Assembly (NCBI GenBank): GCA_012516125.1
Contig: JAAYXB010000067.1
Span: forward strand, 1-64,000
DNA length: 64,000 nt
DNA from: Bacillota bacterium
GTDB lineage: Bacteria; Bacillota; SHA-98; UBA4971
Direction: 5' to 3'
Part shown: in pieces, positions 1 to 64,000 of the stretch
Position numbering within the stretch: the stretch's first letter is position 1
Layout: each line of letters begins with the position of its first letter
The notes under the pieces: model-generated
The model's input: only the letters and a program-made list of their open reading frames with translations
Told to the model about the DNA's origin: nothing
The model's database searches: none
Made by a program: the position numbers and the translations under genes

Positions 1-141
1 CGAGGGGTGTCAAAATCCGGCCACTGGCCGGACGGGCCGGATTTTGTCAAGGCGCCCCGCTTGGGGCGCCGTCCCCGAGTGCAACACCGGCAACCCGGCA
101 ACTACTGGAAGAGGGGCGAGGACTAATGCACCTTCACTTAG
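1..141 (-). repeat. Dispersed inverted-repeat element, copy 1 (cut by window edge)
   Basis: This is the inner and right-hand part of the element seen complete at 44538-44736, in the opposite orientation. It ends in CACTTAG at 135-141. It contains two strong hairpins, AAATCCGGC...GCCGGATTTT (about 13-48) and GGCGCCCC-GCTT-GGGGCGCC (about 51-70). The sequence enters the window inside the element, so the left terminus lies outside. No transposase is present, so it resembles a non-autonomous MITE-like or REP-like element. Confidence 0.8.
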
Positions 142-755
142 CTTCAGGCCCGCGTAATCGCTCACGGCTCTCCCGCGTCTCCTCGCGGTCAAACCTCGCA
201 CGCATCACACGTGGCGGAAGGTCGCCTTTTGGTAAGATCTCCGGCTTTGCCCGGTTCTATCCATGTCGACGCGTCGCCATGTGACTCTGGGTCTGAAAGT
301 TGCACGCCATCGTAATGTCTCCACACAGCCTGGCAACGTTCTTGTTGACGCGGCACAGAAAGTGCTTTACATTAGAGGCAATATATATGCGTGTTGGTTC
401 CAGCATGGCACTCGATAGCGTCAAGGCTATGACGGAGGTAACAGCAGAAAAAGTAGACTTCGCCGCGCCAACATCGCCACGGAGCACCAGTTACCAGCTT
501 CCTGGCTTCTTTACTACCTTCTCGAGACTGGCTGCAAGCAGTCTGACCAGAGGATCAACGCACGGTCGTCACCGCTCGGGCAAAAGGACCGAGGCCGCCG
601 CTGCAAAGCATCGAGTGCACGATAGAGCGCCTCGGCAGAAGAGCTATTGGTTATTGGTCAAGGAAATCCTTCCTTTAATCAAGCGCCATGAGAACTGATA
701 GCGCATGCCTGTGAAGGACTGCTGTCAGGCGGGAAGACAACGAGGAGGCACTCAT
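142..755. other. Intergenic stretch without a convincing gene
   Basis: The stretch is of lower GC than its surroundings. It has open frames on both strands (for example 300-698 plus and 257-487 minus), but none has a good ribosome binding site, a recognisable domain or typical codon use. I looked for a T-box (AGGGTGGNACCGCG-like) or SAM-type leader ahead of the homoserine dehydrogenase gene and saw none. Confidence 0.5.
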
Positions 756-2093
756 ATGCACTACCTGGACGCAGTTAGGATTGGCATCCTGGGATGCGGC
801 ACTGTCGGAAGCGGCGTGGTGCGAGTCCTGGCCGAAAACCATGACGAGATCGCAAGGAAACTGGGAGTCCCTATAGTAGTGAAGAAGATCCTGGTCAAGA
901 ACATCTCAAAGAAGCGTTCTATTCACCTGGATCCAAACATCTTGACCACAGAGGCTGGTGACATCCTTGACGATAACGAGATCGATGTCGTTGTAGAGGT
1001 CATGGGAGGCATAAATCCAGCCAGACAATACGTATTATCTGCCCTTAACGCAGGGAAGCACGTTGTGACCGCCAACAAGGAGCTTGTCGCAAAGCACGGG
1101 CGTGAGTTGTGGGAGGTGGCGGAGCGAACCCGCACAGCCTTTCGCTTCGAAGGCAGCGTGGCCGCGGGAATCCCCATCATCAAGGCACTTCACGAGTGCC
1201 TTGCCTCCAACCGTATCAGCGAGATCAGCGGCATAGTCAATGGGACGACGAATTACATTTTGACTAAAATGGCCCGAGAAGGCTGGGAGTTTGAGGAGGC
1301 GCTTGCAGACGCCCAACACAAAGGGTATGCCGAGAGCGATCCTTCGTCGGACATAGATGGGCTGGACGCTGCTTACAAGCTCGCGATCCTTGCCTCTGTT
1401 GGCTTCGGGGTTGAGGTAGCCCCAGGCCAGGTTTACACCGAAGGTATCGGCAAAGTGTCCAAGACCGACATGCAGTATGCGAGAGAGCTCGGATACGAGA
1501 TCAAGTTGCTCGCCATCGCAAAGCTGGACGGCGAGGGCCTGCAGGTCAGGGTCCATCCAACGTTTGTCCCCACACGGCACCCGCTTGCATCGGTTAACGA
1601 TTCATTCAACGCCATATTCGTGCGTGGAAACGCCGTTGGCAGCCTCATGTTTTACGGAAGAGGGGCAGGCGCAGGGCCGACGGCGAGCGCCGTGATATCC
1701 GACATTATGGACGTGGCACGAGGGCTTTCGAGCAATGGCCGCCACTACCGCCCCGAAGTCTTCAAGCCTTGGGGCGAGCATCTTGACGTACAACAAATGG
1801 AGGAAATCGAAACCCGTTACTACGTCCGGCTACAGGTAGTGGACAGGCCCGGCGTGCTCGCAGTAATAGCAAAGGCTTTCGGAGACAACCACGTAAGCCT
1901 CGAATCAGTGATTCAAAAGGGCACCGGGTCGCCAGTAGTTGGGCTCGTTTTCATAACATATCTTGTCAAAGAGAAAAACCTTCGCTCTGCGCTCGCGTGC
2001 ATCCGCACGCTATCCGTCGTCAAGGAGATTTCCAGCGTCATTCGCGTCGAAGCACGCATCGAAGCGGACGTTCAACGGTATCCTCATGACTGA
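756..2093 (+). CDS. hom: Homoserine dehydrogenase
   Basis: Reduces aspartate-4-semialdehyde to homoserine with NAD(P)H, at the branch to threonine and methionine; cytoplasmic. The product is 445 aa, the usual three-domain length. The Rossmann motif G-C-G-T-V-G-S-G is at about residues 13-20, the catalytic-domain signature NGTTNYIL at about 160, and a C-terminal ACT domain (about 354-430, RPGVLAVIAKAF) is probably the threonine feedback site. The ATG at 756 is chosen because GAGGAGG lies 9 bases before it; an in-frame start at 705 lacks such a site. The gene stands alone, without thrB or thrC in the window, and converges with the sugar-transport operon. Confidence 0.96.
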   Translation: MHYLDAVRIGILGCGTVGSGVVRVLAENHDEIARKLGVPIVVKKILVKNISKKRSIHLDPNILTTEAGDILDDNEIDVVVEVMGGINPARQYVLSALNAGKHVVTANKELVAKHGRELWEVAERTRTAFRFEGSVAAGIPIIKALHECLASNRISEISGIVNGTTNYILTKMAREGWEFEEALADAQHKGYAESDPSSDIDGLDAAYKLAILASVGFGVEVAPGQVYTEGIGKVSKTDMQYARELGYEIKLLAIAKLDGEGLQVRVHPTFVPTRHPLASVNDSFNAIFVRGNAVGSLMFYGRGAGAGPTASAVISDIMDVARGLSSNGRHYRPEVFKPWGEHLDVQQMEEIETRYYVRLQVVDRPGVLAVIAKAFGDNHVSLESVIQKGTGSPVVGLVFITYLVKEKNLRSALACIRTLSVVKEISSVIRVEARIEADVQRYPHD

Positions 2094-2155
2094 ATGTGAG
2101 AGCATTCAGCAGCCACATGTCGACCACCCGGTTGCGCGCGGGCATTCGCCGCGGC

Positions 2156-3085
2156 TTACCCCTTCAGCCCTGACATCGAGATCCCCTGGACGAAATACCG
2201 CTGGAAGAGTAGGAAGATCATCAGCATCGGGATGATGTTGAAAAGCGACCCTGTGAGGACCAGATGCCAGAAGGTGTAATACTGGCCGCGCAGGTAATTG
2301 AGGCCGAGGGCGAGGGTGAAGTTCTCAGGTGAATTGAGCACTATAAGCGGCCAGGTGAAGTCGTTCCACGTGCCCTGGAACGTGAAGATCGTGAGCGCCG
2401 CAAGCACGGGCCTGCACAGCGGCAGAATGACGTGGACATACGTTCCGAAGCGCGAGCACCCGTCGATCTTCGCGGCCTCCTCGAGTTCCTTCGGGATCGC
2501 TTTGATGAACTGGACCATCAGGAACACGCCGAACACGCGCGCGACGTCGGGCAGGACAAGGCCTGCCAGGGAGTCCACGAGTCCCAGGCGGTGAACGATG
2601 ATGTAGCGCGGAATGAGGGTGATCTGGCCTGGTATCATGAGCGTGCCGAGGGTGGCCAGGAATATTGCGTCGCGCCCTGGAAAGCGCAGACGCGCAAACG
2701 CATAGCCCGCGAGCGAGCAGAAGAACACGTTCGTGACGACCGTGATCGCGGACGCAAGGGCGCTGTTCAAGAGCCATCTCGGAAAGAGCGGCGAGACCGT
2801 CCAGACCGCTTTGTAGTTGTCCAGGGTGAGCCTGGAGGGGATGAACGACGGAGGCCATTCCAACACCTCGGAGAGGGTCTTGAAGGACGCGGATATTGTG
2901 AATGCGAACGGGGCCAGGGTCACGATTGTGACGGCGGTCGCGACCGCGTATATCGCCACCACTCCGCCCTGGCGCGCAATTGCGTGCCTCCTGCGCCTCG
3001 AGTGCGCTCTCATGAGAAGCGCGCCCCCGGCAGCGGCCCCGTCGCCTGAGGCCCGTACATTTATCAGCATCATCCTCACTCCCAT
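2156..3085 (-). CDS. Carbohydrate ABC transporter permease (MalG/AraQ type)
   Basis: One of two inner-membrane permeases of a CUT1-type sugar ABC importer. The 309-aa product has about six hydrophobic segments, beginning near residue 40 (IYAVATAVTIVTLAPFAFTI). It carries the cytoplasmic EAA loop that docks the ATPase (EEAAKIDGCSRFGTYVHVILP region, about 200-220) and the typical C-terminus (QRYFVQGISMSGLKG). The start is 22 bases after the stop of the partner permease, so the two are co-transcribed. No ATPase gene is in the window; such importers often share an MsmX-like ATPase encoded elsewhere. Confidence 0.93.
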   Translation of the reverse strand: MGVRMMLINVRASGDGAAAGGALLMRAHSRRRRHAIARQGGVVAIYAVATAVTIVTLAPFAFTISASFKTLSEVLEWPPSFIPSRLTLDNYKAVWTVSPLFPRWLLNSALASAITVVTNVFFCSLAGYAFARLRFPGRDAIFLATLGTLMIPGQITLIPRYIIVHRLGLVDSLAGLVLPDVARVFGVFLMVQFIKAIPKELEEAAKIDGCSRFGTYVHVILPLCRPVLAALTIFTFQGTWNDFTWPLIVLNSPENFTLALGLNYLRGQYYTFWHLVLTGSLFNIIPMLMIFLLFQRYFVQGISMSGLKG

Positions 3086-3107
3086 TCCGCCTGGACTTGG
3101 GTGTGGT

Positions 3108-4040
3108 TCAGTACTCGATCTTGATGTCGAGGTACTTCCTCTGAATGAGGGTCAGCACGAAGATCACCGCGAACAAGGCGAACGCCATGGCAGCGCCATA
3201 GCCGAACTTGAGATCGCCGAACGCCTCCGTGTACACGAGGTACACGATGGACATCGTGGACTTGAGCGGCCCGCCGCGCGTCATGATGTATACCTGGTCA
3301 AACACCTGCATGCAGCCGATGGTCCCCAGCACCACCACTAAAAATATGCTCGGCCTGAGCAGCGGCAGCGTTACGTGCCAGAAGGTCTGCCAGCCGCTCG
3401 CACCATCGATCTTCGAGGCCTCATACACACTCGTGGGTATATCCTGTAACGCCGCAAGGAACACCACCATGAAATACGCCGAGGTCGTCCAGATCACCAG
3501 CGTCATGATAGCAGGGAGCGCGGTGGATGGATTGCCCAGCCAGTCTATATTGGACGGAAGCCGCAGAAGCGACAGGATGTAGTTGATGATGCCCTGCTTG
3601 TAATAGAGCCACATGAATATGAGGGAGCTTGCGACCGAGGACGTGATACAGGGGACATAGTAAGCTGAGCGGAAGAACCCCCGCAGCTTGAGTTTCTGGT
3701 TCGCCAGCACCGCGAGGGCTATGGCCACGGCCGTCTGGGTCGGCACCACGCCCGCGGTGTATACCGCGACGTTGCGGAGGGCGATTCGGAAGTCTGTGTT
3801 CGTAAGAAGCTTTCGATAGTTCGCGAGGCCTACGAATTCTGGAGGACTGAAAAGGTCGTACTTATGAAAACTCAGGTAAAAAGCGTATACCGCCGCGAAG
3901 AAGATGAAGGTGCCTATCGTCACGAGGAACGGCGACACGAACAGGTACCCGGTGATGGCCTCGGACACGCTTTCCTTCCGAAGGCTCGCCGCCATGCGCG
4001 ACCACATGGTGCCAGGCCTTCCGCCGGGGGAGGCTCTCAT
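3108..4040 (-). CDS. Carbohydrate ABC transporter permease (MalF/UgpA type)
   Basis: Second permease of the sugar importer, about 310 aa with six predicted membrane segments (for example SPFLVTIGTFIFFAAVYAFY). The EAA motif is in SVYEASKIDGASGWQTFWHV (about 205-225). I place the start at the ATG ending at 4040, where GAGGTGG sits 9 bases upstream, rather than the further in-frame ATG at 4082. It lies between the binding-protein gene and the MalG-type permease, and a strong GC hairpin separates it from the binding-protein gene. Confidence 0.93.
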   Translation of the reverse strand: MRASPGGRPGTMWSRMAASLRKESVSEAITGYLFVSPFLVTIGTFIFFAAVYAFYLSFHKYDLFSPPEFVGLANYRKLLTNTDFRIALRNVAVYTAGVVPTQTAVAIALAVLANQKLKLRGFFRSAYYVPCITSSVASSLIFMWLYYKQGIINYILSLLRLPSNIDWLGNPSTALPAIMTLVIWTTSAYFMVVFLAALQDIPTSVYEASKIDGASGWQTFWHVTLPLLRPSIFLVVVLGTIGCMQVFDQVYIMTRGGPLKSTMSIVYLVYTEAFGDLKFGYGAAMAFALFAVIFVLTLIQRKYLDIKIEY

Positions 4041-4116
4041 CGCTGTCACCACCTCATCGAAGATGCAGGCCACAGGTAGCAATCCGCGCCTGTGGAGCAG
4101 TTACTTCCCGGGCGTT

Positions 4117-4159
4117 GCCCGGCCGGCCGATGCAAGCGATGTCAGCCGGCCGGCCGGGC
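4117..4159 (-). terminator. GC-rich hairpin between binding-protein and permease genes
   Basis: GCCCGGCCGGCCG (4117-4129) pairs perfectly with CGGCCGGCCGGGC (4147-4159) around a 17-base loop. There is no T tract, so it is probably a partial terminator or RNA-stabilising hairpin that keeps binding-protein message in excess over permease message, a common arrangement in sugar ABC operons. Confidence 0.6.
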
Positions 4160-4188
4160 GCCATCTGTTAGGGCATCATTCCGAGGCG

Positions 4189-5436
4189 TTACTCCGAAAG
4201 GATCCCGTCGATCTCCTTAACCGCGTCCTTCATCGCCTTTTCGGGCGACTCATTCTTCAGGTACACCTTCTCAATCGCCTGGTTCAGCACGTTCATAATT
4301 TTCTCGCTGTGCTCGCCGAACTGCCACGGCACCGCGTAAGCATACCCTTTGAAGATGGCGGCCATGTTGGGGTTGTCCTTGAAGAACGGGTGCTCGCCGA
4401 GCGCGATCCTCGTGGGCAGCGCAAAGCCCGTCTCGAGGACCTTCTTCTGGTTCTCGTAGCCGGTCAGGTGTTCAACGAGGAGCCACGCTTCCTCGGGGTG
4501 CTTGCAGCTCGCCGCCACGCTGTAGGACACCGTGAAGTACACGTTGCCACGCCCGGCCGGTCCCTTCGGAAGCTCGCACACGCCGTACTCGACGTTGGCA
4601 AAGTTGTTGTTCAGGTATGGAATAAGCCAGCCGCCCTCGAGGACCATCGCGACGCGCTCCTTGCCGAAAGCGTCGCCGCCCCAGCCGGCGCCAACCTCCG
4701 AGGGTATGACGGCCGACTTGTCCTTCGTCTTGAAGCTCGTGTAGAAATCAAGCGCCCTTATGCCCTCGGGCGACGCGAAGAGGCACTTCGTCCCCGTTTT
4801 GTCGACGAACTGGGCGCCGCTCTGCACGAGGAACGGACGGAAGCGCGCAGCATCGACAGGCAGGCAGATCCCATAGCGGTCCTTCGCCGGGTCCCCCACG
4901 ACGTTCGTTAGCTTCTTCGCCACATCCCGCAGGGTGTCCCATGTCCAGTCCGGCGTCGGGTAAGGTATCTTCGCTTCATCGAACATCTTCTTGTTGTAGA
5001 ACAGCCCGAGAGTGTTGAAGTCCTTCGGAATACCGTAGGTCTTTCCGTCATAGGTGAAGCCGTTCAAGAGGGTCTCGGCGAAGTCGGATCTCTTCGTGCC
5101 GGTCTTGGCCATGTACGGGTCGAGAGCGAGCAACATGCCGCGCTTCATCAGCGGCTCCGCCCAGAAGATGTCCACGTAGAAGACGTCCGGAGCGTTGCGG
5201 GCGGCAAGCATGGTCTTAATCTTCGTGGAGTAGTCCTCGACGATGGGCTCATACTTCACCTCTATGTCGGGGTACTTCTTCGCGAACACCTCCAGGGCAT
5301 CCTTCACCAGTTGCTGCTCCTCGGGCGAGGCCTGCCAGCCCGAAAGCACGAGCGTAACCTTGCCGGCCGCCGCCGCGCCTACGGCCAGGGTCATGAGCAG
5401 TACAGCACACAACACTATACCCGCAAACCTCTTCAT
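4189..5436 (-). CDS. Extracellular sugar-binding protein of ABC importer
   Basis: Solute-binding protein (family 1/MalE type, 415 aa) that captures the sugar outside the inner membrane and delivers it to the two downstream permeases. It has a signal peptide (MKRFAGIVLCAVLLMTLAVG, cleavage near the AAAA stretch at about 20-24) but no lipobox Cys, which fits a soluble periplasmic protein. The body shows the family hallmarks TLVLSGWQASPEEQQLV, ARNAPDVFYVDIFW and a typical C-terminus (EKAMKDAVKEIDGILSE). The ribosome binding site AAGGAGGG precedes the ATG. It is the first gene after the GH65 phosphorylase in the same direction, which suggests a disaccharide or oligosaccharide ligand. Confidence 0.94.
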   Translation of the reverse strand: MKRFAGIVLCAVLLMTLAVGAAAAGKVTLVLSGWQASPEEQQLVKDALEVFAKKYPDIEVKYEPIVEDYSTKIKTMLAARNAPDVFYVDIFWAEPLMKRGMLLALDPYMAKTGTKRSDFAETLLNGFTYDGKTYGIPKDFNTLGLFYNKKMFDEAKIPYPTPDWTWDTLRDVAKKLTNVVGDPAKDRYGICLPVDAARFRPFLVQSGAQFVDKTGTKCLFASPEGIRALDFYTSFKTKDKSAVIPSEVGAGWGGDAFGKERVAMVLEGGWLIPYLNNNFANVEYGVCELPKGPAGRGNVYFTVSYSVAASCKHPEEAWLLVEHLTGYENQKKVLETGFALPTRIALGEHPFFKDNPNMAAIFKGYAYAVPWQFGEHSEKIMNVLNQAIEKVYLKNESPEKAMKDAVKEIDGILSE

Positions 5437-5626
5437 TCCCGGTGTCCCTCCTTTTGAGTTAATCGGAACAGGCTAATCCGGATTCGCGACCGTCCCTGTG
5501 GGTTGCCAGCCGCCTGTGGCCTCGATTGCACCCCCTTCCTCTGGACTCCATCCCGCCGTCCCGGCGCCCGCGCTCCGGTTTGCAGGCTACCCGGTCCGTG
5601 CTAGTCCGACAGGACCACAGAACCGC

Positions 5627-8623
5627 TCACCCGTGATCCTCTCCCCCGCACGATCCTGAGAATTCCATGCGCACCCGGGTGCCGCGCCACGCCAGCGGCA
5701 CGGACAGACGCGTCCAATGGCCGGGCAGCCGCGGGTTCACGCTGAACGCGCCCTTCGCCCAGGGAGCGAGGCCGGCGGCCTCCGCACTGGAGAGGCTCGA
5801 GCCGGAGGCATATTCCTGCGGTTCCCTGAAACCGGGCACGCTCATGTCGGCCCGGACACCTGCGAAGCCGTTTACAACCGCCTGCCACAGGCCGCCCTGG
5901 GTTGCCATGTGGACGCCGTTGGCTGCGTTCCCCATGGCGTCGGCGAGGTCGATCCGGGCGGCGCGCACGAAGTACTGCCGTGCCTGCTCGCGCAGACCTA
6001 GCCTGCTGGCGATGGCGGAGTGAATCGCACAGCTCAGGGACGAGCCGTGGTCCGTCCGCGGCTCGTAGTAGTCCCAGTTTGCCCTGAGGACGTCTTCCAA
6101 GAGGCCGCCTTTCCACCGGTGTGATCCTCGCCCCTGGCGGCCGCCACCCCCACGTGGTAGTCGGTCCGCCAGCCCGAACCCGCGGAACTCCGCCTCGACA
6201 GCGTCGCCGACGTCGCCTATGATGTCGTCCTCCAAGAGATAAAGCGCCATGAGCACGTCTGGCTGCTTCACCACCCTGGACCTGGCGAGCGCCTCGGGAC
6301 CAATGACGGCTTCCATAGGCCTGAACGCCGGCTCATCTGCCGGGATCTCCACGTCAGCGAGGTCGCTGAAACCGTCGAACTGCTCTATTACGGGCTGAGC
6401 CCCTGCGCTTCCATGGGGCGCGGCAGACGCGCGCCTACACACGAGCCGCGCGGCAACGTCAGCCATATGGGCGAGTTCTTCGTGGCTAATCCCGGTGGCG
6501 GAGGCAAGACGTGCCCACTCGGACGGATGACGCGCTCTGAGGTAGTCGCTTGTCGCGAGCGCGGCCCGGATATTCCAACGGGCCATGGCGTTGGTATAGA
6601 AGTTGTTGTTCACGTCCTCGTGGTACTCATCGGGACCGATGACATGCAGGATCTCGTACGCCCGCAGCGACGAGTTGTAAGACGCGCGGCTTGCCCAGAA
6701 CCGGCCGGTCTCGATGAGGATCTCCGCCCCCTTTTGCAGCAGGAACTCGTCATCGGCTGTGGCCATGCAGTATTGCCACACGGCATAGGCCACGTCGGCC
6801 GTGATGTGATGCTCGAGGTCGCCGCAGAGGATGCGCCTTCTCTCCCCGGTCACCGGATCGGGGTCGCCCCACGGTGGCGTGGTCTCTTCGCCTGTGTCGG
6901 CGCTCTCCCATGCAAACATGGCCCCGCGGTAACCCTTCGAGACGGCGTTCCTGCGGGCGGCCGGCAACGTGTGATACCTGTAGCCCAGGAGGTTACGGGC
7001 GATCTCAGGCAAGGTGAAGGTGAAGAACGGTACCACGAACGTCTCCGTGTCCCAAAAGACGTGGCCCTTGTAGCCCTCGCCTGATAGGCCGCGGGCGCCT
7101 ATGCTCACGCGATCCGTGTGGCGCGGCGCGGCCTGCACCATCTGGAATATGGCGAAGCGCACGGCCTTCTGGGCGAAGTCGTCACCTTCGATGACGATGT
7201 CGCAGCGGTCCCAAATGGCGCGCCACACCCTGCGGTGCTCCTCCAGGAGCCCCGCAAAGCGGCAGGCCGCGCCGCGCCGCGCCGCGCCCAGCGCAAGCGC
7301 AAGAGCCGCCGCCGCGTCGCCCCGGACGTCAACCTCATCACCATCACCGCCGTCTCTGCTTTCCGCCCCGCCTGAGCCGTAAGAACTCCCTCCTCTAGCA
7401 AGAGCGGTTCCTCCGCTGGCAAGAGCGGCCCCTCTTTCTGCAGCGCCGGCCCCTCCCGCAACATTCGCCCCGCCCGCGGCGGTAGCGGCTCGCCCCCCGC
7501 CGATTGCAGCATCGAGGGACGTGCCGAACCCCACGTATTTCTCGATAGTGACAGGCTCCCCCCGGCGGCAACGGATCCTCAGGGAAACCCCTGCGGTGGT
7601 TTCGCCGGTCGAAGACGCCGCCCCCGCCGAGGCGCTGCCACCGGGTAAGGCGTTGTCACCGGGTAGGGCGTTGCCGCCAGGCAAGGTGTCCCCGCCAGGC
7701 AAGGCGCTGTCGCGACGTAGCATATCGCCGCCCAGAAGGATACTGCCGCCAGGTAAGACGCTGGACGCCTTCGCTGCCCCTGGCTCTCCTGGCTCTAATA
7801 ACCTGCCACGGACCGCCTGCGGCCGCGCGCAGGAACCTGCAGCCTCCCCCGCCTCGCAGTCCGCGCCCCTTCCGGCCGCTGAGGCTATTGCCGCCGGAGA
7901 GCTGGGATACCGCGGAACGCGCCCGAGCACCGTGACCTCGCCACCGGACACCGCCACGATCTGAGCCTCGGCTATGACCACGCCCGACGCCCGGGTGCGT
8001 GCCACGAGGTAACTCGCGTCCCCGTCCCACCCCCGCCCGATGACATCGAGGTGGACCGCCTTCGCGTTCGAGACACGTCCGTCAATGACGGAATCCACGA
8101 CGACCTCCAGGTCGTCATCCTCAGGTTCGATGGTGAGGCTCACCGCCGCCGCGTGGACGTCTGCCATGGACACTAGTCTGCGCCAGGTGAGGCGCACGGT
8201 CCGCCCTCGTGATCCCCGCCACCTCACCTTGCGCTCCAGGACGCCATCGCGCATGTCGAGCGTCCTTCTGAAACCCAGGACTTCGCCGGACGCCATGCTG
8301 AACTCCTCGCCATCTATGACGACGCGCATGCACAGCCAGTTGGGCGCCACCACAAGCTCCGGCACCCCGCCCGGCGCGGCGTCGAACACCCCCGCGATGA
8401 AGGTCGCCGGGCTCGAAGCAGGGTGGCCCTCCTCGGGCGCTCCCCTCACGCCCAGATAACCGTTACCCAGCGCACACACGGTCTCTCTGTGCCCTGCCTT
8501 CAAGGGGTCAAACTCATCCTCAACGATGCTCCATTCGTGTCGCCCGCAGTCCAACTGGTTCCCTCCGTCCGCTGTATCGTTTGTTTCACGAGGCCGTTGA
8601 TTCTCCCCAGTATCTACCTTCAA
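5627..8623 (-). CDS. Glycoside hydrolase family 65 disaccharide phosphorylase (maltose/kojibiose/trehalose type)
   Basis: GH65 enzymes split an alpha-linked glucose disaccharide with phosphate, giving beta-glucose-1-phosphate and glucose. The 998-aa product has the N-terminal beta-sandwich (about 30-230), then the (alpha/alpha)6 barrel with HVFWDTE (about 517), LEHHITADVAYAVWQY, the catalytic acid in GPDEYHE (about 664), KQPDVLMALYLLE, EPRTDHGSSLS and MGNAANGVHMATQGGLWQ. It is about 200 residues longer than usual because of a low-complexity insert at about 240-420 (repeats of LPGGxxLPGG, Ala/Gly-rich). Linkage specificity cannot be read from sequence. Its neighbours, a sugar importer and LacI repressor, fit an import-then-phosphorolysis pathway; no beta-phosphoglucomutase is in the window. 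Confidence 0.93.
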   Translation of the reverse strand: MKVDTGENQRPRETNDTADGGNQLDCGRHEWSIVEDEFDPLKAGHRETVCALGNGYLGVRGAPEEGHPASSPATFIAGVFDAAPGGVPELVVAPNWLCMRVVIDGEEFSMASGEVLGFRRTLDMRDGVLERKVRWRGSRGRTVRLTWRRLVSMADVHAAAVSLTIEPEDDDLEVVVDSVIDGRVSNAKAVHLDVIGRGWDGDASYLVARTRASGVVIAEAQIVAVSGGEVTVLGRVPRYPSSPAAIASAAGRGADCEAGEAAGSCARPQAVRGRLLEPGEPGAAKASSVLPGGSILLGGDMLRRDSALPGGDTLPGGNALPGDNALPGGSASAGAASSTGETTAGVSLRIRCRRGEPVTIEKYVGFGTSLDAAIGGGRAATAAGGANVAGGAGAAERGAALASGGTALARGGSSYGSGGAESRDGGDGDEVDVRGDAAAALALALGAARRGAACRFAGLLEEHRRVWRAIWDRCDIVIEGDDFAQKAVRFAIFQMVQAAPRHTDRVSIGARGLSGEGYKGHVFWDTETFVVPFFTFTLPEIARNLLGYRYHTLPAARRNAVSKGYRGAMFAWESADTGEETTPPWGDPDPVTGERRRILCGDLEHHITADVAYAVWQYCMATADDEFLLQKGAEILIETGRFWASRASYNSSLRAYEILHVIGPDEYHEDVNNNFYTNAMARWNIRAALATSDYLRARHPSEWARLASATGISHEELAHMADVAARLVCRRASAAPHGSAGAQPVIEQFDGFSDLADVEIPADEPAFRPMEAVIGPEALARSRVVKQPDVLMALYLLEDDIIGDVGDAVEAEFRGFGLADRLPRGGGGRQGRGSHRWKGGLLEDVLRANWDYYEPRTDHGSSLSCAIHSAIASRLGLREQARQYFVRAARIDLADAMGNAANGVHMATQGGLWQAVVNGFAGVRADMSVPGFREPQEYASGSSLSSAEAAGLAPWAKGAFSVNPRLPGHWTRLSVPLAWRGTRVRMEFSGSCGGEDHG

Positions 8624-9111
8624 GCATCGTGCGGGGACGGTGGTCGCTACAGGTCGCTACAAAGTCAGGTTAGGGGCGATCATGGTCGCGCGCGGACCAG
8701 CTCCGTCCTATAGGTTGTCTCGTGCCGACCACCTCGTCCTCCCGACCACCTCGTCCTCGTCGCAGCCCGCCTGCACGCCGGCGCCAGCGAGATCCTTGGG
8801 ACCGGCTGCCCCGGCCCGTCCGCATCGCCGCCGCTCACTTACACCGCCTCTGCTCACTCACACCGCCTCAACTTACCCGCACCGCCTCCGTGCCGACCTG
8901 CCGCCGCTCACCCGCGGCCCCCGCTCACCCGCTCGGGCGCCGCTCACCCCCAGCACCGCATCCGCAGCACCGCCGCGCTCATCCGCCGTGGGACCACTCG
9001 CAAGCCAAGCCCGTTCCGGCATCGTATAAGCCCGTAGCGCAGAAACTCTTGTGACCACACTTGCTACATACTCGAGCCCGAGCGGAACACAACCTGATAT
9101 GACAGCACCAA

Positions 9112-9130
9112 CTGAAACGTTGAAGTAAAC
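9112..9130 (-). promoter_or_regulatory. Putative LacI-family operator, GH65 upstream copy 1
   Basis: On the minus strand this reads GTTTACTTCAACGTTTCAG, matching the site upstream of the repressor gene (TACTTTAACGTTTCAG) at all but one base over 16. The core AACGTT has a central CG as LacI-family operators do. It lies about 490 bp upstream of the GH65 start. Confidence 0.6.
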
Positions 9131-9340
9131 CAGCCTTCGAGCACTCGTCCACGGCGACCCCCGGTTGCCATCACCGACATCATCGATATGTTCGCGAGCG
9201 ACAACGACCTGATTTCCAGGCAGCCCTGCGCGGTGACCCGCGGCCGCCGTCGTCGACAGGGTGAGACGTTCGCCGCCGGGTACTTCCAGGGCAGAGAGCA
9301 CGGCAACCGGGAGCAGACCCATCGGATCAAACAGCGGTAG

Positions 9341-9354
9341 CTTTAACGTTTCAG
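9341..9354 (+). promoter_or_regulatory. Putative LacI-family operator, GH65 upstream copy 2
   Basis: CTTTAACGTTTCAG is identical over all 14 bases to the site at 10973-10986 in front of the repressor gene. With the copy at 9112 it makes a pair about 230 bp apart, a distance compatible with repressor looping. Confidence 0.65.
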
Positions 9355-9817
9355 TACCTCGCCGTTCTCCAACACGTGACGCCTGCCCGGAGTCCACATC
9401 CCAGTTCCCGCCGCTCCTCACCAGTTCTCAGCAGCCCTCGCTAGTCCTCGCTAGTCTTCGTCAGTCCTCACCGGTCCTCACCCGGTTCCCGCGGTCTCCG
9501 CACCCCGACGTGCCTCGCGCGACTGCGCCTCGTCGCATCCACCTCATGTCTCTTGCATTGGCTGCTACCCCGATGCTCGGCCGCGCCCACCGGGTCGTGT
9601 CCACCCGACCGCGCCCACCCGAAGGCCCCCGGTGCTCAGTCAGGTCATCGTTCGTCTGGCCTTGCATCCGGCAGCGCCCATCAGGCTCGGACGCCCGGAC
9701 CTGCACTCGTCGCTTGCTTCAAGTCAAGCGCGTTGCCATACCCTACCCCACCCTACCTCGCTCTGCTCTGCTCTACCCTGCTATACCCCGCTCTGCCTTG
9801 CTCCGCCCTGTTCTGTT

Positions 9818-10879
9818 TCAGGCGCCCCGACGTGGCGGGGGCGCTGTGGAGCTTCTCACGATAAGATTAGTTGCAAGGCGAAAACCTGGAGGAGGAAAAG
9901 CCATCCCGGACCGCCCTTCCTCCAACCGCTGCAACACCATCCTCGCCGCCGTTGCACCGAGGTCGTATCGCGCTTGCCGCACCGTGGTAAGCGGCGGATC
10001 AACGTGCGCCGCGCTGGGGATGTCGTCGAACCCGACCACAGACACATCCTGGGGGACGCGCATCCCCATAGCCTTGAGCATCTGCATCAGGCCGATGGCC
10101 ATGACATCGCTTGCCGCCACCACTCCCGTCGGCCGCATGTCCCGGGGCAGCATCATGAAGTACTCAGCAGCCCGCGCGCCACTATCGCTGGAAAAATCCC
10201 CTTCGAAGGTCAGAGCAGGGTCGTAAGCGATCCCCGCGTTCATGAGGGCGATCTTGTATCCTTCAAGCCGCTCCGCGCTCACTGTAGCGTGCGCGTGCCC
10301 GTTCAGCATGGCGATCCTCCTGTGTCCCAGCGAAAGAAGATGCTCGGTGGCGTTCTTGGCCCCGAGGACGTTGTCGGACGCCACGAACCCGATCCCATCC
10401 TGCGGCGGCGCCACATCGATGAGCACGCAGGGGACGTCGAGATCCCCGAGGGACCGGTACTGCGGGTCGTCGGTCCGGAGCCCCATCATGATGACCCCGT
10501 CCACCCGCCGTTCCTTGCACTTTCCGACGTATGACGCCCCGTCACACCGCCCGCTGTCGGATGGTCCACCGACGCCGTAGAGCACGAGGTCGTAGCCAGC
10601 AGCGCTCACCGTGTCCATAACACCCAGGATCACCTCGTACGCAAACGGGTCGCCGAACCCGGTCGCGCCCCTCCCAAGGACGAAAAGGCCGATGGTGTTG
10701 GTCTTCCTCGTAACAAGTCCCCGCGCGATCGCGTTGCGCCGATATCCCAGCTCCTGGGCCACGCGCTTGATCTTCGCGCGCGTCTCCTCACCGATATCGC
10801 GGTGATCGTTGAGCGCCCGCGAAACCGCCGTGGGGGAAACCCCTACGATCTTCGCGATGTCCTTAATCGTTACAGCCAT
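9818..10879 (-). CDS. LacI-family transcriptional repressor of the sugar operon
   Basis: DNA-binding regulator of about 353 aa. The N-terminal helix-turn-helix is TIKDIAKIVGVSPTAVSRAL (about 4-23) with the hinge-helix region NAIARGLVTRKTNTIGL, followed by a periplasmic-binding-protein-like sugar sensor ending in FDDIPSAAHVDPPLTTVRQ. The ATG ending at 10879 is chosen because GGGAGGT lies about 11 bases upstream; the frame stays open to 10954 without a better start. A short unordered tail (SSTAPPPRRGA) ends the protein. It is transcribed toward the GH65/ABC operon, and identical operator-like sites lie before it and in the GH65 upstream region, so it probably represses both. Confidence 0.92.
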   Translation of the reverse strand: MAVTIKDIAKIVGVSPTAVSRALNDHRDIGEETRAKIKRVAQELGYRRNAIARGLVTRKTNTIGLFVLGRGATGFGDPFAYEVILGVMDTVSAAGYDLVLYGVGGPSDSGRCDGASYVGKCKERRVDGVIMMGLRTDDPQYRSLGDLDVPCVLIDVAPPQDGIGFVASDNVLGAKNATEHLLSLGHRRIAMLNGHAHATVSAERLEGYKIALMNAGIAYDPALTFEGDFSSDSGARAAEYFMMLPRDMRPTGVVAASDVMAIGLMQMLKAMGMRVPQDVSVVGFDDIPSAAHVDPPLTTVRQARYDLGATAARMVLQRLEEGRSGMAFPPPGFRLATNLIVRSSTAPPPRRGA

Positions 10880-10972
10880 AGAACCCGAAAACCTCCCGGG
10901 GCCAGTTGCGATCACGGCCGCTTTGGACTGCACCGTGCCATCTGAATGGCTCACACGAACCCCGGATGTCTA

Positions 10973-10986
10973 CTTTAACGTTTCAG
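10973..10986 (+). promoter_or_regulatory. Putative LacI-family operator upstream of the repressor gene
   Basis: CTTTAACGTTTCAG lies about 95 bp upstream of the repressor start codon. It is the same 14-mer as at 9341 and nearly that at 9112, which suggests autoregulation. Confidence 0.65.
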
Positions 10987-11077
10987 ACCCTGGTTGGATA
11001 TTTCTACGTGTCCCAGGCGAATCCTCCTTTGACTTCCAAAAATAGTTCTCACATCACAAGTTGGTTATTGTATATTG

Positions 11078-11104
11078 CCTATATATAGGGTACATGATAT
11101 CATG
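11078..11104. promoter_or_regulatory. Two perfect palindromes ahead of vapBC (probable autoregulatory operator)
   Basis: CCTATATATAGG (11078-11089) and CATGATATCATG (11093-11104) are both perfect 12-bp palindromes with centres 15 bp apart, 18 bp before the antitoxin start. VapBC complexes usually bind such inverted repeats over their own promoter. The AT-rich TTGGTTATTGTATATTG just upstream could hold the promoter. Confidence 0.6.
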
Positions 11105-11122
11105 CAGTTGGAGGTGCTACCT

Positions 11123-11341
11123 ATGCAGCTCAACATATACGTTCCTAAAGAGAAGGCCACCTTGATAAGAACGCTTGAGCAAACGGCCAAACTGACGGGT
11201 CGACCCAAAAATGAGCTCATCATAGAGGCGCTTGAGCGGTATCTTCCCTCCACTGCCAAAGTCAGCCTTGGGCAGTTCCAGCTGGGCGAGGTAAGGGCAA
11301 TAGAGCGGGCAACGCTCTACGAAGGAAGGCTCAAGCCTTGA
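11123..11341 (+). CDS. VapB-like antitoxin (CopG/ribbon-helix-helix type)
   Basis: Small antitoxin of 72 aa. The N-terminus MQLNIYVPKEKATLIRTLEQ resembles a ribbon-helix-helix (beta strand, then helix), followed by TGRPKNELIIEALERYL. The ATG at 11123 follows GGAGGT; an upstream in-frame ATG at 11075 would run through the operator palindromes and is rejected. The C-terminal part (GEVRAIERATLYEGRL) probably wraps the toxin. Its stop overlaps the toxin start by four bases (TTGA), so the two are translationally coupled. Confidence 0.8.
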   Translation: MQLNIYVPKEKATLIRTLEQTAKLTGRPKNELIIEALERYLPSTAKVSLGQFQLGEVRAIERATLYEGRLKP

Positions 11342-11778
11342 TTCTCTTTGACACAAACGTTCTTGTATATGCAATTAACACCGATGCGCCCCAGCACCGC
11401 ACCTGCCGCGACCTGGTCGAGGCGGTCCAGGCCAGACAGGTGGATGGCGTGCTGGTGCCCCAGGTCCTCCTGGAGTTCTATGCCATCGTCACGGACCCGG
11501 GAAGGGTTGCACGGCCTCTCGACCCCGCCACCGCGTGGACGCAGGTGGAGGTCCTGCGGACCATCTTCCCAGTCCGCGACGCAGGCTCGAAAGCCCTCGA
11601 CCACCTCCGTGACCTGCTGAAAGACGCAAAGACAACAGGCGGCGATGTCTTTGACGCCTTCCTCGTCGCCCAGATGCGCGCCTGCAACATCTCGGCCATC
11701 TGCACCTGCAACGTACGCGACTTTGCCAGATTCGGAGGGATCATGGTACATTCCCCCGAAGACCTGGCACGACGGTGA
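11338..11778 (+). CDS. vapC: VapC-like PIN-domain toxin
   Basis: PIN-domain ribonuclease toxin of 146 aa. Acidic metal-binding positions are visible at D5 (LFDTNVLVYA), E46 (LLEFYAIV), D103/D106 (GGDVFDAFLV) and D128 (CNVRDF). It starts with TTG at 11338, overlapping the last codon and stop of the antitoxin, as is common for toxin genes translated from a coupled start. VapC toxins typically cut tRNA or rRNA; the target here cannot be predicted. Confidence 0.88.
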   Translation: MILFDTNVLVYAINTDAPQHRTCRDLVEAVQARQVDGVLVPQVLLEFYAIVTDPGRVARPLDPATAWTQVEVLRTIFPVRDAGSKALDHLRDLLKDAKTTGGDVFDAFLVAQMRACNISAICTCNVRDFARFGGIMVHSPEDLARR

Positions 11779-11877
11779 CTGGGACAGCTGCAACCTTGAG
11801 TACGCTTCACAGCCTGAAGGCTAACAGGCAGACAGAGAAGGCGCCGGGACGGCGCCTGAGGAGGTCATTACCTGAAA

Positions 11878-13692
11878 ATGGCTTCGACACACAACGAACT
11901 GGCATCGATCCTTCGACGCATCGATCATCGCGGCTACAAAGCATACCAGGACATCCGCGGGCAGTACAGGTTTCCCGGGTTCGACCTCTACGTGGACCAC
12001 GTCCAGGCGGACCCGTTCGCCCCGCCGAGCAGGTTCCGGGTCCGCATCCCGCAGAGTGTGGCGGGCTTTCCGGCGTGGTCCCTCGCAACGCCCACCCGTC
12101 GCGTCGCGCTCTCGGACTTCCTCACCCGCCGCTTCAGCGCCCTCGCCGCCGCCCTCTCGCGCGGCCGGGGCCAGGGACAGGGACAGGGACAGGGACAAGG
12201 ACAAGGACGCGACCGGGCACAAGGCTGGGAACAGGGCCGGGGCCAGGCGGCGGCTGCCGGGACCGGCAAGAGCGGTCGCATCTCCATGGCCCGCCCGGGC
12301 CAGGAGATCCTCGCCCGAAACTCCGTCCTCGTAGATGCCAACGGGGTCGAGGCACGGTTCACGGTGGGCCTGCCGGCCGCCGGGCGCACCATTCTTGGCG
12401 GCGTAGCCGAGGACCTCATCTGCGGAGCCGTCCCGAAGCTGGTCCGGGAGGCGCTGGTGTTCGCTTCCCTCTCCGCTACCGAGGCCGCCAGCCTCGAGCG
12501 GCACATCAGGGCCGCCGAGGATGCTGACGCCCTCCGCGCCGCGCTGCCCGGCCTCGGAATCGTAGCGTTCGTGGCTAACGGCGCCATACTTCCCCGGCGC
12601 AGCGGCGTGGACGAACGCCCCCTCGACCGCGGCAACGTGGTGCCGTTCGTGTCCCCGCCTTCCCTCGAGGTGGAGGTCACCCTCCCCAATCGCGGCGCCG
12701 TGCGCGGCATGGGAATCCCGCGCGGTGTAACCCTTATCGTGGGCGGCGGGTATCACGGCAAGTCCACGCTCCTTCGCGCCATAGAGCGCGGCGTGTACAA
12801 CCACATCCCGGGCGACGGCCGCGAGCTTGTAGTGACGTCCCCGTTCGCTGTCAAGATCCGCGCCGAGGACGGGCGCGCCGTGACCGAGGACGACATCAGC
12901 TTCTTCATCACGAACCTTCCTTTCGGCGCCGACACACGCCGCTTCTCCACGGAGAACGCGAGCGGCAGCACCTCCCAGGCCGCGAACATCGTGGAGGCCA
13001 TCGAGGCCGGAGCGAAGGTCCTGCTGGTCGATGAAGACACGTCGGCGACGAACTTCATGATCCGCGACCGCCGCATGCAGGCGCTGGTCGCCAAGGACCG
13101 GGAGCCCATCACCCCCTTCATCGACCGCGTGCGCAGCCTCGCGGACGACGGCATCTCCACGGTGCTGGTCCTGGGCGGGTCAGGGGACTATCTCGACGTT
13201 GCGGACACCGTGATCATGATGGACGAATACAGGCCCGTAGACGTGACGGCGCGCGCCCGCGAGGTTGCCGCGCGCTTCCCGACCGGGCGCAGGTTCGAGG
13301 GGGGCAACGAGCGCCTCCGCGTGGCGCGCAGAGTGCCGGTGTCGCTTGGGTTCGCGAGGGTCGGCGACCGTCGCTCCACGAAGACGAAGGCGCGCGGAAC
13401 CGACGCCATCGTGCTCGGCCACGAAGAGATCGACCTTCGCAACGTAGAACAGGTGGCGGACCCGGGGCAGACGAGGTTCATCGCGGACGCCCTCCGCTAC
13501 CTGGAGGCGCGCCTCCTGGACGGCAAGGCGACAATCCCGGAGCTTATCGAAAGGCTCGAGCGCGAAGTCGAGGCGCACGGGATGGACGTGGTGGCGCCAT
13601 ACGTCCACGGCGACTACTGCCTCGCCCGGCCCATCGAGATCGCAGCGGCTCTAAACAGGTTGAGGACCATCGAGGTTAGAGCCGCTCGATAG
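11878..13692 (+). CDS. Predicted ATPase of the ABC class (COG3044 type)
   Basis: A 604-aa cytoplasmic ATPase with no membrane segments. N-terminal family-specific region IDHRGYKAYQDIRGQYRF; Walker A GGGYHGKSTLL (about 289-299); signature-like SGSTSQAANIVEAIEAG; Walker B KVLLVDEDTSATNFM (about 380-395); then RVRSLADDGISTVLVLGGSG. The cellular role of the family is unknown. Residues about 97-125 are a GQGQGQ-type insert encoded by repeats of GGACAG, absent from the conserved core. GAGGAGGT lies 12 bases before the ATG, a slightly long spacing. It follows vapBC by 100 bp and ends before a strong hairpin. Confidence 0.88.
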   Translation: MASTHNELASILRRIDHRGYKAYQDIRGQYRFPGFDLYVDHVQADPFAPPSRFRVRIPQSVAGFPAWSLATPTRRVALSDFLTRRFSALAAALSRGRGQGQGQGQGQGQGRDRAQGWEQGRGQAAAAGTGKSGRISMARPGQEILARNSVLVDANGVEARFTVGLPAAGRTILGGVAEDLICGAVPKLVREALVFASLSATEAASLERHIRAAEDADALRAALPGLGIVAFVANGAILPRRSGVDERPLDRGNVVPFVSPPSLEVEVTLPNRGAVRGMGIPRGVTLIVGGGYHGKSTLLRAIERGVYNHIPGDGRELVVTSPFAVKIRAEDGRAVTEDDISFFITNLPFGADTRRFSTENASGSTSQAANIVEAIEAGAKVLLVDEDTSATNFMIRDRRMQALVAKDREPITPFIDRVRSLADDGISTVLVLGGSGDYLDVADTVIMMDEYRPVDVTARAREVAARFPTGRRFEGGNERLRVARRVPVSLGFARVGDRRSTKTKARGTDAIVLGHEEIDLRNVEQVADPGQTRFIADALRYLEARLLDGKATIPELIERLEREVEAHGMDVVAPYVHGDYCLARPIEIAAALNRLRTIEVRAAR

Positions 13693-13731
13693 AAGCGGCA
13701 GCGTGAGAAATGCGGGCAATAAGACGGTGAG

Positions 13732-13778
13732 TAAGACGCGGCAGGTGGTCCACTGCGCATGGACCTTGCCGCGTCTTA
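13732..13778 (+). terminator. Hairpin downstream of the ABC-class ATPase
   Basis: TAAGACGCGGCA (13732-13743) pairs with TGCCGCGTCTTA (13767-13778), with additional GGTCC/GGACC pairing inside. The 12-bp outer stem is perfect. There is no run of T, so termination is inferred. Confidence 0.5.
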
Positions 13779-13810
13779 CTTCGCGTTCCAGGGCTATTCA
13801 CGGTAGCAAG

Positions 13811-13935
13811 CACAGTGGCGATGCAGAAACACCTTTCAGTTTGGGACAGGTCGCCAGTGACTCAAAGAAAGAGTGCAACATCGGCAGCCCACCAGATCGT
13901 GGGAACCCAGGAGGACCTAGCAAACCCTCACTTAG
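13811..13935 (-). repeat. Dispersed inverted-repeat element, copy 2 (short, degenerate)
   Basis: A 125-bp relative of the complete copy at 24630-24755, in reverse orientation. The shared core is GTGACTCAAAGA-AGAGTGCAAC, the right end is CCTCACTTAG, and the left end CACAGTGGCGATGCA is a degenerate form of the terminal repeat. The right terminus supplies the stop codon (TAA within GCTAAG) of the neighbouring VapC-like gene on the minus strand. Confidence 0.7.
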
Positions 13936-14348
13936 CTGGAGTCCCTTGGTAACCACAACACCCGTAGAGAGCCTTCGTCTTCCAGGCGGGCGAACTCGGG
14001 ATCGCCCGTCACTAGCACAGCCCCCAGTTCCTGCGCCAGTGACGCGCCGAAGCAGTCAGCAAAGGATAGTCCCCCTCTTGCCTTCAGTCTGGCTGCAGCC
14101 TTTACTCGCTCCCAGGAAGCTCCCATTACCTTCACTTTGGCCGTTTCGAACACTCTAGTCTCAAAGTCCAGCGCGGCGTGCTCACCAGCCTCCCGCCACA
14201 GGATGTAGAACACCTCACCAAGGTTTACGACGCTGACGAATATCTCGGTGTCCTCCTCGGTAATGAGATCCTCCACTTCCTGGGAGCCAGGTTCGTCTTG
14301 CAGAAAGGCCAGAAGAGCGTAGCTGTCCAGGACATATCTTCTAGACAC
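13932..14348 (-). CDS. vapC: PIN-domain toxin (VapC family)
   Basis: PIN-domain ribonuclease toxin, 138 aa, with acidic residues D8 (YVLDSYALLAFL), E45 (NLGEVFYIL), D98 (LSFADCF) and D116 (VTGDPEF) at the expected spacing. It starts with GTG and overlaps the upstream AbrB-type antitoxin by 8 bases. The last codon and stop (AGC TAA) lie in the terminal inverted repeat of the dispersed element, so element insertion may have shortened or replaced the original C-terminus. All catalytic positions are intact, so activity is plausible. Confidence 0.87.
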   Translation of the reverse strand: MSRRYVLDSYALLAFLQDEPGSQEVEDLITEEDTEIFVSVVNLGEVFYILWREAGEHAALDFETRVFETAKVKVMGASWERVKAAARLKARGGLSFADCFGASLAQELGAVLVTGDPEFARLEDEGSLRVLWLPRDSS

Positions 14349-14589
14349 GCTTCTTCTCCTCTCTGGCCCGTTCCGCGTGGCGCTCTCGGAGTAGGGCGCC
14401 CACCAGGTCCTTCTTCTCCTTGAAAGCCCCTCGTAGCCCCAGCAACGGGTGTCGCTCCAACGGCTCCAGTATTATCGTGCCGCCCTTGTCTCGCACAAGA
14501 AAGCGGTCGCCTTGCCTCAAGTTATACTTGCGCCTTATCTTGACCGGGATGACTATCTGCCCTTTTCTTGAGATGGTGATGACGGTCAG
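14341..14589 (-). CDS. AbrB/SpoVT-type antitoxin with probable CTG start
   Basis: An 82-aa swapped-hairpin AbrB-type antitoxin. The frame reads TVITISRKGQIVIPVKIRRK, then LRQGDRFLVRDKGGTIILE, and a basic C-terminus ending EEKKRV. Between the upstream in-frame stop (TAA at 14629-14631) and the conserved ITISRKGQIVIP motif there is no ATG, GTG or TTG. The only sensible start is CTG at 14587-14589, seven bases after a strong AGGGAGGG (14597-14604). It overlaps the PIN toxin gene by 8 bases. An AbrB antitoxin beside a PIN toxin is a common pair. Confidence 0.8.
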   Translation of the reverse strand: MTVITISRKGQIVIPVKIRRKYNLRQGDRFLVRDKGGTIILEPLERHPLLGLRGAFKEKKDLVGALLRERHAERAREEKKRV

Positions 14590-14731
14590 GGGTCGTCCCT
14601 CCCTCTTTGTCTTACTTCTCGTGTCGTCTTACTGGAGTTAGTGTAAGCCAGAGGGACTGACAAAGTCAAGAGAAAACGGTGTCAAGAGGCAACGTTCCAC
14701 GACAAGCGAACCCCGACGGTAACAGGCTTGC

Positions 14732-16285
14732 TCAGGGTATCTTCAGGACGTCCCCCGGATAGATGAGATCTGGATTCACTATGTTGTTTGTGGCGGCTAT
14801 TGCGTCCACGGTAGTACCGAAGCGCTGGGCGATGGACCAGAGGCTGTCGCCGGGCTGCACGATGTAGGTGCGGCCCCCGCCCCCAGGGGCGTCCTTGGGA
14901 CCAGGCGACCCAGGGCTCCACAGCCCTCCGCCTGAACCGCCGGCGGGACCACCGCCGGGACCACCGCCGGGCCCGCTCAATGGACCGCCGGGACCGCCCC
15001 ATGAACCCCCGGGACTGCCCCATGGACCGCCGCCAGCACCGCCACCAGGCCCGGCGCCGGGAGAAGCAGCCCCCGTGCCGCCACCCGTCCCGCCGCCCGT
15101 GCCGGGTCCAGACCCAGGGCCGGGGCCAGACCCGGGACCGAGGCCGGACCCGGACCCCGGTCGCGAGCTGTGCGGTCCACCCTGCTGCCCGCCTGTTCCA
15201 GAGCCCACACCCGCGCCCACTGGTTGGGGTGCGCCTTCGCCGCCCGCCTTCCCCATGGACGGCCACGACTCCACCGGCCCTGCGATGACGATGACCGGCG
15301 TGCCCACGTCCACCAGGCCGTAGAGTTCCTCAACGTCTTCGTTGTACATCCTGACGCAGCCGTTGGAGACCGCCTGACCGATCAGCTCCGGGCGGTTGGT
15401 GCCGTGGATACCGTGCATTTGATAGGTGAACGCCATCCACCGGGTGCCGAGGCCGCCCCCCGGGTACATGATCTTCTCCAGGATCCTATGGGTCCCCACG
15501 GGCGTTGGAGTCGAGGGTTTGCCGACGGCCACGGGGTATCGCCGCACGAGGCGGTCGCCCTCGTATAGGCCGAGAGCGCGCTCCCCCACGCTGATGACTA
15601 TGGTCCGGTCCGGCGCGCCCGGCGCCGCGCCTGCCGCGGACGCGGTCTCCATGTCAGCTCGGGCAACGCTCCGCATGGCTTCGCCGCGCCCCCGCTTGAG
15701 CACTGATCCTTGTTCCGTCTCTGCGCCTGACCCTGGCCCTGCCCATGTCCCTGGCCCTGTCCCTGGAGCCACTCCTGGCCCTAACCCTGGCACCGGCCCT
15801 GGCCCTGGCTCTGACTCTGGCTCTGGCTCTGGCTCTGGCTGCGACCCTGACCCCGGCTCCGGCCCTGGCGTCGCAGGTGTACCCGTCAGAAGCCCACCCG
15901 GTAGAGACCCACTCAGCGGAGGCCCACCCGGCGCAGGCCCGCCCGCCGGCGGCGGGCCCGGTGGAAACCCGCCTGGTGAAGACCCGCCCGGCGGGAACTC
16001 ATCCGGCGGCTCTTCCGCCGCGCCAGTCCCTTCCATCAAAACCGCAGGGTAGCCTTGCGGGTCAACCTCCCCATACAGTAGCTTCAGCGTCGCACAGTCC
16101 AGGATGCCCGTCACCTCGAGCCCGCATTCCCGCTGAAATGCTCTCACGGCGTCCTCCGTCCTGGACACGAACACACCCTCAGGCCCGCCGGGGTCGAACC
16201 CCAGCTTCGCCAGCATCTCCTGGGCGTCCGCAATGAACGGACCCGAGTCGCCACGCTTGAACGCCACCGGCCGCCTTATCGCCAT
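14732..16285 (-). CDS. L,D-transpeptidase with peptidoglycan-binding and LysM domains
   Basis: Cell-wall enzyme of about 517 aa. Order: PG_binding_1 domain (about 10-75, FKRGDSGPFIADAQEMLAKL...AVRAFQRECGL); Pro/Gly-rich linker (PEPEPEPESEPGPGPVPG); YkuD catalytic domain (about 225-335) with HGIHGTN and the active-site Cys in SNGCVRMYN (about 302); a second Gly/Pro/Ser linker; and a LysM domain at the C-terminus (TYIVQPGDSLWSIAQRFGTT). YkuD enzymes make 3-3 cross-links or attach proteins to peptidoglycan. No signal peptide is visible at the chosen ATG (16285) or in the longer open frame to 16429, so the export route is unclear. Both linkers are made of expanded short DNA repeats. Confidence 0.9.
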   Translation of the reverse strand: MAIRRPVAFKRGDSGPFIADAQEMLAKLGFDPGGPEGVFVSRTEDAVRAFQRECGLEVTGILDCATLKLLYGEVDPQGYPAVLMEGTGAAEEPPDEFPPGGSSPGGFPPGPPPAGGPAPGGPPLSGSLPGGLLTGTPATPGPEPGSGSQPEPEPEPESEPGPGPVPGLGPGVAPGTGPGTWAGPGSGAETEQGSVLKRGRGEAMRSVARADMETASAAGAAPGAPDRTIVISVGERALGLYEGDRLVRRYPVAVGKPSTPTPVGTHRILEKIMYPGGGLGTRWMAFTYQMHGIHGTNRPELIGQAVSNGCVRMYNEDVEELYGLVDVGTPVIVIAGPVESWPSMGKAGGEGAPQPVGAGVGSGTGGQQGGPHSSRPGSGSGLGPGSGPGPGSGPGTGGGTGGGTGAASPGAGPGGGAGGGPWGSPGGSWGGPGGPLSGPGGGPGGGPAGGSGGGLWSPGSPGPKDAPGGGGRTYIVQPGDSLWSIAQRFGTTVDAIAATNNIVNPDLIYPGDVLKIP

Positions 16286-16775
16286 AGTCCAACGCCACCC
16301 CCTCGCCTGGCCTCGCCTCGACCCTATCATATGCGGACGCCTCCCTGCCTGCGCCCGGCCAGGCGCTGGCTCGTCCCACCCGAAGCCGGGGCAAGCTGGG
16401 CAATCGCACCATCGCCCTGCACGAGGCAAAGCCGTGGCCGCTCGAGTTTGATGCCCAGCAAGGCACAGCTGCGGCGGCCCAAGTTTGACGACCGGTCAGG
16501 CCCAGCCACGGCGACGCGTCGATCAAAGAGGAGTTGCGTCAGGCAAGAAGAAGCACTATACTTGGGATACAACCGGTTGCACCCTGCACGCCGTCCGGTG
16601 GAACGATGCAGGTTGCCAGTCCGGTCGCCGGTCCGGTTGCCGACCCGGCCGTCGGTTCGGTTGCCCATCTGGCCGCCGGTCTGGTTGCTGACGCGGCTGT
16701 CGGTCTCGTCGCCGGTCCGGTCGCCGGTCGGGCCGTGTCGGCCGGCACCAGAGTGAAGCCGAGGGGGATGACGAA
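16286..16775. other. Divergent upstream region with low-complexity tract
   Basis: Lies between the L,D-transpeptidase (minus) and the second LacI gene (plus). 16612-16740 is a degenerate repeat built on CCGGTTGCCG/CCGGTCGCCG units. The only clear signals are the promoter and operator at 16534-16581 described separately; no gene is seen. Confidence 0.5.
16534..16581 (+). promoter_or_regulatory. Sigma-A-type promoter with overlapping LacI operator
   Basis: TTGCGT (16534-16539), a 17-bp spacer, then TATACT (16557-16562). Six bases further lies TACAACCGGTTGCA (16568-16581), whose inner CAACCGGTTG is a perfect palindrome with central CG, as in LacI-family operators. A repressor bound there would cover the start site. 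The promoter points at the LacI-type gene starting about 195 bp downstream. Confidence 0.7.
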
Positions 16776-17813
16776 GTGCCCGTCACCATGCAGGATCTGG
16801 CTCAGTGGCTGAAGATTTCGAAGTCAACCGTGTCGAGGGCGCTCGCAGGCGACCCGCGCGTGAGCAGCGAGACGCGCGCGCGAGTCCAGCATCTCGCGCG
16901 CGAGCTCAACTACCATCCACACTCCGCGGCAAGCGGTCTTGCGCGGCGCCGCACCAACGTCATCGGCCTCGTCATCCCGTTCGCGCCGCGTTCCCTCTCC
17001 GACCCGTTCTTCCTGGAGTTCGTAGGCGGCATAGGAGACTACGCGATCACCAAAGGATTCTCGATCCTGCTATCGAGCCCGAGGGCGTCCCAGGACGAGC
17101 CCTCAGGCAACACCACGTTCACGAAGATCGTAAGCTCTCGCCGCGTGGACGGGCTCATCCTCACGGAGCCGAGGATCGCCGACGAGCGCGTGGACTTCCT
17201 GAAGGAACGCGACATCCCGTTCGTGTTCCTGGGCAACCCCGGTCGCAACAGCGACATATGCTGGGTAGACGGTGACAACCAAGCCGGTGTGGAAATGGCC
17301 GTGGACCATCTCGTCGGCCTCGGGCACAGGGACATAGCGTGCATCGCAGGCCCGCCGGACCAGACCGCCACGTTCCGGAGGCTCGAAGGATACCGTGCGG
17401 CGCTCCAGCGCCACGGCATTCCGTACGACGAGTCGCGCATCGCGCAAGGAGACTTCGCCGAACCCGGCGGATACCGCGCAATGATGGACATCCTCGACCG
17501 AAACCCCGGCATTACCGCGGTCTTCGCCTGCAACGACATGATGGCCATAGGCGCCATAAACGCCGCGAGGCAGCGCGGCCTCAGGGTGCCCCAGGAGATC
17601 TCGGTGGTGGGGTTCGACGGCATTGCCCTCGGCGCCTACGTCACCCCGGCGCTCACCACGGTCACGCAGCCCATCTACCGCCTGGGCCAGGCCGCGGCTG
17701 AGCTACTCATCAAGCTCGTCGAAAGGCAGACCCCGACCGAACGGCACGTGCTGTTCCCGCTCACCCTGACGGTGCGAGAGTCCAGTGCCAGGAGACAAGG
17801 GTTCGCCGAATGA
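16776..17813 (+). CDS. LacI-family transcriptional regulator
   Basis: Second LacI-family regulator in the window, 345 aa. Helix-turn-helix VTMQDLAQWLKISKSTVSRA (about 3-22), hinge region HSAASGLARRRTNVIGL, then a sugar-binding-type effector domain with the typical end VVGFDGIALGAYVTPALTTV. The start is GTG with GAGGGGG eight bases before it. A promoter and palindromic operator upstream suggest autoregulation. No transporter or sugar enzyme is adjacent, so the effector and regulon are unknown. Confidence 0.92.
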   Translation: MPVTMQDLAQWLKISKSTVSRALAGDPRVSSETRARVQHLARELNYHPHSAASGLARRRTNVIGLVIPFAPRSLSDPFFLEFVGGIGDYAITKGFSILLSSPRASQDEPSGNTTFTKIVSSRRVDGLILTEPRIADERVDFLKERDIPFVFLGNPGRNSDICWVDGDNQAGVEMAVDHLVGLGHRDIACIAGPPDQTATFRRLEGYRAALQRHGIPYDESRIAQGDFAEPGGYRAMMDILDRNPGITAVFACNDMMAIGAINAARQRGLRVPQEISVVGFDGIALGAYVTPALTTVTQPIYRLGQAAAELLIKLVERQTPTERHVLFPLTLTVRESSARRQGFAE

Positions 17814-18133
17814 AGCCTTCGCGTACTCCGGACGGCACGGCGGTGGCGGTGCCGGTGGCAGCCGCTTCTGCGACTCCGCCCACCTGCCGGCCCCGCCAGT
17901 GCCGCAGGCGCACCTGTTAGTCTGCCCACCTGTCGACCAGACCGGTGCCACAGGCGCCTCCGCAAGCCCGTCCGCCTGACGATGGTACCGACTGACAGTA
18001 CCGCCCGATGGTACCGGTCAATGACACCGGGGCCGCGGCCGCCACCGCAGGTCCGCCCACTCGCCAAGTCCCCCCGCCCGCTCGGCGGCAGTGCCGCCGC
18101 AATGTGCCGCCACCGACGCCCCCGGCCGTTTCC
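17814..18133. other. Intergenic low-complexity stretch
   Basis: GC-rich, degenerate repeats (CCGCC and CACCTGTxxG-like units) between convergent genes. I see no gene and no convincing terminator. Confidence 0.4.
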
Positions 18134-19090
18134 TCACGGAAACACGATAATGCCGACGGTGAAGCCCGGTTGATACGAGAACCGGTCGGGCGCGAGGGCG
18201 CTTCGCTGGAGCGACACCCCTGCTGTGAAGCCGATGGACATCGGCTTCGTCGCGGTGAGCTTCATGATGATCTCGTGCTGCTTGTTTATGATGTCCTTCA
18301 TTTCGCGGATGAGATCCTGCAGCGTCTTCGCCATCTCGAGCGCCTGTTCGGTCTGGGTTTTCCGGGTCTCGGCGATGGCCCGCTCCTCCACCCAGTCTGA
18401 ACGGTAACCGCGCGCGAGGTCGAGCGCTTCCTGAAGCGCGGCCTCGAGTTCGACGATCCGCTCCAGCGCGTTGAGGTATAGCGCCTTCAGTTCCGCGTAT
18501 GTCTCGGGAACCTGCACATCCTGGGGCGCGCTGGACCCTGAGGGCGCAGCTGCAGCGGCGTCGTTTGCCACCTGGAACGGCGGTTCCGCCTCCGTTCCAG
18601 GTCCTGCTCCTCCGCCAGCCGCGGCTACCACAATAGCATCGTCCGCAATCATTGCATCAACAATGGGTGCATCAACAATGGCCGCATCTGCAGAGGTTGC
18701 ATTTGCAGTGGCTGCACCACCACCGGTTGCGTCGGCAGTGGCTACATCGGCAGTAGTTGCGTCTACGTCTACAATGGTTGCATCTGCAATGGTTGCTTCG
18801 GCAATGGCTACGTCGACAATGCCTGCGTTGGCAACGGCGGCACTGGCAACGTCTGCACTGGCAATGGCTGCACCGGCAATGGCTGCACCGGCAATGGCTG
18901 CATCCGTAAAGCTCCTCCCCGCGAGGGTGATGCCCGATAGCGTCCTGTCCGCAACAGCTGCGCCAGCCAGGGCAGCCTCAGTGGGTGCATCCATACAGAT
19001 CATGCCCTTCGCCAGAGCGGGCACACAGCATGCTGCCAGCGCCAGCACGACGGCCGCCGTCACTATCGTCACCCGTCTAACCCCTCTCAC
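18134..19090 (-). CDS. Exported coiled-coil protein with 5-residue repeats, unknown function
   Basis: A 318-aa protein of unknown function with a signal peptide or anchor (TIVTAAVVLALAACCVPALA). Residues about 40-150 are Ala-rich with period 5 (AIAGA, AIAGA, AIASA, AIAEA, TIADA), encoded by 15-bp tandem DNA repeats; the spacing recalls pentapeptide repeats but the A(D/N)LXX consensus is not met. Residues about 200-285 form a coiled coil (ALYLNALERIVELEAALQEA), followed by a short C-terminal beta-rich tail (GFTAGVSLQRSALAP). The GTG start overlaps the stop of the upstream gene (GTGA). It is the last gene of a holin-like cassette. Confidence 0.7.
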   Translation of the reverse strand: MRGVRRVTIVTAAVVLALAACCVPALAKGMICMDAPTEAALAGAAVADRTLSGITLAGRSFTDAAIAGAAIAGAAIASADVASAAVANAGIVDVAIAEATIADATIVDVDATTADVATADATGGGAATANATSADAAIVDAPIVDAMIADDAIVVAAAGGGAGPGTEAEPPFQVANDAAAAAPSGSSAPQDVQVPETYAELKALYLNALERIVELEAALQEALDLARGYRSDWVEERAIAETRKTQTEQALEMAKTLQDLIREMKDIINKQHEIIMKLTATKPMSIGFTAGVSLQRSALAPDRFSYQPGFTVGIIVFP

Positions 19091-19380
19091 TTCTTCGTCC
19101 TCCTCTCGAGGTCCTCGAGCCTCTTGTCGCGCTCGCGGACCCGCGCGTCTATCTCGGCCTGCTTCTCGTCAAGCTTCTTCATCTCTTCCCAGATGAGCTT
19201 CACCTGCTCCTCAACGGACGCCATGCTCTCCAAGGCTTGCTCGGCCTTTTCTTTCGCCTCAAGCGCCTCACGCAAAAGGCGGTCGTGCTGGTACCACTTG
19301 ACTCCCACGAACACCACGGCAGCCGCGAGGACGACCACAAGGACCCATGGCGCCCACTTCTTGATGATCGGCAATAGCAT
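19087..19380 (-). CDS. Small membrane-anchored coiled-coil protein (spanin/Rz-like)
   Basis: 97 aa: one N-terminal membrane segment (WAPWVLVVVLAAAVVFVGV, about 9-27) followed by a long charged coiled coil (EALEAKEKAEQALESMASV, ending LEDLERRTKK). The ATG at 19380 follows AGGAGGTG. The frame is open upstream to 19791, but that extension has no better start. Topology resembles phage Rz or DUF-type lysis accessory proteins. Position downstream of a holin-like gene supports a lysis-cassette origin; I do not claim a specific family. Confidence 0.7.
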   Translation of the reverse strand: MLLPIIKKWAPWVLVVVLAAAVVFVGVKWYQHDRLLREALEAKEKAEQALESMASVEEQVKLIWEEMKKLDEKQAEIDARVRERDKRLEDLERRTKK

Positions 19381-19607
19381 GACACCACCTCCTTCGTGCC
19401 CACCACACTCCAGGCACCTACTGCGCTGCCAGCGCACGTCACGGGTTCCCTGCGAATCGTTCTGGCAGTATTGGCGCCACTCTGCCACATAGACAGCCAG
19501 CTCCCCCTTTTTGCGTGGCCTGGCGCCCGGCGCCCCATATTCGAAGAGTCCAGCGTAGCGGCTTGGGCGGCGGGACTGCCAGGAGTTACATATGTGTTGA
19601 AGTAGCA

Positions 19608-19898
19608 TTAATTCCCGAGCACCGTAGTCCAGTAGATCTTGAACAGGCCCATGGCGGCAAAGGCCACCTTTAACGTTTGCACCGTGGTCTGCGCCAGAAA
19701 CGCCGGCCACCCCGGCCATTCCCCAGCGGCGCCGATGACGGCGAGCGCCGACAGGACCGCGCTCACTGGAAAAGGCAGAAGAGGTATCCACCTCTTGTTG
19801 ACGTGCTTCTTGAGGTATTGCACGATGACGATCACAAGGGGGATCAGGCCTGCATCAAGGAGGTTGAGGTCATACCCTATCCTTACCCCGTTCTCCAT
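19608..19898 (-). CDS. Holin-like membrane protein
   Basis: 96 aa with hydrophobic segments at about 16-32 (AGLIPLVIVIVQYLKKHV), 40-58 (LLPFPVSAVLSALAVIGAAG) and 68-88. The size and hairpin topology match phage holins, which sit next to a muramidase or amidase. AGGAGGGG precedes the ATG. The genes at 19087 and 18134 follow on the same strand, and an amidase gene lies divergently at 20133. A prophage remnant or a domesticated lysis cassette is likely. Confidence 0.72.
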   Translation of the reverse strand: MENGVRIGYDLNLLDAGLIPLVIVIVQYLKKHVNKRWIPLLPFPVSAVLSALAVIGAAGEWPGWPAFLAQTTVQTLKVAFAAMGLFKIYWTTVLGN

Positions 19899-20132
19899 GG
19901 TCTCGCCCCTCCTGCGCGCTCAATAGACGGTTCCCACGTCGGCGATGCAGCTTACTGCGGAACGTGTGGCGGACGCCCGGTGCGGTTTCCCCTCATAATC
20001 TACGCAGGGCTGCCAATCAGTGTCACGACTGGGACGGGGCCTGCATACGTTAACGATGCAGGGTTGAGGACGCCCTGACAGACGGTTCAGACGATCAGCA
20101 GCCAGCCGCAGGGCCAGGGGAGGTGGTGCCAT

Positions 20133-20723
20133 ATGCTCAGGGAAAAGACAGTCGTGTGTCTTGACCCTGGCCACTAGCGCGGCGGGGACGATCCCGGCGC
20201 GGTGGGCAAGCTCGGGACGCGCGAGGCCGACATAAACCTCGCCATGGCAGCCAGGGTTGCGGCCGTGCTACGAAGCGGGGATATTGAGGTGATTCTGACC
20301 AGGACGAAAGACGCCTCGGTGTCCCTCAGGACGCGCGTAAACAGGGCGAACAACGCCGACGCGGCGTCATTCGTGTCGGTCCACTGCAACTCCGCCGACA
20401 GCGACTCATCTCACGGCACCGAAGCATACTACTACACGGCCAGCGACGCAGGAAAGAAGCTGGCGACCGCGATACTCAGGCCCCTCGTCCGCGCGACCAG
20501 CCTCGCCGACAGGGGCGTCAAGAGCGCAGGATTCTACGTGCTGCGGCACACCAGGATGCCGGCAGCGCTCATCGAGCTTGCGTTCATATCGAACGAGAAC
20601 GAAGAGAAGCTGCTGAGGGACGAGAGCTTTCAGACAAAGGCGGCGCGGGCCATCGCGGATGGAATCGTTGCGTGGTTGCGCGGGGGGCATGCTTCCCTGG
20701 GCTGGTTGCCGCATACCCGCTGA
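20133..20723 (+). pseudogene. N-acetylmuramoyl-L-alanine amidase (Amidase_3) interrupted by an in-frame TAG
   Basis: The frame beginning at ATG 20133 (GGGAGGTGG upstream) reads VVCLDPGH, then TAG at 20175-20177, then RGGDDPGAVG. After that comes a good Amidase_3 domain: READINLAMA, FVSVHCNSAD (second zinc His), LRHTRMPAALIELAFISN (catalytic Glu) and NEENEEKLL-like end. The TAG replaces the residue just after the first zinc ligand His of the DPGH motif. A restart at GTG 20202 would lack that ligand and should be inactive. Either this is a recent nonsense mutation or the codon is read through. The enzyme would cleave the muramoyl-peptide amide bond and be the endolysin of the holin cassette. 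Confidence 0.85.
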
Positions 20724-20848
20724 CGGAGTTCTCCTCAGCAACCTCAGGCGGCGGCCCCCCTTGCGTTTGTGGCGTTCATACCGCTATACCGCGCCCGAGA
20801 AGAAGGAGACTCCGAGCGGCTCGACACGAGAACCCTGGTCTCTCGTCC

Positions 20849-21142
20849 TTAAGCCTCCTTACTATTGCGCCTTTCACCCCCATGCCTGATCTCTTCGATC
20901 CACTTATGGACATCCTCAACTGTCTTGAGATCAGGATGGCCCTCGCCGGACCACGCACCGAAAGCGGCTTCGAGAGCGGCCAGTCTCTCCTCGCTCGTCA
21001 TTTCCCCGACCATTCCGGTGCCCGGGACCTCAAGCCTGCCCCTGAGAGAATTCAGAATACTCATCTGCTCCTCGACCGGAAGCCGGCACATCCTACGCAC
21101 CAGGCTGCTCATCTCGGTAGACATGGCGACCACCTCACCCAT
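20849..21142 (-). CDS. Small acidic protein, antitoxin-like, unknown function
   Basis: 97 aa, with VRRMCRLPVEEQMSILNSLR near the N-terminus and ending DLKTVEDVHKWIEEIRHGG. This pattern resembles small antitoxins of the addiction-module type (LP-xE-xQ helix followed by an acidic tail), but I cannot assign a family. The ATG at 21142 follows AAGGAGGTG at a 9-base spacing, so translation is credible. No partner toxin follows it; the 125 bases downstream hold no gene. Confidence 0.6.
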   Translation of the reverse strand: MGEVVAMSTEMSSLVRRMCRLPVEEQMSILNSLRGRLEVPGTGMVGEMTSEERLAALEAAFGAWSGEGHPDLKTVEDVHKWIEEIRHGGERRNSKEA

Positions 21143-21755
21143 ATCCTAACACACCTCCTTCTCCCACGTGTTACATCCATAGCCTACCACGTAGATCCAG
21201 CAGATGTCAGTATTCCTGGAGAGGCAGCATCCGGCGGGTCCCGTGTTGACCGACTGCAACCCCGCCGCAGGACCAGAGTTGAGGGATGATGCCGTCATGC
21301 CACCGCTTGGCGGCGGAGCGCACCGCGTACGGCCCGCACATGGTTCAAATCCGAGCTTAGCCACCCACGGCAGCCGCGATGTACCAGCGCTTCATTCGCG
21401 TTAGAGACGTCATCAGTAAAGAGGTGAAAGCGGCGAAAGCACCCGTAGCGATCCCTGAAGGAATGATCCAACACCTCGCGAATTCGTCGTGATGGAGACT
21501 GTTGGACTTCCCCAATATGTGCCAGCTTGGCCGGGCACGGCGACGGTTTTGCGCGATCCAACCGGGCTGCGTTGACATGACGCGGGAAACATCAACAGTC
21601 TCGTCATGAGCGACTATGCAGGACAGACCAGGATGGGCGCCAGCGCCGCTGGCTGGATCTTGCGAGATACGGGCCACCCAGTCGGGTCAGATGATTCACT
21701 TGAGGGTACTATATGTGAGTGCCGCAGACCTGCGTTATAATCGAGGTGGAAACCA
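21143..21755. other. Intergenic stretch of 0.6 kb
   Basis: No gene with a credible start or domain. GGTTCAAATCC at 21342-21352 resembles a tRNA T-loop but no tRNA can be folded around it. TATAAT (21736-21741) lies 14 bases before the next start codon, too close to serve a transcript carrying the visible ribosome binding site. Confidence 0.45.
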
Positions 21756-22229
21756 ATGGATCGTAAAGACTCCTCCGGTGAAGGGATGTGGCCAATGGTG
21801 CCAGTGACGAGCATCAGCGAGGTCCCCGTGCAGCTTGCATCGTTGTTCGATCAAGCCGCGCTGAAGGGGCGCGAGGTAATCTGTGAGATCTCGCAAGCGT
21901 CTGGCCGCCGCCGGGCTTCCATCATCAGCACCCAGTTGCTGGAGGAATGGCTGGCCGAGGGGTACAGGTTCTCACCCAAGATGGAATACGATGAACCCAC
22001 AGAATCATGGCAGGTCTTTCTCGACGAGATCTCGATTTACACGTGGGCCGACGACAAAGCCACCGCCGCGGAACAGGCGCTGGACCTGGCCCTGGACTAC
22101 GCGCGAGACTACCTCGACCGACTCGACTTGTTCCTTAAGATACCTGACCGACGCCGCCACTATCCGTACCTTCTCCGGCTGGCCCATGCCACAACCCGGG
22201 AGGAAGCCCGGAAGGTTCTCGGCCTATAA
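21756..22229 (+). CDS. Antitoxin-like protein combining Phd-like and HicB-like regions
   Basis: 157 aa. The N-terminal part (TSISEVPVQLASLFDQA, then ICEISQASGRRRASIISTQLL) resembles the Phd/YefM antitoxin fold. The C-terminal part (SWQVFLDEISIYTWADDKAT, then AAEQALDLALDYARDYL) resembles the HicB partial RNase H-like domain followed by its helix. The ATG at 21756 follows GAGGTGG. The stop TAA overlaps the ATG of the next gene by one base (TAATG), indicating coupling. I infer an antitoxin from this arrangement; the fusion is an interpretation of weak similarity. Confidence 0.65.
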   Translation: MDRKDSSGEGMWPMVPVTSISEVPVQLASLFDQAALKGREVICEISQASGRRRASIISTQLLEEWLAEGYRFSPKMEYDEPTESWQVFLDEISIYTWADDKATAAEQALDLALDYARDYLDRLDLFLKIPDRRRHYPYLLRLAHATTREEARKVLGL

Positions 22230-22546
22230 TGGGGACATGCTCTTTTCGCGACTTCGAGCGAGTGTGCCGCATCCTCGGCCTCAAGCCTACCAGGGGTGGC
22301 ACCGTCTGGGAAGGAACAGACCCGGGCGGAGCGTACCGCCGCGTGGCGATTCATGCGCATTCGAAGGGCAAAGACATACCCACGGGAACGTTTCACAGGA
22401 TGCTACGGGACATCGGTCTCCGGGATGAGGCTGAGTTCCGCCAGGTGCTCAGGCATGGCCTGGTGGACCCCCCGGAGAAACGCCAGGAACCCAGGTCTCG
22501 CCGGCCCCCGCGAAAAGCAGACAGGGGCCCGTCGTCAAAATCGTAG
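22229..22546 (+). CDS. HicA-like mRNA interferase toxin
   Basis: 105 aa. The core FERVCRILGLKPTRGGTVWEG, then VAIHAHSKGKDIPTGTFHRM, matches the HicA/YcfA pattern: a double-stranded-RNA-binding-like fold with the catalytic His in VxIHxHxxGKxIPxGT. A basic unordered tail (SRRPPRKADRGPSSKS) is added. HicA toxins cut mRNA or tmRNA. The start codon overlaps the stop of the antitoxin-like gene, and no other partner is near. Confidence 0.75.
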   Translation: MGTCSFRDFERVCRILGLKPTRGGTVWEGTDPGGAYRRVAIHAHSKGKDIPTGTFHRMLRDIGLRDEAEFRQVLRHGLVDPPEKRQEPRSRRPPRKADRGPSSKS

Positions 22547-22585
22547 CTGGGATCGTAGTCAAGGCGAAAGACGCAAAGGAACCTT

Positions 22586-24529
22586 TCAAAACGCCAGCAC
22601 CCACTCGAGGTTGAGCGTGCGGTTCTGGCCCTCCTTGAACGATGCGTCCTCCTGTGTCCACCACGAATTCTTGAAGACTACGGCGACGGTAGACGACTTC
22701 CCAACCGCCAGGCGGAGCGTCGTCTCGAGGCCAGCCTCAGTCTTGCGCTGGATGGGCGCAGCCGACGGCTGCTCCTTGAAGCTGTCGCTCGCCGTCCGGA
22801 AGAGCGTGAGCGTGCCCTGGAGCACCTTCGGGACGATCTGCCCGCTCGCCGTCACTTTCGTTGCCGCCGAGTCCGTGCGCGTCCCGTCATCAACCGCCTC
22901 CTTCCGGGACATGTCGAGCCCGCCGCTCAGGCTCCAAGACCCGACCGGGGCTGAGCACGACGCCGAGATCCCCCTGACGCGTGACGCCTTGCCCGAGACC
23001 CGGTCCTCAGACGACCCGGCCGAGTAGGTCCCCTGTATCGATAGCCTGCCCGCCGTCCCCAGGCTTATCTGGCCGGACGCGCCCACCGACGCGGTGCCGG
23101 AGACCGAGTCCACGGTGCGCCGCGGCTGGTCGTCGCTTTGCTTGAGCTCGCCCTGGTAGGACGCGCGCACGTTCCACCCCGCCGCGAGCGGATAGTGATA
23201 GGCCACCGCGAGGTTAGCGCGGTTCAGCGTGTAAGGCGCGGTGCCGTCGAGGTTGTCGCGGGTGAGAGCCGCGTTCACGTTGAGGACGCCCTTTGCCGGG
23301 ACCTTCGCCATGGCCCGCAGCCCATAGCGCAACACCCCGCCCCTCTGCGGCGAAAGCGACGCTGGCGTGCCGGGGAGTGGGTAGCCTGCCTGGATCATCG
23401 CAAGGTCGAGGCCCAGGGACGACGACGCGAACGGCACGTCGAAATGGGCCGCAACGCCGCTGCCCGCCTCATCCCCGTCCTTTGACGCCCCGTAGACCGC
23501 CTCGAAACCGAGGCTGGCCCTCCCGCCCACGCGCGCCTGGCCGCTCGCCCCGAGCATATAGTAGCCGTTAGCGCCCCCGATGGAGAGGTAAGTCCCGCCC
23601 AGCACGAGGCCGCTCTTCGCCTTCCACCGCTCGGTGACGCCCGCCACGTCGTACACCGAAAGGCCTAACCCGCTCGAGCTAGCGATCTTGCCGTAGAACG
23701 CCGAGATATCGTGCTGTCCCGCAGGGACGCGGACCGCAGTGCTCGCCACGACACCCCGCACCTCGCGGCTTACCTGGAATATCTCCGATGTCATGGGGAT
23801 CGAACCGTAACCCGCGACGACGGACGACGCGCCGTGGCGCACTTCGAGGGAGTACTTGTCCAGGTAGGCGTTATAGTCACCGTAGCTGAAGAGCGGAGTC
23901 CCGCCAGGGTAGTTGGTTCCACGGCCCTGGAGCCGCAGGCGCACGTCGGAAGCTGCGACTTTCGCCTGCACCGTGAGGTCCAGCGTGTCCGTGGATTTGG
24001 AAATCGGGTACCACTCCGCCTTGAGAGTGTTCCTGCCTGCTACCTTGAGGCCTTCAAAGAACGGCTCGACCTCGAAGGTCCAGCGCACCTCGGCAAGGTT
24101 CCCGGCGCGGTCGCGGACGCCGAAGTAAACCTCATGCCTTCCCCGCGCGAGCGGCACGGCGGGCCTGTAGGTGATCCTGCCCGACGTCCTGGGCAGCCCG
24201 GCGAGCCAGGGCGACACGATGGCCTGGGAGGTGACGTCTGCTTTGTCCACGGCAAGGTGAAAGGTGGCCTCGTCTATGCCGGAGCTTGTGTCCTCAAAGG
24301 CCGCCTCAATGAGAGGCCTGCCCGTGGTTACAGTCGCACCCTGCATCGGCGAGACGACCGTCACGACCGGCGGGAATACGTCGGAGGCCATGTCGACCGG
24401 CAGGGGCTGCGATAGCTCCTCGGCCTGTCGCGCCTCCTGGGCGTGGCCAAGGGGCGCCAGGAACGTAATGTAGGCAAGAAGAAGGGCCGCGATCATCGCT
24501 ATATGGATGTTGAGCCGCACGGCCTTCAT
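22586..24529 (-). CDS. Outer-membrane beta-barrel-like protein with N-terminal Ig-like domain
   Basis: 647 aa. Signal peptide at the N-terminus (NIHIAMIAALLLAYITFLAP, then AQEARQ). Residues about 40-170 are a bacterial Ig-like domain (PPVVTVVSPMQGATV, and GRHEVYFGVRDRAGNLAEVR). The rest is a long series of alternating strands (LNVNAALTRDNLDGTAPY, GWNVRASYQGELKQSD, GRLSIQGTYSAGSSED), and the last strand LNLEWVLAF ends in Phe, the outer-membrane beta-barrel assembly signature. The ATG at 24529 has CGGAGGCG upstream. The frame is open to 24751 but there runs through dispersed repeat copy 3, so the longer version is rejected. Such a protein implies an outer membrane. Confidence 0.75.
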   Translation of the reverse strand: MKAVRLNIHIAMIAALLLAYITFLAPLGHAQEARQAEELSQPLPVDMASDVFPPVVTVVSPMQGATVTTGRPLIEAAFEDTSSGIDEATFHLAVDKADVTSQAIVSPWLAGLPRTSGRITYRPAVPLARGRHEVYFGVRDRAGNLAEVRWTFEVEPFFEGLKVAGRNTLKAEWYPISKSTDTLDLTVQAKVAASDVRLRLQGRGTNYPGGTPLFSYGDYNAYLDKYSLEVRHGASSVVAGYGSIPMTSEIFQVSREVRGVVASTAVRVPAGQHDISAFYGKIASSSGLGLSVYDVAGVTERWKAKSGLVLGGTYLSIGGANGYYMLGASGQARVGGRASLGFEAVYGASKDGDEAGSGVAAHFDVPFASSSLGLDLAMIQAGYPLPGTPASLSPQRGGVLRYGLRAMAKVPAKGVLNVNAALTRDNLDGTAPYTLNRANLAVAYHYPLAAGWNVRASYQGELKQSDDQPRRTVDSVSGTASVGASGQISLGTAGRLSIQGTYSAGSSEDRVSGKASRVRGISASCSAPVGSWSLSGGLDMSRKEAVDDGTRTDSAATKVTASGQIVPKVLQGTLTLFRTASDSFKEQPSAAPIQRKTEAGLETTLRLAVGKSSTVAVVFKNSWWTQEDASFKEGQNRTLNLEWVLAF

Positions 24530-24629
24530 TGAGAACGCCTCCGATCCAGTTTCATTGCGGTCGTAGCTGACGTCACCGGCAGGCTGCCGATCGTCGTCTG
24601 GAGATCCCCCTCCGCAGACTGTTGCCCGA

Positions 24630-24755
24630 CTAAGTGAGGGTGCATTAGTCCTCGCCCCTCTTCCAGTAGTTGCCGGGTTGCCGGTGTTGCACTCTGTCTT
24701 TGAGTCACCGGCAACCCCTCCCAAAAGTCGGGAGCATTTTTGCACCCCCACTTAG
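24630..24755 (+). repeat. Dispersed inverted-repeat element, copy 3 (complete short form)
   Basis: 126 bp bounded by CTAAGTGAGGGTGCA and TGCACCCCCACTTAG, which are inverted repeats with one mismatch in 15. Internal hairpins include CTCCC-AAAAGTC-GGGAG and GTTGCCGG...CCGGCAAC. It lies 100 bp upstream of the beta-barrel gene, in its promoter region. No target-site duplication is evident. Confidence 0.85.
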
Positions 24756-24897
24756 CACGCTGACAACACACTGGAGTGCCGCCAGAACGACCGACCTATC
24801 GACGCAGGATCTCTCTACACCCCGCCCTGAAGTCGGCGGTGTTCTCCCGCTCTTCGCGTGCCGAAACCCCCCTACTTGGGCAAGCCAATAAACCCCG

Positions 24898-25050
24898 TCA
24901 TCCCAGGTAGTCGGTGAGCCGAACAAGAATTGCGGTCAAGACTATTGCTATAATGATGCCTGCGAAACTCCACGTCCATGTTAAGATGCGACTCCGATTC
25001 GTGAGTAACTGCCTGTACCACCAGCGTCGCAGCATTAACCAGGGTCTCAT
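24898..25050 (-). CDS. Single-pass membrane microprotein (50 aa), unknown function
   Basis: A 50-aa frame starting at ATG 25050: basic, Trp/Arg-rich N-terminus (MRPWLMLRRWWYRQLL), then a membrane segment (SFAGIIIAIVLTAILVRL), ending TDYLG. Its start overlaps the stop of an upstream open frame (ATGA), the typical geometry of translationally coupled genes. The composition, with positive residues before the hydrophobic stretch, is that of a real membrane protein rather than random sequence. No family recognised. The ribosome binding site is weak (GGGGTGA). Confidence 0.55.
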   Translation of the reverse strand: MRPWLMLRRWWYRQLLTNRSRILTWTWSFAGIIIAIVLTAILVRLTDYLG

Positions 25051-25160
25051 CTTTCAGTCACCCCGGCTTGTTTGAGTTCCTCCAGCAGGGCCTGCACTAC
25101 GCCGCCATCAAACAGGATGAGGTAAGAGGCCGGCTCTTCACCTGCTGGGCGAGATCGGTT
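25047..25160 (-). pseudogene. 3' remnant of a gene coupled to the membrane microprotein
   Basis: Open frame of 37 codons that follows an in-frame stop at 25161 and has no good start. It encodes EEPASYLILFDGGVVQALL then EELKQAGVTER and ends TGA overlapping the next ATG. It looks like the C-terminus of a truncated soluble protein. The evidence is the coupling geometry only; function unknown. Confidence 0.35.
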
Positions 25161-25207
25161 CTAGATTCTTAGAGACCACCAGGAGTGCGTTGCCTTCCGA
25201 CCTAGTT

Positions 25208-25235
25208 AGAGGGCAGGCCTGAAGGCCTGCCCTCT
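25208..25235 (-). terminator. Perfect hairpin downstream of the lipoprotein gene
   Basis: AGAGGGCAGGCC-TGAA-GGCCTGCCCTCT, a 12-bp perfect stem with a four-base loop, 50 bp after the lipoprotein stop. It lacks a T tract on either strand, so it may be a transcript-end stabiliser or a terminator of the non-canonical kind. Confidence 0.6.
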
Positions 25236-25285
25236 TCGGCCCGGGCCGTTTCGCCACCCTACGGCCCAATCAGTGCGTATCGATC

Positions 25286-25915
25286 TTAGCGTCCCAGCTT
25301 CGGAGCGCCAACCCCAAAACCGAAGCCTCTGGTCTCGGCGGCCTGCACCCGTGCGATCGCACCTTCCATCTGAACCGACTCAAACGTGATGGTCATGGCT
25401 GTGGCTTTCCACTCTCCGCTGATCTTCGCGAAGTGCCACGTGATGGTGCCGTTGTCCGTCTTCAGCCGGTCGATGCCGAGTTTACTCGAGCTCTCGTAGA
25501 CCTCGTGCGTCTGGGTTACGATGGCCCCCGTCGCCGTGATGTTCGAGAACGTCTGCGTGCCGAGCACGAGATCTAGTGCGTAGCCCCAGCCCCCCTGGTC
25601 GGCAGGCTTCCGCCAGTTGAGCTGGTTCTCCTCATCCGCCCGCAGCTCACCCTCAAGCTTGGCGAAGTCCTTCGTGTAAGACTGTCCGCCCTCTTGAAGC
25701 GTCAGTTTGAAGCCCGCGCCCGACAGGCACGCCAGCATCCCGTCGACGTCATAGGCCTCCACCGCGTCCTCGAAACCATCGATGACCTCGCCGATGGCCG
25801 CCTTGATGGCCCCCTCATCGATGGGCGGGGGCGCCTGCCCGCCGCCGCCGATGCAGCCGGAGACCGTGACGAGGGCTAATGCTGTGATTGCCAACAGCAA
25901 GACTCGTCTTGTCAT
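25286..25915 (-). CDS. Lipoprotein of unknown function (NTF2/SnoaL-like size and pattern)
   Basis: 209 aa with a type II signal peptide (LLLAITALALVTVSGC, lipobox VSGC, Cys at about 21) followed by a Gly/Pro linker. The body (AAIGEVIDGFEDAVEAYDVD, GMLACLSGAG, WHFAKISGEWKATAM) resembles NTF2/SnoaL-like domains, in which a helix pair packs on a curved sheet. The C-terminus ends ETRGFGFGVGAPKLGR; GFGFG also ends the adjacent giant surface protein. AAGGAGGG precedes the ATG. It is transcribed in the same direction as the giant gene and 180 bp downstream of it, so the two may work together at the cell surface. Confidence 0.8.
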   Translation of the reverse strand: MTRRVLLLAITALALVTVSGCIGGGGQAPPPIDEGAIKAAIGEVIDGFEDAVEAYDVDGMLACLSGAGFKLTLQEGGQSYTKDFAKLEGELRADEENQLNWRKPADQGGWGYALDLVLGTQTFSNITATGAIVTQTHEVYESSSKLGIDRLKTDNGTITWHFAKISGEWKATAMTITFESVQMEGAIARVQAAETRGFGFGVGAPKLGR

Positions 25916-26091
25916 GTATCCATACCCTCCTTGACTCAGGGTCGCTCATCTTCCACCCTACCATGCCCGGGAGCGGGGCGGGCGGCGGGGCCAGGCCGGA
26001 CGCCCGACCCCGCCGTTTACTTCCCCGTCCCCTCCCGCAGCAGGCTCATCCTGGGCTGCGAGAGGTTCAAGCTACCGGACTTTGGAGGCCT

Positions 26092-29000
26092 TTAGTCAGA
26101 CTCCTCGGGGAATCTCAGCCTGCCGAAGCCGAAGCCCTCGCGGTACAGCTCCACCTTGAAGCAGGCGTGGACTCTCGTCTCGTTGCCGACGACGTCCCTG
26201 GCTTTGATCTCGATCGAGTGCCACTTGTCATCGGTGGCCTCGAATGGGAGGTTCACCACGTAGTAGAGCGTACCGCCCACTATCGCGGTGGGTGCGACCC
26301 ATTCGCCCTCGTCGATCTTTAGCCACACCTTGGCCTGGTCGACACCCGAGCCACTGTCGAACAGGTCGGCGAGGATCGTGGACGCCGTCGTGATGTTGAG
26401 CCTTGCGCCGTTCTCCGGGTTGATGAGCGTGATGACCGGCGCTACCGTGTCCACCAGGACCTCCGCCGGGCCAGCCCAGGCGCTTGCATTACGCAAGGCG
26501 TCGAGCGCCCTGACCTTGAGGTTGTGCCGCCCGTCAGCAAGCGGGGGCGCTGTGTAGCTGGTCACGTTGCCGACGTTCACCGCAGCACCGCCGTCAAGCG
26601 ACACTTCGTAGCTTGCGACATCACCCGTCGAAGCCGTCCATGTCCAGGTTGGCGTGTTGTCGTTTGTTGGCGTCGACACGGCCAGGTTCGTCGGCACGTC
26701 AGGGGCGGTCGTGTCGATGGTCACGTAGCCCGCAGGAGACCACGCGCTCTCCTGCCCGAAGGCATCCTTCGCCTTCACGCGCAGCGCGTATGTCCCGTCG
26801 GCGAGGTCCGTACTGTACGTCCAGCTCGTGACGTTGCCGACCCAACCTTCGTAGATCACCGAGCCTCCGCCGTTGTCCGGGATAGGTTCACCGGTGCTGA
26901 GCTCGACATAGTAGCTATCTACGCCGATGCCCGCGTCACTGGCGGCAGCCCACGTCCAGGCCGGCCGCTTGTTGGTCGTCGGGCTTGGCGTGCTGGGGGT
27001 GCCAGGCGCGCTCGGCCCGCTCGCATCTTGCGTCGAGTGCACGATGTTAGACCATCCGCTGGGGATCGGCTCCGACGCATCCATATCGATGGCGCGGACC
27101 CTGTAGTGGTAGGTCACACCGTCGCTCAGTGAGTCGAATGTCTTGGACGTGCCTGTTACGTTCTCGTCCTCGGCGGTGATCGTCGCGAACGTCGAGTCAG
27201 TCGAGCACTGCACGTGGTACCTGTCAGCACCGGACACCGCACCCCACGACACCGTGTTGGACGTGCCCTGCGTGAATTCGGGCTCGGCTGCCATCACCGG
27301 CGCCGCGAGCGGGTTCGGGTCCTGCGTAGAGGAGGTCGGTTCGGACCACTCGCTCACGTTGCCGGCCGCATCCTTGGCCCTGACCCTGTAGTAGTAGGTC
27401 TGGCCAGGAGCAAGGCCTGTGAACGTCGCGGAGGTCACACCCGCCTCAACGCTCTGGATCGGCGAACCGGCCGGGAACTCGGCGCTCGTGCTCATTTGCA
27501 CGTCGTACCCGGCAAGTCCGGATACCGCGTCTGCCACTCCGCTGTCAGCCACAGCACCCCAGGATACCGCGTTGGACGTGCCAGGCGTATATTGGGGCTC
27601 AGTCTCCATGGTTGGTACCGGCGGGGCAGTCCGGTCCACGATCGCCGGCAGCGACCACGGCGACCAGTATTCGTCGTCACCCTCGTTACCGACCTTGTCG
27701 ATGGCGCGGGCGCGGACCATCCAGCGTCCCTCAGGCGCGTCACTCGCGGTGTAAGTGGTGACTTCGCCAGGCAGCACCTCGTCGTCCGTGCCCCCCGTGC
27801 CATCCGGAGCCAGGTACGAGAGTTCGAGCCTGTATGCCCCGATACCCGACACTTCGTCGATCGCCGTCTGCCACTGGAATGTCAGCACGTCGCCGTTGGT
27901 GACGAGCGGCGTGATGGTCGGCATCGAACCGATCGGGAACGGCGGGCTCGCGTCCTGCGTCGAGTTGACTATGTTGGACCAGAAGCTCACGTTGTTGAGT
28001 TCGTCGATAGCCCGGACTCTGTAGTAGTAGGTCACGCCGTCCTGCAGGCCCGCGAACTCCTTGAACGTTCCGGTCACGGTGTCGTCTTGAAAGTCCACTG
28101 TAGTGAATGTCGAGTCGCTCGAGCACTGCACATGGTAGCGTGCCTCGCCTGAGACATCGCCCCATGACACCGTGTTGGCGAGACCCTGAGTGAACTCGGG
28201 CTCAGCCGCCATCACGGGTGCGTCGGGAGCCGTGGCGTCGATGGTCACCGTCGGGAAGACGAGCAGCGTCTCGTTCCCTGCGTTGTCAACGCCCACTACG
28301 AGTAGCACGTGCTCACCATCGGCCAGGTCGGAGCTGGGTGTGAACGAGTTCTCGGTCGTCCAGCCCGCCGCCTCGCCATCTAGGGTCACCATATAACCCC
28401 TCACGCCGGATACCTCATCCGAACCGCTCCACTGCCACGTGGGCCTCGGGTCCGGAGTCACTACCGGCTCATCTGGCGAGACAGCATCAAGCTCGGGACC
28501 GGTCCTGTCCACGATCGTCTGGACCTCGTTGGACTCGTCGCTGTCATTGCCGGCAGCATCATAGGCAACCACCTTGCCCATGATCACGTCACCGTCAGAC
28601 GCATCGCTGATGTCCAGCGTGTAGGTCTGCACCGTCAGATCAGGCACCGAGTGCCAGTTGCTGCCACCGTCAACGCTATAGAAGAAGTCATACTTCACCG
28701 CGTCGGTCACCTGCGACCAAATGAAGATGACCTCATCAGCGTTAGTGAACTCCGGCAGCGGGAGCATCGCAGGAGCCGCTGGCGGAGTCGTGTCGATCAC
28801 CACATACCCGGCCTCCGACAGGGCACTCTCGTTGTCCAGGTCGTCGAGCGAGCTCACCTGCAGGTGGTGCTGGCCGTCTCCAAGCGCCTCATCCTCAGGG
28901 ACTGTGTAGCTGGGCGCTGTCACGTTGTCAACGAGCTCATCGTCCAGATACACGTTGTAGCTCGCCGCTCCCTCAACGCCAGCCCACGTCCAGGTGGGCG

Positions 29001-32000
29001 TCGTGTCGTTGGTCGGGCTCGCCGTCTGCGGCATCCCAGGCACATCAGGCGGAGTAGTGTCGACGGTCACCGTCGCAAGAGTGACCTCACCACCCTCGTT
29101 CCCGACATTGTCAACGCCCTTCACCTTCAGCACATGGTCGCCATCAGGGAGGTCTGCGCCTGGCGTGAAGGAAGTGTCAGTCGTCCAGATGGGCGCTTCT
29201 CCGTCAAGAGTCACCCAGTAGCCTTTCACTCCCGTGCCGCTTCCATCGTCGCCGCTCCAGGTCCACGTCGGCCTCGGATTGTTGGTACGCGACGTCGGGG
29301 GTGCACCCGCAGTCACCGTCGGACCCGTGGTGTCGATCGTCACGTAGCCGATTACGGACCAGTCACTCTCCTGGCCGAGGGCATCTTTCGCCTTCACCTG
29401 AAGTCCGTACTGGCCGTCAGCGACTATGACCCCAGCCGGAACTGTCCAGGTGGTGGTGTTGCCGATCCAACCCTCCCAAGGTGTCCCGCCGCCTGTATAC
29501 CAGAAGTAGACGTAGTAGTTAGCGACGCCAGATCCGGTGTCAACAGCGGGGGTCCATGTCCAGGTTGGAGTCGTGTCATTGGTCGGGCTCGCCGTCTCAG
29601 GGGTCCCCGGAGCAGTCGGCGCGCTCGCGTCCTGCGTCGATGAGACGATGTTGGACCACAGGCTCACCCTGCCACCGTATGCAATGGCCTGCACACGGTA
29701 GTAGTAGGTGTGCCCGTCTTCGAGGTCGAATGTTGCCGAGGTAGTTCCGGCGGGGACCAGACTCGACATCGAGACAATGCCGAAGGACGGATCCTCGGAT
29801 ACCTCGACATTGTAATACTGCTCGTTGTCAACATCGCTCCAGCTCACCGTGTTCTGGGTGCCCTGAGTGAATTCAGGCTCGGCGTTCATGCCCGGGGCGT
29901 ACGCTTGCCGGACCTCGAACACCCACTCGTAAGAGCCGGAGTTTCCAGCCACATCGTAAGCACTGACATGGGCCGTATAGGTCCCGTCAGCAAGATCGAG
30001 CCCGATAGGCTGTGTGAATACAGCCTCTCCAGTTTCCGGATCCCAGGACTGAAGCTGCAGTTCCCACGGGATCATGCCAGGCCCGTCGATGTAGCACTCC
30101 AGCGAGTCTCCATCGACCCCGCTACCTTCTGTCCCGTCGCCGGCGAGGGGATCGGTGATGGTGACATGGATCTCGGTCCACTTGTCCCACGTGGTGGTTT
30201 CCTCAGCCGGATAGGGATTGCTGAAGGTCGGCGGAGTGGTGTCCACGGTGAACGTCCAGGAGTAGGGATCCGGGTTATCCGTGTTGTTGCCTGCGCGGTC
30301 GAACGCGGTGAGCCGCACCGTCCACGTGCCGTCGTTGGGCAGCGTAACGGGAGTTCCGGGCCAGCTCTCGCCCTTGATTTGCCCGGTGAGAGCACCGACG
30401 GATGGCCCAGTTATGGCGGGCACGCTCGTCCACGTCGCCCCGTCGTCCGCATCCTGGTATCTCATCCACGGATTGAGCGGAGGAGCGATGGCAAACCCGG
30501 ACCTGTCGTCAGCATAGTCCGCAGTGAACGTCACCTGGCGGCTGTTCAATAGCCCGGTCGGCGCGCCGTTCATGAGCGTGGGCTTGCCGGTGTCAAGGGT
30601 GAACGTATCGGCTGTATATCCGCCTTCGCTACCTCCGCCACCATACGCGCCGCTTGTATTGCCCGCCCTGTCGACGGACCAAACGCGCACCTGGTAGTCT
30701 CCGTCGGGTGATAGGGCATCAGAAGCGGGTATCGTGAAGCTAAGACCCGTGATGCCCGTGTAAGGGCCGCGGATCATCGCAGCGCCTCCGCCGGTCGTCC
30801 AGACCTCCAGTATGTAGCTTGCGATGCCCGAGCCGCCCGGGTCGGACCCCTCCGTCCAGGTGAAAGTCGGCGTCGTATCGTTGGTGAACTCCGGTGCCGT
30901 CACAGACCCTGGAGGATTGGGCGCCGTCAGGTCTACTGTGAAGTACCACGTCAGGCTCGCGACATTCTGCGCGAGGTCGCGCACCGTGATGTCGACCTTG
31001 TGCGTCCCTTCCGCGAGCGGGCCGACATTCTTGGTGATGTTGCCGGTGAGCGCACCGTCGTCAGGCTCACCGTCGGGCGTAATGTCTGTGCCGTTCAGCT
31101 TGAACACATTGGGCGACCAAGTCTTGTCATACCCGCTTGCGCCTGCGCCGCTATCCGTGAATCTCACAGACAGGGTCGGGCTCGCGTTGCTGATGTAGCC
31201 CGTCGGCGACTCGTTGTCGAGCACCGGGTCGGTCGTGTCAAACTTGAACGTGTCGGACCCGTACGTCTCGCTCACGTTGGTCGCCTTGTCCACCGACCAC
31301 ACCCGGATCTCGTAGGCGCGGTCTGTCGGGAGCGGGTCTGGCAAGGTCCACTGGAAGCCGGGGTCGCCGCTCTCGTCGGTCACCGCGACATATGGCCCGA
31401 GGACCCGCGCCCCACCGCTCCATATCTCGACGTTGTAGCTCCCAACGCCCGAGCCAGTCGGCGGTGCAGCATCTTCACCCGGATCTGTCCCGAGGTCCCA
31501 CGAGAACGCCGGTGTAGGATCATTCGTTTGGTCGGGGGCCGTCACACCAGTTGGGGTATCCGGCGGGAGCGTGTCCACAAAGAAGTCCCACGTCAGATTC
31601 GCACTATTCCCTGCCAGGTCCTCAACCGCGATGTAGACGGTGTGTGACCCCTGGCCAAGATCCGACGTGATCTGCTTGGTGATGTACCCCAGCGTATCCC
31701 CGGCGTTCGGCTCCGAATCGGGGTCGCCCAAGGGGCTTCCGTCGAGGGTGAACGACGTTGGCGAGTCGGCCTTGTCATACCCGCTGGCCGGGTATCCGAG
31801 GTCTCTGAACCTCACCGATAACAACGGAGTCGCGTCGTTGATGAAGCCCGTGGGCAACTGCTGGTCGAGCATCAGCGGGTTTGTCGTGATGTCCACCCCG
31901 AAAGTCGTACTGCCGTAGCCGGTACTCCTGTTGCCCGCTACGTCTACGGAGTAGACGCGCACCTCATAGATCTCTTCTGTGAGCGCGTCAGGCAGCGTCC

Positions 32001-33969
32001 ACTGCACGCCGAGAGTGCCGCCATCCTGGTCGGTCACGCCGGTGTATGTCTTCTCGGCGGACGCGCCACCGCTTACCCATATCTCCACGTCATAGCTCGC
32101 TACACCAGAGCCACCCGTGTCAGTCGCCTCATCCCACTGGAACTTGGGCGTCGAGTCGTTTGTCCAGTAAGCGGGTGGAGGCGTCGGGTCCGGAGTAGCA
32201 TCCGGCAACGTCACGTTGGTGGGCGTGCTGGGAGGAGTGTTGTCTACGTTGAACGTCCACCCGTACGTTCTCGAGTTGCCCACACGGTCCTCGACTGTTA
32301 TGCTGACCGTATGTGGCCCGTCCCCTAGCTCCGTGGTGACATCCTTGGTTATGTACTCCGGGCCTACGCTCCCGTCCGCCGGCTCCGAATCGGGGTTGCC
32401 CAACGGACTTCCGTCGAGGGTGAACGCGGTCGGCGATGCGGCTTGGTCGTAACCGCTCGCACCAGCTCCCGTGTCCCTGAACCTAACCGAGAGCGTCGGG
32501 GTGGTATCGCTCGTCCAGCTTCCACTCGCCGGCTGCTCCCAGTCAAGCGTGGGAGAAGTTGTGTCGAGCTTGAAAGTGTCGCTGGCATACGAGCTGCTGG
32601 TGTTCCCCGCGTTGTCAACGGAGTACACCCGGATCTCGTACTCGCCGTCAACGCTCAACGCGTCGGGCAAGGTCCAATCCATCTCGGGGGTCGCCGGATT
32701 GCCATCCGTCACGCCCGTGTACGGCCCTCTCACGAGCATCGCGCCGCCCCCGGTGCTCCAGATCTCCACGGTGTATGTGCCGACACCGGACTGCTCAGCA
32801 GGCGGCCCGTTGTCCTCGGCCACAGGCCAGTAGAAATCCGGAGTCGAATCGGCCGTGTACTCCGGAGCCGTGACAGAAGCCGGTTCATTCGGCGCAACGC
32901 TGTCAACGAAGAAATTCCACGTAAGCTCGGCTATATTCCCGGCACGATCCTGCACCTTTATGTACGCGGTGTGATCGCCCTGGGTGATCGCCGGAGCCAC
33001 ATCCTTCGTAATGCTATCCACAAGCGCGCCATCTGAAGGATTGTGCGTGGGTGGCAGCACAGATTCGCCATCCAGCGTGAATGACAGCGGCGAATTCGTC
33101 GCGTCGTAGCCGCTTGCAGCTGCGCCCAGATCTCTAAACCTCACAGTGAGCGTCGGGGTATCGTCGTTGGTGTACCCCGTCGGTCCCTGCTGGTCCAGGA
33201 CCGGCGCGGTGGTGTCGATCATGAACTCAGCCGTTCCAGGGGCTGTGCTCACGTTGGCGGCTTTATCAACCGCCCACACCAATATATCGTAGTCGCCCGG
33301 CGGCAGCGGGTCTCCATCAGGGATGCTCCACTGGACACCTGCATCGCCGCTCTGGTCAACGACTCCCGTGTAGCTCTTGACCGTAGCGCCGCCATGGATG
33401 TTTATCTTCACGTTATAACTGGCGATGCCCGAAGCGGGGGATCCCCCATCGGCGGGCTCCGTCCAAGTAAACGACGGCGTCGTGTCATTGGTATACGGCG
33501 GCGTGCCGGTCACGCCAGTAACATTGCCCGGTGGCGTATTATCCACGATCACCGCTTCCGTCTCGGTGTCGCTGGCCGACCCGTCGTGGTTGGTGACCGT
33601 GACCACGACGTCGTATTTACCTTCGGCGGCACCTGAGTCGATGGTCACGTTGCCTGTAAACTGCGCACCATCAGGACCTGTGTCCTGGATAGCCGGGTAG
33701 GCGTATGTGCGCTCGCCCACCACTGTCGAGGTCGCCGGGTCGACCACCTGGATCGTCGCGCTCGTCGTGTTGGCGTCCATGGGCATCGACGTATAATTGA
33801 ACGTAACGTACACGTTATTGCCCGGCGCCACGGCGGCCTTCGACGTGTTGGTGGGCGAGACGATGTTCACGCCAGTCGGCGCCTCAGCCAGCGCGACGGC
33901 CGGCAGTGCAACCAGCGCCACCAGGGCTACCATCGCTCCTAGTAACCACTTGGGCTTGATTCGTACCAT
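26092..33969 (-). CDS. Giant secreted surface protein with tandem Ig-like and FnIII-like domains
   Basis: 2,625 aa, one uninterrupted frame of 7.9 kb. Signal peptide WLLGAMVALVALVALPAVAL. The N-terminal half alternates two domain types about five times: TNDTTPxFTWTEPxDGG...YEIRVxSVDxAGN, and PTGYxNDxTPTLSVRFRDxG...SGYD...FTLDGxxLG...GYITK. The C-terminal half has FnIII-like units (AEPEFTQGTxNTVSW...TYYYRVRAID...WSNIVxSTQD) mixed with DTTxPxxPxxxxxSPTNDxTPTWTW units. No LPXTG, SLH domain or membrane anchor is visible; the end is EGFGFGRLRFPEESD. Probably adhesive or a cell-envelope filament. Repeat homogeneity suggests active recombination between units. AAAGGAGAGAAGGAG precedes the ATG. Confidence 0.9.
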   Translation of the reverse strand: MVRIKPKWLLGAMVALVALVALPAVALAEAPTGVNIVSPTNTSKAAVAPGNNVYVTFNYTSMPMDANTTSATIQVVDPATSTVVGERTYAYPAIQDTGPDGAQFTGNVTIDSGAAEGKYDVVVTVTNHDGSASDTETEAVIVDNTPPGNVTGVTGTPPYTNDTTPSFTWTEPADGGSPASGIASYNVKINIHGGATVKSYTGVVDQSGDAGVQWSIPDGDPLPPGDYDILVWAVDKAANVSTAPGTAEFMIDTTAPVLDQQGPTGYTNDDTPTLTVRFRDLGAAASGYDATNSPLSFTLDGESVLPPTHNPSDGALVDSITKDVAPAITQGDHTAYIKVQDRAGNIAELTWNFFVDSVAPNEPASVTAPEYTADSTPDFYWPVAEDNGPPAEQSGVGTYTVEIWSTGGGAMLVRGPYTGVTDGNPATPEMDWTLPDALSVDGEYEIRVYSVDNAGNTSSSYASDTFKLDTTSPTLDWEQPASGSWTSDTTPTLSVRFRDTGAGASGYDQAASPTAFTLDGSPLGNPDSEPADGSVGPEYITKDVTTELGDGPHTVSITVEDRVGNSRTYGWTFNVDNTPPSTPTNVTLPDATPDPTPPPAYWTNDSTPKFQWDEATDTGGSGVASYDVEIWVSGGASAEKTYTGVTDQDGGTLGVQWTLPDALTEEIYEVRVYSVDVAGNRSTGYGSTTFGVDITTNPLMLDQQLPTGFINDATPLLSVRFRDLGYPASGYDKADSPTSFTLDGSPLGDPDSEPNAGDTLGYITKQITSDLGQGSHTVYIAVEDLAGNSANLTWDFFVDTLPPDTPTGVTAPDQTNDPTPAFSWDLGTDPGEDAAPPTGSGVGSYNVEIWSGGARVLGPYVAVTDESGDPGFQWTLPDPLPTDRAYEIRVWSVDKATNVSETYGSDTFKFDTTDPVLDNESPTGYISNASPTLSVRFTDSGAGASGYDKTWSPNVFKLNGTDITPDGEPDDGALTGNITKNVGPLAEGTHKVDITVRDLAQNVASLTWYFTVDLTAPNPPGSVTAPEFTNDTTPTFTWTEGSDPGGSGIASYILEVWTTGGGAAMIRGPYTGITGLSFTIPASDALSPDGDYQVRVWSVDRAGNTSGAYGGGGSEGGYTADTFTLDTGKPTLMNGAPTGLLNSRQVTFTADYADDRSGFAIAPPLNPWMRYQDADDGATWTSVPAITGPSVGALTGQIKGESWPGTPVTLPNDGTWTVRLTAFDRAGNNTDNPDPYSWTFTVDTTPPTFSNPYPAEETTTWDKWTEIHVTITDPLAGDGTEGSGVDGDSLECYIDGPGMIPWELQLQSWDPETGEAVFTQPIGLDLADGTYTAHVSAYDVAGNSGSYEWVFEVRQAYAPGMNAEPEFTQGTQNTVSWSDVDNEQYYNVEVSEDPSFGIVSMSSLVPAGTTSATFDLEDGHTYYYRVQAIAYGGRVSLWSNIVSSTQDASAPTAPGTPETASPTNDTTPTWTWTPAVDTGSGVANYYVYFWYTGGGTPWEGWIGNTTTWTVPAGVIVADGQYGLQVKAKDALGQESDWSVIGYVTIDTTGPTVTAGAPPTSRTNNPRPTWTWSGDDGSGTGVKGYWVTLDGEAPIWTTDTSFTPGADLPDGDHVLKVKGVDNVGNEGGEVTLATVTVDTTPPDVPGMPQTASPTNDTTPTWTWAGVEGAASYNVYLDDELVDNVTAPSYTVPEDEALGDGQHHLQVSSLDDLDNESALSEAGYVVIDTTPPAAPAMLPLPEFTNADEVIFIWSQVTDAVKYDFFYSVDGGSNWHSVPDLTVQTYTLDISDASDGDVIMGKVVAYDAAGNDSDESNEVQTIVDRTGPELDAVSPDEPVVTPDPRPTWQWSGSDEVSGVRGYMVTLDGEAAGWTTENSFTPSSDLADGEHVLLVVGVDNAGNETLLVFPTVTIDATAPDAPVMAAEPEFTQGLANTVSWGDVSGEARYHVQCSSDSTFTTVDFQDDTVTGTFKEFAGLQDGVTYYYRVRAIDELNNVSFWSNIVNSTQDASPPFPIGSMPTITPLVTNGDVLTFQWQTAIDEVSGIGAYRLELSYLAPDGTGGTDDEVLPGEVTTYTASDAPEGRWMVRARAIDKVGNEGDDEYWSPWSLPAIVDRTAPPVPTMETEPQYTPGTSNAVSWGAVADSGVADAVSGLAGYDVQMSTSAEFPAGSPIQSVEAGVTSATFTGLAPGQTYYYRVRAKDAAGNVSEWSEPTSSTQDPNPLAAPVMAAEPEFTQGTSNTVSWGAVSGADRYHVQCSTDSTFATITAEDENVTGTSKTFDSLSDGVTYHYRVRAIDMDASEPIPSGWSNIVHSTQDASGPSAPGTPSTPSPTTNKRPAWTWAAASDAGIGVDSYYVELSTGEPIPDNGGGSVIYEGWVGNVTSWTYSTDLADGTYALRVKAKDAFGQESAWSPAGYVTIDTTAPDVPTNLAVSTPTNDNTPTWTWTASTGDVASYEVSLDGGAAVNVGNVTSYTAPPLADGRHNLKVRALDALRNASAWAGPAEVLVDTVAPVITLINPENGARLNITTASTILADLFDSGSGVDQAKVWLKIDEGEWVAPTAIVGGTLYYVVNLPFEATDDKWHSIEIKARDVVGNETRVHACFKVELYREGFGFGRLRFPEESD

Positions 33970-34302
33970 CTCCTTCTCTCCTTTCGCCTCTGGCGAATCA
34001 ACCTTCCTCGGGTCGATTACCTTTCCGGGCTGTCCAGACTGGCCCTATCCGCCCTTCAGGTGTATCGCAACTCCCATACTGGTCACCTCCTGCCGGCATA
34101 TCTCCCATTTCCTACTCCACCGAACCGCGAATACCGAGGGGGCACGTTGTTGTCTCATGAAAGTCCGGGGCTGACAGCCTGTCCAACAGGTAGCGCCACG
34201 CAGCACCTACCCTGTGCAAGGTGTTAGGTGCTTTGGTCGGTCCCACGTCTCTCGAACCCCAACCCCGGCCGCGCTGAATGGTTCCTCCCGACCGGAGGAT
34301 GC
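33970..34302. other. Leader region of the giant surface protein gene
   Basis: Holds a hairpin TTCGCC-TCT-GGCGAA (33983-33997) directly before the ribosome binding site, a 10-codon mini-ORF (34045-34077) and a stem AGCACCTA...TAGGTGCT (34202-34232) that may end transcripts from the yezD-like gene. No other gene is seen. Confidence 0.55.
34045..34077 (-). CDS. Possible 10-codon leader peptide (MGVAIHLKGG)
   Basis: A very short frame with a near-perfect Shine-Dalgarno sequence, AGGAGGTGA, five bases before its ATG at 34077, ending in TAG at 34045. It lies 108 bp upstream of the giant surface protein start, on the same strand, and is followed by a hairpin next to that gene's own ribosome binding site. 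A strong site in front of so short a frame suggests a leader or attenuator peptide, or the head of a decayed gene. Confidence 0.4.
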   Translation of the reverse strand: MGVAIHLKGG

Positions 34303-34560
34303 CTACCTCAACCGGACCTTTTCGGTGCGGTCTATCTGGACCACCTTGCCATCCTGGACCATGATGACCACCTGGCCGTAGACGACGCTACGGATGGCCC
34401 GGACGATCTGGTCGAGCGTCTCACGGCCCAGCTCGTCGGCCCACCGCTTCGTGCCGGGTCCGTCACCATCGCCCGACCCGCGCGCGCCGCCGCCAGGCTC
34501 CCCCACTCTGCGATCCGGCTCATCGGGATCAATCCAGCCTGCTGCCATCCCCTGCACCAT
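34303..34560 (-). CDS. YezD-family (DUF2292) small protein
   Basis: 85 aa. The C-terminal 45 residues (ETLDQIVRAIRSVVYGQVVI, then MVQDGKVVQIDRTEKVRLR) match the DUF2292 pattern: helix, SxxYGxVxIxVxDGKVVQIDxTEKxRL. Family members are small cytoplasmic proteins, often linked to sulfur assimilation genes; the biochemical role is unknown. The N-terminal 40 residues are Gly/Asp/Arg-rich and atypical. The start may be 34560 or the ATG at 34548. The usual sulfur-related neighbours are missing here. Confidence 0.78.
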   Translation of the reverse strand: MVQGMAAGWIDPDEPDRRVGEPGGGARGSGDGDGPGTKRWADELGRETLDQIVRAIRSVVYGQVVIMVQDGKVVQIDRTEKVRLR

Positions 34561-34974
34561 CCCCTACTGCGCCATCCTGCCTCTTGCCGGCCAGAATGGA
34601 ACCTGTGTTGGCCAGCCCCGGCAGCTTAGCCACAACGGGCCAGCCCTCCCCCCTTCCTCTTGTGTCGCAATCGCCGTGCCAATGGCATTCGCGAATGTAG
34701 ATAAGTAGTGAAATCCATGTTTACCTGCAAGTACGTTATCTAAACATCCGGCGTCAGGTCTTCGCTCAGCAGGGGCATCTGTCCGGTGTGCCGGACACTT
34801 CCCGGATACCATAGCTTGTCCGCAAGCACCGGCGTGGGTTATCAAGGATGTGCGGCCGCCCGGACATGTCCGGCATACATGACAGCCCGACATGAGTCGG
34901 GTGCCTCGTAGCATATGGCGCATGGCAGGAAATCGGAGAGCGCTGACGAACCATTCTGACAGGAGGAGAGCCAA
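34561..34974. other. Regulatory region upstream of the ECF sigma factor, with TGTCCGG palindromes
   Basis: Three hairpins or palindromes lie close together: TGTCCGG-TGTG-CCGGACA (34780-34797), CCGGACATGTCCGG (34860-34873, perfect) and CCCGAC-ATGA-GTCGGG (34886-34901). Related motifs occur in the intergenic region at 43.6-44.1 kb. No coding sequence is seen. Confidence 0.55.
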
Positions 34975-35583
34975 TTGGCGCGAAACACCGCTGACGATGA
35001 GCTTGTGGCCATGTGCCTCGAGGGGCGCCGCGAGGCGTGGGAGACTCTTGTCTCCCGTTATGGCGCGTACGTGTACGCCATAGCCATCAAAGCCTTCCAC
35101 ATGCCCGCCGACGAGGCTGAAGAGGCGTTCCAAGCGGTGTTCACGAAAGTCTATACAAGCCTTGGGCAGTACCGGGGGCATGGCCAGGGACAGGAAGAAG
35201 GCGGCTTCAAGAGATGGCTTGCTCGGGTCGCAAGGAGCGTTTGCATCGACCAGGTGAGAGCGAAGGCCAGGGCCAACAGGCATGGCCTCGCCTCCGACTG
35301 GCCTGTACATTGGATGGACGGGCACGAGCCTGTGTCGGGGACAGCCACGTCAAGTATAGATGACGAGATCTCGCGGCTTACTGACAGGGTCACGGTGAGG
35401 CAGGCCCTGGCCCAGCTTCCCGAGGAGAGTCGCAGGCTGCTCTACCTTCGTTTCTACAAGGATCTGCCGTATAATGAGATTGCGAGGCTCACCGGCCGTA
35501 GCGAGAAAGTGGCGGCCGCCCTGACGTCGAGGTCGCTTGCCCGGCTCAGGCAGGTACTGGTGGACATGGGGGCTGCCACGTAG
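34975..35583 (+). CDS. ECF-type RNA polymerase sigma factor
   Basis: 202 aa. Region 2 is at about 10-100 (LVAMCLEGRREAWETLVSRY, EEAFQAVFTKVYTSL, FKRWLARVARSVCIDQVRAK). Region 4 is at about 140-195 (QALAQLPEESRRLLYLRFYK, then LPYNEIARLTGRSEKVAAAL). No sigma regions 1.1 or 3 are present, as expected of group IV sigma factors. It starts with TTG at 34975, preceded by AGGAGGAG. The next two genes on the same strand encode a zinc-finger protein with a regulatory domain and a TPR-CHAT protease, suggesting a signal-controlled sigma/anti-sigma system. Confidence 0.92.
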   Translation: MARNTADDELVAMCLEGRREAWETLVSRYGAYVYAIAIKAFHMPADEAEEAFQAVFTKVYTSLGQYRGHGQGQEEGGFKRWLARVARSVCIDQVRAKARANRHGLASDWPVHWMDGHEPVSGTATSSIDDEISRLTDRVTVRQALAQLPEESRRLLYLRFYKDLPYNEIARLTGRSEKVAAALTSRSLARLRQVLVDMGAAT

Positions 35584-35986
35584 AGGCGGCCCCCTGCGCT
35601 GGTGGATTGTGCGCGGGACGCACGGTGCGGGATGCACGGTGTGGGGTGCACGGTGTCCGGTGCAGGGCGCGGCGTGGGGTGAGAACCGCCGCTACCAAGG
35701 CCAAATGGCGGGTAGTGGGTAGTCCCGCCGGGCATCGCCCCGTACGATGGTACCGACGGAATGGCAGCCATCTGGCGTTCCCGGGGTCGTTCTTCATGGT
35801 GGCCTGCGGCTGCCACCATCGCAGTGTGAAAACGCAGTCGCGCGGGTCACTTTCAAGGTAATAAGCGATAAGTGTTAAGTGGTGGGCGGCGGCACGGTGT
35901 GCTGCACGTGCATAGCAAACGCCGGACGTGCGCAGTGGACGGCGGACGACAGATGAAACACAGCGCGCAGCGGACGGCGGAAAGGC
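35584..35986. other. Spacer with 14-bp tandem repeat
   Basis: Directly after the sigma-factor gene, 35613-35668 holds four copies of a 14-bp unit (GCGGGAYGCACGGT consensus). The rest has no gene. If the downstream genes are co-transcribed with the sigma factor, this is an unusually long spacer. Confidence 0.5.
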
Positions 35987-36730
35987 ATGGTGTTGAGGAT
36001 GCGTTGCCTCAGCCGCAAGGAGATCGTTGATTACGCCTTGGCTCCCCAGGAAGGGGCGACCGCGTCGCGCTGTGCGGCGCACCTGGCCACCGGTTGCGCT
36101 AGATGCAACCGAGAGCTTCGGGCCATAAAGGCGCTCGCCGCCGCGCTCGGTGAGGACGACGTATGGGAAGAGGTGCCCGAGCGCGTCCTCCAGAAAGCGT
36201 TCGCCGTATTCCCCGGCGCACCTGGTGCACAGGCGAGGGCAGGCGCGGAGGCGGAGGCAGAGGCGAAGACGGAAACGGAGGCCGTGACGCATGCTGGGGA
36301 AGACGCCGGAGTGGCGCCAGAGGCGGACGCGCGCCGCCCGGCTGCCGGGCCAGGGCCGCATCGTCCGGCGCGGGCCAGGTCCATCGCAAAGGATCACGCT
36401 GCCGAGCGGCTCCGCGTGCCCGGGCCAGGCTTCCTTGTCCCCCAGCCAGCCACGCGCTCCGCAGATTCCGCCCGCCTCCCATCAGGCGGCACTGTACAGG
36501 TGAGCGTGAGAGGACGTGACGTGCGCGGCCAGGTTTTCGACGCGGCGCATGAAGACCTCTCGGGCATGGTCGTGGCGCTCCTCGACGCGCACGACGCCGA
36601 GGTGGCGCAGGCCGCCACCGACGCCCTAGGCAGATTCGCGTTCAAGGGCCTGGAGCCTGGCACTTACACCGTGGTCGTGACGAACCACAAGGGCGACGCC
36701 AGGTGCCGGGTGGATATCGAGGGCAGGTAG
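35987..36730 (+). CDS. Putative anti-sigma factor: zinc-finger N-terminus plus carboxypeptidase-regulatory-like domain
   Basis: 247 aa. The N-terminus (LSRKEIVDYALAPQEGATAS, then CAAHLATGCARC) has the HxxxCxxC zinc-binding motif of anti-sigma (zf-HC2/ASD-like) proteins. The middle is low-complexity (AEAEAEAKTETEA and Pro/Ala-rich). The C-terminus (GRDVRGQVFDAAHEDLSGMV, LGRFAFKGLEPGTYTVVVTN) is a carboxypeptidase-regulatory/SdrD-B-like beta-sandwich. No membrane segment is visible, so it is probably a soluble regulator. The long flexible linker between the two domains would suit proteolytic control by the CHAT protein encoded next. The start codon is uncertain. Confidence 0.75.
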   Translation: MVLRMRCLSRKEIVDYALAPQEGATASRCAAHLATGCARCNRELRAIKALAAALGEDDVWEEVPERVLQKAFAVFPGAPGAQARAGAEAEAEAKTETEAVTHAGEDAGVAPEADARRPAAGPGPHRPARARSIAKDHAAERLRVPGPGFLVPQPATRSADSARLPSGGTVQVSVRGRDVRGQVFDAAHEDLSGMVVALLDAHDAEVAQAATDALGRFAFKGLEPGTYTVVVTNHKGDARCRVDIEGR

Positions 36731-36785
36731 TACCCCTAAACACCGCTGAGTTGAGGAAGTCCAGGATCGGTGGCCTCTCTGTGAG

Positions 36786-39700
36786 GTGTTCAGCACACAT
36801 GCAGTATCGCCCCGGATCAGCATGACAGGCGGCGCCCGCGGCCCCGATGCTATGCCTGCACACACCACGGCGCGGGTTTCCGGGGAGCCATGGGATCGAA
36901 ACGAAAGGCAGTTCCTGAAGGGGATACCAGGGGGGCATAGCGCAGTGGACCGCGGCCTCAGGGACGCGCTTTCCGAGATCTCGGCCCTGCTCGATAGGGG
37001 CAGGGCCGAGGCTGCTCTGAACATGATAGAGCGCTGCAAGCAAGCGATCACAACCCCGCCGCCGGGGTCGCCAGGAGGGGCGTCAGGACGGGCGACCGTG
37101 GCGTTGCCTGGCACGCTGCCGGAGATGCCGACCTCAACCGAGATGATGGCTGAACGGGCTGAGTTGGATGAGGCGGCGGCCGGGCTGAAGACCGAGCCAC
37201 ACGCCGAGGCAAGCCTCGGGCTCCTCTTGCTCGAGGTGGCACGCGGACGAGCGCTGTCGCTCAAGAGCGATTACGAGCACGCCGAGGAAGTGCTTCGCGG
37301 TGTCCGCGAGCGCTTAGTTCAGTTGATCGGGAATCGGGCCGACGACGCAGCGGCACGGGACGGCATCAGAGATAGCAATAGCAATGGCAATGGCAATGGC
37401 GCCGGCAATGGCAATAGGGATAGAGATGGGGAGAGGGAGAGGGAGAGGGAGAGGGAGAGCGATAGGAATAGGGATGCGGATGCGGATGCAGATGCTCCTG
37501 ATGTGGGTGGGGATACCGAGGGCGACGGTGATAGTGATGGTGACGGCAATGGCGGCGGCCATGGCCATGGCGATGACAGCAGCAGCGGAAGCCAAGGCGG
37601 AGGCCGAGGCGGGAGAGACAGCGCTGGAGAGAGTGGCAGCGGCAGTGGAGACAGCTCGGGCAGGGCCCTTCTCCTTCTGGGACTTGCAGAATGTGACACG
37701 GCTCTCGGAGAGATGCACCATCGCAGGACGGAGTTCCGCCAGGCCCTCCATCACTTCAGGAGCGCCCTCGCAAACTACCGCGCTGCAAGGAAGGTGCGTC
37801 CGGCCAGCCCCATCTCCACCACCACTCCCAACCCCAACCCGAACCCGAACCCCACCCCGAGCGCTGTCCCCGACACCTTCCCAGGAGGCCTTCACAGCAG
37901 CCTCGCCTGCGCTCCCTCCCACTGCGGTCCTTCCGACGCGGGCGATATCGACCGCGAGATCGCGCGCGTCAAGGTGATGATGGCCGAGTCCCTCATGTCC
38001 TGCGGCGAGTTTGCAGAGGCGGGCGCCCTATCTGATGAGGCCCTGGCAACGTTCTCAGAGTGCGGCGACTTCGCCTGGCGCGGCCGGGCAGCCAAGGCAA
38101 AGGGCACGGTCTTCTGGTACCAGGACAGGTTCAACGAGGCGCTCACCTGGTATGAGCGGGCCGAGGATGACCTCGTCCAGAGCGGCATGCTCGTCCAGGC
38201 GGCCTTCGTGAACAACAACAGGGCGCTCGTCTACTGGAAGATCAACCAGCCCGCCGAGGCCGTGAGGCTTTTCGAGTACGCAAGGCCCGTCATCGCCTCA
38301 GCGGGGATGGAGACAGAAGCGGCCACCATCGACGTGAACACCAGCATCGCGCTTGCGAGCCTCGGCCGGACAGAAGAGGCCCTCGCGCTCCTCGACCGCG
38401 CGGGGGAGGTCTTTGAACGGCTGAGCGTCCGCCAGAAGGCCGGATGGGTCGACTACTACAAAGGAAAGATCCTTGCCGAGACCGGCCGTCATCGCGAGGC
38501 CATCGAGCGCTTCGCCACGGCGCGAACACGGTTCCAGGACCAGTCCATTGACACCTACCGGGCCCAGGCAAGCCTTTACCTTGGCCTCTGCCACGTCGAG
38601 CTCGGTGAGCTCGCCGAGGCCCATGCCGCGTGCCAGGAGGCCCTCGATGTGGCCCTCGCGCGCGACGTGCCAGATCTCGCCTTCCCGGCGCTCTACGGGC
38701 TCGCCCGGGCCACCGAGCCCGACGACCCGCCCGGAGCGCTCGAGCTTTACACCAGGTCCATCCGGGAGATCGAGCGGATGAGGCAGTCGCTCACCGAGGA
38801 CCGGCTCAAGACGAGCTTCGTCTTTGACAAGACCCGCGTCTATGACGCCGCCATCTCCCTCGCGGTGAGGCTGGGCAGGTACGACGACGCCCTTGCCCTC
38901 GTAGAGAGGGCCAAGAGCCAGGCGTTCGTGGACTCGCTAAAGGTGGACGCGAGGAGCGCCGGCACGGCCAATGGTTCACGAGGAGGGACGGCACCCGCCC
39001 CTCGGCCGTCGCATCCGGCAAAGGACGCCGGGGCAGCGGCCGCAATCTCATCCCGGTCATCCCGGTCATCCCGGTCCTGCCCGTCCTCGTCCGCGCTTTC
39101 TCCCTCACATGGCGCCCCCGCCGGGCCGAACGGAGGTCCACCTGATAGCAAGGGTGGCACGGAGATCCACGGCATGGGGAACCACGAAGCAGGGGAGACC
39201 GCAGCCGACCCGCTCTTGTTCGCAGCAAGCATTCTTTCGCATGAGAACGTTGCCGATGCCATCATTGAGTTCTACCTGCTGCCACAGGAACTCCTGGTCT
39301 TCGTGGCCACTGCACAAGAGTCAGGAGGTACAGCTCCTCTCGAGCTTGAACGCGGCGCTCGCTCCCTCGAGGTGCGGCTCCTGGCCACCGGTATCGACAG
39401 GTCCACCCTCGACGACCTCGTGGCATGGCTGTACACCGACATAGAGATCATGCAGAGCGCACCGGGGAGCTTCGTCGCCTCCAACATGCCGCAGCTTCTC
39501 GCCTCTTACAACGACCACGCCCGCGCCCTCTACGACGCTCTCATCGCCCCCGTGGAGCGCCACATCGCCGGGCGGCGGCGGCTTCTCATCGTGCCCCATG
39601 GCCCGCTCCATCACGTGCCGTTCCATGCGCTTCATGACGGGCGCCGGTACGTAATCGACAGTCACGAGGTCTTCTTCGCTCCCAGCCTTGGGGCGCTCGA

Positions 39701-40319
39701 GGCGATCTGGAGAAAAGGCCACCGGGCCGTCCGCACGTGCCTTGCGGTCGGCGTGAAAGACGACGCTGCCCCGCTCGCAGAGGCCGAGTGTGGCAGGGTC
39801 GCAGCGCTCTTCGGCACGGGGAACGCGAGGCTGCTTCTCGGCGAGGATGCGACGGTAGATGCCCTCAGCCAAAGCGCCCCCAGCTTCGACGTCGTCCACG
39901 TGGCGGGCCATGCGGTCTTCAATCCCGAGGACCCCATGCGGTCCCACATCAAGCTGGCCGGCGGTAGTCTCTCGGCCCTGGACGTGTTCGAAACGCGAAT
40001 GGAGTGCGCCCTCGTCATGCTGTCGGCGTGTCAGACGGGTGTAGCGTACGTGTCGAGCGGCGATGAGCTTCTGGGCCTGTCGCGCGGCGTTTTCCGTGCA
40101 GGAGCGTCGTCGCTTGTGGCAAGCCTCTGGAAGGTGAACGACGAAAGCACCGTGGATCTCGCGGTGGAGTTCTACCGCTCGCTCCTGGCAGGGCGGACGA
40201 AGCCCGAGGCCCTGAGGTGCGCGGCGCTGCGCATAAGGGACCGCCTCCCTCACCCGTACTACTGGGCGCCCTTCGTATTGCTGGGCGATCCCAGGCCAGA
40301 CCCGGCACGCCGCGACTGA
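36786..40319 (+). CDS. TPR-CHAT caspase-like protease
   Basis: Up to 1,177 aa. TPR repeats at about 390-670 (ECGDFAWRGRAAKAKGTVFW, LVQAAFVNNNRALVYWKINQ, LYLGLCHVELGELAEAHAAC). The C-terminal CHAT domain (about 910-1170) has LLIVPHGPLHHVPFHAL, the catalytic His in VVHVAGHAVF (about 1037) and Cys in VMLSACQTGV (about 1078). Residues about 195-290 are a hydrophilic simple-sequence insert (NGNGNG, ERERERER, DADADA) encoded by hexamer repeats. The start is uncertain: GTG 36786 and ATG 36822 lack good ribosome binding sites, and GTG 36946 is possible. CHAT proteases cleave a specific partner when a sensor domain is triggered; the flanking zinc-finger protein is the natural candidate. Confidence 0.9.
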   Translation: MFSTHAVSPRISMTGGARGPDAMPAHTTARVSGEPWDRNERQFLKGIPGGHSAVDRGLRDALSEISALLDRGRAEAALNMIERCKQAITTPPPGSPGGASGRATVALPGTLPEMPTSTEMMAERAELDEAAAGLKTEPHAEASLGLLLLEVARGRALSLKSDYEHAEEVLRGVRERLVQLIGNRADDAAARDGIRDSNSNGNGNGAGNGNRDRDGERERERERESDRNRDADADADAPDVGGDTEGDGDSDGDGNGGGHGHGDDSSSGSQGGGRGGRDSAGESGSGSGDSSGRALLLLGLAECDTALGEMHHRRTEFRQALHHFRSALANYRAARKVRPASPISTTTPNPNPNPNPTPSAVPDTFPGGLHSSLACAPSHCGPSDAGDIDREIARVKVMMAESLMSCGEFAEAGALSDEALATFSECGDFAWRGRAAKAKGTVFWYQDRFNEALTWYERAEDDLVQSGMLVQAAFVNNNRALVYWKINQPAEAVRLFEYARPVIASAGMETEAATIDVNTSIALASLGRTEEALALLDRAGEVFERLSVRQKAGWVDYYKGKILAETGRHREAIERFATARTRFQDQSIDTYRAQASLYLGLCHVELGELAEAHAACQEALDVALARDVPDLAFPALYGLARATEPDDPPGALELYTRSIREIERMRQSLTEDRLKTSFVFDKTRVYDAAISLAVRLGRYDDALALVERAKSQAFVDSLKVDARSAGTANGSRGGTAPAPRPSHPAKDAGAAAAISSRSSRSSRSCPSSSALSPSHGAPAGPNGGPPDSKGGTEIHGMGNHEAGETAADPLLFAASILSHENVADAIIEFYLLPQELLVFVATAQESGGTAPLELERGARSLEVRLLATGIDRSTLDDLVAWLYTDIEIMQSAPGSFVASNMPQLLASYNDHARALYDALIAPVERHIAGRRRLLIVPHGPLHHVPFHALHDGRRYVIDSHEVFFAPSLGALEAIWRKGHRAVRTCLAVGVKDDAAPLAEAECGRVAALFGTGNARLLLGEDATVDALSQSAPSFDVVHVAGHAVFNPEDPMRSHIKLAGGSLSALDVFETRMECALVMLSACQTGVAYVSSGDELLGLSRGVFRAGASSLVASLWKVNDESTVDLAVEFYRSLLAGRTKPEALRCAALRIRDRLPHPYYWAPFVLLGDPRPDPARRD

Positions 40320-40458
40320 GGCCCAGGGAGCTTTCCCGATACACCTGCACGACCGCGGCAAGGTTGCTTTGGACCGCGCGCCGGCGGTCCCGGGAGACGA
40401 CTGTCCCTGAAGCGACGCGGCCCGGCCGCGGTGGTCGGACAGCCGGGCGGACACGCGC

Positions 40459-40528
40459 GCCCGTGAAAGTGCGAGCAGGCATGCAGCGCTCCAGTGCTAC
40501 ATTGTCGCGCTGTCGCACTATCACGGGC
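40459..40528. terminator. Long bidirectional hairpin between convergent genes
   Basis: GCCCGTGAAAGTGCGA (40459-40474) pairs with TCGCACTATCACGGGC (40513-40528), 16 bp with one mismatch. CAGCGC...GCGCTG forms an inner stem. It lies between the CHAT gene (plus) and the sigma-54 activator (minus), so it could terminate both. Confidence 0.6.
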
Positions 40529-40553
40529 AGGCCCGGAGGTGAGGCGGCAGGCC

Positions 40554-43286
40554 TCATACGATCTTGTACTTCCGTAGCTTCTCGTAGAACGCCGAGCGCG
40601 AGATGCCGAGCTTTTTCGCAGCGCGGCTTCTGTTGTTGTTCGTCGCTTTGAGGGCTTCCAGGAGCGCCTCCTGCTCGGCCCTGGCAACCACATCGTCCAG
40701 AGCCTCGCCCGCCCGTTGCACTGCCAGGCGACTCGCGCTTCTCGCCGCGCTCACAACGTGCTCGGGTAGGTGCTCCACCTCGATAACCTCGCCGTCCGCG
40801 AGGTTGAGCGCCCTCTCAAGGACGTTCTCAAGCTCCCTTACGTTCCCGGGCCAGTCGTAGTCGAGCAGGATCCGCAGCGCCTCGGGTGACACCGAGGTCA
40901 CCTTCGTCGGGCAGCGTTCCGACAGCTTGGCCAGCGACCTGCTGATGATGAGTGGAATGTCTTCTATCCGCTCGCGCAGGGGCGGTATGCGGATGGTCAC
41001 CACGTTGAGGCGATAGTATAGGTCCAGCCTGAACGCGCCCTGCTCCACCATAGCTGCGATGTCCTTGTTCGTGGCGGCCATGACGCGCACGTCCACGTCG
41101 ATCTCGCGGGTGCCGCCGACGCGCTCGACCTTGTGGGTCTGCAGCACGCGCAGCAGCTTCGCCTGAAGCTGAAGGGACATGTCGCCGATCTCGTCCAGGA
41201 AGATGGTGCCTCCCGATGCCAGCTCGAACTTGCCAGGCTTGCCGCCCTTCGCGGCCCCTGTGAACGCACCCTCCACGTACCCGAAAAGCTCCGACTCCGT
41301 CAGGTTGTCGGGGATGGCAGCGCAGTTCACGCTCACAAACGGCCCGCCCCGCCGCGAGCTTGCAGCGTGGATGGCGCGTGCGAAGACCTCCTTGCCGACG
41401 CCGCTTTCGCCGAGCAGGAGCACGGTGGACCCGGTTCTTGCGGCCCTTTCGGCGAGGTCCTTTGCCACGCGGATCTGGTGGCTCGCGCCGTATATGTCGT
41501 CGAAGGACGACGTCCCCACCGATACCAGCTCAGCCTTCATGTGCTCGACCTCGTCCTTGAGCCTATCCACGAGATACTGCACGCACATGTCGGACCGCGC
41601 CATGTTCTGGTAGACAGCGATGGCGTATTCCCTGCACGTCGGGTAGCCGCACATCCCGCAGTCCAGGTGGTCCTGGGGCGACAGTTTCCCTGAAAACGCC
41701 AGGATCTCCGCTATCTCGGACTCGCTGGGGATGGGCAGCCTGACCCCGCCCGGCTTGAAGGTGCGCCCGAGCAGGCGAGCGTCTATCGTTTGCCCGCCAC
41801 CTGCACCACCCATGCAGTGCCCGCCCCCCGCGCTGCCCATGCCATGCGCACCCACCGCGCTGCCCGTGCCGTGCGCACTCACCGCGCTGCCCGTGCCATG
41901 CGCATCTCCCGCCGCAGCCGTGGCGGCAACGGCGTTGCCGGAAGCATCGCACGTGGCCTGGCCCAAGTCGCGATTACGTTCCGCGGCCTCCCTTGAACCG
42001 GCGCCGCCAGGCACGTCAGGCACCCCGCCCCCCAAGGCGAACACGCGGCATACGTGCTTTCGCACGGAGATCGACGAGCGCCTGCGGAGCGCGGGCGCAT
42101 CCAGACAACCACGGCACATGGAGGCGTCGACGAACGAAGGCGTCAGGATACCCCGCGCGAGGTCGCCCATAACCTCGATGCACCTCGATCCGCCTGCCGC
42201 GATCACGAGGTCCTCGTCGGACAGCCCCTTCGAGATCCCCATCAGCCACGACAGCCCGCCGGCGAAGATCGCGTACCGCTCCCTCGGCGCGACGGGGCCG
42301 TCGAGCGCTCGTGGGGCAAGGTCGCGAAGGACGATGTCTCTGGATTCGAACATCGCGGCAAGCTCATCGAACGTCAGGACTGCATCGATGCCGGAGGCTG
42401 TCCCGAGGTCTGAAACCTCGGCCTTTCGCGCAACGCAGGGTCCCACGTACACGATCCTGACACCTGCGCCCGCCGCCGCAGACGCTCTGTCGTTGCTGCC
42501 GCGATCGACGCCCCCGCCGGCCCCGGCGTCGGTGCCGGCGCCGGCTCGAAGGGCCTCGCGTATGGCGCGCGCCGCGACGACCGGCGGCGAGGCCACCGGC
42601 ACGAGGTTGCTCACGAGATCGGGGTAATGCCTCTCCACCAGGCGCACGACAGCCGGACATACGGAGCTTATCACCGGGTGCGTGACCGAACGCGTCAACG
42701 GCATGAGGGCCGGTGCGAGGGCTGAACCTGCGTCTCGGCCTGGGCCTGGGCCTGGGCCTGAGCCCGAGCCTACGCCTGAGGCCGAGCCTGAGCCCAAGCC
42801 CAAGCCCAAGCCCAAGTCTGATCCCGGGGATGAGGACGAGGATGAGGAAACGGGACCACGACCTCCGTCGCTCCCGGCTCCGGCGGCGCACCCGATGCCA
42901 TCCCCGGCTTTAGGGGCAAGCGCCGCCCGGTAGGCTTCAACGATGTGCCTTGTGGCGAGCGACGTATCGCGCACCTCCGAGAACCCCAGCGCCGCAAGGC
43001 CCGCCACCACCTGGCCCGCCGCGACCGCAGGGAAGGCCGCCGGAAACGATGGGTCAAGGAGGGCGATGACTTTCCCTTCCGCCAGGAACGCCTCGATCAA
43101 GCTCACAGAGTCCTCGCTGTGCCGCGCCCCCAGCGCGCACGCCTCGAGGCACTCCCCGCATGCAACACAGATATCGTCGACAACTCTCATGAGGCCGTCC
43201 TCGACCTTGGTGGCTTTCACAGGACACGCCCTTATGCAGGCGTAGCACTTCCTGCACTTGCTCTCCTCTATGAGAATGGCGCTCAT
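40554..43286 (-). CDS. Sigma-54-dependent activator fused to a ferredoxin and [FeFe]-hydrogenase-like sensor
   Basis: 910 aa. N-terminus: two [4Fe-4S] motifs ([12 protein letters not shown] and [12 protein letters not shown], about 11-52). Then an iron-hydrogenase large-subunit-like domain with single Cys at the L1 ([10 protein letters not shown]) and L2 (GPCVARKAE) positions and a degenerate L3 (MCRGCLDAP). It includes an Asp/Gly/Ser-Pro insert at about 135-185 and a second repeat-rich insert. A further Fe-S motif is [10 protein letters not shown] (about 540). The AAA+ domain follows: GESGVGKE (about 624), GAFTGA (about 673), [14 protein letters not shown] Fis-type helix-turn-helix ([20 protein letters not shown]) closes the protein. 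It probably senses redox or hydrogen state and activates sigma-54 promoters. The downstream target is not obvious. Confidence 0.92.
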
Positions 43287-43810
43287 GGACGCATCACCCC
43301 GCCTGTGGCCTGTGGAAGTGCTTCAAACGCCGCGCCGACCGTAGCCAGCGTGCGCCAACGTGCGTCAACGTGCGCCAGCGTGCGGGACGTGCCCAGCAGA
43401 CGACACCTGTCCGCCGGGGCGCGCAATCGGCTCAACCGGACACACTTGCCGTGCGCCTTCCAGCCGGATATGCCTCCGGGGCGGCCGTCCGCCCCGCCGC
43501 ACGGCTATTCGCTGCGCCGCATGGCTGTCCGCTCTGTCGTACAGACGCAAGCAGCACCCCGGTGGAGCCGGGAATCGATTTGTAGCTGGACCAGGCATTC
43601 CGAAGAGACGTGCGCCAGGCCCCCCGCGTGGTCGCTGTCATCGGAATGAGTCCGGAACTCCGGACACTTCAACTCTAACAAGAATCGTGCGTCCCGGATA
43701 CTGTCCCGGCGGACAGTTGGAGGACGAGAAGGTGCAGTGGCCATGGCTCACGCGACCTGTCCTTCGGGACAGTGAGGCACTCGCATGGCCGTCAAATGAT
43801 ATCTCATGCC

Positions 43811-43885
43811 TTGTTGTGTCTTCGCAGTCTCTCATAAGACGCCGAGCGTGAGAGGCCGAGCTTCTTCGCTGCGCGGCAGCCTGCG
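43811..43885 (-). pseudogene. Remnant of the Fis-type helix-turn-helix end of a sigma-54 activator
   Basis: The minus strand reads CRAAKKLGLSRSASYERLRR then HNKA and a stop. This matches the C-terminus of the intact activator 570 bp away ([20 protein letters not shown]) with substitutions. Nothing of the AAA+ domain remains upstream. I read it as the last piece of a deleted paralogous regulator, or a partial duplication. Confidence 0.75.
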
Positions 43886-43909
43886 TCAGCGCACCGGCTC
43901 TTGTCTAAA

Positions 43910-43925
43910 TGCAACTGCCGTGCCA
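43910..43925 (-). promoter_or_regulatory. Sigma-54 (-24/-12) promoter
   Basis: On the minus strand TGGCACGGCAGTTGCA matches the sigma-54 consensus TGGCACG-N4-TTGCW at every defined position. It reads toward the Fis-domain remnant and, 624 bp further, the hydrogenase-like sigma-54 activator gene. An inverted repeat at 44088-44115 is at a suitable distance for an upstream activator site. Confidence 0.75.
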
Positions 43926-44537
43926 AGTGTCCACGCCATGCTACAACCTGCCCACCATTGCGTACAAACAGCTGGTTAAGAGGATTTAAGCCATGCTCGT
44001 CCTGTGTCTCACTCTGGCAACAGCTGTCCGCTCTTCCGTACGCCGTTCTGTGAGCAGCTCATGAAACCAGAGGTACGTGCCCGGATCGACATGTGTCCGC
44101 AGTGTCGCACATGTCCTGCTGGCCGGACACGTCGCGGCCGCGGCGTCACCGCCTCGGACGCACGGGGTCGCAATCGTCCAGTGCGCACATGCTTCCCAAG
44201 GTCCCCGCCGCTCTGTCTAGATTCTCGCACAACGCAAGTTGCGGAAGCAGTACCGTTACCAGTACCGAATCCGTCGGCACGTGCCAGGGGCGCGTCCGTA
44301 GATCAATACGCGCAGTGGCCGGGAACCACAACACCGCCCTGGCGGCAGGCCGGCGATTCACTCGCGCCGCGGCTTCGCGCCTTTCTTCTGTCCGAATTGT
44401 GTGGCCAGCAAATGCGTCAGGAGTGTGTCGACACATATTGCGCGAGTGGCTCAATGAGGCTATGAGAGCGGATTTAGGTCTCGACACCATGGGAACTCCG
44501 GCTACGGGAGGATGTGGATTCCCGGGCACAGACTTCG

Positions 44538-44736
44538 CTAAGTGAGGGTGCGTTAGTTCTCGCCCATCTTCCAGTAGTTGCCGGGTTGCCAGTGTTGCAC
44601 TCGCGGACGGCGCCCCAAGCGGGGCGCCTTGACAAGAATCCGGCCCGTCTGGCTAGGCAGCCGGATTTTGACACCCCTCGTGCAATCACCGGCAACCCCT
44701 CCCAAAAGTCGGGAGCATTTCTGCGCCCTCACTTAG
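44538..44736 (+). repeat. Dispersed inverted-repeat element, copy 4 (complete long form)
   Basis: 199 bp bounded by CTAAGTGAGGGTGCG and its inverted partner TGCGCCCTCACTTAG. Compared with copy 3 it has about 75 extra bases holding GGCGCCCC-AAGC-GGGGCGCC and AATCCGGC...GCCGGATT hairpins, the same module as in copy 1. It ends 15 bp from the comFC stop codon and may act as its terminator. Confidence 0.88.
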
Positions 44737-44750
44737 CGAGATGCGGCGGC

Positions 44751-45536
44751 TCAGGTGTGGTGCAGCCACTCTTTCTCGAGGGGCGCCACGGCAGCGGCGA
44801 GCACCCGCACCTCGGCTGCCCCGGCACGCAGGAGTGCGCGCGAGCACTCGTTAGCGGTGGCGCCGGTGGTGATGACGTCATCCGCAAGCAAGACCCTCTT
44901 CCCGGCGACCTCGAGCGGATGCGGGACTATGAACACCCCGCGGAGGTTGTCGCGCCGGTCGCGCCTCCCGAGCTTGTTCTGTTCGCCAGTAAGGATGCTC
45001 CGCACAAGAGCTGTCCTCACCGGGAGACCGAGGCACGATCCGACCATCCGTGCCAGTAGCTCGGCCTGGTTATAGCCGCGCTCCGCAAGGCGCTTCGGGT
45101 GCAGCGGCACGGGAACCAGGAGCTCCGAACCTCTCATAGCCTTCTCGCGCGTGGCGACCCTCGCCATCAGGACGCCGATGCCCTCTGCCAGCTCCCGCCG
45201 GCCGCGGAACTTCAGGGCGTAGATGAAGTCCTTGAGGGCACCGTCGTAGACTCCGGCCGCTCGGGCTACCCTAAAGAACCTCCCGCCCGACGCGCAGTCG
45301 CGGCAGATGGGGCCGTCGCGCAGGCCATCCCCGGTGATCTCCGCGACTGCACCCCTCAGGGGCCGCCCGCACGTCTGACAGTACGGCGGCTGCACGAAGG
45401 GTATCCTGCTGAGGCAGCCGCTGCATATGGGAGCATAGAAGATTTCCTCCATGCCCCTGCCGCGGACCTGCCCACAGAGAACGCAGCCTTCCTCCTCAGG
45501 CAGGAGGACATCAAGGGCATCTTTGAGGAAGCTCAC
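44751..45536 (-). CDS. comFC: ComF-family protein (phosphoribosyltransferase-like, ComFC)
   Basis: About 261 aa. Two CxxC zinc motifs at the N-terminus (GCVLCG, CSGCL, CQTCGRP, CRDCASG), then the phosphoribosyltransferase-like domain ending with the PRPP-loop-like VLLADDVITTGATANECSRA. ComF proteins act in DNA uptake or processing of imported single strands together with ComFA. I use the GTG at 45536, five bases after GGGAGG; the frame is open to 45692 without a comparable site. It is divergent from comFA here, whereas the two are usually in one operon. Confidence 0.9.
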   Translation of the reverse strand: MSFLKDALDVLLPEEEGCVLCGQVRGRGMEEIFYAPICSGCLSRIPFVQPPYCQTCGRPLRGAVAEITGDGLRDGPICRDCASGGRFFRVARAAGVYDGALKDFIYALKFRGRRELAEGIGVLMARVATREKAMRGSELLVPVPLHPKRLAERGYNQAELLARMVGSCLGLPVRTALVRSILTGEQNKLGRRDRRDNLRGVFIVPHPLEVAGKRVLLADDVITTGATANECSRALLRAGAAEVRVLAAAVAPLEKEWLHHT

Positions 45537-46116
45537 GACAGCCTCCCGAACTCCAATCCACACGCCCCCAGGGGCCGTATCCACGTCTCGCGACCCGGCC
45601 GCCCGGTGATAGGACGTCCGGGGCCAGGTGCCCGCGGTGTCCACGCCCGGCGGGCCGGCCCCTGCACCTTTACGGGTAAACCAATGAATCATCTATCAGA
45701 CCTCCTCGACCTCACGCCGTTTGCTGTCTCCCCGGTGCCCGGCACCATACTACCCTCCCGGCAGAAACCGGCACAATCACCCGAAGGCATGGTTTCGGGG
45801 TGGCACGCGGCAGATCACCCGAACAGATAGTTTTGGGGTGACATGCCAGTTTATGGCAGGACCTGTAGGAGGCGGCTCGAAGATCCTGCAGTAGCCGCCC
45901 CCCGACCGCCGCCGGAGTCTCCCGACCCGACTTTAACAGCTAGCAGTTACCATGCCACGTGATTGTGACGTTTAGAGGACCTGAGACTTTGTGATCCCCG
46001 AAGCTGTGCCACATGCTAGGTCCAGCTCGGGTGGGGTTTACAGACGGCGCTATCAAGCGTCAGCCTGAGTAAGGCTGGCCGGAGCCGGTTCGAGGCGTTT
46101 GGAGGAGGACGATCCC
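45537..46116. other. comFC-comFA divergent control region
   Basis: 580 bp between the two divergent com genes. Apart from a short, unlikely N-terminal extension of comFC, it holds the duplicated stem-loop at 45776-45843. No other gene is seen. Confidence 0.5.
45776..45843. promoter_or_regulatory. Duplicated dyad motif in the comFC-comFA region
   Basis: Two copies of ATCACCCGAA-N7-TTTYGGGGTGRCA at 45776-45805 and 45814-45843, 38 bp apart. Each can form CACCCGAA/TTYGGGGTG stems. The seven-base centres differ completely (GGCATGG and CAGATAG) while the arms are kept, which is typical of a protein-binding dyad. A shared operator for the two divergent genes is likely. Confidence 0.6.
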
Positions 46117-48873
46117 ATGGTTGGTGCCCTTTACTTCGTATATGTCGCCCGCACGCTGCGGGAAGGCGACCCCCCGCTCGTCGGCGTGTCCCACTACCCG
46201 CCTCTGGACCTCTCCGTCCTTGCGGAGGAAGGATACGAGCACCTGACGGTGGTAAAAGGTCCGCTGCCCCTCGCGCTTGCGGAGCGGGAGGCGCAGCGCG
46301 TAGCAGGACGCGTGGAAGCGCGCTTCGGAGCCGTCCCCGCCGCGTCGGGCCACCCGCGGGGGGCTGGGCCGACCGAAACCCAGCCGCACGACCCGGACCC
46401 GGCAGCGAGCGGACTGACCCGGGGGGCCTGGTGGTGGCTGCTGCCTTATCTCCGGAGCGCGCTGCGCGCTTTCGGCCCTCGGAACTGCCCGCCGGGTTCC
46501 CGCACGCGGGACCGGCACGGGAGGGGTGGGCCGGCCAGCCTGCGCCTGCACCTGGGTACCTCCGCCCGCGCGAGGTCGGCCACAGTCACGGTCCGAGACT
46601 GTAGCGCTGTGGAGATGCCATCAGAAGAGGGGCTCGATGCGGTTCGTGACGTTCTCGAGGGACGGATCCTCTTCGATCACGAGATCCGGCGTGCCCTGGA
46701 GGAACGCGGTCACCCCGTCGCCGGACCGCTCGAGGACCTGCTCCAGGTGCTCATTGTGCGCGGGCTTGTCCGTCGCGCCCCGTCGGTCACCATCGAGCGC
46801 TTCGGCATCGCCACCTGCGCGAGGTGCGGCGGGCGCGACATCGTCGAGGTAAGCTGTGCCTCGTGCGGGAGCGACGAGTGCCTGCGCTGCGTGGAGTGCG
46901 CGTCCATGGGGGAGGCGAGGTCGTGCCGTCCCCTCTATTACGCTCCAAGGCGTGCCGGGGTACCCGGCGCAGAGCGTCCCGGAGCAGCTGGCCTCCAACC
47001 CGCAGCGGTCGGCGCAGTAAGCGGAGCGGCGCCCGAAATAGCAACCCGGGCGTTTCTCAGAGTGCCGAAGGGGGCGCGGGCTCGCGGGGCGAGCGGGCCG
47101 GCGCCCACGACGGAATTCGGAGCAGCCCCTGGCGTAGCAGTAGAGGCGGGGGCCGTCCCGCCCGTCAGCGGACTGCTTGGCGTTCCGGTTACTGCCCCTG
47201 CGGGAGATCGCTTTCATGCGCCGCCTCCCGCGACGCACCCGGCGCGCCTGGCCCTGCCAGAGTGCGAAGAGTGCCCTGAGTGGGGAGAGGAGTGTCCTGA
47301 GTCACCGCAGCGTCCAGAGCACCCGGAGCGTCCAGAGTGTCCAGAGCGCCCAGACCGAGAGCGTCCAGAACGTCCAGAACGTCCGGAGGGTCCAGAGTGT
47401 CCAGAGTGTCCGACGCGTCCAGAGAGCCGCGACCTCCCGGGCAACCCGGTCCCAGTGTGGAAAATCAGGCTGCCCTTCGAGCTTACGAAGGCGCAGCAGG
47501 ACGCGTCGCGCTTCCTCGCGTCATTCGTGGCCGAGGATGAGCGCAGCGAGTGCCTCATATACGCCGTGTGCGGCGCCGGGAAAACCGAGGTGTGCCTCGG
47601 CGCCGTCGCCCTCACGCTGCAACGGGGCGGCCGCGTGCTTTTCGCGGTCCCGAGAAGCGACATCGTGGCCGAGGTCGCGCCGCGCATTTCCGCCGCCATG
47701 ACGGGTGCGCGCGTGATCGCCCTACGCGGCGCCTCCCGCGAACGCTACCGCGACGCGGACATCGTGGTCGCCACGACCCACCAGGTGCTCAGGTTTTATC
47801 AGGCTTTCGACCTCGTCGTCCTCGACGAGGCTGACGCGTTTCCGTTCCGCGGAAGCAGGATGCTCCGCTACGGCCTTCGCCGGGCAACGGCGCCGGGCGG
47901 CAAGACTGTGTACATGACCGCCACGCCGGACCAGTCACTCCTCGACGCGGCCGACCGCGGGGACGTCGCCCTCGTCAGGATATCGGCTCGCCACCACGGC
48001 CGCCCTCTCCCGGTCCCTGCCATCATCGCTGCGACCCTTCCGCCAGTCGAGGATCATGGCGCGCTCTCAAAGCTGTCCCAGACCCGGGCTTCATCCGAGC
48101 ACCGACGTACACCTGAGCTGCCATCAAAGGTGGTCGCCGTCATCGAGGCTTCGCTTCGCGCAGGGCACCGCGTCTTCGTGTTCGTCCCCACCGTGGACCT
48201 CGCCAGACGAGTATGCGCCACGCTGAGGGTCTCCCTCACCTCCCCCACCTGCTCCAACTCCCCCAACTCCGTCAGCTCTCCCATCTCCCTCAGCTCTCTC
48301 AACTCTCCCAATTCCGTCACCTGCGATGTCTACCCTGCTCGCCCTGCCTCCCATGGTTCCCACGGCTTCCACGGCTCGCATGGCTTTGACGGCTTCCATG
48401 GCTCCCACGGTGCCTCCACCGCCGCCGCCGATTCCGCTGCTCCACCTGGTTCGGCCGCATCCCCTGCGTGCCCTCCTGGAAGGCACGGCTCGCCGCTGTT
48501 CCCCGCTCCCGCCCGGCCGCGAGTTGCGTTCGTGCATTCGCGCCACCCCGAACGTGACCGGTTGCGCGAGGCCTTCAAAGAAGGGCAGATCGACGTCCTT
48601 GTCACCACCACGATCATGGAGCGCGGCATAACCGTGCCCATGGCCGATGTCGTCGTGCTTTACGCCGATTTCGAGCGCGTCTTCGACGTGGGCACGCTCG
48701 TCCAGATGGCCGGTCGCGCCGGGAGGTCGGACGAGTATCCCTGCGCCCGGGTCTACTTTGTCGCCGAGCGCACGTCCCCCGCGATGCGCGCGGCTATCGC
48801 TTCCATCCGGGCCATGAACGAGCACGCGGCCAAGTCAGGATATCTTCTGAAAGATGACGAGTGCCGCTCGTGA
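46117..48873 (+). CDS. comFA: ComFA-like DNA helicase
   Basis: 918 aa superfamily 2 helicase linked to DNA uptake. A four-Cys zinc finger (CARCGGRDIVEVSCASCG, about 233-250) precedes Walker A CGAGKTE (about 486), the DEAD motif VLDEADAFPF (about 569), TATPDQ, and the C-terminal motif VI QMAGRAGRSDEYP. It is about 450 residues longer than classical ComFA owing to repeat-encoded inserts: ERPERPEGPECPECP at about 385-440 and SPNSVSSPISLSSLNSPNS with GFHGSHG at about 710-790. The latter sits inside the second helicase domain. The ATG at 46117 follows GGAGGAGG; an in-frame TTG at 46099 lies inside that site. Confidence 0.88.
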   Translation: MVGALYFVYVARTLREGDPPLVGVSHYPPLDLSVLAEEGYEHLTVVKGPLPLALAEREAQRVAGRVEARFGAVPAASGHPRGAGPTETQPHDPDPAASGLTRGAWWWLLPYLRSALRAFGPRNCPPGSRTRDRHGRGGPASLRLHLGTSARARSATVTVRDCSAVEMPSEEGLDAVRDVLEGRILFDHEIRRALEERGHPVAGPLEDLLQVLIVRGLVRRAPSVTIERFGIATCARCGGRDIVEVSCASCGSDECLRCVECASMGEARSCRPLYYAPRRAGVPGAERPGAAGLQPAAVGAVSGAAPEIATRAFLRVPKGARARGASGPAPTTEFGAAPGVAVEAGAVPPVSGLLGVPVTAPAGDRFHAPPPATHPARLALPECEECPEWGEECPESPQRPEHPERPECPERPDRERPERPERPEGPECPECPTRPESRDLPGNPVPVWKIRLPFELTKAQQDASRFLASFVAEDERSECLIYAVCGAGKTEVCLGAVALTLQRGGRVLFAVPRSDIVAEVAPRISAAMTGARVIALRGASRERYRDADIVVATTHQVLRFYQAFDLVVLDEADAFPFRGSRMLRYGLRRATAPGGKTVYMTATPDQSLLDAADRGDVALVRISARHHGRPLPVPAIIAATLPPVEDHGALSKLSQTRASSEHRRTPELPSKVVAVIEASLRAGHRVFVFVPTVDLARRVCATLRVSLTSPTCSNSPNSVSSPISLSSLNSPNSVTCDVYPARPASHGSHGFHGSHGFDGFHGSHGASTAAADSAAPPGSAASPACPPGRHGSPLFPAPARPRVAFVHSRHPERDRLREAFKEGQIDVLVTTTIMERGITVPMADVVVLYADFERVFDVGTLVQMAGRAGRSDEYPCARVYFVAERTSPAMRAAIASIRAMNEHAAKSGYLLKDDECRS

Positions 48874-49510
48874 CGACGGCAAGCTGGTCGAAACCCTGCC
48901 AGGCCTGAACACCGGTGCGATGACGACCGCGGGTACCCGAGGGGCGTCACGAACAGCCAGGACTCCGTCAACCTGTCGCAGAAGCGCAGAGGCAATGAGG
49001 AGCCAATGAGGCGTGACTCTTAAGCCTCGCGAACGTGCGCAGAAGCGTGCACAGCGGCGGCCGCTCTCTCCCACCGCGCCCGTGAGCGAAGGCGGCCGAC
49101 GAGAGCGGGCGAGATCATTCCTTATGCCCTCCTTAGGAGGAGTACTGGAAGATGCGCAGAATACCATGAAATGCGAAATACAGTTAAAGCTAACGACAGG
49201 ATTCTCTCGGCGGGTGGGGGCCAGACGCGAAACATGAAGATTGAGCGCGAGGATGCCCGGCGCTGCGGCGGCCATATGGGCCGCTCGGCCGGGCGTCCGG
49301 CTTCTATCAGCGATTCGACACCAGGGTTCTTCGTTCGCTCCGTTTGAACAGCCACAGCAGAAATCCGCGAATTGCCGAGAAGGCCTGCCCACAACGCAGT
49401 GACGTGCCAGGAAAGCCACAAACAAAGCACGTGTCGAGCACAGGACGATAACTGCCCTTCGAACCGGTCCGGAGTCCCGGGCCTCAAGGGCCGAGGAGAG
49501 GTGGCGTACT
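48874..49510. other. Intergenic stretch before the second sigma-54 activator
   Basis: 640 bp with no confident gene; a 74-codon frame at 49013-49237 has unlikely composition. CCTCCTTAGGAGG (49126-49138) is a perfect palindrome that also looks like a ribosome binding site but leads only to a 5-codon frame. No sigma-54 promoter or sensor-domain remnant was found. Confidence 0.4.
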
Positions 49511-50641
49511 GTGTTGCTCGTCCATCGTCTCGAGAGGAGCACGGCGGACAACGCTGGTCCGTTCTCCCGGATCATCGGCGCAAGCCCAGGCATTGCCGCT
49601 GCTCGCAACATAGCGAGGCGCGCCGCGCGCGGCGACTCAAACGTGCTTCTCGTTGGAGAAACCGGCACGGGGAAAGAGCTGTTCGCAAAGGCCATTCACC
49701 TTGCGAGCGGCCGCGCCTCAGGGCCGTTCGTCGCGGTCAACTGCGCGGCGATCCCCGAAACCCTCATAGAGTCGGAGCTCTTCGGATACGAGCACGGGTC
49801 GTTCACGGGCGCCCGCCCCGACGGCAAGAAAGGCATGTTCGAGGTTGCCTCGTCAGGAACCATCTTCCTCGACGAGGTCGGAGACATGCCCCTCGCCCTC
49901 CAGGCGAAGGTGCTGCGGGTGCTCCAGGAGCGGACGATCCAGCGGGTGGGCGGCACTGCCGAAATCCCTATCGACATCAGGCTCATCGCCGCCACCAACA
50001 GGGACCTGGAGCGCATGGTGGCGGAAGGCCTTTTCCGGATGGACCTCTTCTACCGCCTGAACGTCATCAACATCCGCATTCCACCGTTGCGCGAGAGACT
50101 GGATGACCTGGAGGACCTGGTTTCATCCATCATCGCGCGCCTAAACGGCGTCTGCGGGACCCATGTCACGCGCGTCCAGCCTGCCGTGCTCCAGGCATTC
50201 CGCGACTACGACTGGCCTGGCAACGTGAGGGAGCTCGAGAACGTGCTCGAGCGCGCCCTCAACTTCGTGGACGGCGACGAAGTGGCCCTCGACCATCTCC
50301 CGCCGCACATCGCCGAGGCGCGACGCGGCAGGTCGGGGCCGAGGCCGCGGTCGAGGTCGGAGTCGGCCTCGGGACGGGGGCCGGAATCGGGATCGGGTGG
50401 GCCGCCACCATGCCCGCCGCTCGTTGCGCCGCGCGGCGGGGACCGCGGGTGCGGGGCGCAACCAAGCCTCCGGAACGTTCTCAAGAACGAAGAGCGCGAA
50501 GCAGTGCTTCGCGCGCTCGAGGTGTGCGGCAACAATCGCATGGAAGCAGCAAAGCTCCTCGGGATCTCGCGCTCGGGCCTTTACAAGAAGCTACGCGAGC
50601 ACGGCATCCGACCCCGCCGCCCCCGCCGCCGGTCCCGATAG
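49511..50641 (+). CDS. Sigma-54-dependent activator without sensor domain
   Basis: 376 aa. The AAA+ domain starts almost at once: [30 protein letters not shown] (about 50), GSFTGA (about 96, Ala to Ser in the usual GAFTGA loop), [20 protein letters not shown] and [21 protein letters not shown] repeat-rich linker ([19 protein letters not shown]) leads to the Fis-type helix-turn-helix ([20 protein letters not shown]). With no receiver, PAS or GAF domain it resembles PspF-type activators, whose control is by a partner protein. The start is GTG at 49511 with GAGGAGAGG upstream. Confidence 0.9.
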
Positions 50642-50738
50642 CAGGCGCAGAGGGCAGGAGGCGAAAGGTAAAGGCCGCGGCTCGCCGACACCCCCGATCG
50701 CCCCAGCCTTCCGGGACGGCGGAGGCGTTGAGGAGGGC

Positions 50739-50764
50739 GCCGCGCCGTTATGCGGCCGTTTTGT
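50739..50764 (+). terminator. Possible intrinsic terminator after the sigma-54 activator
   Basis: GCCGC (50739-50743) pairs with GCGGC (50752-50756), followed by CGTTTTGTT. Short stem with a T-rich tail. It lies between convergent genes. Confidence 0.4.
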
Positions 50765-50778
50765 TGCCACCAACCCCC

Positions 50779-53700
50779 TTACAGCCCGGTCACCCAGCTA
50801 TAGCCCAGGCGGAGATAGATGTGGCTTGCGCCCCAGGCGCCACCGCGGAGCCCGCCGCAATCCGATCGTGTCCACCTGTAGCCCACGGCAAGCCGCAGCG
50901 TCTCGCGTGGCAGGAACCCAACCTCCACGGCAGCCTCGGTCCTCCTGCGCTCCGCCACGTCAGTGAAGTAGGTTGTGTACTCGCCTGCCACGTCGAACTC
51001 CGCGCCGAGCTTACGTGTGATGCGCACTGACGCAAGGGATGTCTCGACCGAGACCTCAGGAAGCCCGTTGCGCTGCGCCACCATCTTCCAGGCGTAGCGC
51101 CCGGAAACATCGGTGAGCGGGTCGACGGCGAGCGAAAGCCCGAGGTGGTTCGTCTGCGTGCGGGTGAAGTTGCCCGGCAACCTGTTACCCTCGGCTTGCT
51201 TCGCGACGGTCCCGCCGAACAGGACGAGTCGGTCGCCCATGAGCGGGCGCCAGGCGAACCCCACCTCATAGCTCAGCGCCGATGCGGTCCCGTTTGCCTC
51301 GCGGCCGTAGCGCGCCGAAAGCTCGAGTCCCTGGATCGGCCTCCCCGTGGCACCCAGCGAAAGCAGCGTTTTATCCTTTTCGAGGGACTTCTCGTACCTG
51401 AGATACGCTTCGAACAGATCGGCCGGCTTGTAGGAGGCGCCAACGGACACCGCCGCTCCGTCGCCCGAGGACGACGTCCCGACTCCGGCGTAGCTTCTGA
51501 ACGAGGACGATGCGGCCCACTCGATCCTGGCGCTCGCCCCGCCCGACCTCGCCTGGGTCTCGTCGGGTAGGCGGGTCTCCAGCTTGGTCGAGTAGCTCAC
51601 CGAGAGCTTAAGGCCCTCGGCGACCGCCCCCTCCGCGGACGCCTGGAGCGCGCTATACCTTGCCACCGCCTCGCCCGTCGCAAGGTCAGCCCAGGACCCG
51701 AACCGCAAGGTGACGCTGGTGTCGACAGAATCCAGCACCCTGCCGCCCGCCCGAAGGTAAACAGAGCTGTCGGTGGACCCTTTCCCCTCTACAGCATCTT
51801 CCTTGCGCACGGAGTCGTAGCCCACGCCTATCGACGCGCCGGCGACCGCGATGCCCTCCATGTCGCCCAGAGGTCTCGTGAGGCCCAGCCCCCACGAGGA
51901 CTCTGTTCTGTTCACGGCCTCGCCACCGCTGGTCTCGTCGACGACTGCCCGCCCCCTCACGCGAGCCTCGACCGACCCGAGCCCATGGAGCACGTATGAC
52001 GCACCCACGCCCCACGACCGATCGGACGTGGGCGAGCCTTCCCTGCTCCCGGAGACGTTGTCCCGGACCTCCGTCGCCTCGCCACTTAGCCTCAGGCCGG
52101 GCGCGATGTCCGCGCTTGCCTTCAGGGTCAGCTCGGACACATCGTCCTTCAGCTGGGCCGTGGGGCTGGTGAAGCCCGGACCAATCGCCCTGTAGCGTGC
52201 CCGCACAGTCACAGGCCCGACCTCGCCGCTGCACCGCAGGGAGAGGGCCCGTCCGTTGCCCGCGCCCGCGGCCTCATCCGCGCCCTTGCGGTCATCGACC
52301 GCCGCCGCGCTCGCGGCAGGCGCCGCGCCCGCCGACGACCCGGCAACCTCTCCATATACGCTGAGCTTCTGCGTGATGAGGTACTCGCCATGCACGTTAT
52401 ACAGCAGCAGAAGAGCGGGGCTCGCGGCGTGCTTGACGATCCCCGCGCCCAGGCGCAACCTCGGCGTGACCCAGGCGCTGGCCGCGGCGCCCTGGACGTG
52501 GCTGGCAATGTCCGTGGCCACAGGCTCGTACTCGTAGCTTACCACCAGGAAGTTGAGATTGCCGGCGCCGTCCTCTTTCGGCAGGGGAGCGGCCAGGAGT
52601 ATGGATCCGGCGGTGTAATCGATGTCGTAGTCCACGTCCCTCCTCAGGACGCGAGATGCCACCTCGACGCCGCTTGCGCTCCTCGTCATCACCTGGACGC
52701 GCTCGGTCTCACCTATCACCCTGGTATGGGTGAGCTTGAACGGCCCCGAGGTGCCGTCCGCGGCGAACTCGTCGCGCGCCGCCACCTGGGTCGTCACCGA
52801 GTCGAAGACCGCGGCTTTGATGTGATTCCCTTCATACGTCACCAGGCCCCCGGGGAGGGTCCGCACGTACGAAGCCAGGTCGGACTCCATGAAGTCTGTG
52901 CGGAACGTGCTCCAGGTGGCCTTCCAGCCGTCCCACTCGATGCCCACGTAGAGAGGACCCGCATACGGCAGGGACCTTGTCACCTGGGTCATGTCGCCGT
53001 ACACCGGGTAGTAGGCGTCGGGGTTCAGGTAGGCACCTCTACCGTCGAAGTGCCTCCCGAGGTCGAAGCCGGCCGTGAGGAGGTATTTGCCCTTTATCCA
53101 GCCTCGCAAGAAGAAGGCAAGGTTCCCGTCGAGCGTGCGCGCGCCGTCCCTCTCGACGGCCTGGGCCTCCTCGACGTTCCCTGAGAACGTCGCGCTCGAT
53201 ATCACGGCCTCGCCTAGAGCGACGAGCACCAGCGGCTCCTTGCCATAGGTTTTCGCTATGGCTGCGCGGGTGCCGTTCCCGTTTGCTTTGCCGTTGCCAA
53301 TGCCGTTAGCAATGCTATTGCCATTGCTATTGCCATTGCCAATGCCGTTGGATTTCCCGTTGCCATTGAGGACCCCATTCCCGTTGACCTTTCCGTTGCC
53401 ACTGGGCACCCCGTTGCCGCCAGGATTCTCGTTGCCGTTTCCATTGCCGTATCCGTTCCAGTAGCCGTTTCCGTTCCCGTTGAGATACCCGTTGGCGACT
53501 ACCACAGGGAAGTCGAGCCGGACCAGCGCGCGCAGCCCGACATCCACGAGGCGCGCCTTGCGCGGGCACTCGAAGTTCACCGGGAGGCTGTCCTCGCGCA
53601 GGACGATCGTGTGCAGGCCAGGGCGCACACCTTTCAGGGAGTAGAGCCCGCATGCGTCCGTGGCGACCTCCGTGCCGTCCTCGGTCACGATCGCCGCGCC

Positions 53701-55992
53701 CGCGAGCACGAAGTCGTCGGGGCCGAGCGTCCCGTCGCCGTCAAGGTCCAGGAACACCCTGCCGAACACCGTCCCGTCGTCGCTGAACACGCCTTTCGAA
53801 ACGTGCATGGTAGCCTCGGCAAGCGGCGTCTTCACCGGGCCGAGGTCAGTGGATCCCATGGCGCAGGCAGCGTTCGTGACCTTGCCTGCCGCAGCATCGA
53901 ATCCGACGGCCGCCCTGAACCTGACGGTCGCGCTCTCCCTAGGGCCGAGGTCCCCGATGGCCCAGGTCGCCTCCCTGGGCGCGACCATGTCAGGCTCGCA
54001 CGGCACGCTCTGCACCTCCGAGGTCCCGTCGATGACGGCCACCCCGGGGGGCAGGAGGTCAACCACACGGACATCCCTTACGATGCCGTCTGTTAGGTTC
54101 TCCACGGTGATAGCGTAGCCCACGATGTCGCCCGTGGTGGAGGTGGAGGTGCTCACGGACTTCCTGACGACGAGCGCCCTGTTCGGGACGAGCGCGAAGT
54201 CCACGGTCCTGGTCTCGCCCGCGCCGAGGGTGATGTCGCCCGTCTCCTGCGCCACATAGTTCAAGGCGACGGCGCGCAGGCGCCACGTTCCGGAAGGGAC
54301 GTCCTTGAGCTCGTAGCGTCCGTCCGCGGACGTCCTCACTGTGCCGATGGTCGCGCCACCGGCGACGAGGGAAACCTCAGCGCCAGCCACCGCGCCCCCT
54401 GTGCGGGCGTCGGACACGCGGCCCGTTATCAGGGCGGTCCCGGACGTCGGGCGGAAGTGGACGACCACCGGCTTCTCCGTGGCCACGACCTCGCCTCGTT
54501 GGTTCGTAGCGGACGCCGTCACAATGTTGTCGCCGGGCGAGAGCGCAACGCCCCTGACCACCCAGTCGCCCGTCGCCGAGGCCTTGGTAGAGCCTGCCGG
54601 ACGGCCGTTCACGGCAAGCGACACCATTGCAAGCACCGGGCCGCGCCCGCGGAACTCCACGACGGGGGACTGCGTCGCTGCGTAGGACGGCGCGAGGATC
54701 ACCACGGCGGAGTTGTTGATCACGGTGACGGTGCACGAGGCCCTGTTCCCGGCGAGGTCCTCGGACAGCACCGTAAGCTCAGACTGGCCCGGCGGGACCC
54801 TCACGCGCACCGAGAACGTCCCGTCCGCGGCGGGGCGCGCCTGGGCGAGGACCACATCCCCGACGAAGACAGATACCAGGTCTTCGGGAGACGAGGTGGT
54901 CCCTGTGACCACAAGGTTCGTCTCGACCTGGGACCCGTCCTGGGGGGACGACACCTCGAGGACCGGCGCCGTCGAGTCTACCTGCACGGCGCCGCTTGCA
55001 AACTCGCGCGGCGCGCCGCTTCCCTCAACAACATAGAACGCGTAGCGGTACAGGCCGTCTTCGACGACTCCCCCGCCGGTCCTCGTGCCGTCCCAGGTCC
55101 CCCGCACCGTGCCGGGGTCCTGGACGGTGGTACAGAGGAACTCCTTCAGGACCACCAGGTCCTGGCCCCCGCCCTGCTCAATCCTGCCTACTATGGTGGC
55201 TTCCGGATCTGGGTCCCAGTTCACATCGCACGCGATGGTCGTGGTATCTTTTCTGCCGTCACCGTTGGGCGAGAACGGGTTCGGCACCGCCTTCGAAAGC
55301 ACCGCGCTCGAGTGGGGGGCGAACGACAGGGTGACGGTGCCGGAAAAGCTCCCGGCCGGATCCTCCCAGAGGACGTCGTACTTGAAGTCCAGGCAGATCG
55401 AGGCCGTCGTCGCAGCCGGAATCGTCATGACGGGCGCGGGGGTCGGAGAGAGGGGCGCCCACTCCCCTTCCTCCGTCCAGGATCGCCTCCAGCTCACCCT
55501 GGTGCTCGGGATGGTCCGCGGCTCGCCCGAAGGATTCACCTCGACCAGGTCCGAGCCGGATATCGACACCTCGACCGGGTTCTCCGATGGCGCGACCGTG
55601 GCCTGGAAGGCCATGGGAGCCACGTACGGCGAAAGCGACGGCTTCACCGCGCCGAAGTCGATGCTCGTGCACTCACTGGTGGAACCACTGACGGCGCCCG
55701 CTATCCCGGGACCCGCGCGAACGGCACCAACGCCGATCGGGACCGGCACGGCCGAGCGGCCGCCCGCCTCGGCCACGGGGGGCCGCAGCCCGGGCAGCGG
55801 CAATAACAAGGATAAGACTGGACCCAGCACCGGAGCGAGAGATGGAGACGGGCCCAACGCCCGCGCCACGGCCAGAACCGGAGCCAAAGCCGAAGCCGGA
55901 ACCGGAACCGGGGCAGGAGCCAAAGCCAGCCCGGAAAGCACTGTGACAACTACAACCAACCAGAAAGCTGTGGGACGCCTACCCACCGCCAA
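50779..55992 (-). CDS. Large envelope protein: Ig-like, carboxypeptidase-regulatory, DUF11 and SdrD-like domains plus C-terminal beta-barrel
   Basis: 1,737 aa. Signal region WLVVVVTVLSGLALAPAP followed by Pro/Ala repeats. A FlgD-like Ig domain with NPFSPNGDGRKDTT (about 240-330) is followed by Ig-like domains, a carboxypeptidase-regulatory domain (GTALITGRVSDARTGGAVAG, about 520-610), a DUF11 domain (VVRKSVSTSTSTTGDIVGYA, about 612-730), an SdrD-B-like domain (VFGRVFLDLDGDGTLGPDDF, about 735-800) and an NGNGNG repeat-encoded linker (about 830-905). The last 800 residues are alternating beta strands of barrel type (TQKLSVYGEVAGSS, FRSYAGVGTSSSGDGAAVSV, ending LRLGYSWVTGL). An outer-membrane barrel carrying periplasmic or surface Ig domains is the best reading; comparison with ushers is speculative. 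Confidence 0.8.
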   Translation of the reverse strand: MAVGRRPTAFWLVVVVTVLSGLALAPAPVPVPASALAPVLAVARALGPSPSLAPVLGPVLSLLLPLPGLRPPVAEAGGRSAVPVPIGVGAVRAGPGIAGAVSGSTSECTSIDFGAVKPSLSPYVAPMAFQATVAPSENPVEVSISGSDLVEVNPSGEPRTIPSTRVSWRRSWTEEGEWAPLSPTPAPVMTIPAATTASICLDFKYDVLWEDPAGSFSGTVTLSFAPHSSAVLSKAVPNPFSPNGDGRKDTTTIACDVNWDPDPEATIVGRIEQGGGQDLVVLKEFLCTTVQDPGTVRGTWDGTRTGGGVVEDGLYRYAFYVVEGSGAPREFASGAVQVDSTAPVLEVSSPQDGSQVETNLVVTGTTSSPEDLVSVFVGDVVLAQARPAADGTFSVRVRVPPGQSELTVLSEDLAGNRASCTVTVINNSAVVILAPSYAATQSPVVEFRGRGPVLAMVSLAVNGRPAGSTKASATGDWVVRGVALSPGDNIVTASATNQRGEVVATEKPVVVHFRPTSGTALITGRVSDARTGGAVAGAEVSLVAGGATIGTVRTSADGRYELKDVPSGTWRLRAVALNYVAQETGDITLGAGETRTVDFALVPNRALVVRKSVSTSTSTTGDIVGYAITVENLTDGIVRDVRVVDLLPPGVAVIDGTSEVQSVPCEPDMVAPREATWAIGDLGPRESATVRFRAAVGFDAAAGKVTNAACAMGSTDLGPVKTPLAEATMHVSKGVFSDDGTVFGRVFLDLDGDGTLGPDDFVLAGAAIVTEDGTEVATDACGLYSLKGVRPGLHTIVLREDSLPVNFECPRKARLVDVGLRALVRLDFPVVVANGYLNGNGNGYWNGYGNGNGNENPGGNGVPSGNGKVNGNGVLNGNGKSNGIGNGNSNGNSIANGIGNGKANGNGTRAAIAKTYGKEPLVLVALGEAVISSATFSGNVEEAQAVERDGARTLDGNLAFFLRGWIKGKYLLTAGFDLGRHFDGRGAYLNPDAYYPVYGDMTQVTRSLPYAGPLYVGIEWDGWKATWSTFRTDFMESDLASYVRTLPGGLVTYEGNHIKAAVFDSVTTQVAARDEFAADGTSGPFKLTHTRVIGETERVQVMTRSASGVEVASRVLRRDVDYDIDYTAGSILLAAPLPKEDGAGNLNFLVVSYEYEPVATDIASHVQGAAASAWVTPRLRLGAGIVKHAASPALLLLYNVHGEYLITQKLSVYGEVAGSSAGAAPAASAAAVDDRKGADEAAGAGNGRALSLRCSGEVGPVTVRARYRAIGPGFTSPTAQLKDDVSELTLKASADIAPGLRLSGEATEVRDNVSGSREGSPTSDRSWGVGASYVLHGLGSVEARVRGRAVVDETSGGEAVNRTESSWGLGLTRPLGDMEGIAVAGASIGVGYDSVRKEDAVEGKGSTDSSVYLRAGGRVLDSVDTSVTLRFGSWADLATGEAVARYSALQASAEGAVAEGLKLSVSYSTKLETRLPDETQARSGGASARIEWAASSSFRSYAGVGTSSSGDGAAVSVGASYKPADLFEAYLRYEKSLEKDKTLLSLGATGRPIQGLELSARYGREANGTASALSYEVGFAWRPLMGDRLVLFGGTVAKQAEGNRLPGNFTRTQTNHLGLSLAVDPLTDVSGRYAWKMVAQRNGLPEVSVETSLASVRITRKLGAEFDVAGEYTTYFTDVAERRRTEAAVEVGFLPRETLRLAVGYRWTRSDCGGLRGGAWGASHIYLRLGYSWVTGL

Positions 55993-56040
55993 GACCTCCC
56001 CTCGGCAGGCTCACTCTGGCCGCACACGGAAACCACGGAA

Positions 56041-56880
56041 CTACCTCAGGATAGCCTTGCGATCCGCGACGACGAGCGTCTTTTCGAGCCTTGCCGTCCT
56101 GCCTTCGAACGTAAAGGCAACCGTGGCGCGGTACTCCCCGTCGGGGATGTCCGCAGGCAGCACGGCCCGGTAGCGCCGCGCCCCGCCCGGGAGTATCGTG
56201 CCGGTGCCACCTTCGAGCAGAAGGTCCGCCACCACCTTGCCCGCCTTGAAGAGCCCCAGCCTGCCTATGGCGGTGAAGTGGACGTTTCCCTCGTTCGCGA
56301 AGACGGCCTCAAAGGTCCCGAGGACGCCCCCGGTGTCGCTCGCCGGGACGACCCTGACCTCTCGGATCTGCCCTGAGTAGGTCTCGGTCCTCGGGACCGT
56401 CAGAAACAGTAGCGAGCCGCACCGCACCACCATCCGGATCTGCCCGGTGGCGGTCGGGTCTGACGCGGCAAAGAATAAAATGCCGTACCTGCCCCCCGAG
56501 AGCGACTTCGGGGCGGCGAGGCTTACCTTCACCTTCTTCGCCTCACCCGGTCTCAAGGTGAGCTTCTTCGGGGAGATCGACGCTATCTCGCGAACTCCCC
56601 ACCTGTATCCTGACCCAGGGGAGACCTCCACGTTGTAGCCGGCCTCGTCCACCGCAAGGTCCACCACCTCGGGCACCACCTCGACGGCGACCGAGCCCGT
56701 GTTGCGCACCTCCATGTCAAATGAGGTCCGCTCGCCCGGCAGGATCGTCTTCCTTATCACCTGCGGCTCGGTCGCTATCTGGATGCCTCCCGCCGCAGCG
56801 GTTGCAGCAAGCGCAAGACACGCAAGCGCGATCAGCGCAACCGCCAGTGCGACCTGTAAAGCTCCGATGCATCGCCTCAT
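56041..56880 (-). CDS. Secreted PapD/DUF916-like protein, possible periplasmic chaperone
   Basis: 279 aa. Signal peptide (VALAVALIALACLALAATAA), then two Ig-like domains. The first has IATEPQVIRKTILPGERTSF, DMEVRNTGSVAVEVVPEVV, ISPKKLTLRPGEAKKVKVSL and SGGRYGILFFAAS, which is the pattern of PapD-like and DUF916 proteins. The second (FEAVFANEGNVHFTAIGRLG) resembles DUF3324-type domains. No C-terminal membrane anchor is visible, so it is likely soluble in the periplasm. It lies 106 bp after the secreted 527-aa protein gene and 48 bp before the large barrel gene, all on one strand, suggesting a secretion or assembly function for the secreted partner. Confidence 0.75.
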   Translation of the reverse strand: MRRCIGALQVALAVALIALACLALAATAAAGGIQIATEPQVIRKTILPGERTSFDMEVRNTGSVAVEVVPEVVDLAVDEAGYNVEVSPGSGYRWGVREIASISPKKLTLRPGEAKKVKVSLAAPKSLSGGRYGILFFAASDPTATGQIRMVVRCGSLLFLTVPRTETYSGQIREVRVVPASDTGGVLGTFEAVFANEGNVHFTAIGRLGLFKAGKVVADLLLEGGTGTILPGGARRYRAVLPADIPDGEYRATVAFTFEGRTARLEKTLVVADRKAILR

Positions 56881-56986
56881 CGAGTCCCCCTCCTCAAGGT
56901 TAGCCCTCCCAGCCCCCCGCCCGCGAGGCCCGGGCCCGGGGCGGCCGTCTGGCCGCCCCAGGCTGAATCTGACACTTATCAGGCCG

Positions 56987-58570
56987 TCAGGAAGCCGGAG
57001 TGTGGTTCAGCGTGATCACGAGGGCCTTCTCGCCCGCCGGAACTGCCCAGGTGGGCTTGTATGTCACAGTGTAAGTGAGTGTGCTCGCTCCTCCTTCGCT
57101 ATTGTATTTGAATACCCCGCGCCACTTCTCGCCGTCTTCGGCAGTCCCCACCTCGACATTCTGGCCGGGCTCAAATGTCCACCTAAGCATGGAGTCAGCT
57201 ATCCCGGAGGCAGTAAACCACACGTTGCGGTCGTGGTTCTGGTGGCAAGTAAGCGTGTTCTCGTAGGTAGCTTCCTCGTTCGGCTTGACCTCCACCGGGG
57301 TGAACTCGTCGGCCTCAGGCAGCGTGTAGCCATCCTGCGCCGGCCTTACGATCACGCTGCACTGCTCCTTCGGAATGCTATAGTACAACGCCAACGCACT
57401 GTCCGAGATTCCAGAATCGAAGCCGAACTTAAGGACTGAATTGCCAACGGGGTTATACTCGCCCGCCTGCACCATCCAGCGGTGTTTTGCTCCGGCAGTA
57501 GTCTCGCCGCGGAGGTCGATCTCCACCTTGTTGGGGAAGTTGTATCTCATGGCCATCGTAGGTTCAGCGCTGCCAGTATACACGTATACAACCCCTCCCG
57601 ACGGCACCATCGAGTGGCCGTCGTCGAAGCCGGTACCCGTCCACGCGTAGTGCTTCATGTAGCGCCTGATGTCCGGGCCGTTGGGGTCGCCCCCCGGCGT
57701 GATTCGCTCGACGAAGACTTGGTTGTAGGACGGAGCGTTCGTCTGGAAGTTCAAGATCCATGGATAGACCGCAGCTACCCAGTGGTCCTCCTCGGTGCCG
57801 CCCACCTCGAGAGCCGCATACTCGGACTGGTCGTTGGGTGGTTCCGTGGGGGATGTGCCCACTCCGAAGGCAAGATCAGCGTTGATCGCCGGTGCGACTG
57901 TGACCTTCACGTAGCCGTATGGCTCAGCCAGCGCAGACGTGGCGGTACCGCTCAGCGTCCAAGTCGTCTTCACCTTGCTCATGTAGTCGCCGGCAGCAAC
58001 CGACCATGGATTCGCCTCAGGATGCTCGTCAAGGGGGGGATTCGCCATATCGAACTTGACCTCGTTCGGGAACGTCCATTCCGATCCCTCCGTGGGGCCG
58101 AGCGGGTCTGACACCCAGTCCTCCGGTTCCGGGTGGAACGGGGTGCCAAGGTCGCTTCCCGTCCACTTGCTCTGCCACAGAAACTTGTGCAGAGCGTCAA
58201 GGCTAGGTACACCCTCCACCGGTTCATGCGATACAGTGCACCTCATCGCAGCATTGGACTGGAACCTGTAGGCCCAGAGATACCCATTGACGGAGGACGG
58301 TCCAGCTTGTTCCCCGCCAGTACGCGCATTTGGAGGCATGAGGGTGCCGAGGAACCAGGGGTTCCCGGGGTCGGGCGTCCCGGGGGCTGACGGGTCGGCG
58401 GGGTAGCTCGCAGTATAAGCCAGGTCGATGATGTCTTCGTTGATTGCCGGTACCACAGTCACCGTCACGTAGGTGCTGCTCGTGACAGGTGTCTCGCCCT
58501 CAGCAAGCGTCGGCACGCTCAGCCCCGCCACCAGGGCCATGACGGCCAGGATCATTATGACGCGCTTCAT
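56987..58570 (-). CDS. Secreted repeat protein, possible structural subunit
   Basis: 527 aa of unknown function. Signal peptide MILAVMALVAGLSVPTLA. At least two related units begin with STYVTVTVVPAINEDI (about 34) and GYVKVTVAPAINADL (about 219), each followed by a beta-rich region and a Trp-rich end (WSVAAGDYMSKVKTTWTL and WMVQAGEYNPVGNSVLKF). A third, shorter unit (CSVIVRPAQDGYTLPEADE) closes the protein. Paired YxxVxVxPAINxDL motifs suggest duplicated beta-sandwich domains, as in spore-coat U or pilin-like subunits. It is the first and probably most expressed gene of the three-gene envelope operon. Family not recognised. Confidence 0.7.
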   Translation of the reverse strand: MKRVIMILAVMALVAGLSVPTLAEGETPVTSSTYVTVTVVPAINEDIIDLAYTASYPADPSAPGTPDPGNPWFLGTLMPPNARTGGEQAGPSSVNGYLWAYRFQSNAAMRCTVSHEPVEGVPSLDALHKFLWQSKWTGSDLGTPFHPEPEDWVSDPLGPTEGSEWTFPNEVKFDMANPPLDEHPEANPWSVAAGDYMSKVKTTWTLSGTATSALAEPYGYVKVTVAPAINADLAFGVGTSPTEPPNDQSEYAALEVGGTEEDHWVAAVYPWILNFQTNAPSYNQVFVERITPGGDPNGPDIRRYMKHYAWTGTGFDDGHSMVPSGGVVYVYTGSAEPTMAMRYNFPNKVEIDLRGETTAGAKHRWMVQAGEYNPVGNSVLKFGFDSGISDSALALYYSIPKEQCSVIVRPAQDGYTLPEADEFTPVEVKPNEEATYENTLTCHQNHDRNVWFTASGIADSMLRWTFEPGQNVEVGTAEDGEKWRGVFKYNSEGGASTLTYTVTYKPTWAVPAGEKALVITLNHTPAS

Positions 58571-59699
58571 TCTCGTCTTCCCTCCAAGCTATTGACATGA
58601 TGTAAGCCCTGAGGGAGAATCCATGTAGGGGAGTCAGGCTACCCCTCTTTAGCCTGGCTCCCCGGCAGAACGGCCGGTTCTGCTATGTGGCCCGGCCCTC
58701 GGGCAAGGCGACGGGGGCCTCCGTCGCACCCTCTCCGCAAACCCCAGGCGCCGGGCCGCGCCTCTTCGGCGCCGGTTTCCCAGGCGCTGCCGGTGCCACC
58801 GTTACACGCATATCGAGAGCTTCCGTCCCTCCCTTCCTATTCAGAGCAAAGTCGTCCGGGAGCGTTGCGCTGTCGGCCTGTACCCGCCGACGCCCGTCAA
58901 GGCCCCAGTCGCCCGGCTGACCGTCTCGCCAGTTGCCGGACTGCCGGATGGACGGACACGGGGAGGCCACAGGGCAGGGCTGCGCGGGGCAAAGCCGCTC
59001 CTCGCAGTCCTGAGCCCGCACCCTCACAGCCGCAACACACCCGAGTCACGCCCACACCGCGAAAACCTGCCCCCGCTGTCTTGCGCGGGCCTGTCGGCGG
59101 GTGACAAGACCGCACGCGGATGGCCTCTTCATGCGGACAGCGGGGGTCCATTGGCTTGCAAACCAGAACGGGAGCTAGCATACACTGCCAGCACTTCAGG
59201 AGCGTCGGTGTTGTGTGGAACCAGGCAGGTGTTCAGCGGGCAACGTAGCATCGTCGTTCCTCGCACGGCAGCTGCATCTCCCGCCCCACCCTCCTGCCCT
59301 GCTCTCGCCCCGGCGGCGCGGTGGCACAGCTTCGTCTTCTCGCGCGACCACGTGCCATCTCACACGACCACGCAACGCGTACAACCCAAGCCGAGCCATC
59401 CGCGCCGTCGTCCATGCACGATCCGTGCCTTAGGCACGCATTCCCCCGAGAAGACCACGGATCCAGCTACGTATGGGTTTGCGTGAGTATGGGGCGCGGC
59501 GGCGCTGGCATCGCACAGACGAGAACGTCCACCTTGATGTACATTACTGTGCGCCGTGGGCGACTCGGCCCGGCCATGTCCTGCTCTCTGGCACCGTTGT
59601 CGAATGTGCACAGACAGAAACAAAGGACGGCAACCGTCCAAGGGGATACACCTGCCACGGGGTAGGGGGACGCCTGATGGTCTTCCGGAGGCGTTCTAC
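58571..59699. other. Upstream region of the envelope operon and 3' flank of recD2
   Basis: 1.1 kb without a convincing gene. Next to the operon start, two hairpins lie in what should be its 5' leader (58628-58683). The remainder is GC-rich with short open frames on both strands that lack ribosome binding sites. Confidence 0.45.
58628..58683 (-). promoter_or_regulatory. Tandem stable hairpins in the leader of the envelope operon
   Basis: GGGGAGTCAGGCTA (58628-58641) pairs with TAGCCTGGCTCCCC (58650-58663), 14 bp with one mismatch. Immediately adjacent, GCAGAAC-CGGCC-like loop-GTTCTGC occupies 58665-58683. They precede the first operon gene by about 60 bp. They could be a terminator/anti-terminator or an unrecognised leader RNA; I do not see a known riboswitch consensus. 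Confidence 0.5.
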
Positions 59700-62108
59700 C
59701 TACCGCCGCAGCCTCTCCGCAAGCCCGGAGTAGCGCCGGTCTTGGGTGCTATTCTTGACGGCGATGGCGAGGGCCTTGGGCGTGCCGACCAGCACCACGA
59801 GCCGCTTGGCCCGGGTGATGGCTGTGTAGAGGAGGTTTCGCTGGAGCATGATGAAGTGCTGGGTGGTGATTGGCATCACGATGACTGGGTACTCGCTGCC
59901 TTGGCTCTTGTGGACCGAGATGGCGTAGGAGAGCACAAGCTCGTCCAGCTCGTGCTGCTCGTAGGTGACGCGCCGCATGCCGTCGGGCTCCACGAACGCC
60001 ACCACAACCTCCTGGTCCTCCGTGTCCACCTTTACCACGCGGCCGATGTCCCCGTTGAACACCATCTTGTCGTAGTTGTTGCGGATCTGCATGACCTTGT
60101 CGCCCTCGCGGAGCACAAGCCCGCCCAGGCGCATCTCCTGCTTACCGGGGGCAGCGGGATTGAGCGCGTCGCGCAGGACGGCGTTGAGGTTTTCGACGCC
60201 GGTGACCGTGCGCCGCATCGGCGCCATGACCTGGATGTCGTCGATCGGGTCGCACTTCGCGTAGGCGGGCAGGCGCCGCACCACGAGGTCCTTCACGAGG
60301 GCGGTAACCTTCTCGGGGTCGTCCTCGGCGATGAAAAAGAAGTCGGCCTTCGCCCCCTCGGTGACGTTTCTGTTCAGGACGGGCATCTCACCTCTGTTGA
60401 CACGGTGGGCGTTGGTAACTATCATGCTCGTCCTGGCCTGCCTGAATATCTCTGTGAGCCGTACCACCTCGACCGCGCCCGAGGAAATGACGTCGCGCAG
60501 CACCGACCCCGGCCCCACCGACGGCAACTGGTCCGCGTCGCCCACCAGGACTAGCCTGGCGCCGGGGCGCACCGCCGCGAGAAAGTAGCTCATGAGCTGG
60601 ATGTCTATCATGGACGTCTCGTCCAGGATGATTACGTCAGCGTCGATGGGCGCCCCCTCGTTGTGCTCGAAGGACATCTGCCCCTGCCCAAAGCTCACAC
60701 CGAGAAGCCGGTGGATGGTCTTCGCCTCGCGCCCGGTGGTCTCCGCCAGCCTCTTCGCCGCCCGCCCCGTGGGTGCAGCGAGCGCGACGCGCAAGGCCCC
60801 GGCCTCGAAGATGCGGAGCATTGTCCGCACGGTGGTGGTCTTCCCTGTGCCCGGCCCGCCCGTCAGGACGAGCACGCCGCACCGGACGGCCTTCTCCACA
60901 GCCGCCCGCTGCTCCACGCTGAGCTGGACCCCGTCGCGTCGCCCCAGTTCGGCGAGGAGCCGGGCCACATCGACCGGGAGCGGCTTCGGCGGGCGGCCCG
61001 CCAGCGCGGCGAGCCTCTCGGCGACGCTCGTCTCGGCGCGGTAGAGGTAGGCGAGATAGACGGTCTTCTCGCCCTGCACCGTGTCGCGGATGATCGCGCC
61101 GCGCTCCTCGAGCACGGGCAGCGCTGCCGCTACCAGGTCCTGCCCCACCCCGAGGACCTTCGCAGCCTCGTCGATAAGCGCTTGCTCGGGGTAATACACG
61201 TGGCCGTCCGCGGTAAGCTCGTTCAGGACGTACACGATGCCTGCGCTAACCCGCTCCGCCGAGGTCGGCTCCACGCCAAGCTCAACCGCGATCTTGTCCG
61301 CAGTCTTGAAGCCGACCCCGTGGATCTCGTCGGCAAGACGATACGGGTTCTCGCGGACAGCCTGGATGGACGCGTCGCCGTAGCGGCGAAATATCTTGAT
61401 GGCGAGCGTGGGGCTCACTCCATGGCCCGCCAGAAACATCATGACCTTGCGGATCTCCTTCTGCTCCTGAAAGGCGCGGGCTATCGTGGCGGACTTGATC
61501 GGCCCCACGCCCTCGACCTCTGTAAGCCTCTCGGGATGATGCTCGATGACGTCGAGCGTGGCGAGGCCAAAGTGGGAAACGAGTTTCTTTGCGGTCACCG
61601 GCCCTATGCCTTTGATGAGGCCTGACCCGAGGTACTTCTCGATCCCCTTCTGCGTCGCAGGGACGACTGACTCATACTTCTCGACCTTGAACTGCCGCCC
61701 GTACTCGGGATGGTCCACCCACTCTCCCTCGAGAGCGAGCGTCTCGCCGACGCTGATGAACGGGAAGGTGCCCACCACGGTTACCGGAAGCGCTCGCCGC
61801 TGCCCGGTTCGCGCTCCCGGCGCGCTCCCTGCTGCGGGCGGGCGCCGCAGGTGTGCCGCACCTCCGCCAGCCCGCGCGTCCGTCCTGGTCCCCGAGCCTG
61901 CGCCATCCCAGGCATCCTGGGCACCCCGGGTATGCCGGGCACCTCCTTCGGCGGCCTTATCGGCCGCCCCACTGGCACCACCCTGCGCGTGTCCACTCCC
62001 GCCGGCCGGTCCGTCGTCCCAGTGGGTGCATGCAATCCTGGCCACAGTGTAGAAGTTGTCCTCGTTGCGGTATGTGATCCGCTCGACCGTCCCTTGAATC
62101 GAAGGCAT
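59700..62108 (-). CDS. recD2: RecD2-type ATP-dependent DNA helicase
   Basis: 802 aa superfamily 1B 5'-3' helicase of the RecD2/YrrC family, acting in DNA repair without RecBC. OB-like N-terminus (QGTVERITYRNEDNFYTVAR), helix-hairpin-helix repeats (SGLIKGIGPVTAKKLVSHFG, about 155; GVGPIKSATIARAF), Walker A LTGGPGTGKTTTVRTML (about 415), LDETSMIDIQLMSYFL, VLVGDADQLPSVGPGSVL, and the C-terminal YAISVHKSQGSEYPVIV with LYTAITRAKRLVVLVG. A Gly/Ala/Arg-rich insert splits the OB region at about 33-95, as in other genes here. GGAGGG lies before the ATG. Confidence 0.95.
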   Translation of the reverse strand: MPSIQGTVERITYRNEDNFYTVARIACTHWDDGPAGGSGHAQGGASGAADKAAEGGARHTRGAQDAWDGAGSGTRTDARAGGGAAHLRRPPAAGSAPGARTGQRRALPVTVVGTFPFISVGETLALEGEWVDHPEYGRQFKVEKYESVVPATQKGIEKYLGSGLIKGIGPVTAKKLVSHFGLATLDVIEHHPERLTEVEGVGPIKSATIARAFQEQKEIRKVMMFLAGHGVSPTLAIKIFRRYGDASIQAVRENPYRLADEIHGVGFKTADKIAVELGVEPTSAERVSAGIVYVLNELTADGHVYYPEQALIDEAAKVLGVGQDLVAAALPVLEERGAIIRDTVQGEKTVYLAYLYRAETSVAERLAALAGRPPKPLPVDVARLLAELGRRDGVQLSVEQRAAVEKAVRCGVLVLTGGPGTGKTTTVRTMLRIFEAGALRVALAAPTGRAAKRLAETTGREAKTIHRLLGVSFGQGQMSFEHNEGAPIDADVIILDETSMIDIQLMSYFLAAVRPGARLVLVGDADQLPSVGPGSVLRDVISSGAVEVVRLTEIFRQARTSMIVTNAHRVNRGEMPVLNRNVTEGAKADFFFIAEDDPEKVTALVKDLVVRRLPAYAKCDPIDDIQVMAPMRRTVTGVENLNAVLRDALNPAAPGKQEMRLGGLVLREGDKVMQIRNNYDKMVFNGDIGRVVKVDTEDQEVVVAFVEPDGMRRVTYEQHELDELVLSYAISVHKSQGSEYPVIVMPITTQHFIMLQRNLLYTAITRAKRLVVLVGTPKALAIAVKNSTQDRRYSGLAERLRR

Positions 62109-62248
62109 GTCTACCCTCCGCGCGAGGTCTTGGGTGCTTCCGCTTCCGCTTCCTCATTTTAACATGTGGTGCTCCCGGAGTAAACGCCTATCGGCGATGC
62201 TGTTGTCTCTTGCCTGTCATCGACCGACAGCGGCAGCCGGGATACTAA
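62109..62248. other. recD2 5' flank leading into the palindrome array
   Basis: 140 bp with no gene. The array described next begins at 62249, so recD2 promoter signals should be here, but none is obvious. Confidence 0.4.
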
Positions 62249-63214
62249 CGATCCCTGCACGACCAAGTTCCGGGAAGACCTGGGCCTGGGGGGATCAACA
62301 CGAGTCAGAATCTGGTCACCTGGGAACCACCCCTGCTGCCCTCCCTCACCGAAACCAGTTAAGTTGGAGCACCAGGGATCAGATGCTGCGCGAACATGGT
62401 CCTCTGGGGACCAGCTTGGGACCACGCCCTGGTCCTCTCGTGACCAGGACGCCTCGGACGCCGCCGGGGTGGTGCATCAGGGACCAGGTTGCCCGCGAGG
62501 TTGATCCCTTGGGGACTATCCGCACGCAAGTCCTGGTCCCCTGGGGACCACGGGTTCTTGAACATCTCGCAAGGTGGTTACGTGGGGACCAGGTGAAGGG
62601 CCAGGTTGGTCCCCTGGGGACCATCTTCGCGCGTAACCTGGTCCCCAGAGGACCAGATCCGGCATCCTCGTGGAGCGAGTGTCAGGAGGGTGGGTCTCTG
62701 GTAACCAGATTTCGCACGGGGTTGGTCCCCCAGGGACCAGCTACGCGCCAATCCTGGTCCTTTGAGGACCACCCGTCCACGGGCATCCGTGAAGGTGGTC
62801 CCCTGGGGACCAGGCGGCGGACGAACCTGAGTCCCTGGGGACCATCTTTGCGTGGATTCTGGTCACCAGGGGACCAAGTTCGGCGTTTTGCCGGTTGAAC
62901 CGCGACGAGGGTGGGTCTCTGGTAACCAGATTTCGCACGGGGTTGGTCCCCCAGGGACCACCCACGCGCAAATCCTGGTCCCCTGAGGACCAGCCGTCTA
63001 TGGCCGCCCGGGAAAGTGGACACGTGGGGACCAGGTGGCGCGCGAAGTTGGTTCCCTGAGGACCATCTCCGCACGGATCCTGGCTACCAGAGGACCAGTG
63101 CTGGCCTTCCGCCGGGTGAGGCGCGAGGAGGGTGGGTCTCTCGTGACCACTTTTCACGCGAGGTTGCTCCCAGAAGGACCAGCCGCGCAAGAGATCCTGA
63201 GATCCCAGGGACCA
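62249..63214. repeat. Array of 27 phased 17-bp palindromes with a 221-bp higher-order period
   Basis: Consensus site TGGTCCCCTGGGGACCA, exact at 62534, 62607 and 62796; 18 of 27 sites keep the right half GGACCA. Sites come in triplets with 15-bp spacers. Triplets are joined alternately by 24- and 35-bp spacers: starts 62470, 62691, 62912, 63133 and 62575, 62796, 63017 are exactly 221 bp apart. Two early spacings are off by one base, and the 35-bp link expected before 62470 is 23 bp. The stretch 62691-62739 is identical to 62912-62960. Spacers are conserved by position, not unique, so it is not CRISPR. The 32-bp step rotates frames, so it is not coding. Confidence 0.9.
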
Positions 63215-63527
63215 CCCAGCGACGAACGCAGCCACGCGGCCACGCGTCGATCAAGTTTGACGCAGAAAAGGCGGCCGCGTCCTCAGCCAGGGGGCAGTCG
63301 CGGGTTCTGGGCCTGAACACGCAACATGTACGGGGCCAAGCTCATAGTTGAACTAGCGGGGCGCTACTCGCAATCCGCTTCGCCGCCAAGCAGGTAGGCC
63401 GACTTCATCCCCACATTCTGGAGCGACACTCTGGAGCGGTCCATCTATAAGCAGCCCAGCGCCGAAGATGGCGACATTCTGGCCAGCCTTTGTCGTGACC
63501 CGCGGCAAGCGGAGAGAGTTGTCTTTC
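63215..63527. other. Spacer between palindrome array and deacetylase gene
   Basis: About 310 bp. A short repeat, GACACTCTGGAGCGG-like, occurs near 63410-63440. No gene is seen. Confidence 0.4.
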
Positions 63528-64000
63528 CTATTCTGCGCCAGTTGCTCCGGTCGCAGCGTCTGCGGCGCCCATGCCGGTTCCGGACGCGGGCGCGGCCGGG
63601 GCGCCTTGCGGCTGGCCTGCGGGCTCAGGCGAAGACCCCGCCCCTGCTGCCCCGTCGTGGCCCCCGCCTGTTCGCAGTGTGGGCCTCCCGTCGTCGCCCG
63701 AGAACAGCGCTGACAGGGGGACCAGCTCGTATCCTTGGGACGTCAGCCCCTCAATGAGCGCAGGCAGCGCGCGGGCAGTTTGCTCGCGCACGTGAAGGAG
63801 AACGATGGCCCCCTCCTTTGCGCCCGAGGTGACCCGCTGGACGATCGCCGCTTGGCCGGGGTTGCGCCAGTCGTCGGGGTTGAGAGTCCACAACACCGTC
63901 GTAGTGCCCTCTTCCTTCGCGATCTGCCGGATCTCGTCGTTGTAGCTTCCGTAAGGCGGCCGGAACCACCTTGGGGTCACGTTTGCAGCGGCCTTGACGG
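63528..64000 (-). CDS. Polysaccharide deacetylase (NodB type), 3' part
   Basis: C-terminal part of a carbohydrate esterase family 4 enzyme that removes N- or O-acetyl groups from peptidoglycan or other polysaccharides. Visible: NodB motif 3 (RPPYGSYND), motif 4 (VLWTLNPDDWRNP) and motif 5 (AIVLLHVREQTARALPALIE). A Gly/Ala/Pro-rich tail of about 45 residues follows (AGQPQGAPAAPASGTGMGAA). The frame stays open to the window edge (VKAAANVTPRWF), so motifs 1 and 2 and the start codon lie beyond 64000. Confidence 0.9.
   Translation of the reverse strand, partial: VKAAANVTPRWFRPPYGSYNDEIRQIAKEEGTTTVLWTLNPDDWRNPGQAAIVQRVTSGAKEGAIVLLHVREQTARALPALIEGLTSQGYELVPLSALFSGDDGRPTLRTGGGHDGAAGAGSSPEPAGQPQGAPAAPASGTGMGAADAATGATGAE

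Follow-up and report, generated by a model that had tools for sequence, protein, structure and literature searches.

Recoding events in which the ribosome passes over part of an mRNA have been described in three settings that resemble the case reported here. In gene 60 of phage T4, bypassing is promoted by a 5′ stem-loop and by a take-off stem-loop, as described in PMC5009743 and PMC11194080, and the first of these accounts adds that the insert is thought to protect the gene from cleavage by a neighbouring homing endonuclease (PMC5009743). Hops over a single in-frame stop codon are treated in the same account as shown in synthetic constructs only, with no natural occurrence known to it, and the products of such constructs in E. 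coli are two residues shorter than those of readthrough (ref. 54 via PMC5009743). That account also states that what looks like readthrough could conceal stop hopping, and that the existence of short counterparts to gene 60 has long been presumed (PMC5009743). Finally, the mitochondria of Magnusiomyces capitatus are described as carrying 81 bypassed elements (byps), which affect 12 of the 15 protein genes and are believed not to depend on mRNA context (PMC5009743).

Here we describe an amidase gene from a stretch of DNA of 64,000 nucleotides, which we analysed as a whole and refer to as the window. It is likely to be a functional endolysin-type Amidase_3 gene whose translation involves a programmed in-frame stop hop. 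A prior report of such bypass in endolysin or amidase genes was not found in searches of open-licence papers.

The interrupted amidase gene and its relatives

The gene starts with the ATG at 20133, and its codon 15, directly after the DPGH motif, is TAG. From 20178 onwards the reading frame is open up to a TGA at 20721-20723, and the gene is otherwise an intact Amidase_3 gene. Its features, all on the plus strand, are as follows.

20117 to 20126, plus strand: Shine-Dalgarno-like GGGGAGGTGG before the ATG; the purine-rich leaders of relatives are alike
20133 to 20174, plus strand: first part of the amidase reading frame, 14 codons (MLREKTVVCLDPGH), the last of which encodes the zinc-ligand His
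20135 to 20171, plus strand: hairpin abutting the take-off codon, with outer arms 20135-20142 and 20165-20171 and inner stem 20145-20150 and 20157-20162
20172 to 20174, plus strand: CAC, the zinc-ligand His codon and proposed take-off codon
20175 to 20177, plus strand: in-frame TAG, first half of a 6-nt insert
20178 to 20180, plus strand: CGC, proposed landing codon and second half of the insert; CAY in most relatives, and absent together with TAG in the stop-free relative L112
20181 to 20723, plus strand: second part of the amidase reading frame, from GGDDPGA to TGA, with the Amidase_3 match and a dN/dS of 0.09-0.31 within the genus

When the stop codon is translated as X, residues 8-178 match Pfam Amidase_3 with an E-value of 3.7e-56 over model positions 1-172 of 174, and the part after the stop alone still reaches 2.2e-52. 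Between members of the genus, dN/dS after the stop is 0.09-0.31 (165 codons compared), and in the 12 codons before the stop, synonymous differences per site outnumber nonsynonymous ones in every pair. L112 matches the solved amidase CwlV (1jwq) with an E-value of 2.9e-38 in a sequence comparison. The first-pass annotation, which had described the frame as showing no decay downstream of the stop, was right on this point.

The amber codon at positions 20175-20177 was confirmed and is not a product of chance. TAG is found at the same site in the four nearest relatives of the window within its genus (G001-G004), such that the insert is present in five of the six genus genomes among the 61 genomes compared; in the sixth, G005, no close amidase match was found. 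In other families of the class, the same site carries TAG in G013, G015 and G016 and TAA in G014. The reading in these class relatives is always DPGH * [H/R/Y/P] GGxDPGA. Since canonical amidases read DPGHGGxDPGA, the stop and the codon that follows it amount to six extra nucleotides. G015 has a second amidase copy, L112, which is free of the stop and lacks exactly these 6 nt, and which is the sister of the stop-containing G013 copy L184 in our tree. The stop thus is, by all these comparisons, part of an old and conserved 6-nt insert and not a point mutation.

This bears on two suggestions of the first-pass annotation, namely that homologues usually have an aromatic or similar residue after DPGH and that a single change from TAC or TAT produced the TAG. 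In 49 of the 50 stop-free homologues that we collected, the zinc His is followed by Gly, and the old hexanucleotide takes the place of the single substitution. The further proposal that the event is recent or the codon read through holds in part: the ribosome must pass the codon, but the stop is not recent, being conserved within the genus and in other families of the class, and while readthrough is possible, a hop of +6 nt fits more of the evidence.

A point mutation that gave rise to a recent pseudogene was likewise rejected as a candidate on account of the conservation of the stop. More broadly, a plain pseudogene, whether due to a recent nonsense mutation or to an assembly error, would explain why the stop lies within a conserved motif. 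However, the stop is at the same site in five genomes of the genus, in four others of the class and in unrelated phages, the dN/dS of 0.09-0.31 downstream speaks for a gene under constraint, and one of the interrupted genes is the endolysin gene of a plaque-forming phage. We thus regard this explanation as highly improbable.

It is also conceivable that translation starts internally and yields a truncated post-stop protein, with the first 14 codons serving as a leader peptide. There is a GTG at 20202, and the annotators of Geobacillus phage vB_GthS_PK5.1, whose endolysin gene has the same interruption, chose a start downstream of the stop. The truncated product, however, would be without the first zinc ligand, as the first-pass annotation had pointed out correctly for a restart at 20202. 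Furthermore, the DPGH before the stop is kept and changes there are mostly synonymous, and an insert of exactly 6 nt would have no explanation. An internal start is therefore very unlikely.

An in-frame TAG might also be decoded by an amber suppressor tRNA, as pyrrolysine or by a code in which TAG is reassigned, and the first-pass annotation had proposed looking for a suppressor tRNA or pyl genes in the genome. Such decoding found no support: of the 44 tRNAs that the window's genome encodes (G000, 98 contigs with 3.24 Mb in total), none has a CUA anticodon, and PylS matches stay below the family cut-off in all ten genomes searched. These explanations are further at odds with an intact RF1, with the use of TAG as terminator in 10 of the 46 long reading frames of the window, and with the TAA at the same site in relatives. 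The probability that we assign to this group of explanations is close to nil. Overall, programmed recoding of a functional gene is very probable here.

Several other genes of the window are worth recording. On the minus strand, divergent from the amidase, positions 19608-19898 encode a hydrophobic protein of 96 amino acids that resembles a holin by eye and matches no entry of Pfam or PHROG at 1e-3. It overlaps with an ORF at 19087-19791, which has a weak match to an Rz-like spanin PHROG. Possibly, these ORFs and the amidase form a split lysis module. Other genes of the window code for a 2,625-aa protein with repeats of bacterial Ig-like (Big_13) and fn3 domains (26092-33969, minus strand), a protein combining YkuD L,D-transpeptidase, PG_binding_1 and LysM domains (14732-16429, minus strand) and a 345-aa protein that matches phrog_11145, a DNA binding protein, with an E-value of 2.6e-69 (16776-17813, plus strand).

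Passing the stop codon: hop or readthrough

For a comparison of the insert across lineages, we used 27 stop-containing genes, with near copies (L124 of L119, L328 of L126) and non-amidases (L118, L125, L179, L180, L234, L286, L296, L327) dropped before counting. The insert consists of TAR and one further codon, usually CAY; it follows the codon of the zinc-ligand His and precedes GGN GGN, which gives CAY TAR CAY. By selection of the genes, the stop lies directly 3′ of the take-off codon in all 27. It is TAG in 25 and TAA in two, and never TGA. The codon before GG is CAC in ten genes, CAT in eight, CGC in three (as in the window), CAA in three (two of them near-identical), and TAC, CCC and CTT in one each. 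The stop is followed by C in 26 of the 27. In a quick tree with long branches, which does not distinguish gain from loss of the stop, the stop label changes 15 times by parsimony, and at least five of these changes are forced by well-supported branches.

Pattern scans gave a further view of the site. The pattern DPGH-TAR-NNY-GG yielded nine stretches in IMG/VR, seven of which were true amidases, while none of the 52 stretches found with the TGA version showed amidase similarity. When any two codons were allowed between DxGH and GGxDxG, IMG/VR gave 33 stretches; 14 were amidases according to an HMM built from the TAR genes and the window protein (which scores 50 stop-free amidases at 91-234 bits), all 14 with TAG as the first codon of the insert, and the remaining 19 had no amidase similarity. 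In 398 genomes of the phylum the same pattern occurred at 13 places, 11 of them amidases and all of these with TAR; the other two, both in G375, are Gly-rich as judged by their translation. The 37 genomes of the class of G368 gave two amidases, both with TAR (G368 again and G406), and the 299 genomes of the class of G037 gave one amidase with TAG, which matches the viral L126 without a difference over 2,034 nt, and one further place without amidase match. A version of the two-codon insert with sense codons thus was absent from every amidase in these unbiased scans.

The spacing is likewise restricted. With CATTAG fixed at 0-15 nt before GG, there were 11 amidase hits, with a gap of 3 nt in eight, of 8 nt in one and of 11 nt in two, and neither a lone stop (gap 0) nor a gap of 6 was among them. 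The two cases with a gap of 11 (L304, L316) are canonical DxGHGG genes that by chance have CATTAG out of frame in front. The case with a gap of 8, the phage copy L299, reads CAT TAGCTATT CAT GGC GGA; here the gap is out of frame, the landing CAT matches the take-off codon, and both flanks together encode an intact amidase. L299 is a single metagenomic contig, for which a sequence error or a dead copy is conceivable. A pattern shorter by one Gly codon gave 16 stretches, among them one amidase, L193, with the sense codons HQKG. This gene (IMGVR_UViG_3300050124_000048, minus strand) has sense codons after the zinc His (DPGHQKGADSGA), and it is the nearest relative of L299 in the tree. Its site could be one that has escaped or been re-fixed.

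The stop hop would proceed as follows. With the ribosome at the zinc-ligand His codon CAC (20172-20174) and UAG in the A site, the peptidyl-tRNA-His would release its codon, pass over the UAG and re-pair on the next codon, which is CAY in most genes and CGC here. Decoding would restart at GGC, so that a single His is made from nine nucleotides and the product has the canonical motif DPGHGG. The predicted hop product would span ...CLDPGHGGDDPGAVGK in the window and ...DAGHGGTDSGAVGNGLR in PK5.1.

The main competitor is programmed readthrough of UAR, in which a near-cognate tRNA reads UAG or UAA and the zinc loop becomes longer (DPGH-x-H/R-GGxDPGA), the hairpin and the following C making the stop leaky. 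Readthrough is widespread in biology. The exclusive use of UAG and UAA and the C after 26 of the 27 stops fit this explanation, and the length of the loop near the site varies in L193 and in some cellular amidases. On the other hand, readthrough would make sense versions of the insert harmless, and we favour the hop in part because no amidase in the scans has one. A lone stop would be enough for readthrough, whereas the hop needs a landing codon, and the gap of 3 is found but never that of 0. In L299 the gap shifts the frame, which puts the protein beyond readthrough alone but within reach of a hop. Readthrough also leaves the CAY after the stop in 18 of the 27 genes unexplained; under the hop it is the matched landing codon, and the CGC or TAC of four more can pair with the anticodon GUG via G-U. 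Finally, residues added by readthrough would separate the zinc His from the Gly that follows it in nearly all stop-free homologues. Readthrough therefore appears unlikely, though clearly less so than the other alternatives considered.

Some of the observations count against the hop. In five of the 27 genes (CAA in three, CCC, CTT) the codon before GG pairs poorly with tRNA-His, and the gene of the window carries CGC there in place of CAY. TGA is absent, which would not be expected from a plain hop, and the C that follows 26 of the 27 stops also fits a leaky context. Furthermore, the related amidase L193 tolerates HQKG after the His.

A hairpin immediately precedes the take-off codon. Codons 2-6 after the start hold most of its 5′ arm, and the D-P-G codons form its 3′ arm. 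In the window, the fold z of 20120-20174 is -2.16. For the 55 nt before the stop, the mean z in 25 stop-containing genes is -1.66, with 24 of the values negative, whereas 22 stop-free genes whose start is near have a mean of -0.25 (p = 2e-4, Mann-Whitney test). When 3′ arms were swapped between 22 stop-containing genes, own arms paired with -13.8 kcal/mol and swapped arms with -10.4 kcal/mol (p = 5e-5, the lowest value attainable with 20,000 permutations), whereas in 13 stop-free genes own arms were not stronger (p = 0.12). In L112, which is without the 6 nt, the hairpin is broken too. In L119, L185, L209, L222 and L299, own arms are hardly or not at all stronger than swapped ones. A structure that contains the stop codon is not a general feature, as z is mostly near 0 across the segment spanning the stop; values of -2.0 to -5.4 are seen for this segment in L121, L122, L126 and L222.

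Because the hairpin is associated with the stop, it argues for a role in recoding, although it might act on initiation instead. It would probably stimulate the hop by refolding behind the moving ribosome, a mechanism put forward for the 5′ stem-loop in T4 gene 60.

HNH endonucleases beside the interrupted genes

Nine of the 27 stop-containing amidase genes (L123, L126, L209, L222, L191, L326, L212, L215, L235) have an HNH ORF immediately upstream, which mostly ends at the amidase start. Pfam HNH or HNH_3 is matched above cut-off in L126, L209, L191 and L235 and below cut-off in L222; the L123 protein has no Pfam match and is 65% identical to that of PK5.1, and L212, L215 and L326 were assigned by their likeness to L235 and L191. 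The other 18 genes have no HNH gene directly upstream, and these include the genus of the window, in which no such endonuclease was found near the amidase. For the HNH protein of PK5.1, there was no match in 17 genomes of the window's class in a search that had no positive control, and relatives of its gene were few or none in phages, plasmids and the class. In IMG/VR, three of 41 HNH loci have an amidase beside them. By appearance, the HNH proteins of L191 and L326 are unlike those of PK5.1, L126 and L123. More than one type of endonuclease may use the same site, to judge from these protein sequences.

Five of the 27 genes are preceded by what is left of a first amidase start, truncated at DxGH(GG). 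In L212, L215 and PK5.1 (L235), a first amidase start that ends in DAGHGG is followed by the HNH ORF and then by a second start with DAGH-TAG-CAY-GG, while their relatives D6E, PT9.1, PK3.5 and GBSV1 have an uninterrupted DAGHGG. L126 has a decayed first copy (WIDA*HGG). In L120 (5830-6120, minus strand), a decayed first copy (VCLDPCH; MVERRAVCLDPCH) lies about 60 nt before the TAG-bearing copy, with no HNH gene present. The arrangement of these copies indicates that the DxGH(GG) codons were the point of entry of the cassettes; the 6-nt insert occupies this very site, as expected for a resistant allele.

The gene interrupted in PK5.1 is the endolysin gene of its lysis cassette, and the phage forms plaques according to its description (PMC10459684). 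The same description places an HNH gene between holin and endolysin and annotates one endolysin, with a start downstream of the stop; the term 'stop codon' does not occur in its text (PMC10459684).

The series of a first start, an HNH ORF and a second start in L212, L215 and PK5.1 could also mean that the HNH-containing segment of PK5.1, or the insert itself, is an intron that is removed at the RNA level. However, L235, L215 and L007 are without an Rfam group I or group II match at E <= 1, the upstream ORF in L184 and L185 ends close before the ribosome-binding site, which leaves no first exon, and 6 nt is below the size of an intron. Removal from the RNA is thus hardly credible.

The insert would most likely have started out as the resistant allele belonging to a homing-endonuclease cassette with the DxGHGG codons as its target, and we are inclined to think that homing endonucleases drove the stop hop. 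What the sequences show is the conserved insert with its exact size and its strict stop, selection on both halves of the gene, the covarying hairpin and, in relatives, adjacent HNH genes with first-copy remnants; the hop and its efficiency, a function of the hairpin and protection from cleavage are inferred. Combining them, it seems somewhat more probable than its negation that this is a natural and conserved stop hop, in which a single His is made from the nine nucleotides CAY-UAR-CAY in endolysins of phages and prophages from several bacterial lineages, with the covarying 5′ hairpin as driver, and in which several HNH homing endonucleases have independently used the hexanucleotide as a cleavage-resistant, translationally silent mark at one conserved active-site motif, bypassing having evolved repeatedly as the immunity component of a mobile cassette.

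Comparison with known recoding systems

The genes described here provide more than 20 natural candidates for an in-frame stop hop, one of them in a cultured, plaque-forming phage. They may also account for the truncated annotation of such endolysins, e.g., that of PK5.1. If the hop is true, the pairing of a homing endonuclease with bypassing, as in T4, would be a repeated strategy and not a freak.

The likeness to T4 gene 60 lies in the UAG directly after the take-off codon, in a landing codon that is matched in 18 of the 27 genes, though not in that of the window, and in the adjacent homing endonuclease gene, which is present in one third of our cases and not in the genus of the window. The two differ in that the gap here is 6 nt (8+3 nt in L299) as compared to 50 in gene 60, and that the frame is kept. 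Furthermore, the take-off here is 10-18 codons after the start, which leaves no room for a long nascent-peptide signal, the product is an Amidase_3 protein instead of a topoisomerase, and a significant stem-loop that holds the stop codon is not a general feature.

The stop hops in E. coli are artificial constructs, whereas the candidates here are natural, conserved and equipped with a hairpin. With the byps of Magnusiomyces capitatus they share short coding inserts that are neutralised in translation and a match between take-off and landing that is sometimes imperfect; unlike the mitochondrial byps, they concern one gene family and one site, and they have a hairpin. As in programmed readthrough, a UAR codon lies inside one coding sequence, mostly with C next. 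Readthrough, however, would add two residues to the zinc loop, and it would account neither for the CAY downstream of the stop nor for the lack of sense versions, nor for L299.

What the first reader, a model, noticed from the sequence alone, without database searches (positions are those of the whole stretch)
62249..63214. Phased array of 27 palindromic sites with a 221-bp higher-order repeat: candidate platform for an unknown DNA-binding protein
Seen in sequence: 17-bp sites of consensus TGGTCCCCTGGGGACCA occur in triplets. Centre-to-centre steps are 32, 32, 41, 32, 32, 52 bp, sum 221, repeated from 62470 to the end. At 10.5 bp per turn these steps are about 3.05, 3.9 and 4.95 turns and 221 bp is 21.0 turns, so all sites face one side of the helix. 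The site at 62755 (TGGTCCTTTGAGGACCA) shows a paired change that keeps dyad symmetry. Spacers are conserved by class: first spacers mostly end in GT, second ones in CC. Inference: cooperative binding by a dimeric protein (segregation, nucleoid organisation, silencing or replication control), or a transcribed structured RNA. I know no named element with this layout.
Basis: partly seen in the sequence, partly recalled or inferred. Interest (0 to 1): 0.92.

Follow-up and report, generated by a model that had tools for sequence, protein, structure and literature searches.

The report
Mobile repeat carrying phased binding sites
The 27 evenly phased palindromes are real, but they form the core of one of roughly 35-40 copies of a protein-less mobile DNA element that spread through an uncultured Bacillota genus, and the pattern of conservation suggests that each palindrome is a docking site for a still unknown two-part DNA-binding protein.

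Summary
The array is real: 27 sites at 62249-63214 with 32/32/41/32/32/52 steps. Vector strength is 0.97 near 10.5 bp; random step sets reach this in 0.15% of trials. It is not a single locus. The same array, flanked by unique genes, occurs at about 35-38 places in this genome and about 44 in one congener (JACIXY01). It is diverged and rare in a third species and absent from three others. Complete copies end in inverted repeats (CTATAGATAGCCAACYTC). The same ends bound stand-alone ~115-bp MITEs. Relatives show the flanking genes joined without the array. So the window holds a decayed copy (about 62232-63451) of a composite, MITE-bounded, non-autonomous element whose internal sites have been amplified, laid out much like a BOX element. 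In the sites, TGGTCC-N5-GGACCA is about 2.8 times less variable than the spacers (p=8e-19) and the centre is free. There is no compensatory change, no strand bias and no fixed orientation to genes. That favours base-specific binding by a dimer and speaks against an RNA or cruciform. No binding protein, transposase, target duplication or extra ParB was found. The most likely reading is a mobile operator array. Whether it serves the host or only the element is open.

The parts
62232..63451 (+). Window copy of the composite mobile element; head end truncated, tail end decayed
   Evidence: Left limit: shared motif GGCAGCCGGGATAC just before the first site, as in other copies. Right limit: tail-flank profile match and TIR remnant CCATCTATAAG.
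62249..63214 (+). Array of 27 sites, consensus TGGTCC-N5-GGACCA, phased at 10.5 bp
62249..62446 (+). Head part of the array: two triplets with the head spacing (32,32,52,32,32 to 33, then 40 to 41), shared by all copies with intact heads
62470..62690 (+). 221-bp unit 1 (two inverted-symmetric triplets)
62691..62911 (+). 221-bp unit 2
62912..63132 (+). 221-bp unit 3
63133..63214 (+). Tail triplet with the terminal 33-bp step, as in other copies
63215..63451 (+). Tail flank; its outer ~115 bp is a decayed MITE-type unit ending in a TIR remnant
59700..62108 (-). recD2-like helicase gene beside the array; in G001, G002 and G005 this gene and the deacetylase gene are separated by about 380-600 bp without the array
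63528..64000 (-). Polysaccharide-deacetylase-like gene (runs past the window end), the other neighbour
   Evidence: identification from sequence motifs and my own knowledge, not scanned against Pfam
16509..16513 (.). Place where congener G004 carries an array that this genome lacks; cannot be told from a deletion here
21274..21364 (-). Solo tail-type MITE unit without an array

Best explanation
The array is the core of a protein-less mobile element bounded by MITE-type units with terminal inverted repeats CTATAGATAGCCAACYTC (shown). The element spread to dozens of intergenic places in the common ancestor of this species and its congener, moved in trans by an unidentified transposase (transposase and transposition inferred). 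Inside it, one 17-bp operator-like palindrome with its 15-bp spacer was amplified, in alternating spacer orientation, into 9-30 copies kept in one helical phase; a 338-bp copy with a single palindrome survives in species G001 (structure shown, direction of change inferred). The conserved half-sites TGGTCC/GGACCA are most likely bound by a homodimeric protein. Many dimers lining one face of the DNA would form a cooperative nucleoprotein patch of about 1 kb (inferred). Copies are reshuffled by recombination between arrays (inferred from syntenic arrays that are not nearest relatives).
For: Dispersed copies. Bounded ends and TIRs; six complete copies of 1115-1691 bp, 19-24 sites each. Stand-alone 113-119-bp MITEs with the same ends, also in array-less G002. 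Empty sites: POR and PHP genes about 24 bp apart in G001 but 1.6 kb apart here; two more gene pairs; recD2/deacetylase. One-site element in G001. Site constraint: outer heterozygosity 0.067 against 0.188 in spacers and 0.186 in the centre, p=8e-19; in the four best syntenic pairs 61/848 against 130/1096, p=7e-4. Phasing. Base-specific rather than pairing constraint. No gene overlap in 41 arrays and mixed orientation. Recombination.
Against: No autonomous transposase with these ends was found. No target-site duplication is visible. No binding protein was identified, and ParB-family genes number two in every congener, with or without arrays. In the oldest shared array (G000:C30, G004:C2, G001:C33) sites are not better conserved than spacers, although power is low and that region is about 95% identical overall. 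Inserts are replaced by unrelated DNA at one locus, so insertion is not always clean.
Confidence: 0.6

Rival explanations
1. The sites serve only the element: they are bound by its transposase or an accessory protein and are conserved because well-bound copies spread better. The host gains nothing.
For: Site constraint is strongest between paralogous arrays and weaker between vertically inherited ones. Arrays sit between MITE units and are species-limited.
Against: Some constraint remains after the species split (61/848 against 130/1096). The sites do not resemble the inverted repeats: 8/12 best match, reached by half of shuffles.
Confidence: 0.3
2. The array is a host platform (nucleoid organisation, division-site control or silencing, like dispersed Noc or SlmA sites) that spread by mobility and was then co-opted.
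For: Phasing, base-specific constraint and intergenic placement on about 30 contigs.
Against: Four congeners live with few or no arrays. No extra ParB-type gene. The oldest shared array shows no site constraint.
Confidence: 0.25
3. The array is transcribed and works as a structured RNA or as DNA cruciforms.
For: The unit folds far better than shuffles, z = -7.8, and triplets are inverted-symmetric.
Against: Fold strength follows from the repeated palindromes. No compensatory change above expectation. G.U-type mismatches 134 against 148 on the two strands. Both orientations and all gene arrangements occur. No Rfam family above its threshold.
Confidence: 0.07
4. A neutral tandem repeat: phasing and site similarity are by-products of recent duplication of a 221-bp unit.
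For: Homogenisation between arrays is evident, and deletions run from site to site.
Against: Within one array the six site classes share a consensus while spacers have diverged. Outer site bases vary about 2.8 times less than spacers and centre. Three step lengths all fit 10.5 bp.
Confidence: 0.12

Closest known systems
BOX elements of Streptococcus (PMC3049150)
   Same: Non-autonomous composite repeat: fixed end modules with inverted-repeat ends around a variable number of internal tandem modules; intergenic; spread in an old burst
   Different: Internal module here is an operator-like palindrome kept in helical phase (9-30 copies, about 0.5-1 kb); end sequences differ; GC-rich host
MITEs in prokaryotes (PMC10969869)
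   Same: Terminal inverted repeats, no coding capacity, stand-alone ~115-bp copies with the same ends
   Different: Array-bearing form is 1.1-1.7 kb; no target duplication or partner transposase found
BIME/REP with RAYT transposase (PMC2817692)
   Same: Arrays of palindromes with spacers in alternating orientation between genes
   Different: No RAYT-type gene (Y1_Tnp) in either carrier genome, no compensatory mutation, 17-bp operator-like sites
F-plasmid centromere sopC/parS-F (twelve 43-bp repeats with ten 16-bp inverted repeats, PMC6238139)
   Same: Works-like analogy: regular tandem array of dimer-binding palindromes in an approximately helical period
   Different: Dozens of chromosomal copies instead of one, no extra ParB-type gene, no par operon beside the array

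Membership tests
MITE | Terminal inverted repeats | tested here: met
   CTATAGATAGCCAACYTC at both ends; position-specific matrix scores 12-36, with no shuffled hit at 13 or above
MITE | No coding capacity | tested here: met
   No predicted gene overlaps any of 41 arrays; 32- and 221-bp periods are not multiples of 3
MITE | Target-site duplication | tested here: inconclusive
   None consistent at stand-alone or complete copies; copies are old
MITE | Partner IS with matching ends | tested here: inconclusive
   No transposase found near unpaired TIRs; genomes are fragmented
MITE | Small size (below about 600 bp) | tested here: not met
   Stand-alone units are 113-119 bp, but array-bearing copies are 1115-1691 bp
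BOX element | End modules around variable number of internal modules | tested here: met
   Head and tail flanks fixed, 1 to about 30 internal sites
BOX element | boxA/boxB/boxC sequence homology | not tested
   No alignment to BOX sequences was made; hosts are distant
BIME/REP | RAYT (Y1_Tnp) gene in the genome | tested here: not met
   PF01797 absent from G000 and G004
BIME/REP | Palindromes kept by complementary mutations | tested here: not met
   Double changes near independence expectation over 416 sites
Plasmid-type centromere (sopC-like) | Cognate ParB-type protein | tested here: not met
   Two ParB_N genes in all six congeners regardless of arrays; non-ParB centromere binders not tested
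Plasmid-type centromere (sopC-like) | Found on plasmids or phages | tested here: not met
   No match in plasmid, phage or viral collections
Structured RNA | Covariation and consistent strand | tested here: not met

The most novel reading that the evidence does not exclude
A transposable element whose cargo is a helically phased, high-density operator array for an unknown dimeric protein, so that about 40 cooperative nucleoprotein patches of about 1 kb were seeded through a bacterial chromosome by mobility and may reorganise or silence it.
Probability: 0.25. Interest if true: 0.78.

Novelty: new variant of a known kind. Interest (0 to 1): 0.57.

Why it matters
If right, bacterial mosaic repeats can carry and amplify arrays of protein-binding sites in strict helical phase and seed dozens of copies per chromosome. 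That gives a natural system for asking how dispersed operator arrays arise, and whether they serve the host (nucleoid layout, silencing) or the element. The single-site G001 copy, the array-less MITEs and the array-bearing copies lie within one genus, so the order of events can be tested.

Tried and rejected
RNA: Rfam (only miRNA-family matches below their gathering scores fell on arrays), strand bias, covariation. The strong fold (85) follows from the palindromes. Plasmid, phage or virus origin: no matches. SopB-like partner: none. RAYT partner: none in carriers. Autonomous transposase near lone TIRs: none in the ORFs listed, judged by reading the translations, not by a family scan. TIR resembling array sites: not above shuffles. 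Spacing constraint through indel depletion: array gap/substitution ratio 0.051 against 0.060 in flanks, so not shown. Clean transposition at window 16509: the 5-bp overlap looked like a target duplication, but right-end-like sequence at the junction allows a deletion. Clean empty site at G004:C150: replaced by unrelated DNA (54). GTTTGGCC palindromes of G001 as a second dispersed family: local only. Naming the organism: congener G004 equals JACIXY01 (MAG-64, Bacillota); no paper found. Hits of the array pattern in Bacteroides and Frankia were inspected and differ in layout.

Full report
OBSERVATION. The window holds 27 sites between 62249 and 63214, in triplets, with the stated steps and a 221-bp period from 62470. 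Up to 3 mismatches gives 28 matches, all in the array, against 0.35 by shuffling. A vector-strength test gives 0.974 near 10.5 bp; random choices of the three step lengths reach that in 0.15% of trials.

NOT UNIQUE. The own genome (3.24 Mb, 98 contigs) has about 316 sites at up to 3 mismatches, in about 35-38 places, 76-88% identical to the window array over most of their length, often at contig ends as expected of repeats. G001 has a few diverged ones. G002, G003 and G005 and the neighbouring genus have essentially none. Plasmid, phage and viral collections have none.

ANATOMY OF THE ARRAY. Copies follow the same plan: a head of two triplets, further triplets separated alternately by 41 and 52 bp, and a tail with a 33-bp step. 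In 416 sites the steps are 32 (233), 41 (60), 52 (43) and 33 (24). Second spacers are inverted relatives of first spacers (8.25/15 identity against 3.9 in direct orientation and 4.45 expected), so each triplet is symmetric about its middle site.

WHAT IS CONSERVED. Over 42 heads, the outer 12 bases TGGTCC/GGACCA have heterozygosity 0.067, the centre five 0.186 and the spacers 0.188 (p=8e-19). Double changes that restore pairing do not exceed independence at most positions, and G.U-type mismatches are 134 against 148 on the two strands. This pattern fits base-specific recognition of two half-sites, not a stem. In syntenic G000-G004 pairs the sites are also less changed than spacers (133/1787 against 409/2434). 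That comparison is partly paralogous; the four most orthologous-looking pairs give 61/848 against 130/1096, p=7e-4, and the oldest shared array shows no difference, with little power. Indel depletion could not be shown.

WHAT CARRIES IT. The flanks of the arrays end sharply. The ends are inverted repeats, head CTATAGATAGCCAACCTCAAACTTGAACGAG and tail ...CTCAACTCCTGAGTTGGCTATCTATAG. The pattern occurs 14-15 times in each carrier genome, 5 times in G002 and 3 times in G001, against 0-1 in the reversed-pattern controls of those genomes. Many hits are stand-alone MITEs of 113-119 bp. Array heads and tails carry such units, so complete copies are composite: MITE-type unit, array, MITE-type unit, 1115-1691 bp in total. 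G001 has a 338-bp copy with both flanks and one palindrome. The window copy has lost its head unit and keeps a decayed tail end near 63451.

INSERTION. Relatives show array-less arrangements at the same gene pairs: POR and PHP about 24 bp apart in G001 against 1.6 kb here; FAD-oxidase/ABC; DUF401/aldo-keto reductase; recD2/deacetylase. No target duplication is evident. One polymorphic locus is not clean, and the window site at 16509 may be a deletion. Mobility therefore rests on bounded ends, shared TIRs and multiple empty sites; the transposase is unknown.

RECOMBINATION. Syntenic arrays are often not each other's nearest relatives although flanks are 88-96% identical. G001 shortened the shared old array by a deletion between two GGGACCACC sites. 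Short-read assembly could contribute chimeras.

CONTEXT. None of 41 arrays overlaps a predicted gene, and tandem, divergent and convergent settings and both array orientations occur. Neighbour genes are mostly ordinary metabolism and transport.

MECHANISM. Shown: mobile-type ends, dispersal, site constraint, phasing, lack of covariation. Inferred: a transposase acting in trans; a homodimer reading TGGTCC/GGACCA; cooperative coating of one DNA face. Whether selection acts through host benefit or element spread is open; the data lean slightly to the element.

COMPARISON. BOX elements (PMC3049150) share the plan of end modules around amplified internal modules. BIMEs (PMC2817692) differ by lack of RAYT and of compensatory change. 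The F centromere (PMC6238139) is a works-like analogue only; no extra ParB exists. The combination of MITE-type ends with a helically phased operator-like array was not met in the papers searched, which is a limited search.

Noticed in passing
window 44537-44736: A separate ~200-bp dispersed repeat, about 10 copies per carrier genome and one in G001; presence/absence at window 17917 against G004 L168:706-899.
   Followed up: partly
L192 (G001:C31:12640-12830): The recD2 intergenic region of G001 has its own short local array of about six different palindromes (GTTTGGCC-N3-GGCCAAAC type) at ~34-bp steps.
   Followed up: partly
L048 (G000:C89:6.4-15.7 kb) versus L078/L166: Two arrays in inverted orientation 8 kb apart; G004 joins the outer flanks differently, so recombination between arrays inverted the segment, or an assembly error.
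   Followed up: no
L185/L188 (G001) and L186/L189 (G003): recD2 matches in two pieces overlapping at residues 317-345 within one long frame in G001, suggesting an internal insertion or duplication.
   Followed up: no
L070, L081, L094, L115 (uncultured Bacteroides): Runs of GGACCA/GGTCC hairpins just after genes, a different, tighter ladder-like repeat.
   Followed up: partly
L160/L067/L177: The Rex-like/array/ATPase locus is 95-96% identical between G001 and G000 although other genes are 84-90%, hinting at exchange between species.
   Followed up: no
L053:3456-4700: A caspase-domain (Peptidase_C14) protein gene beside an array.
   Followed up: no
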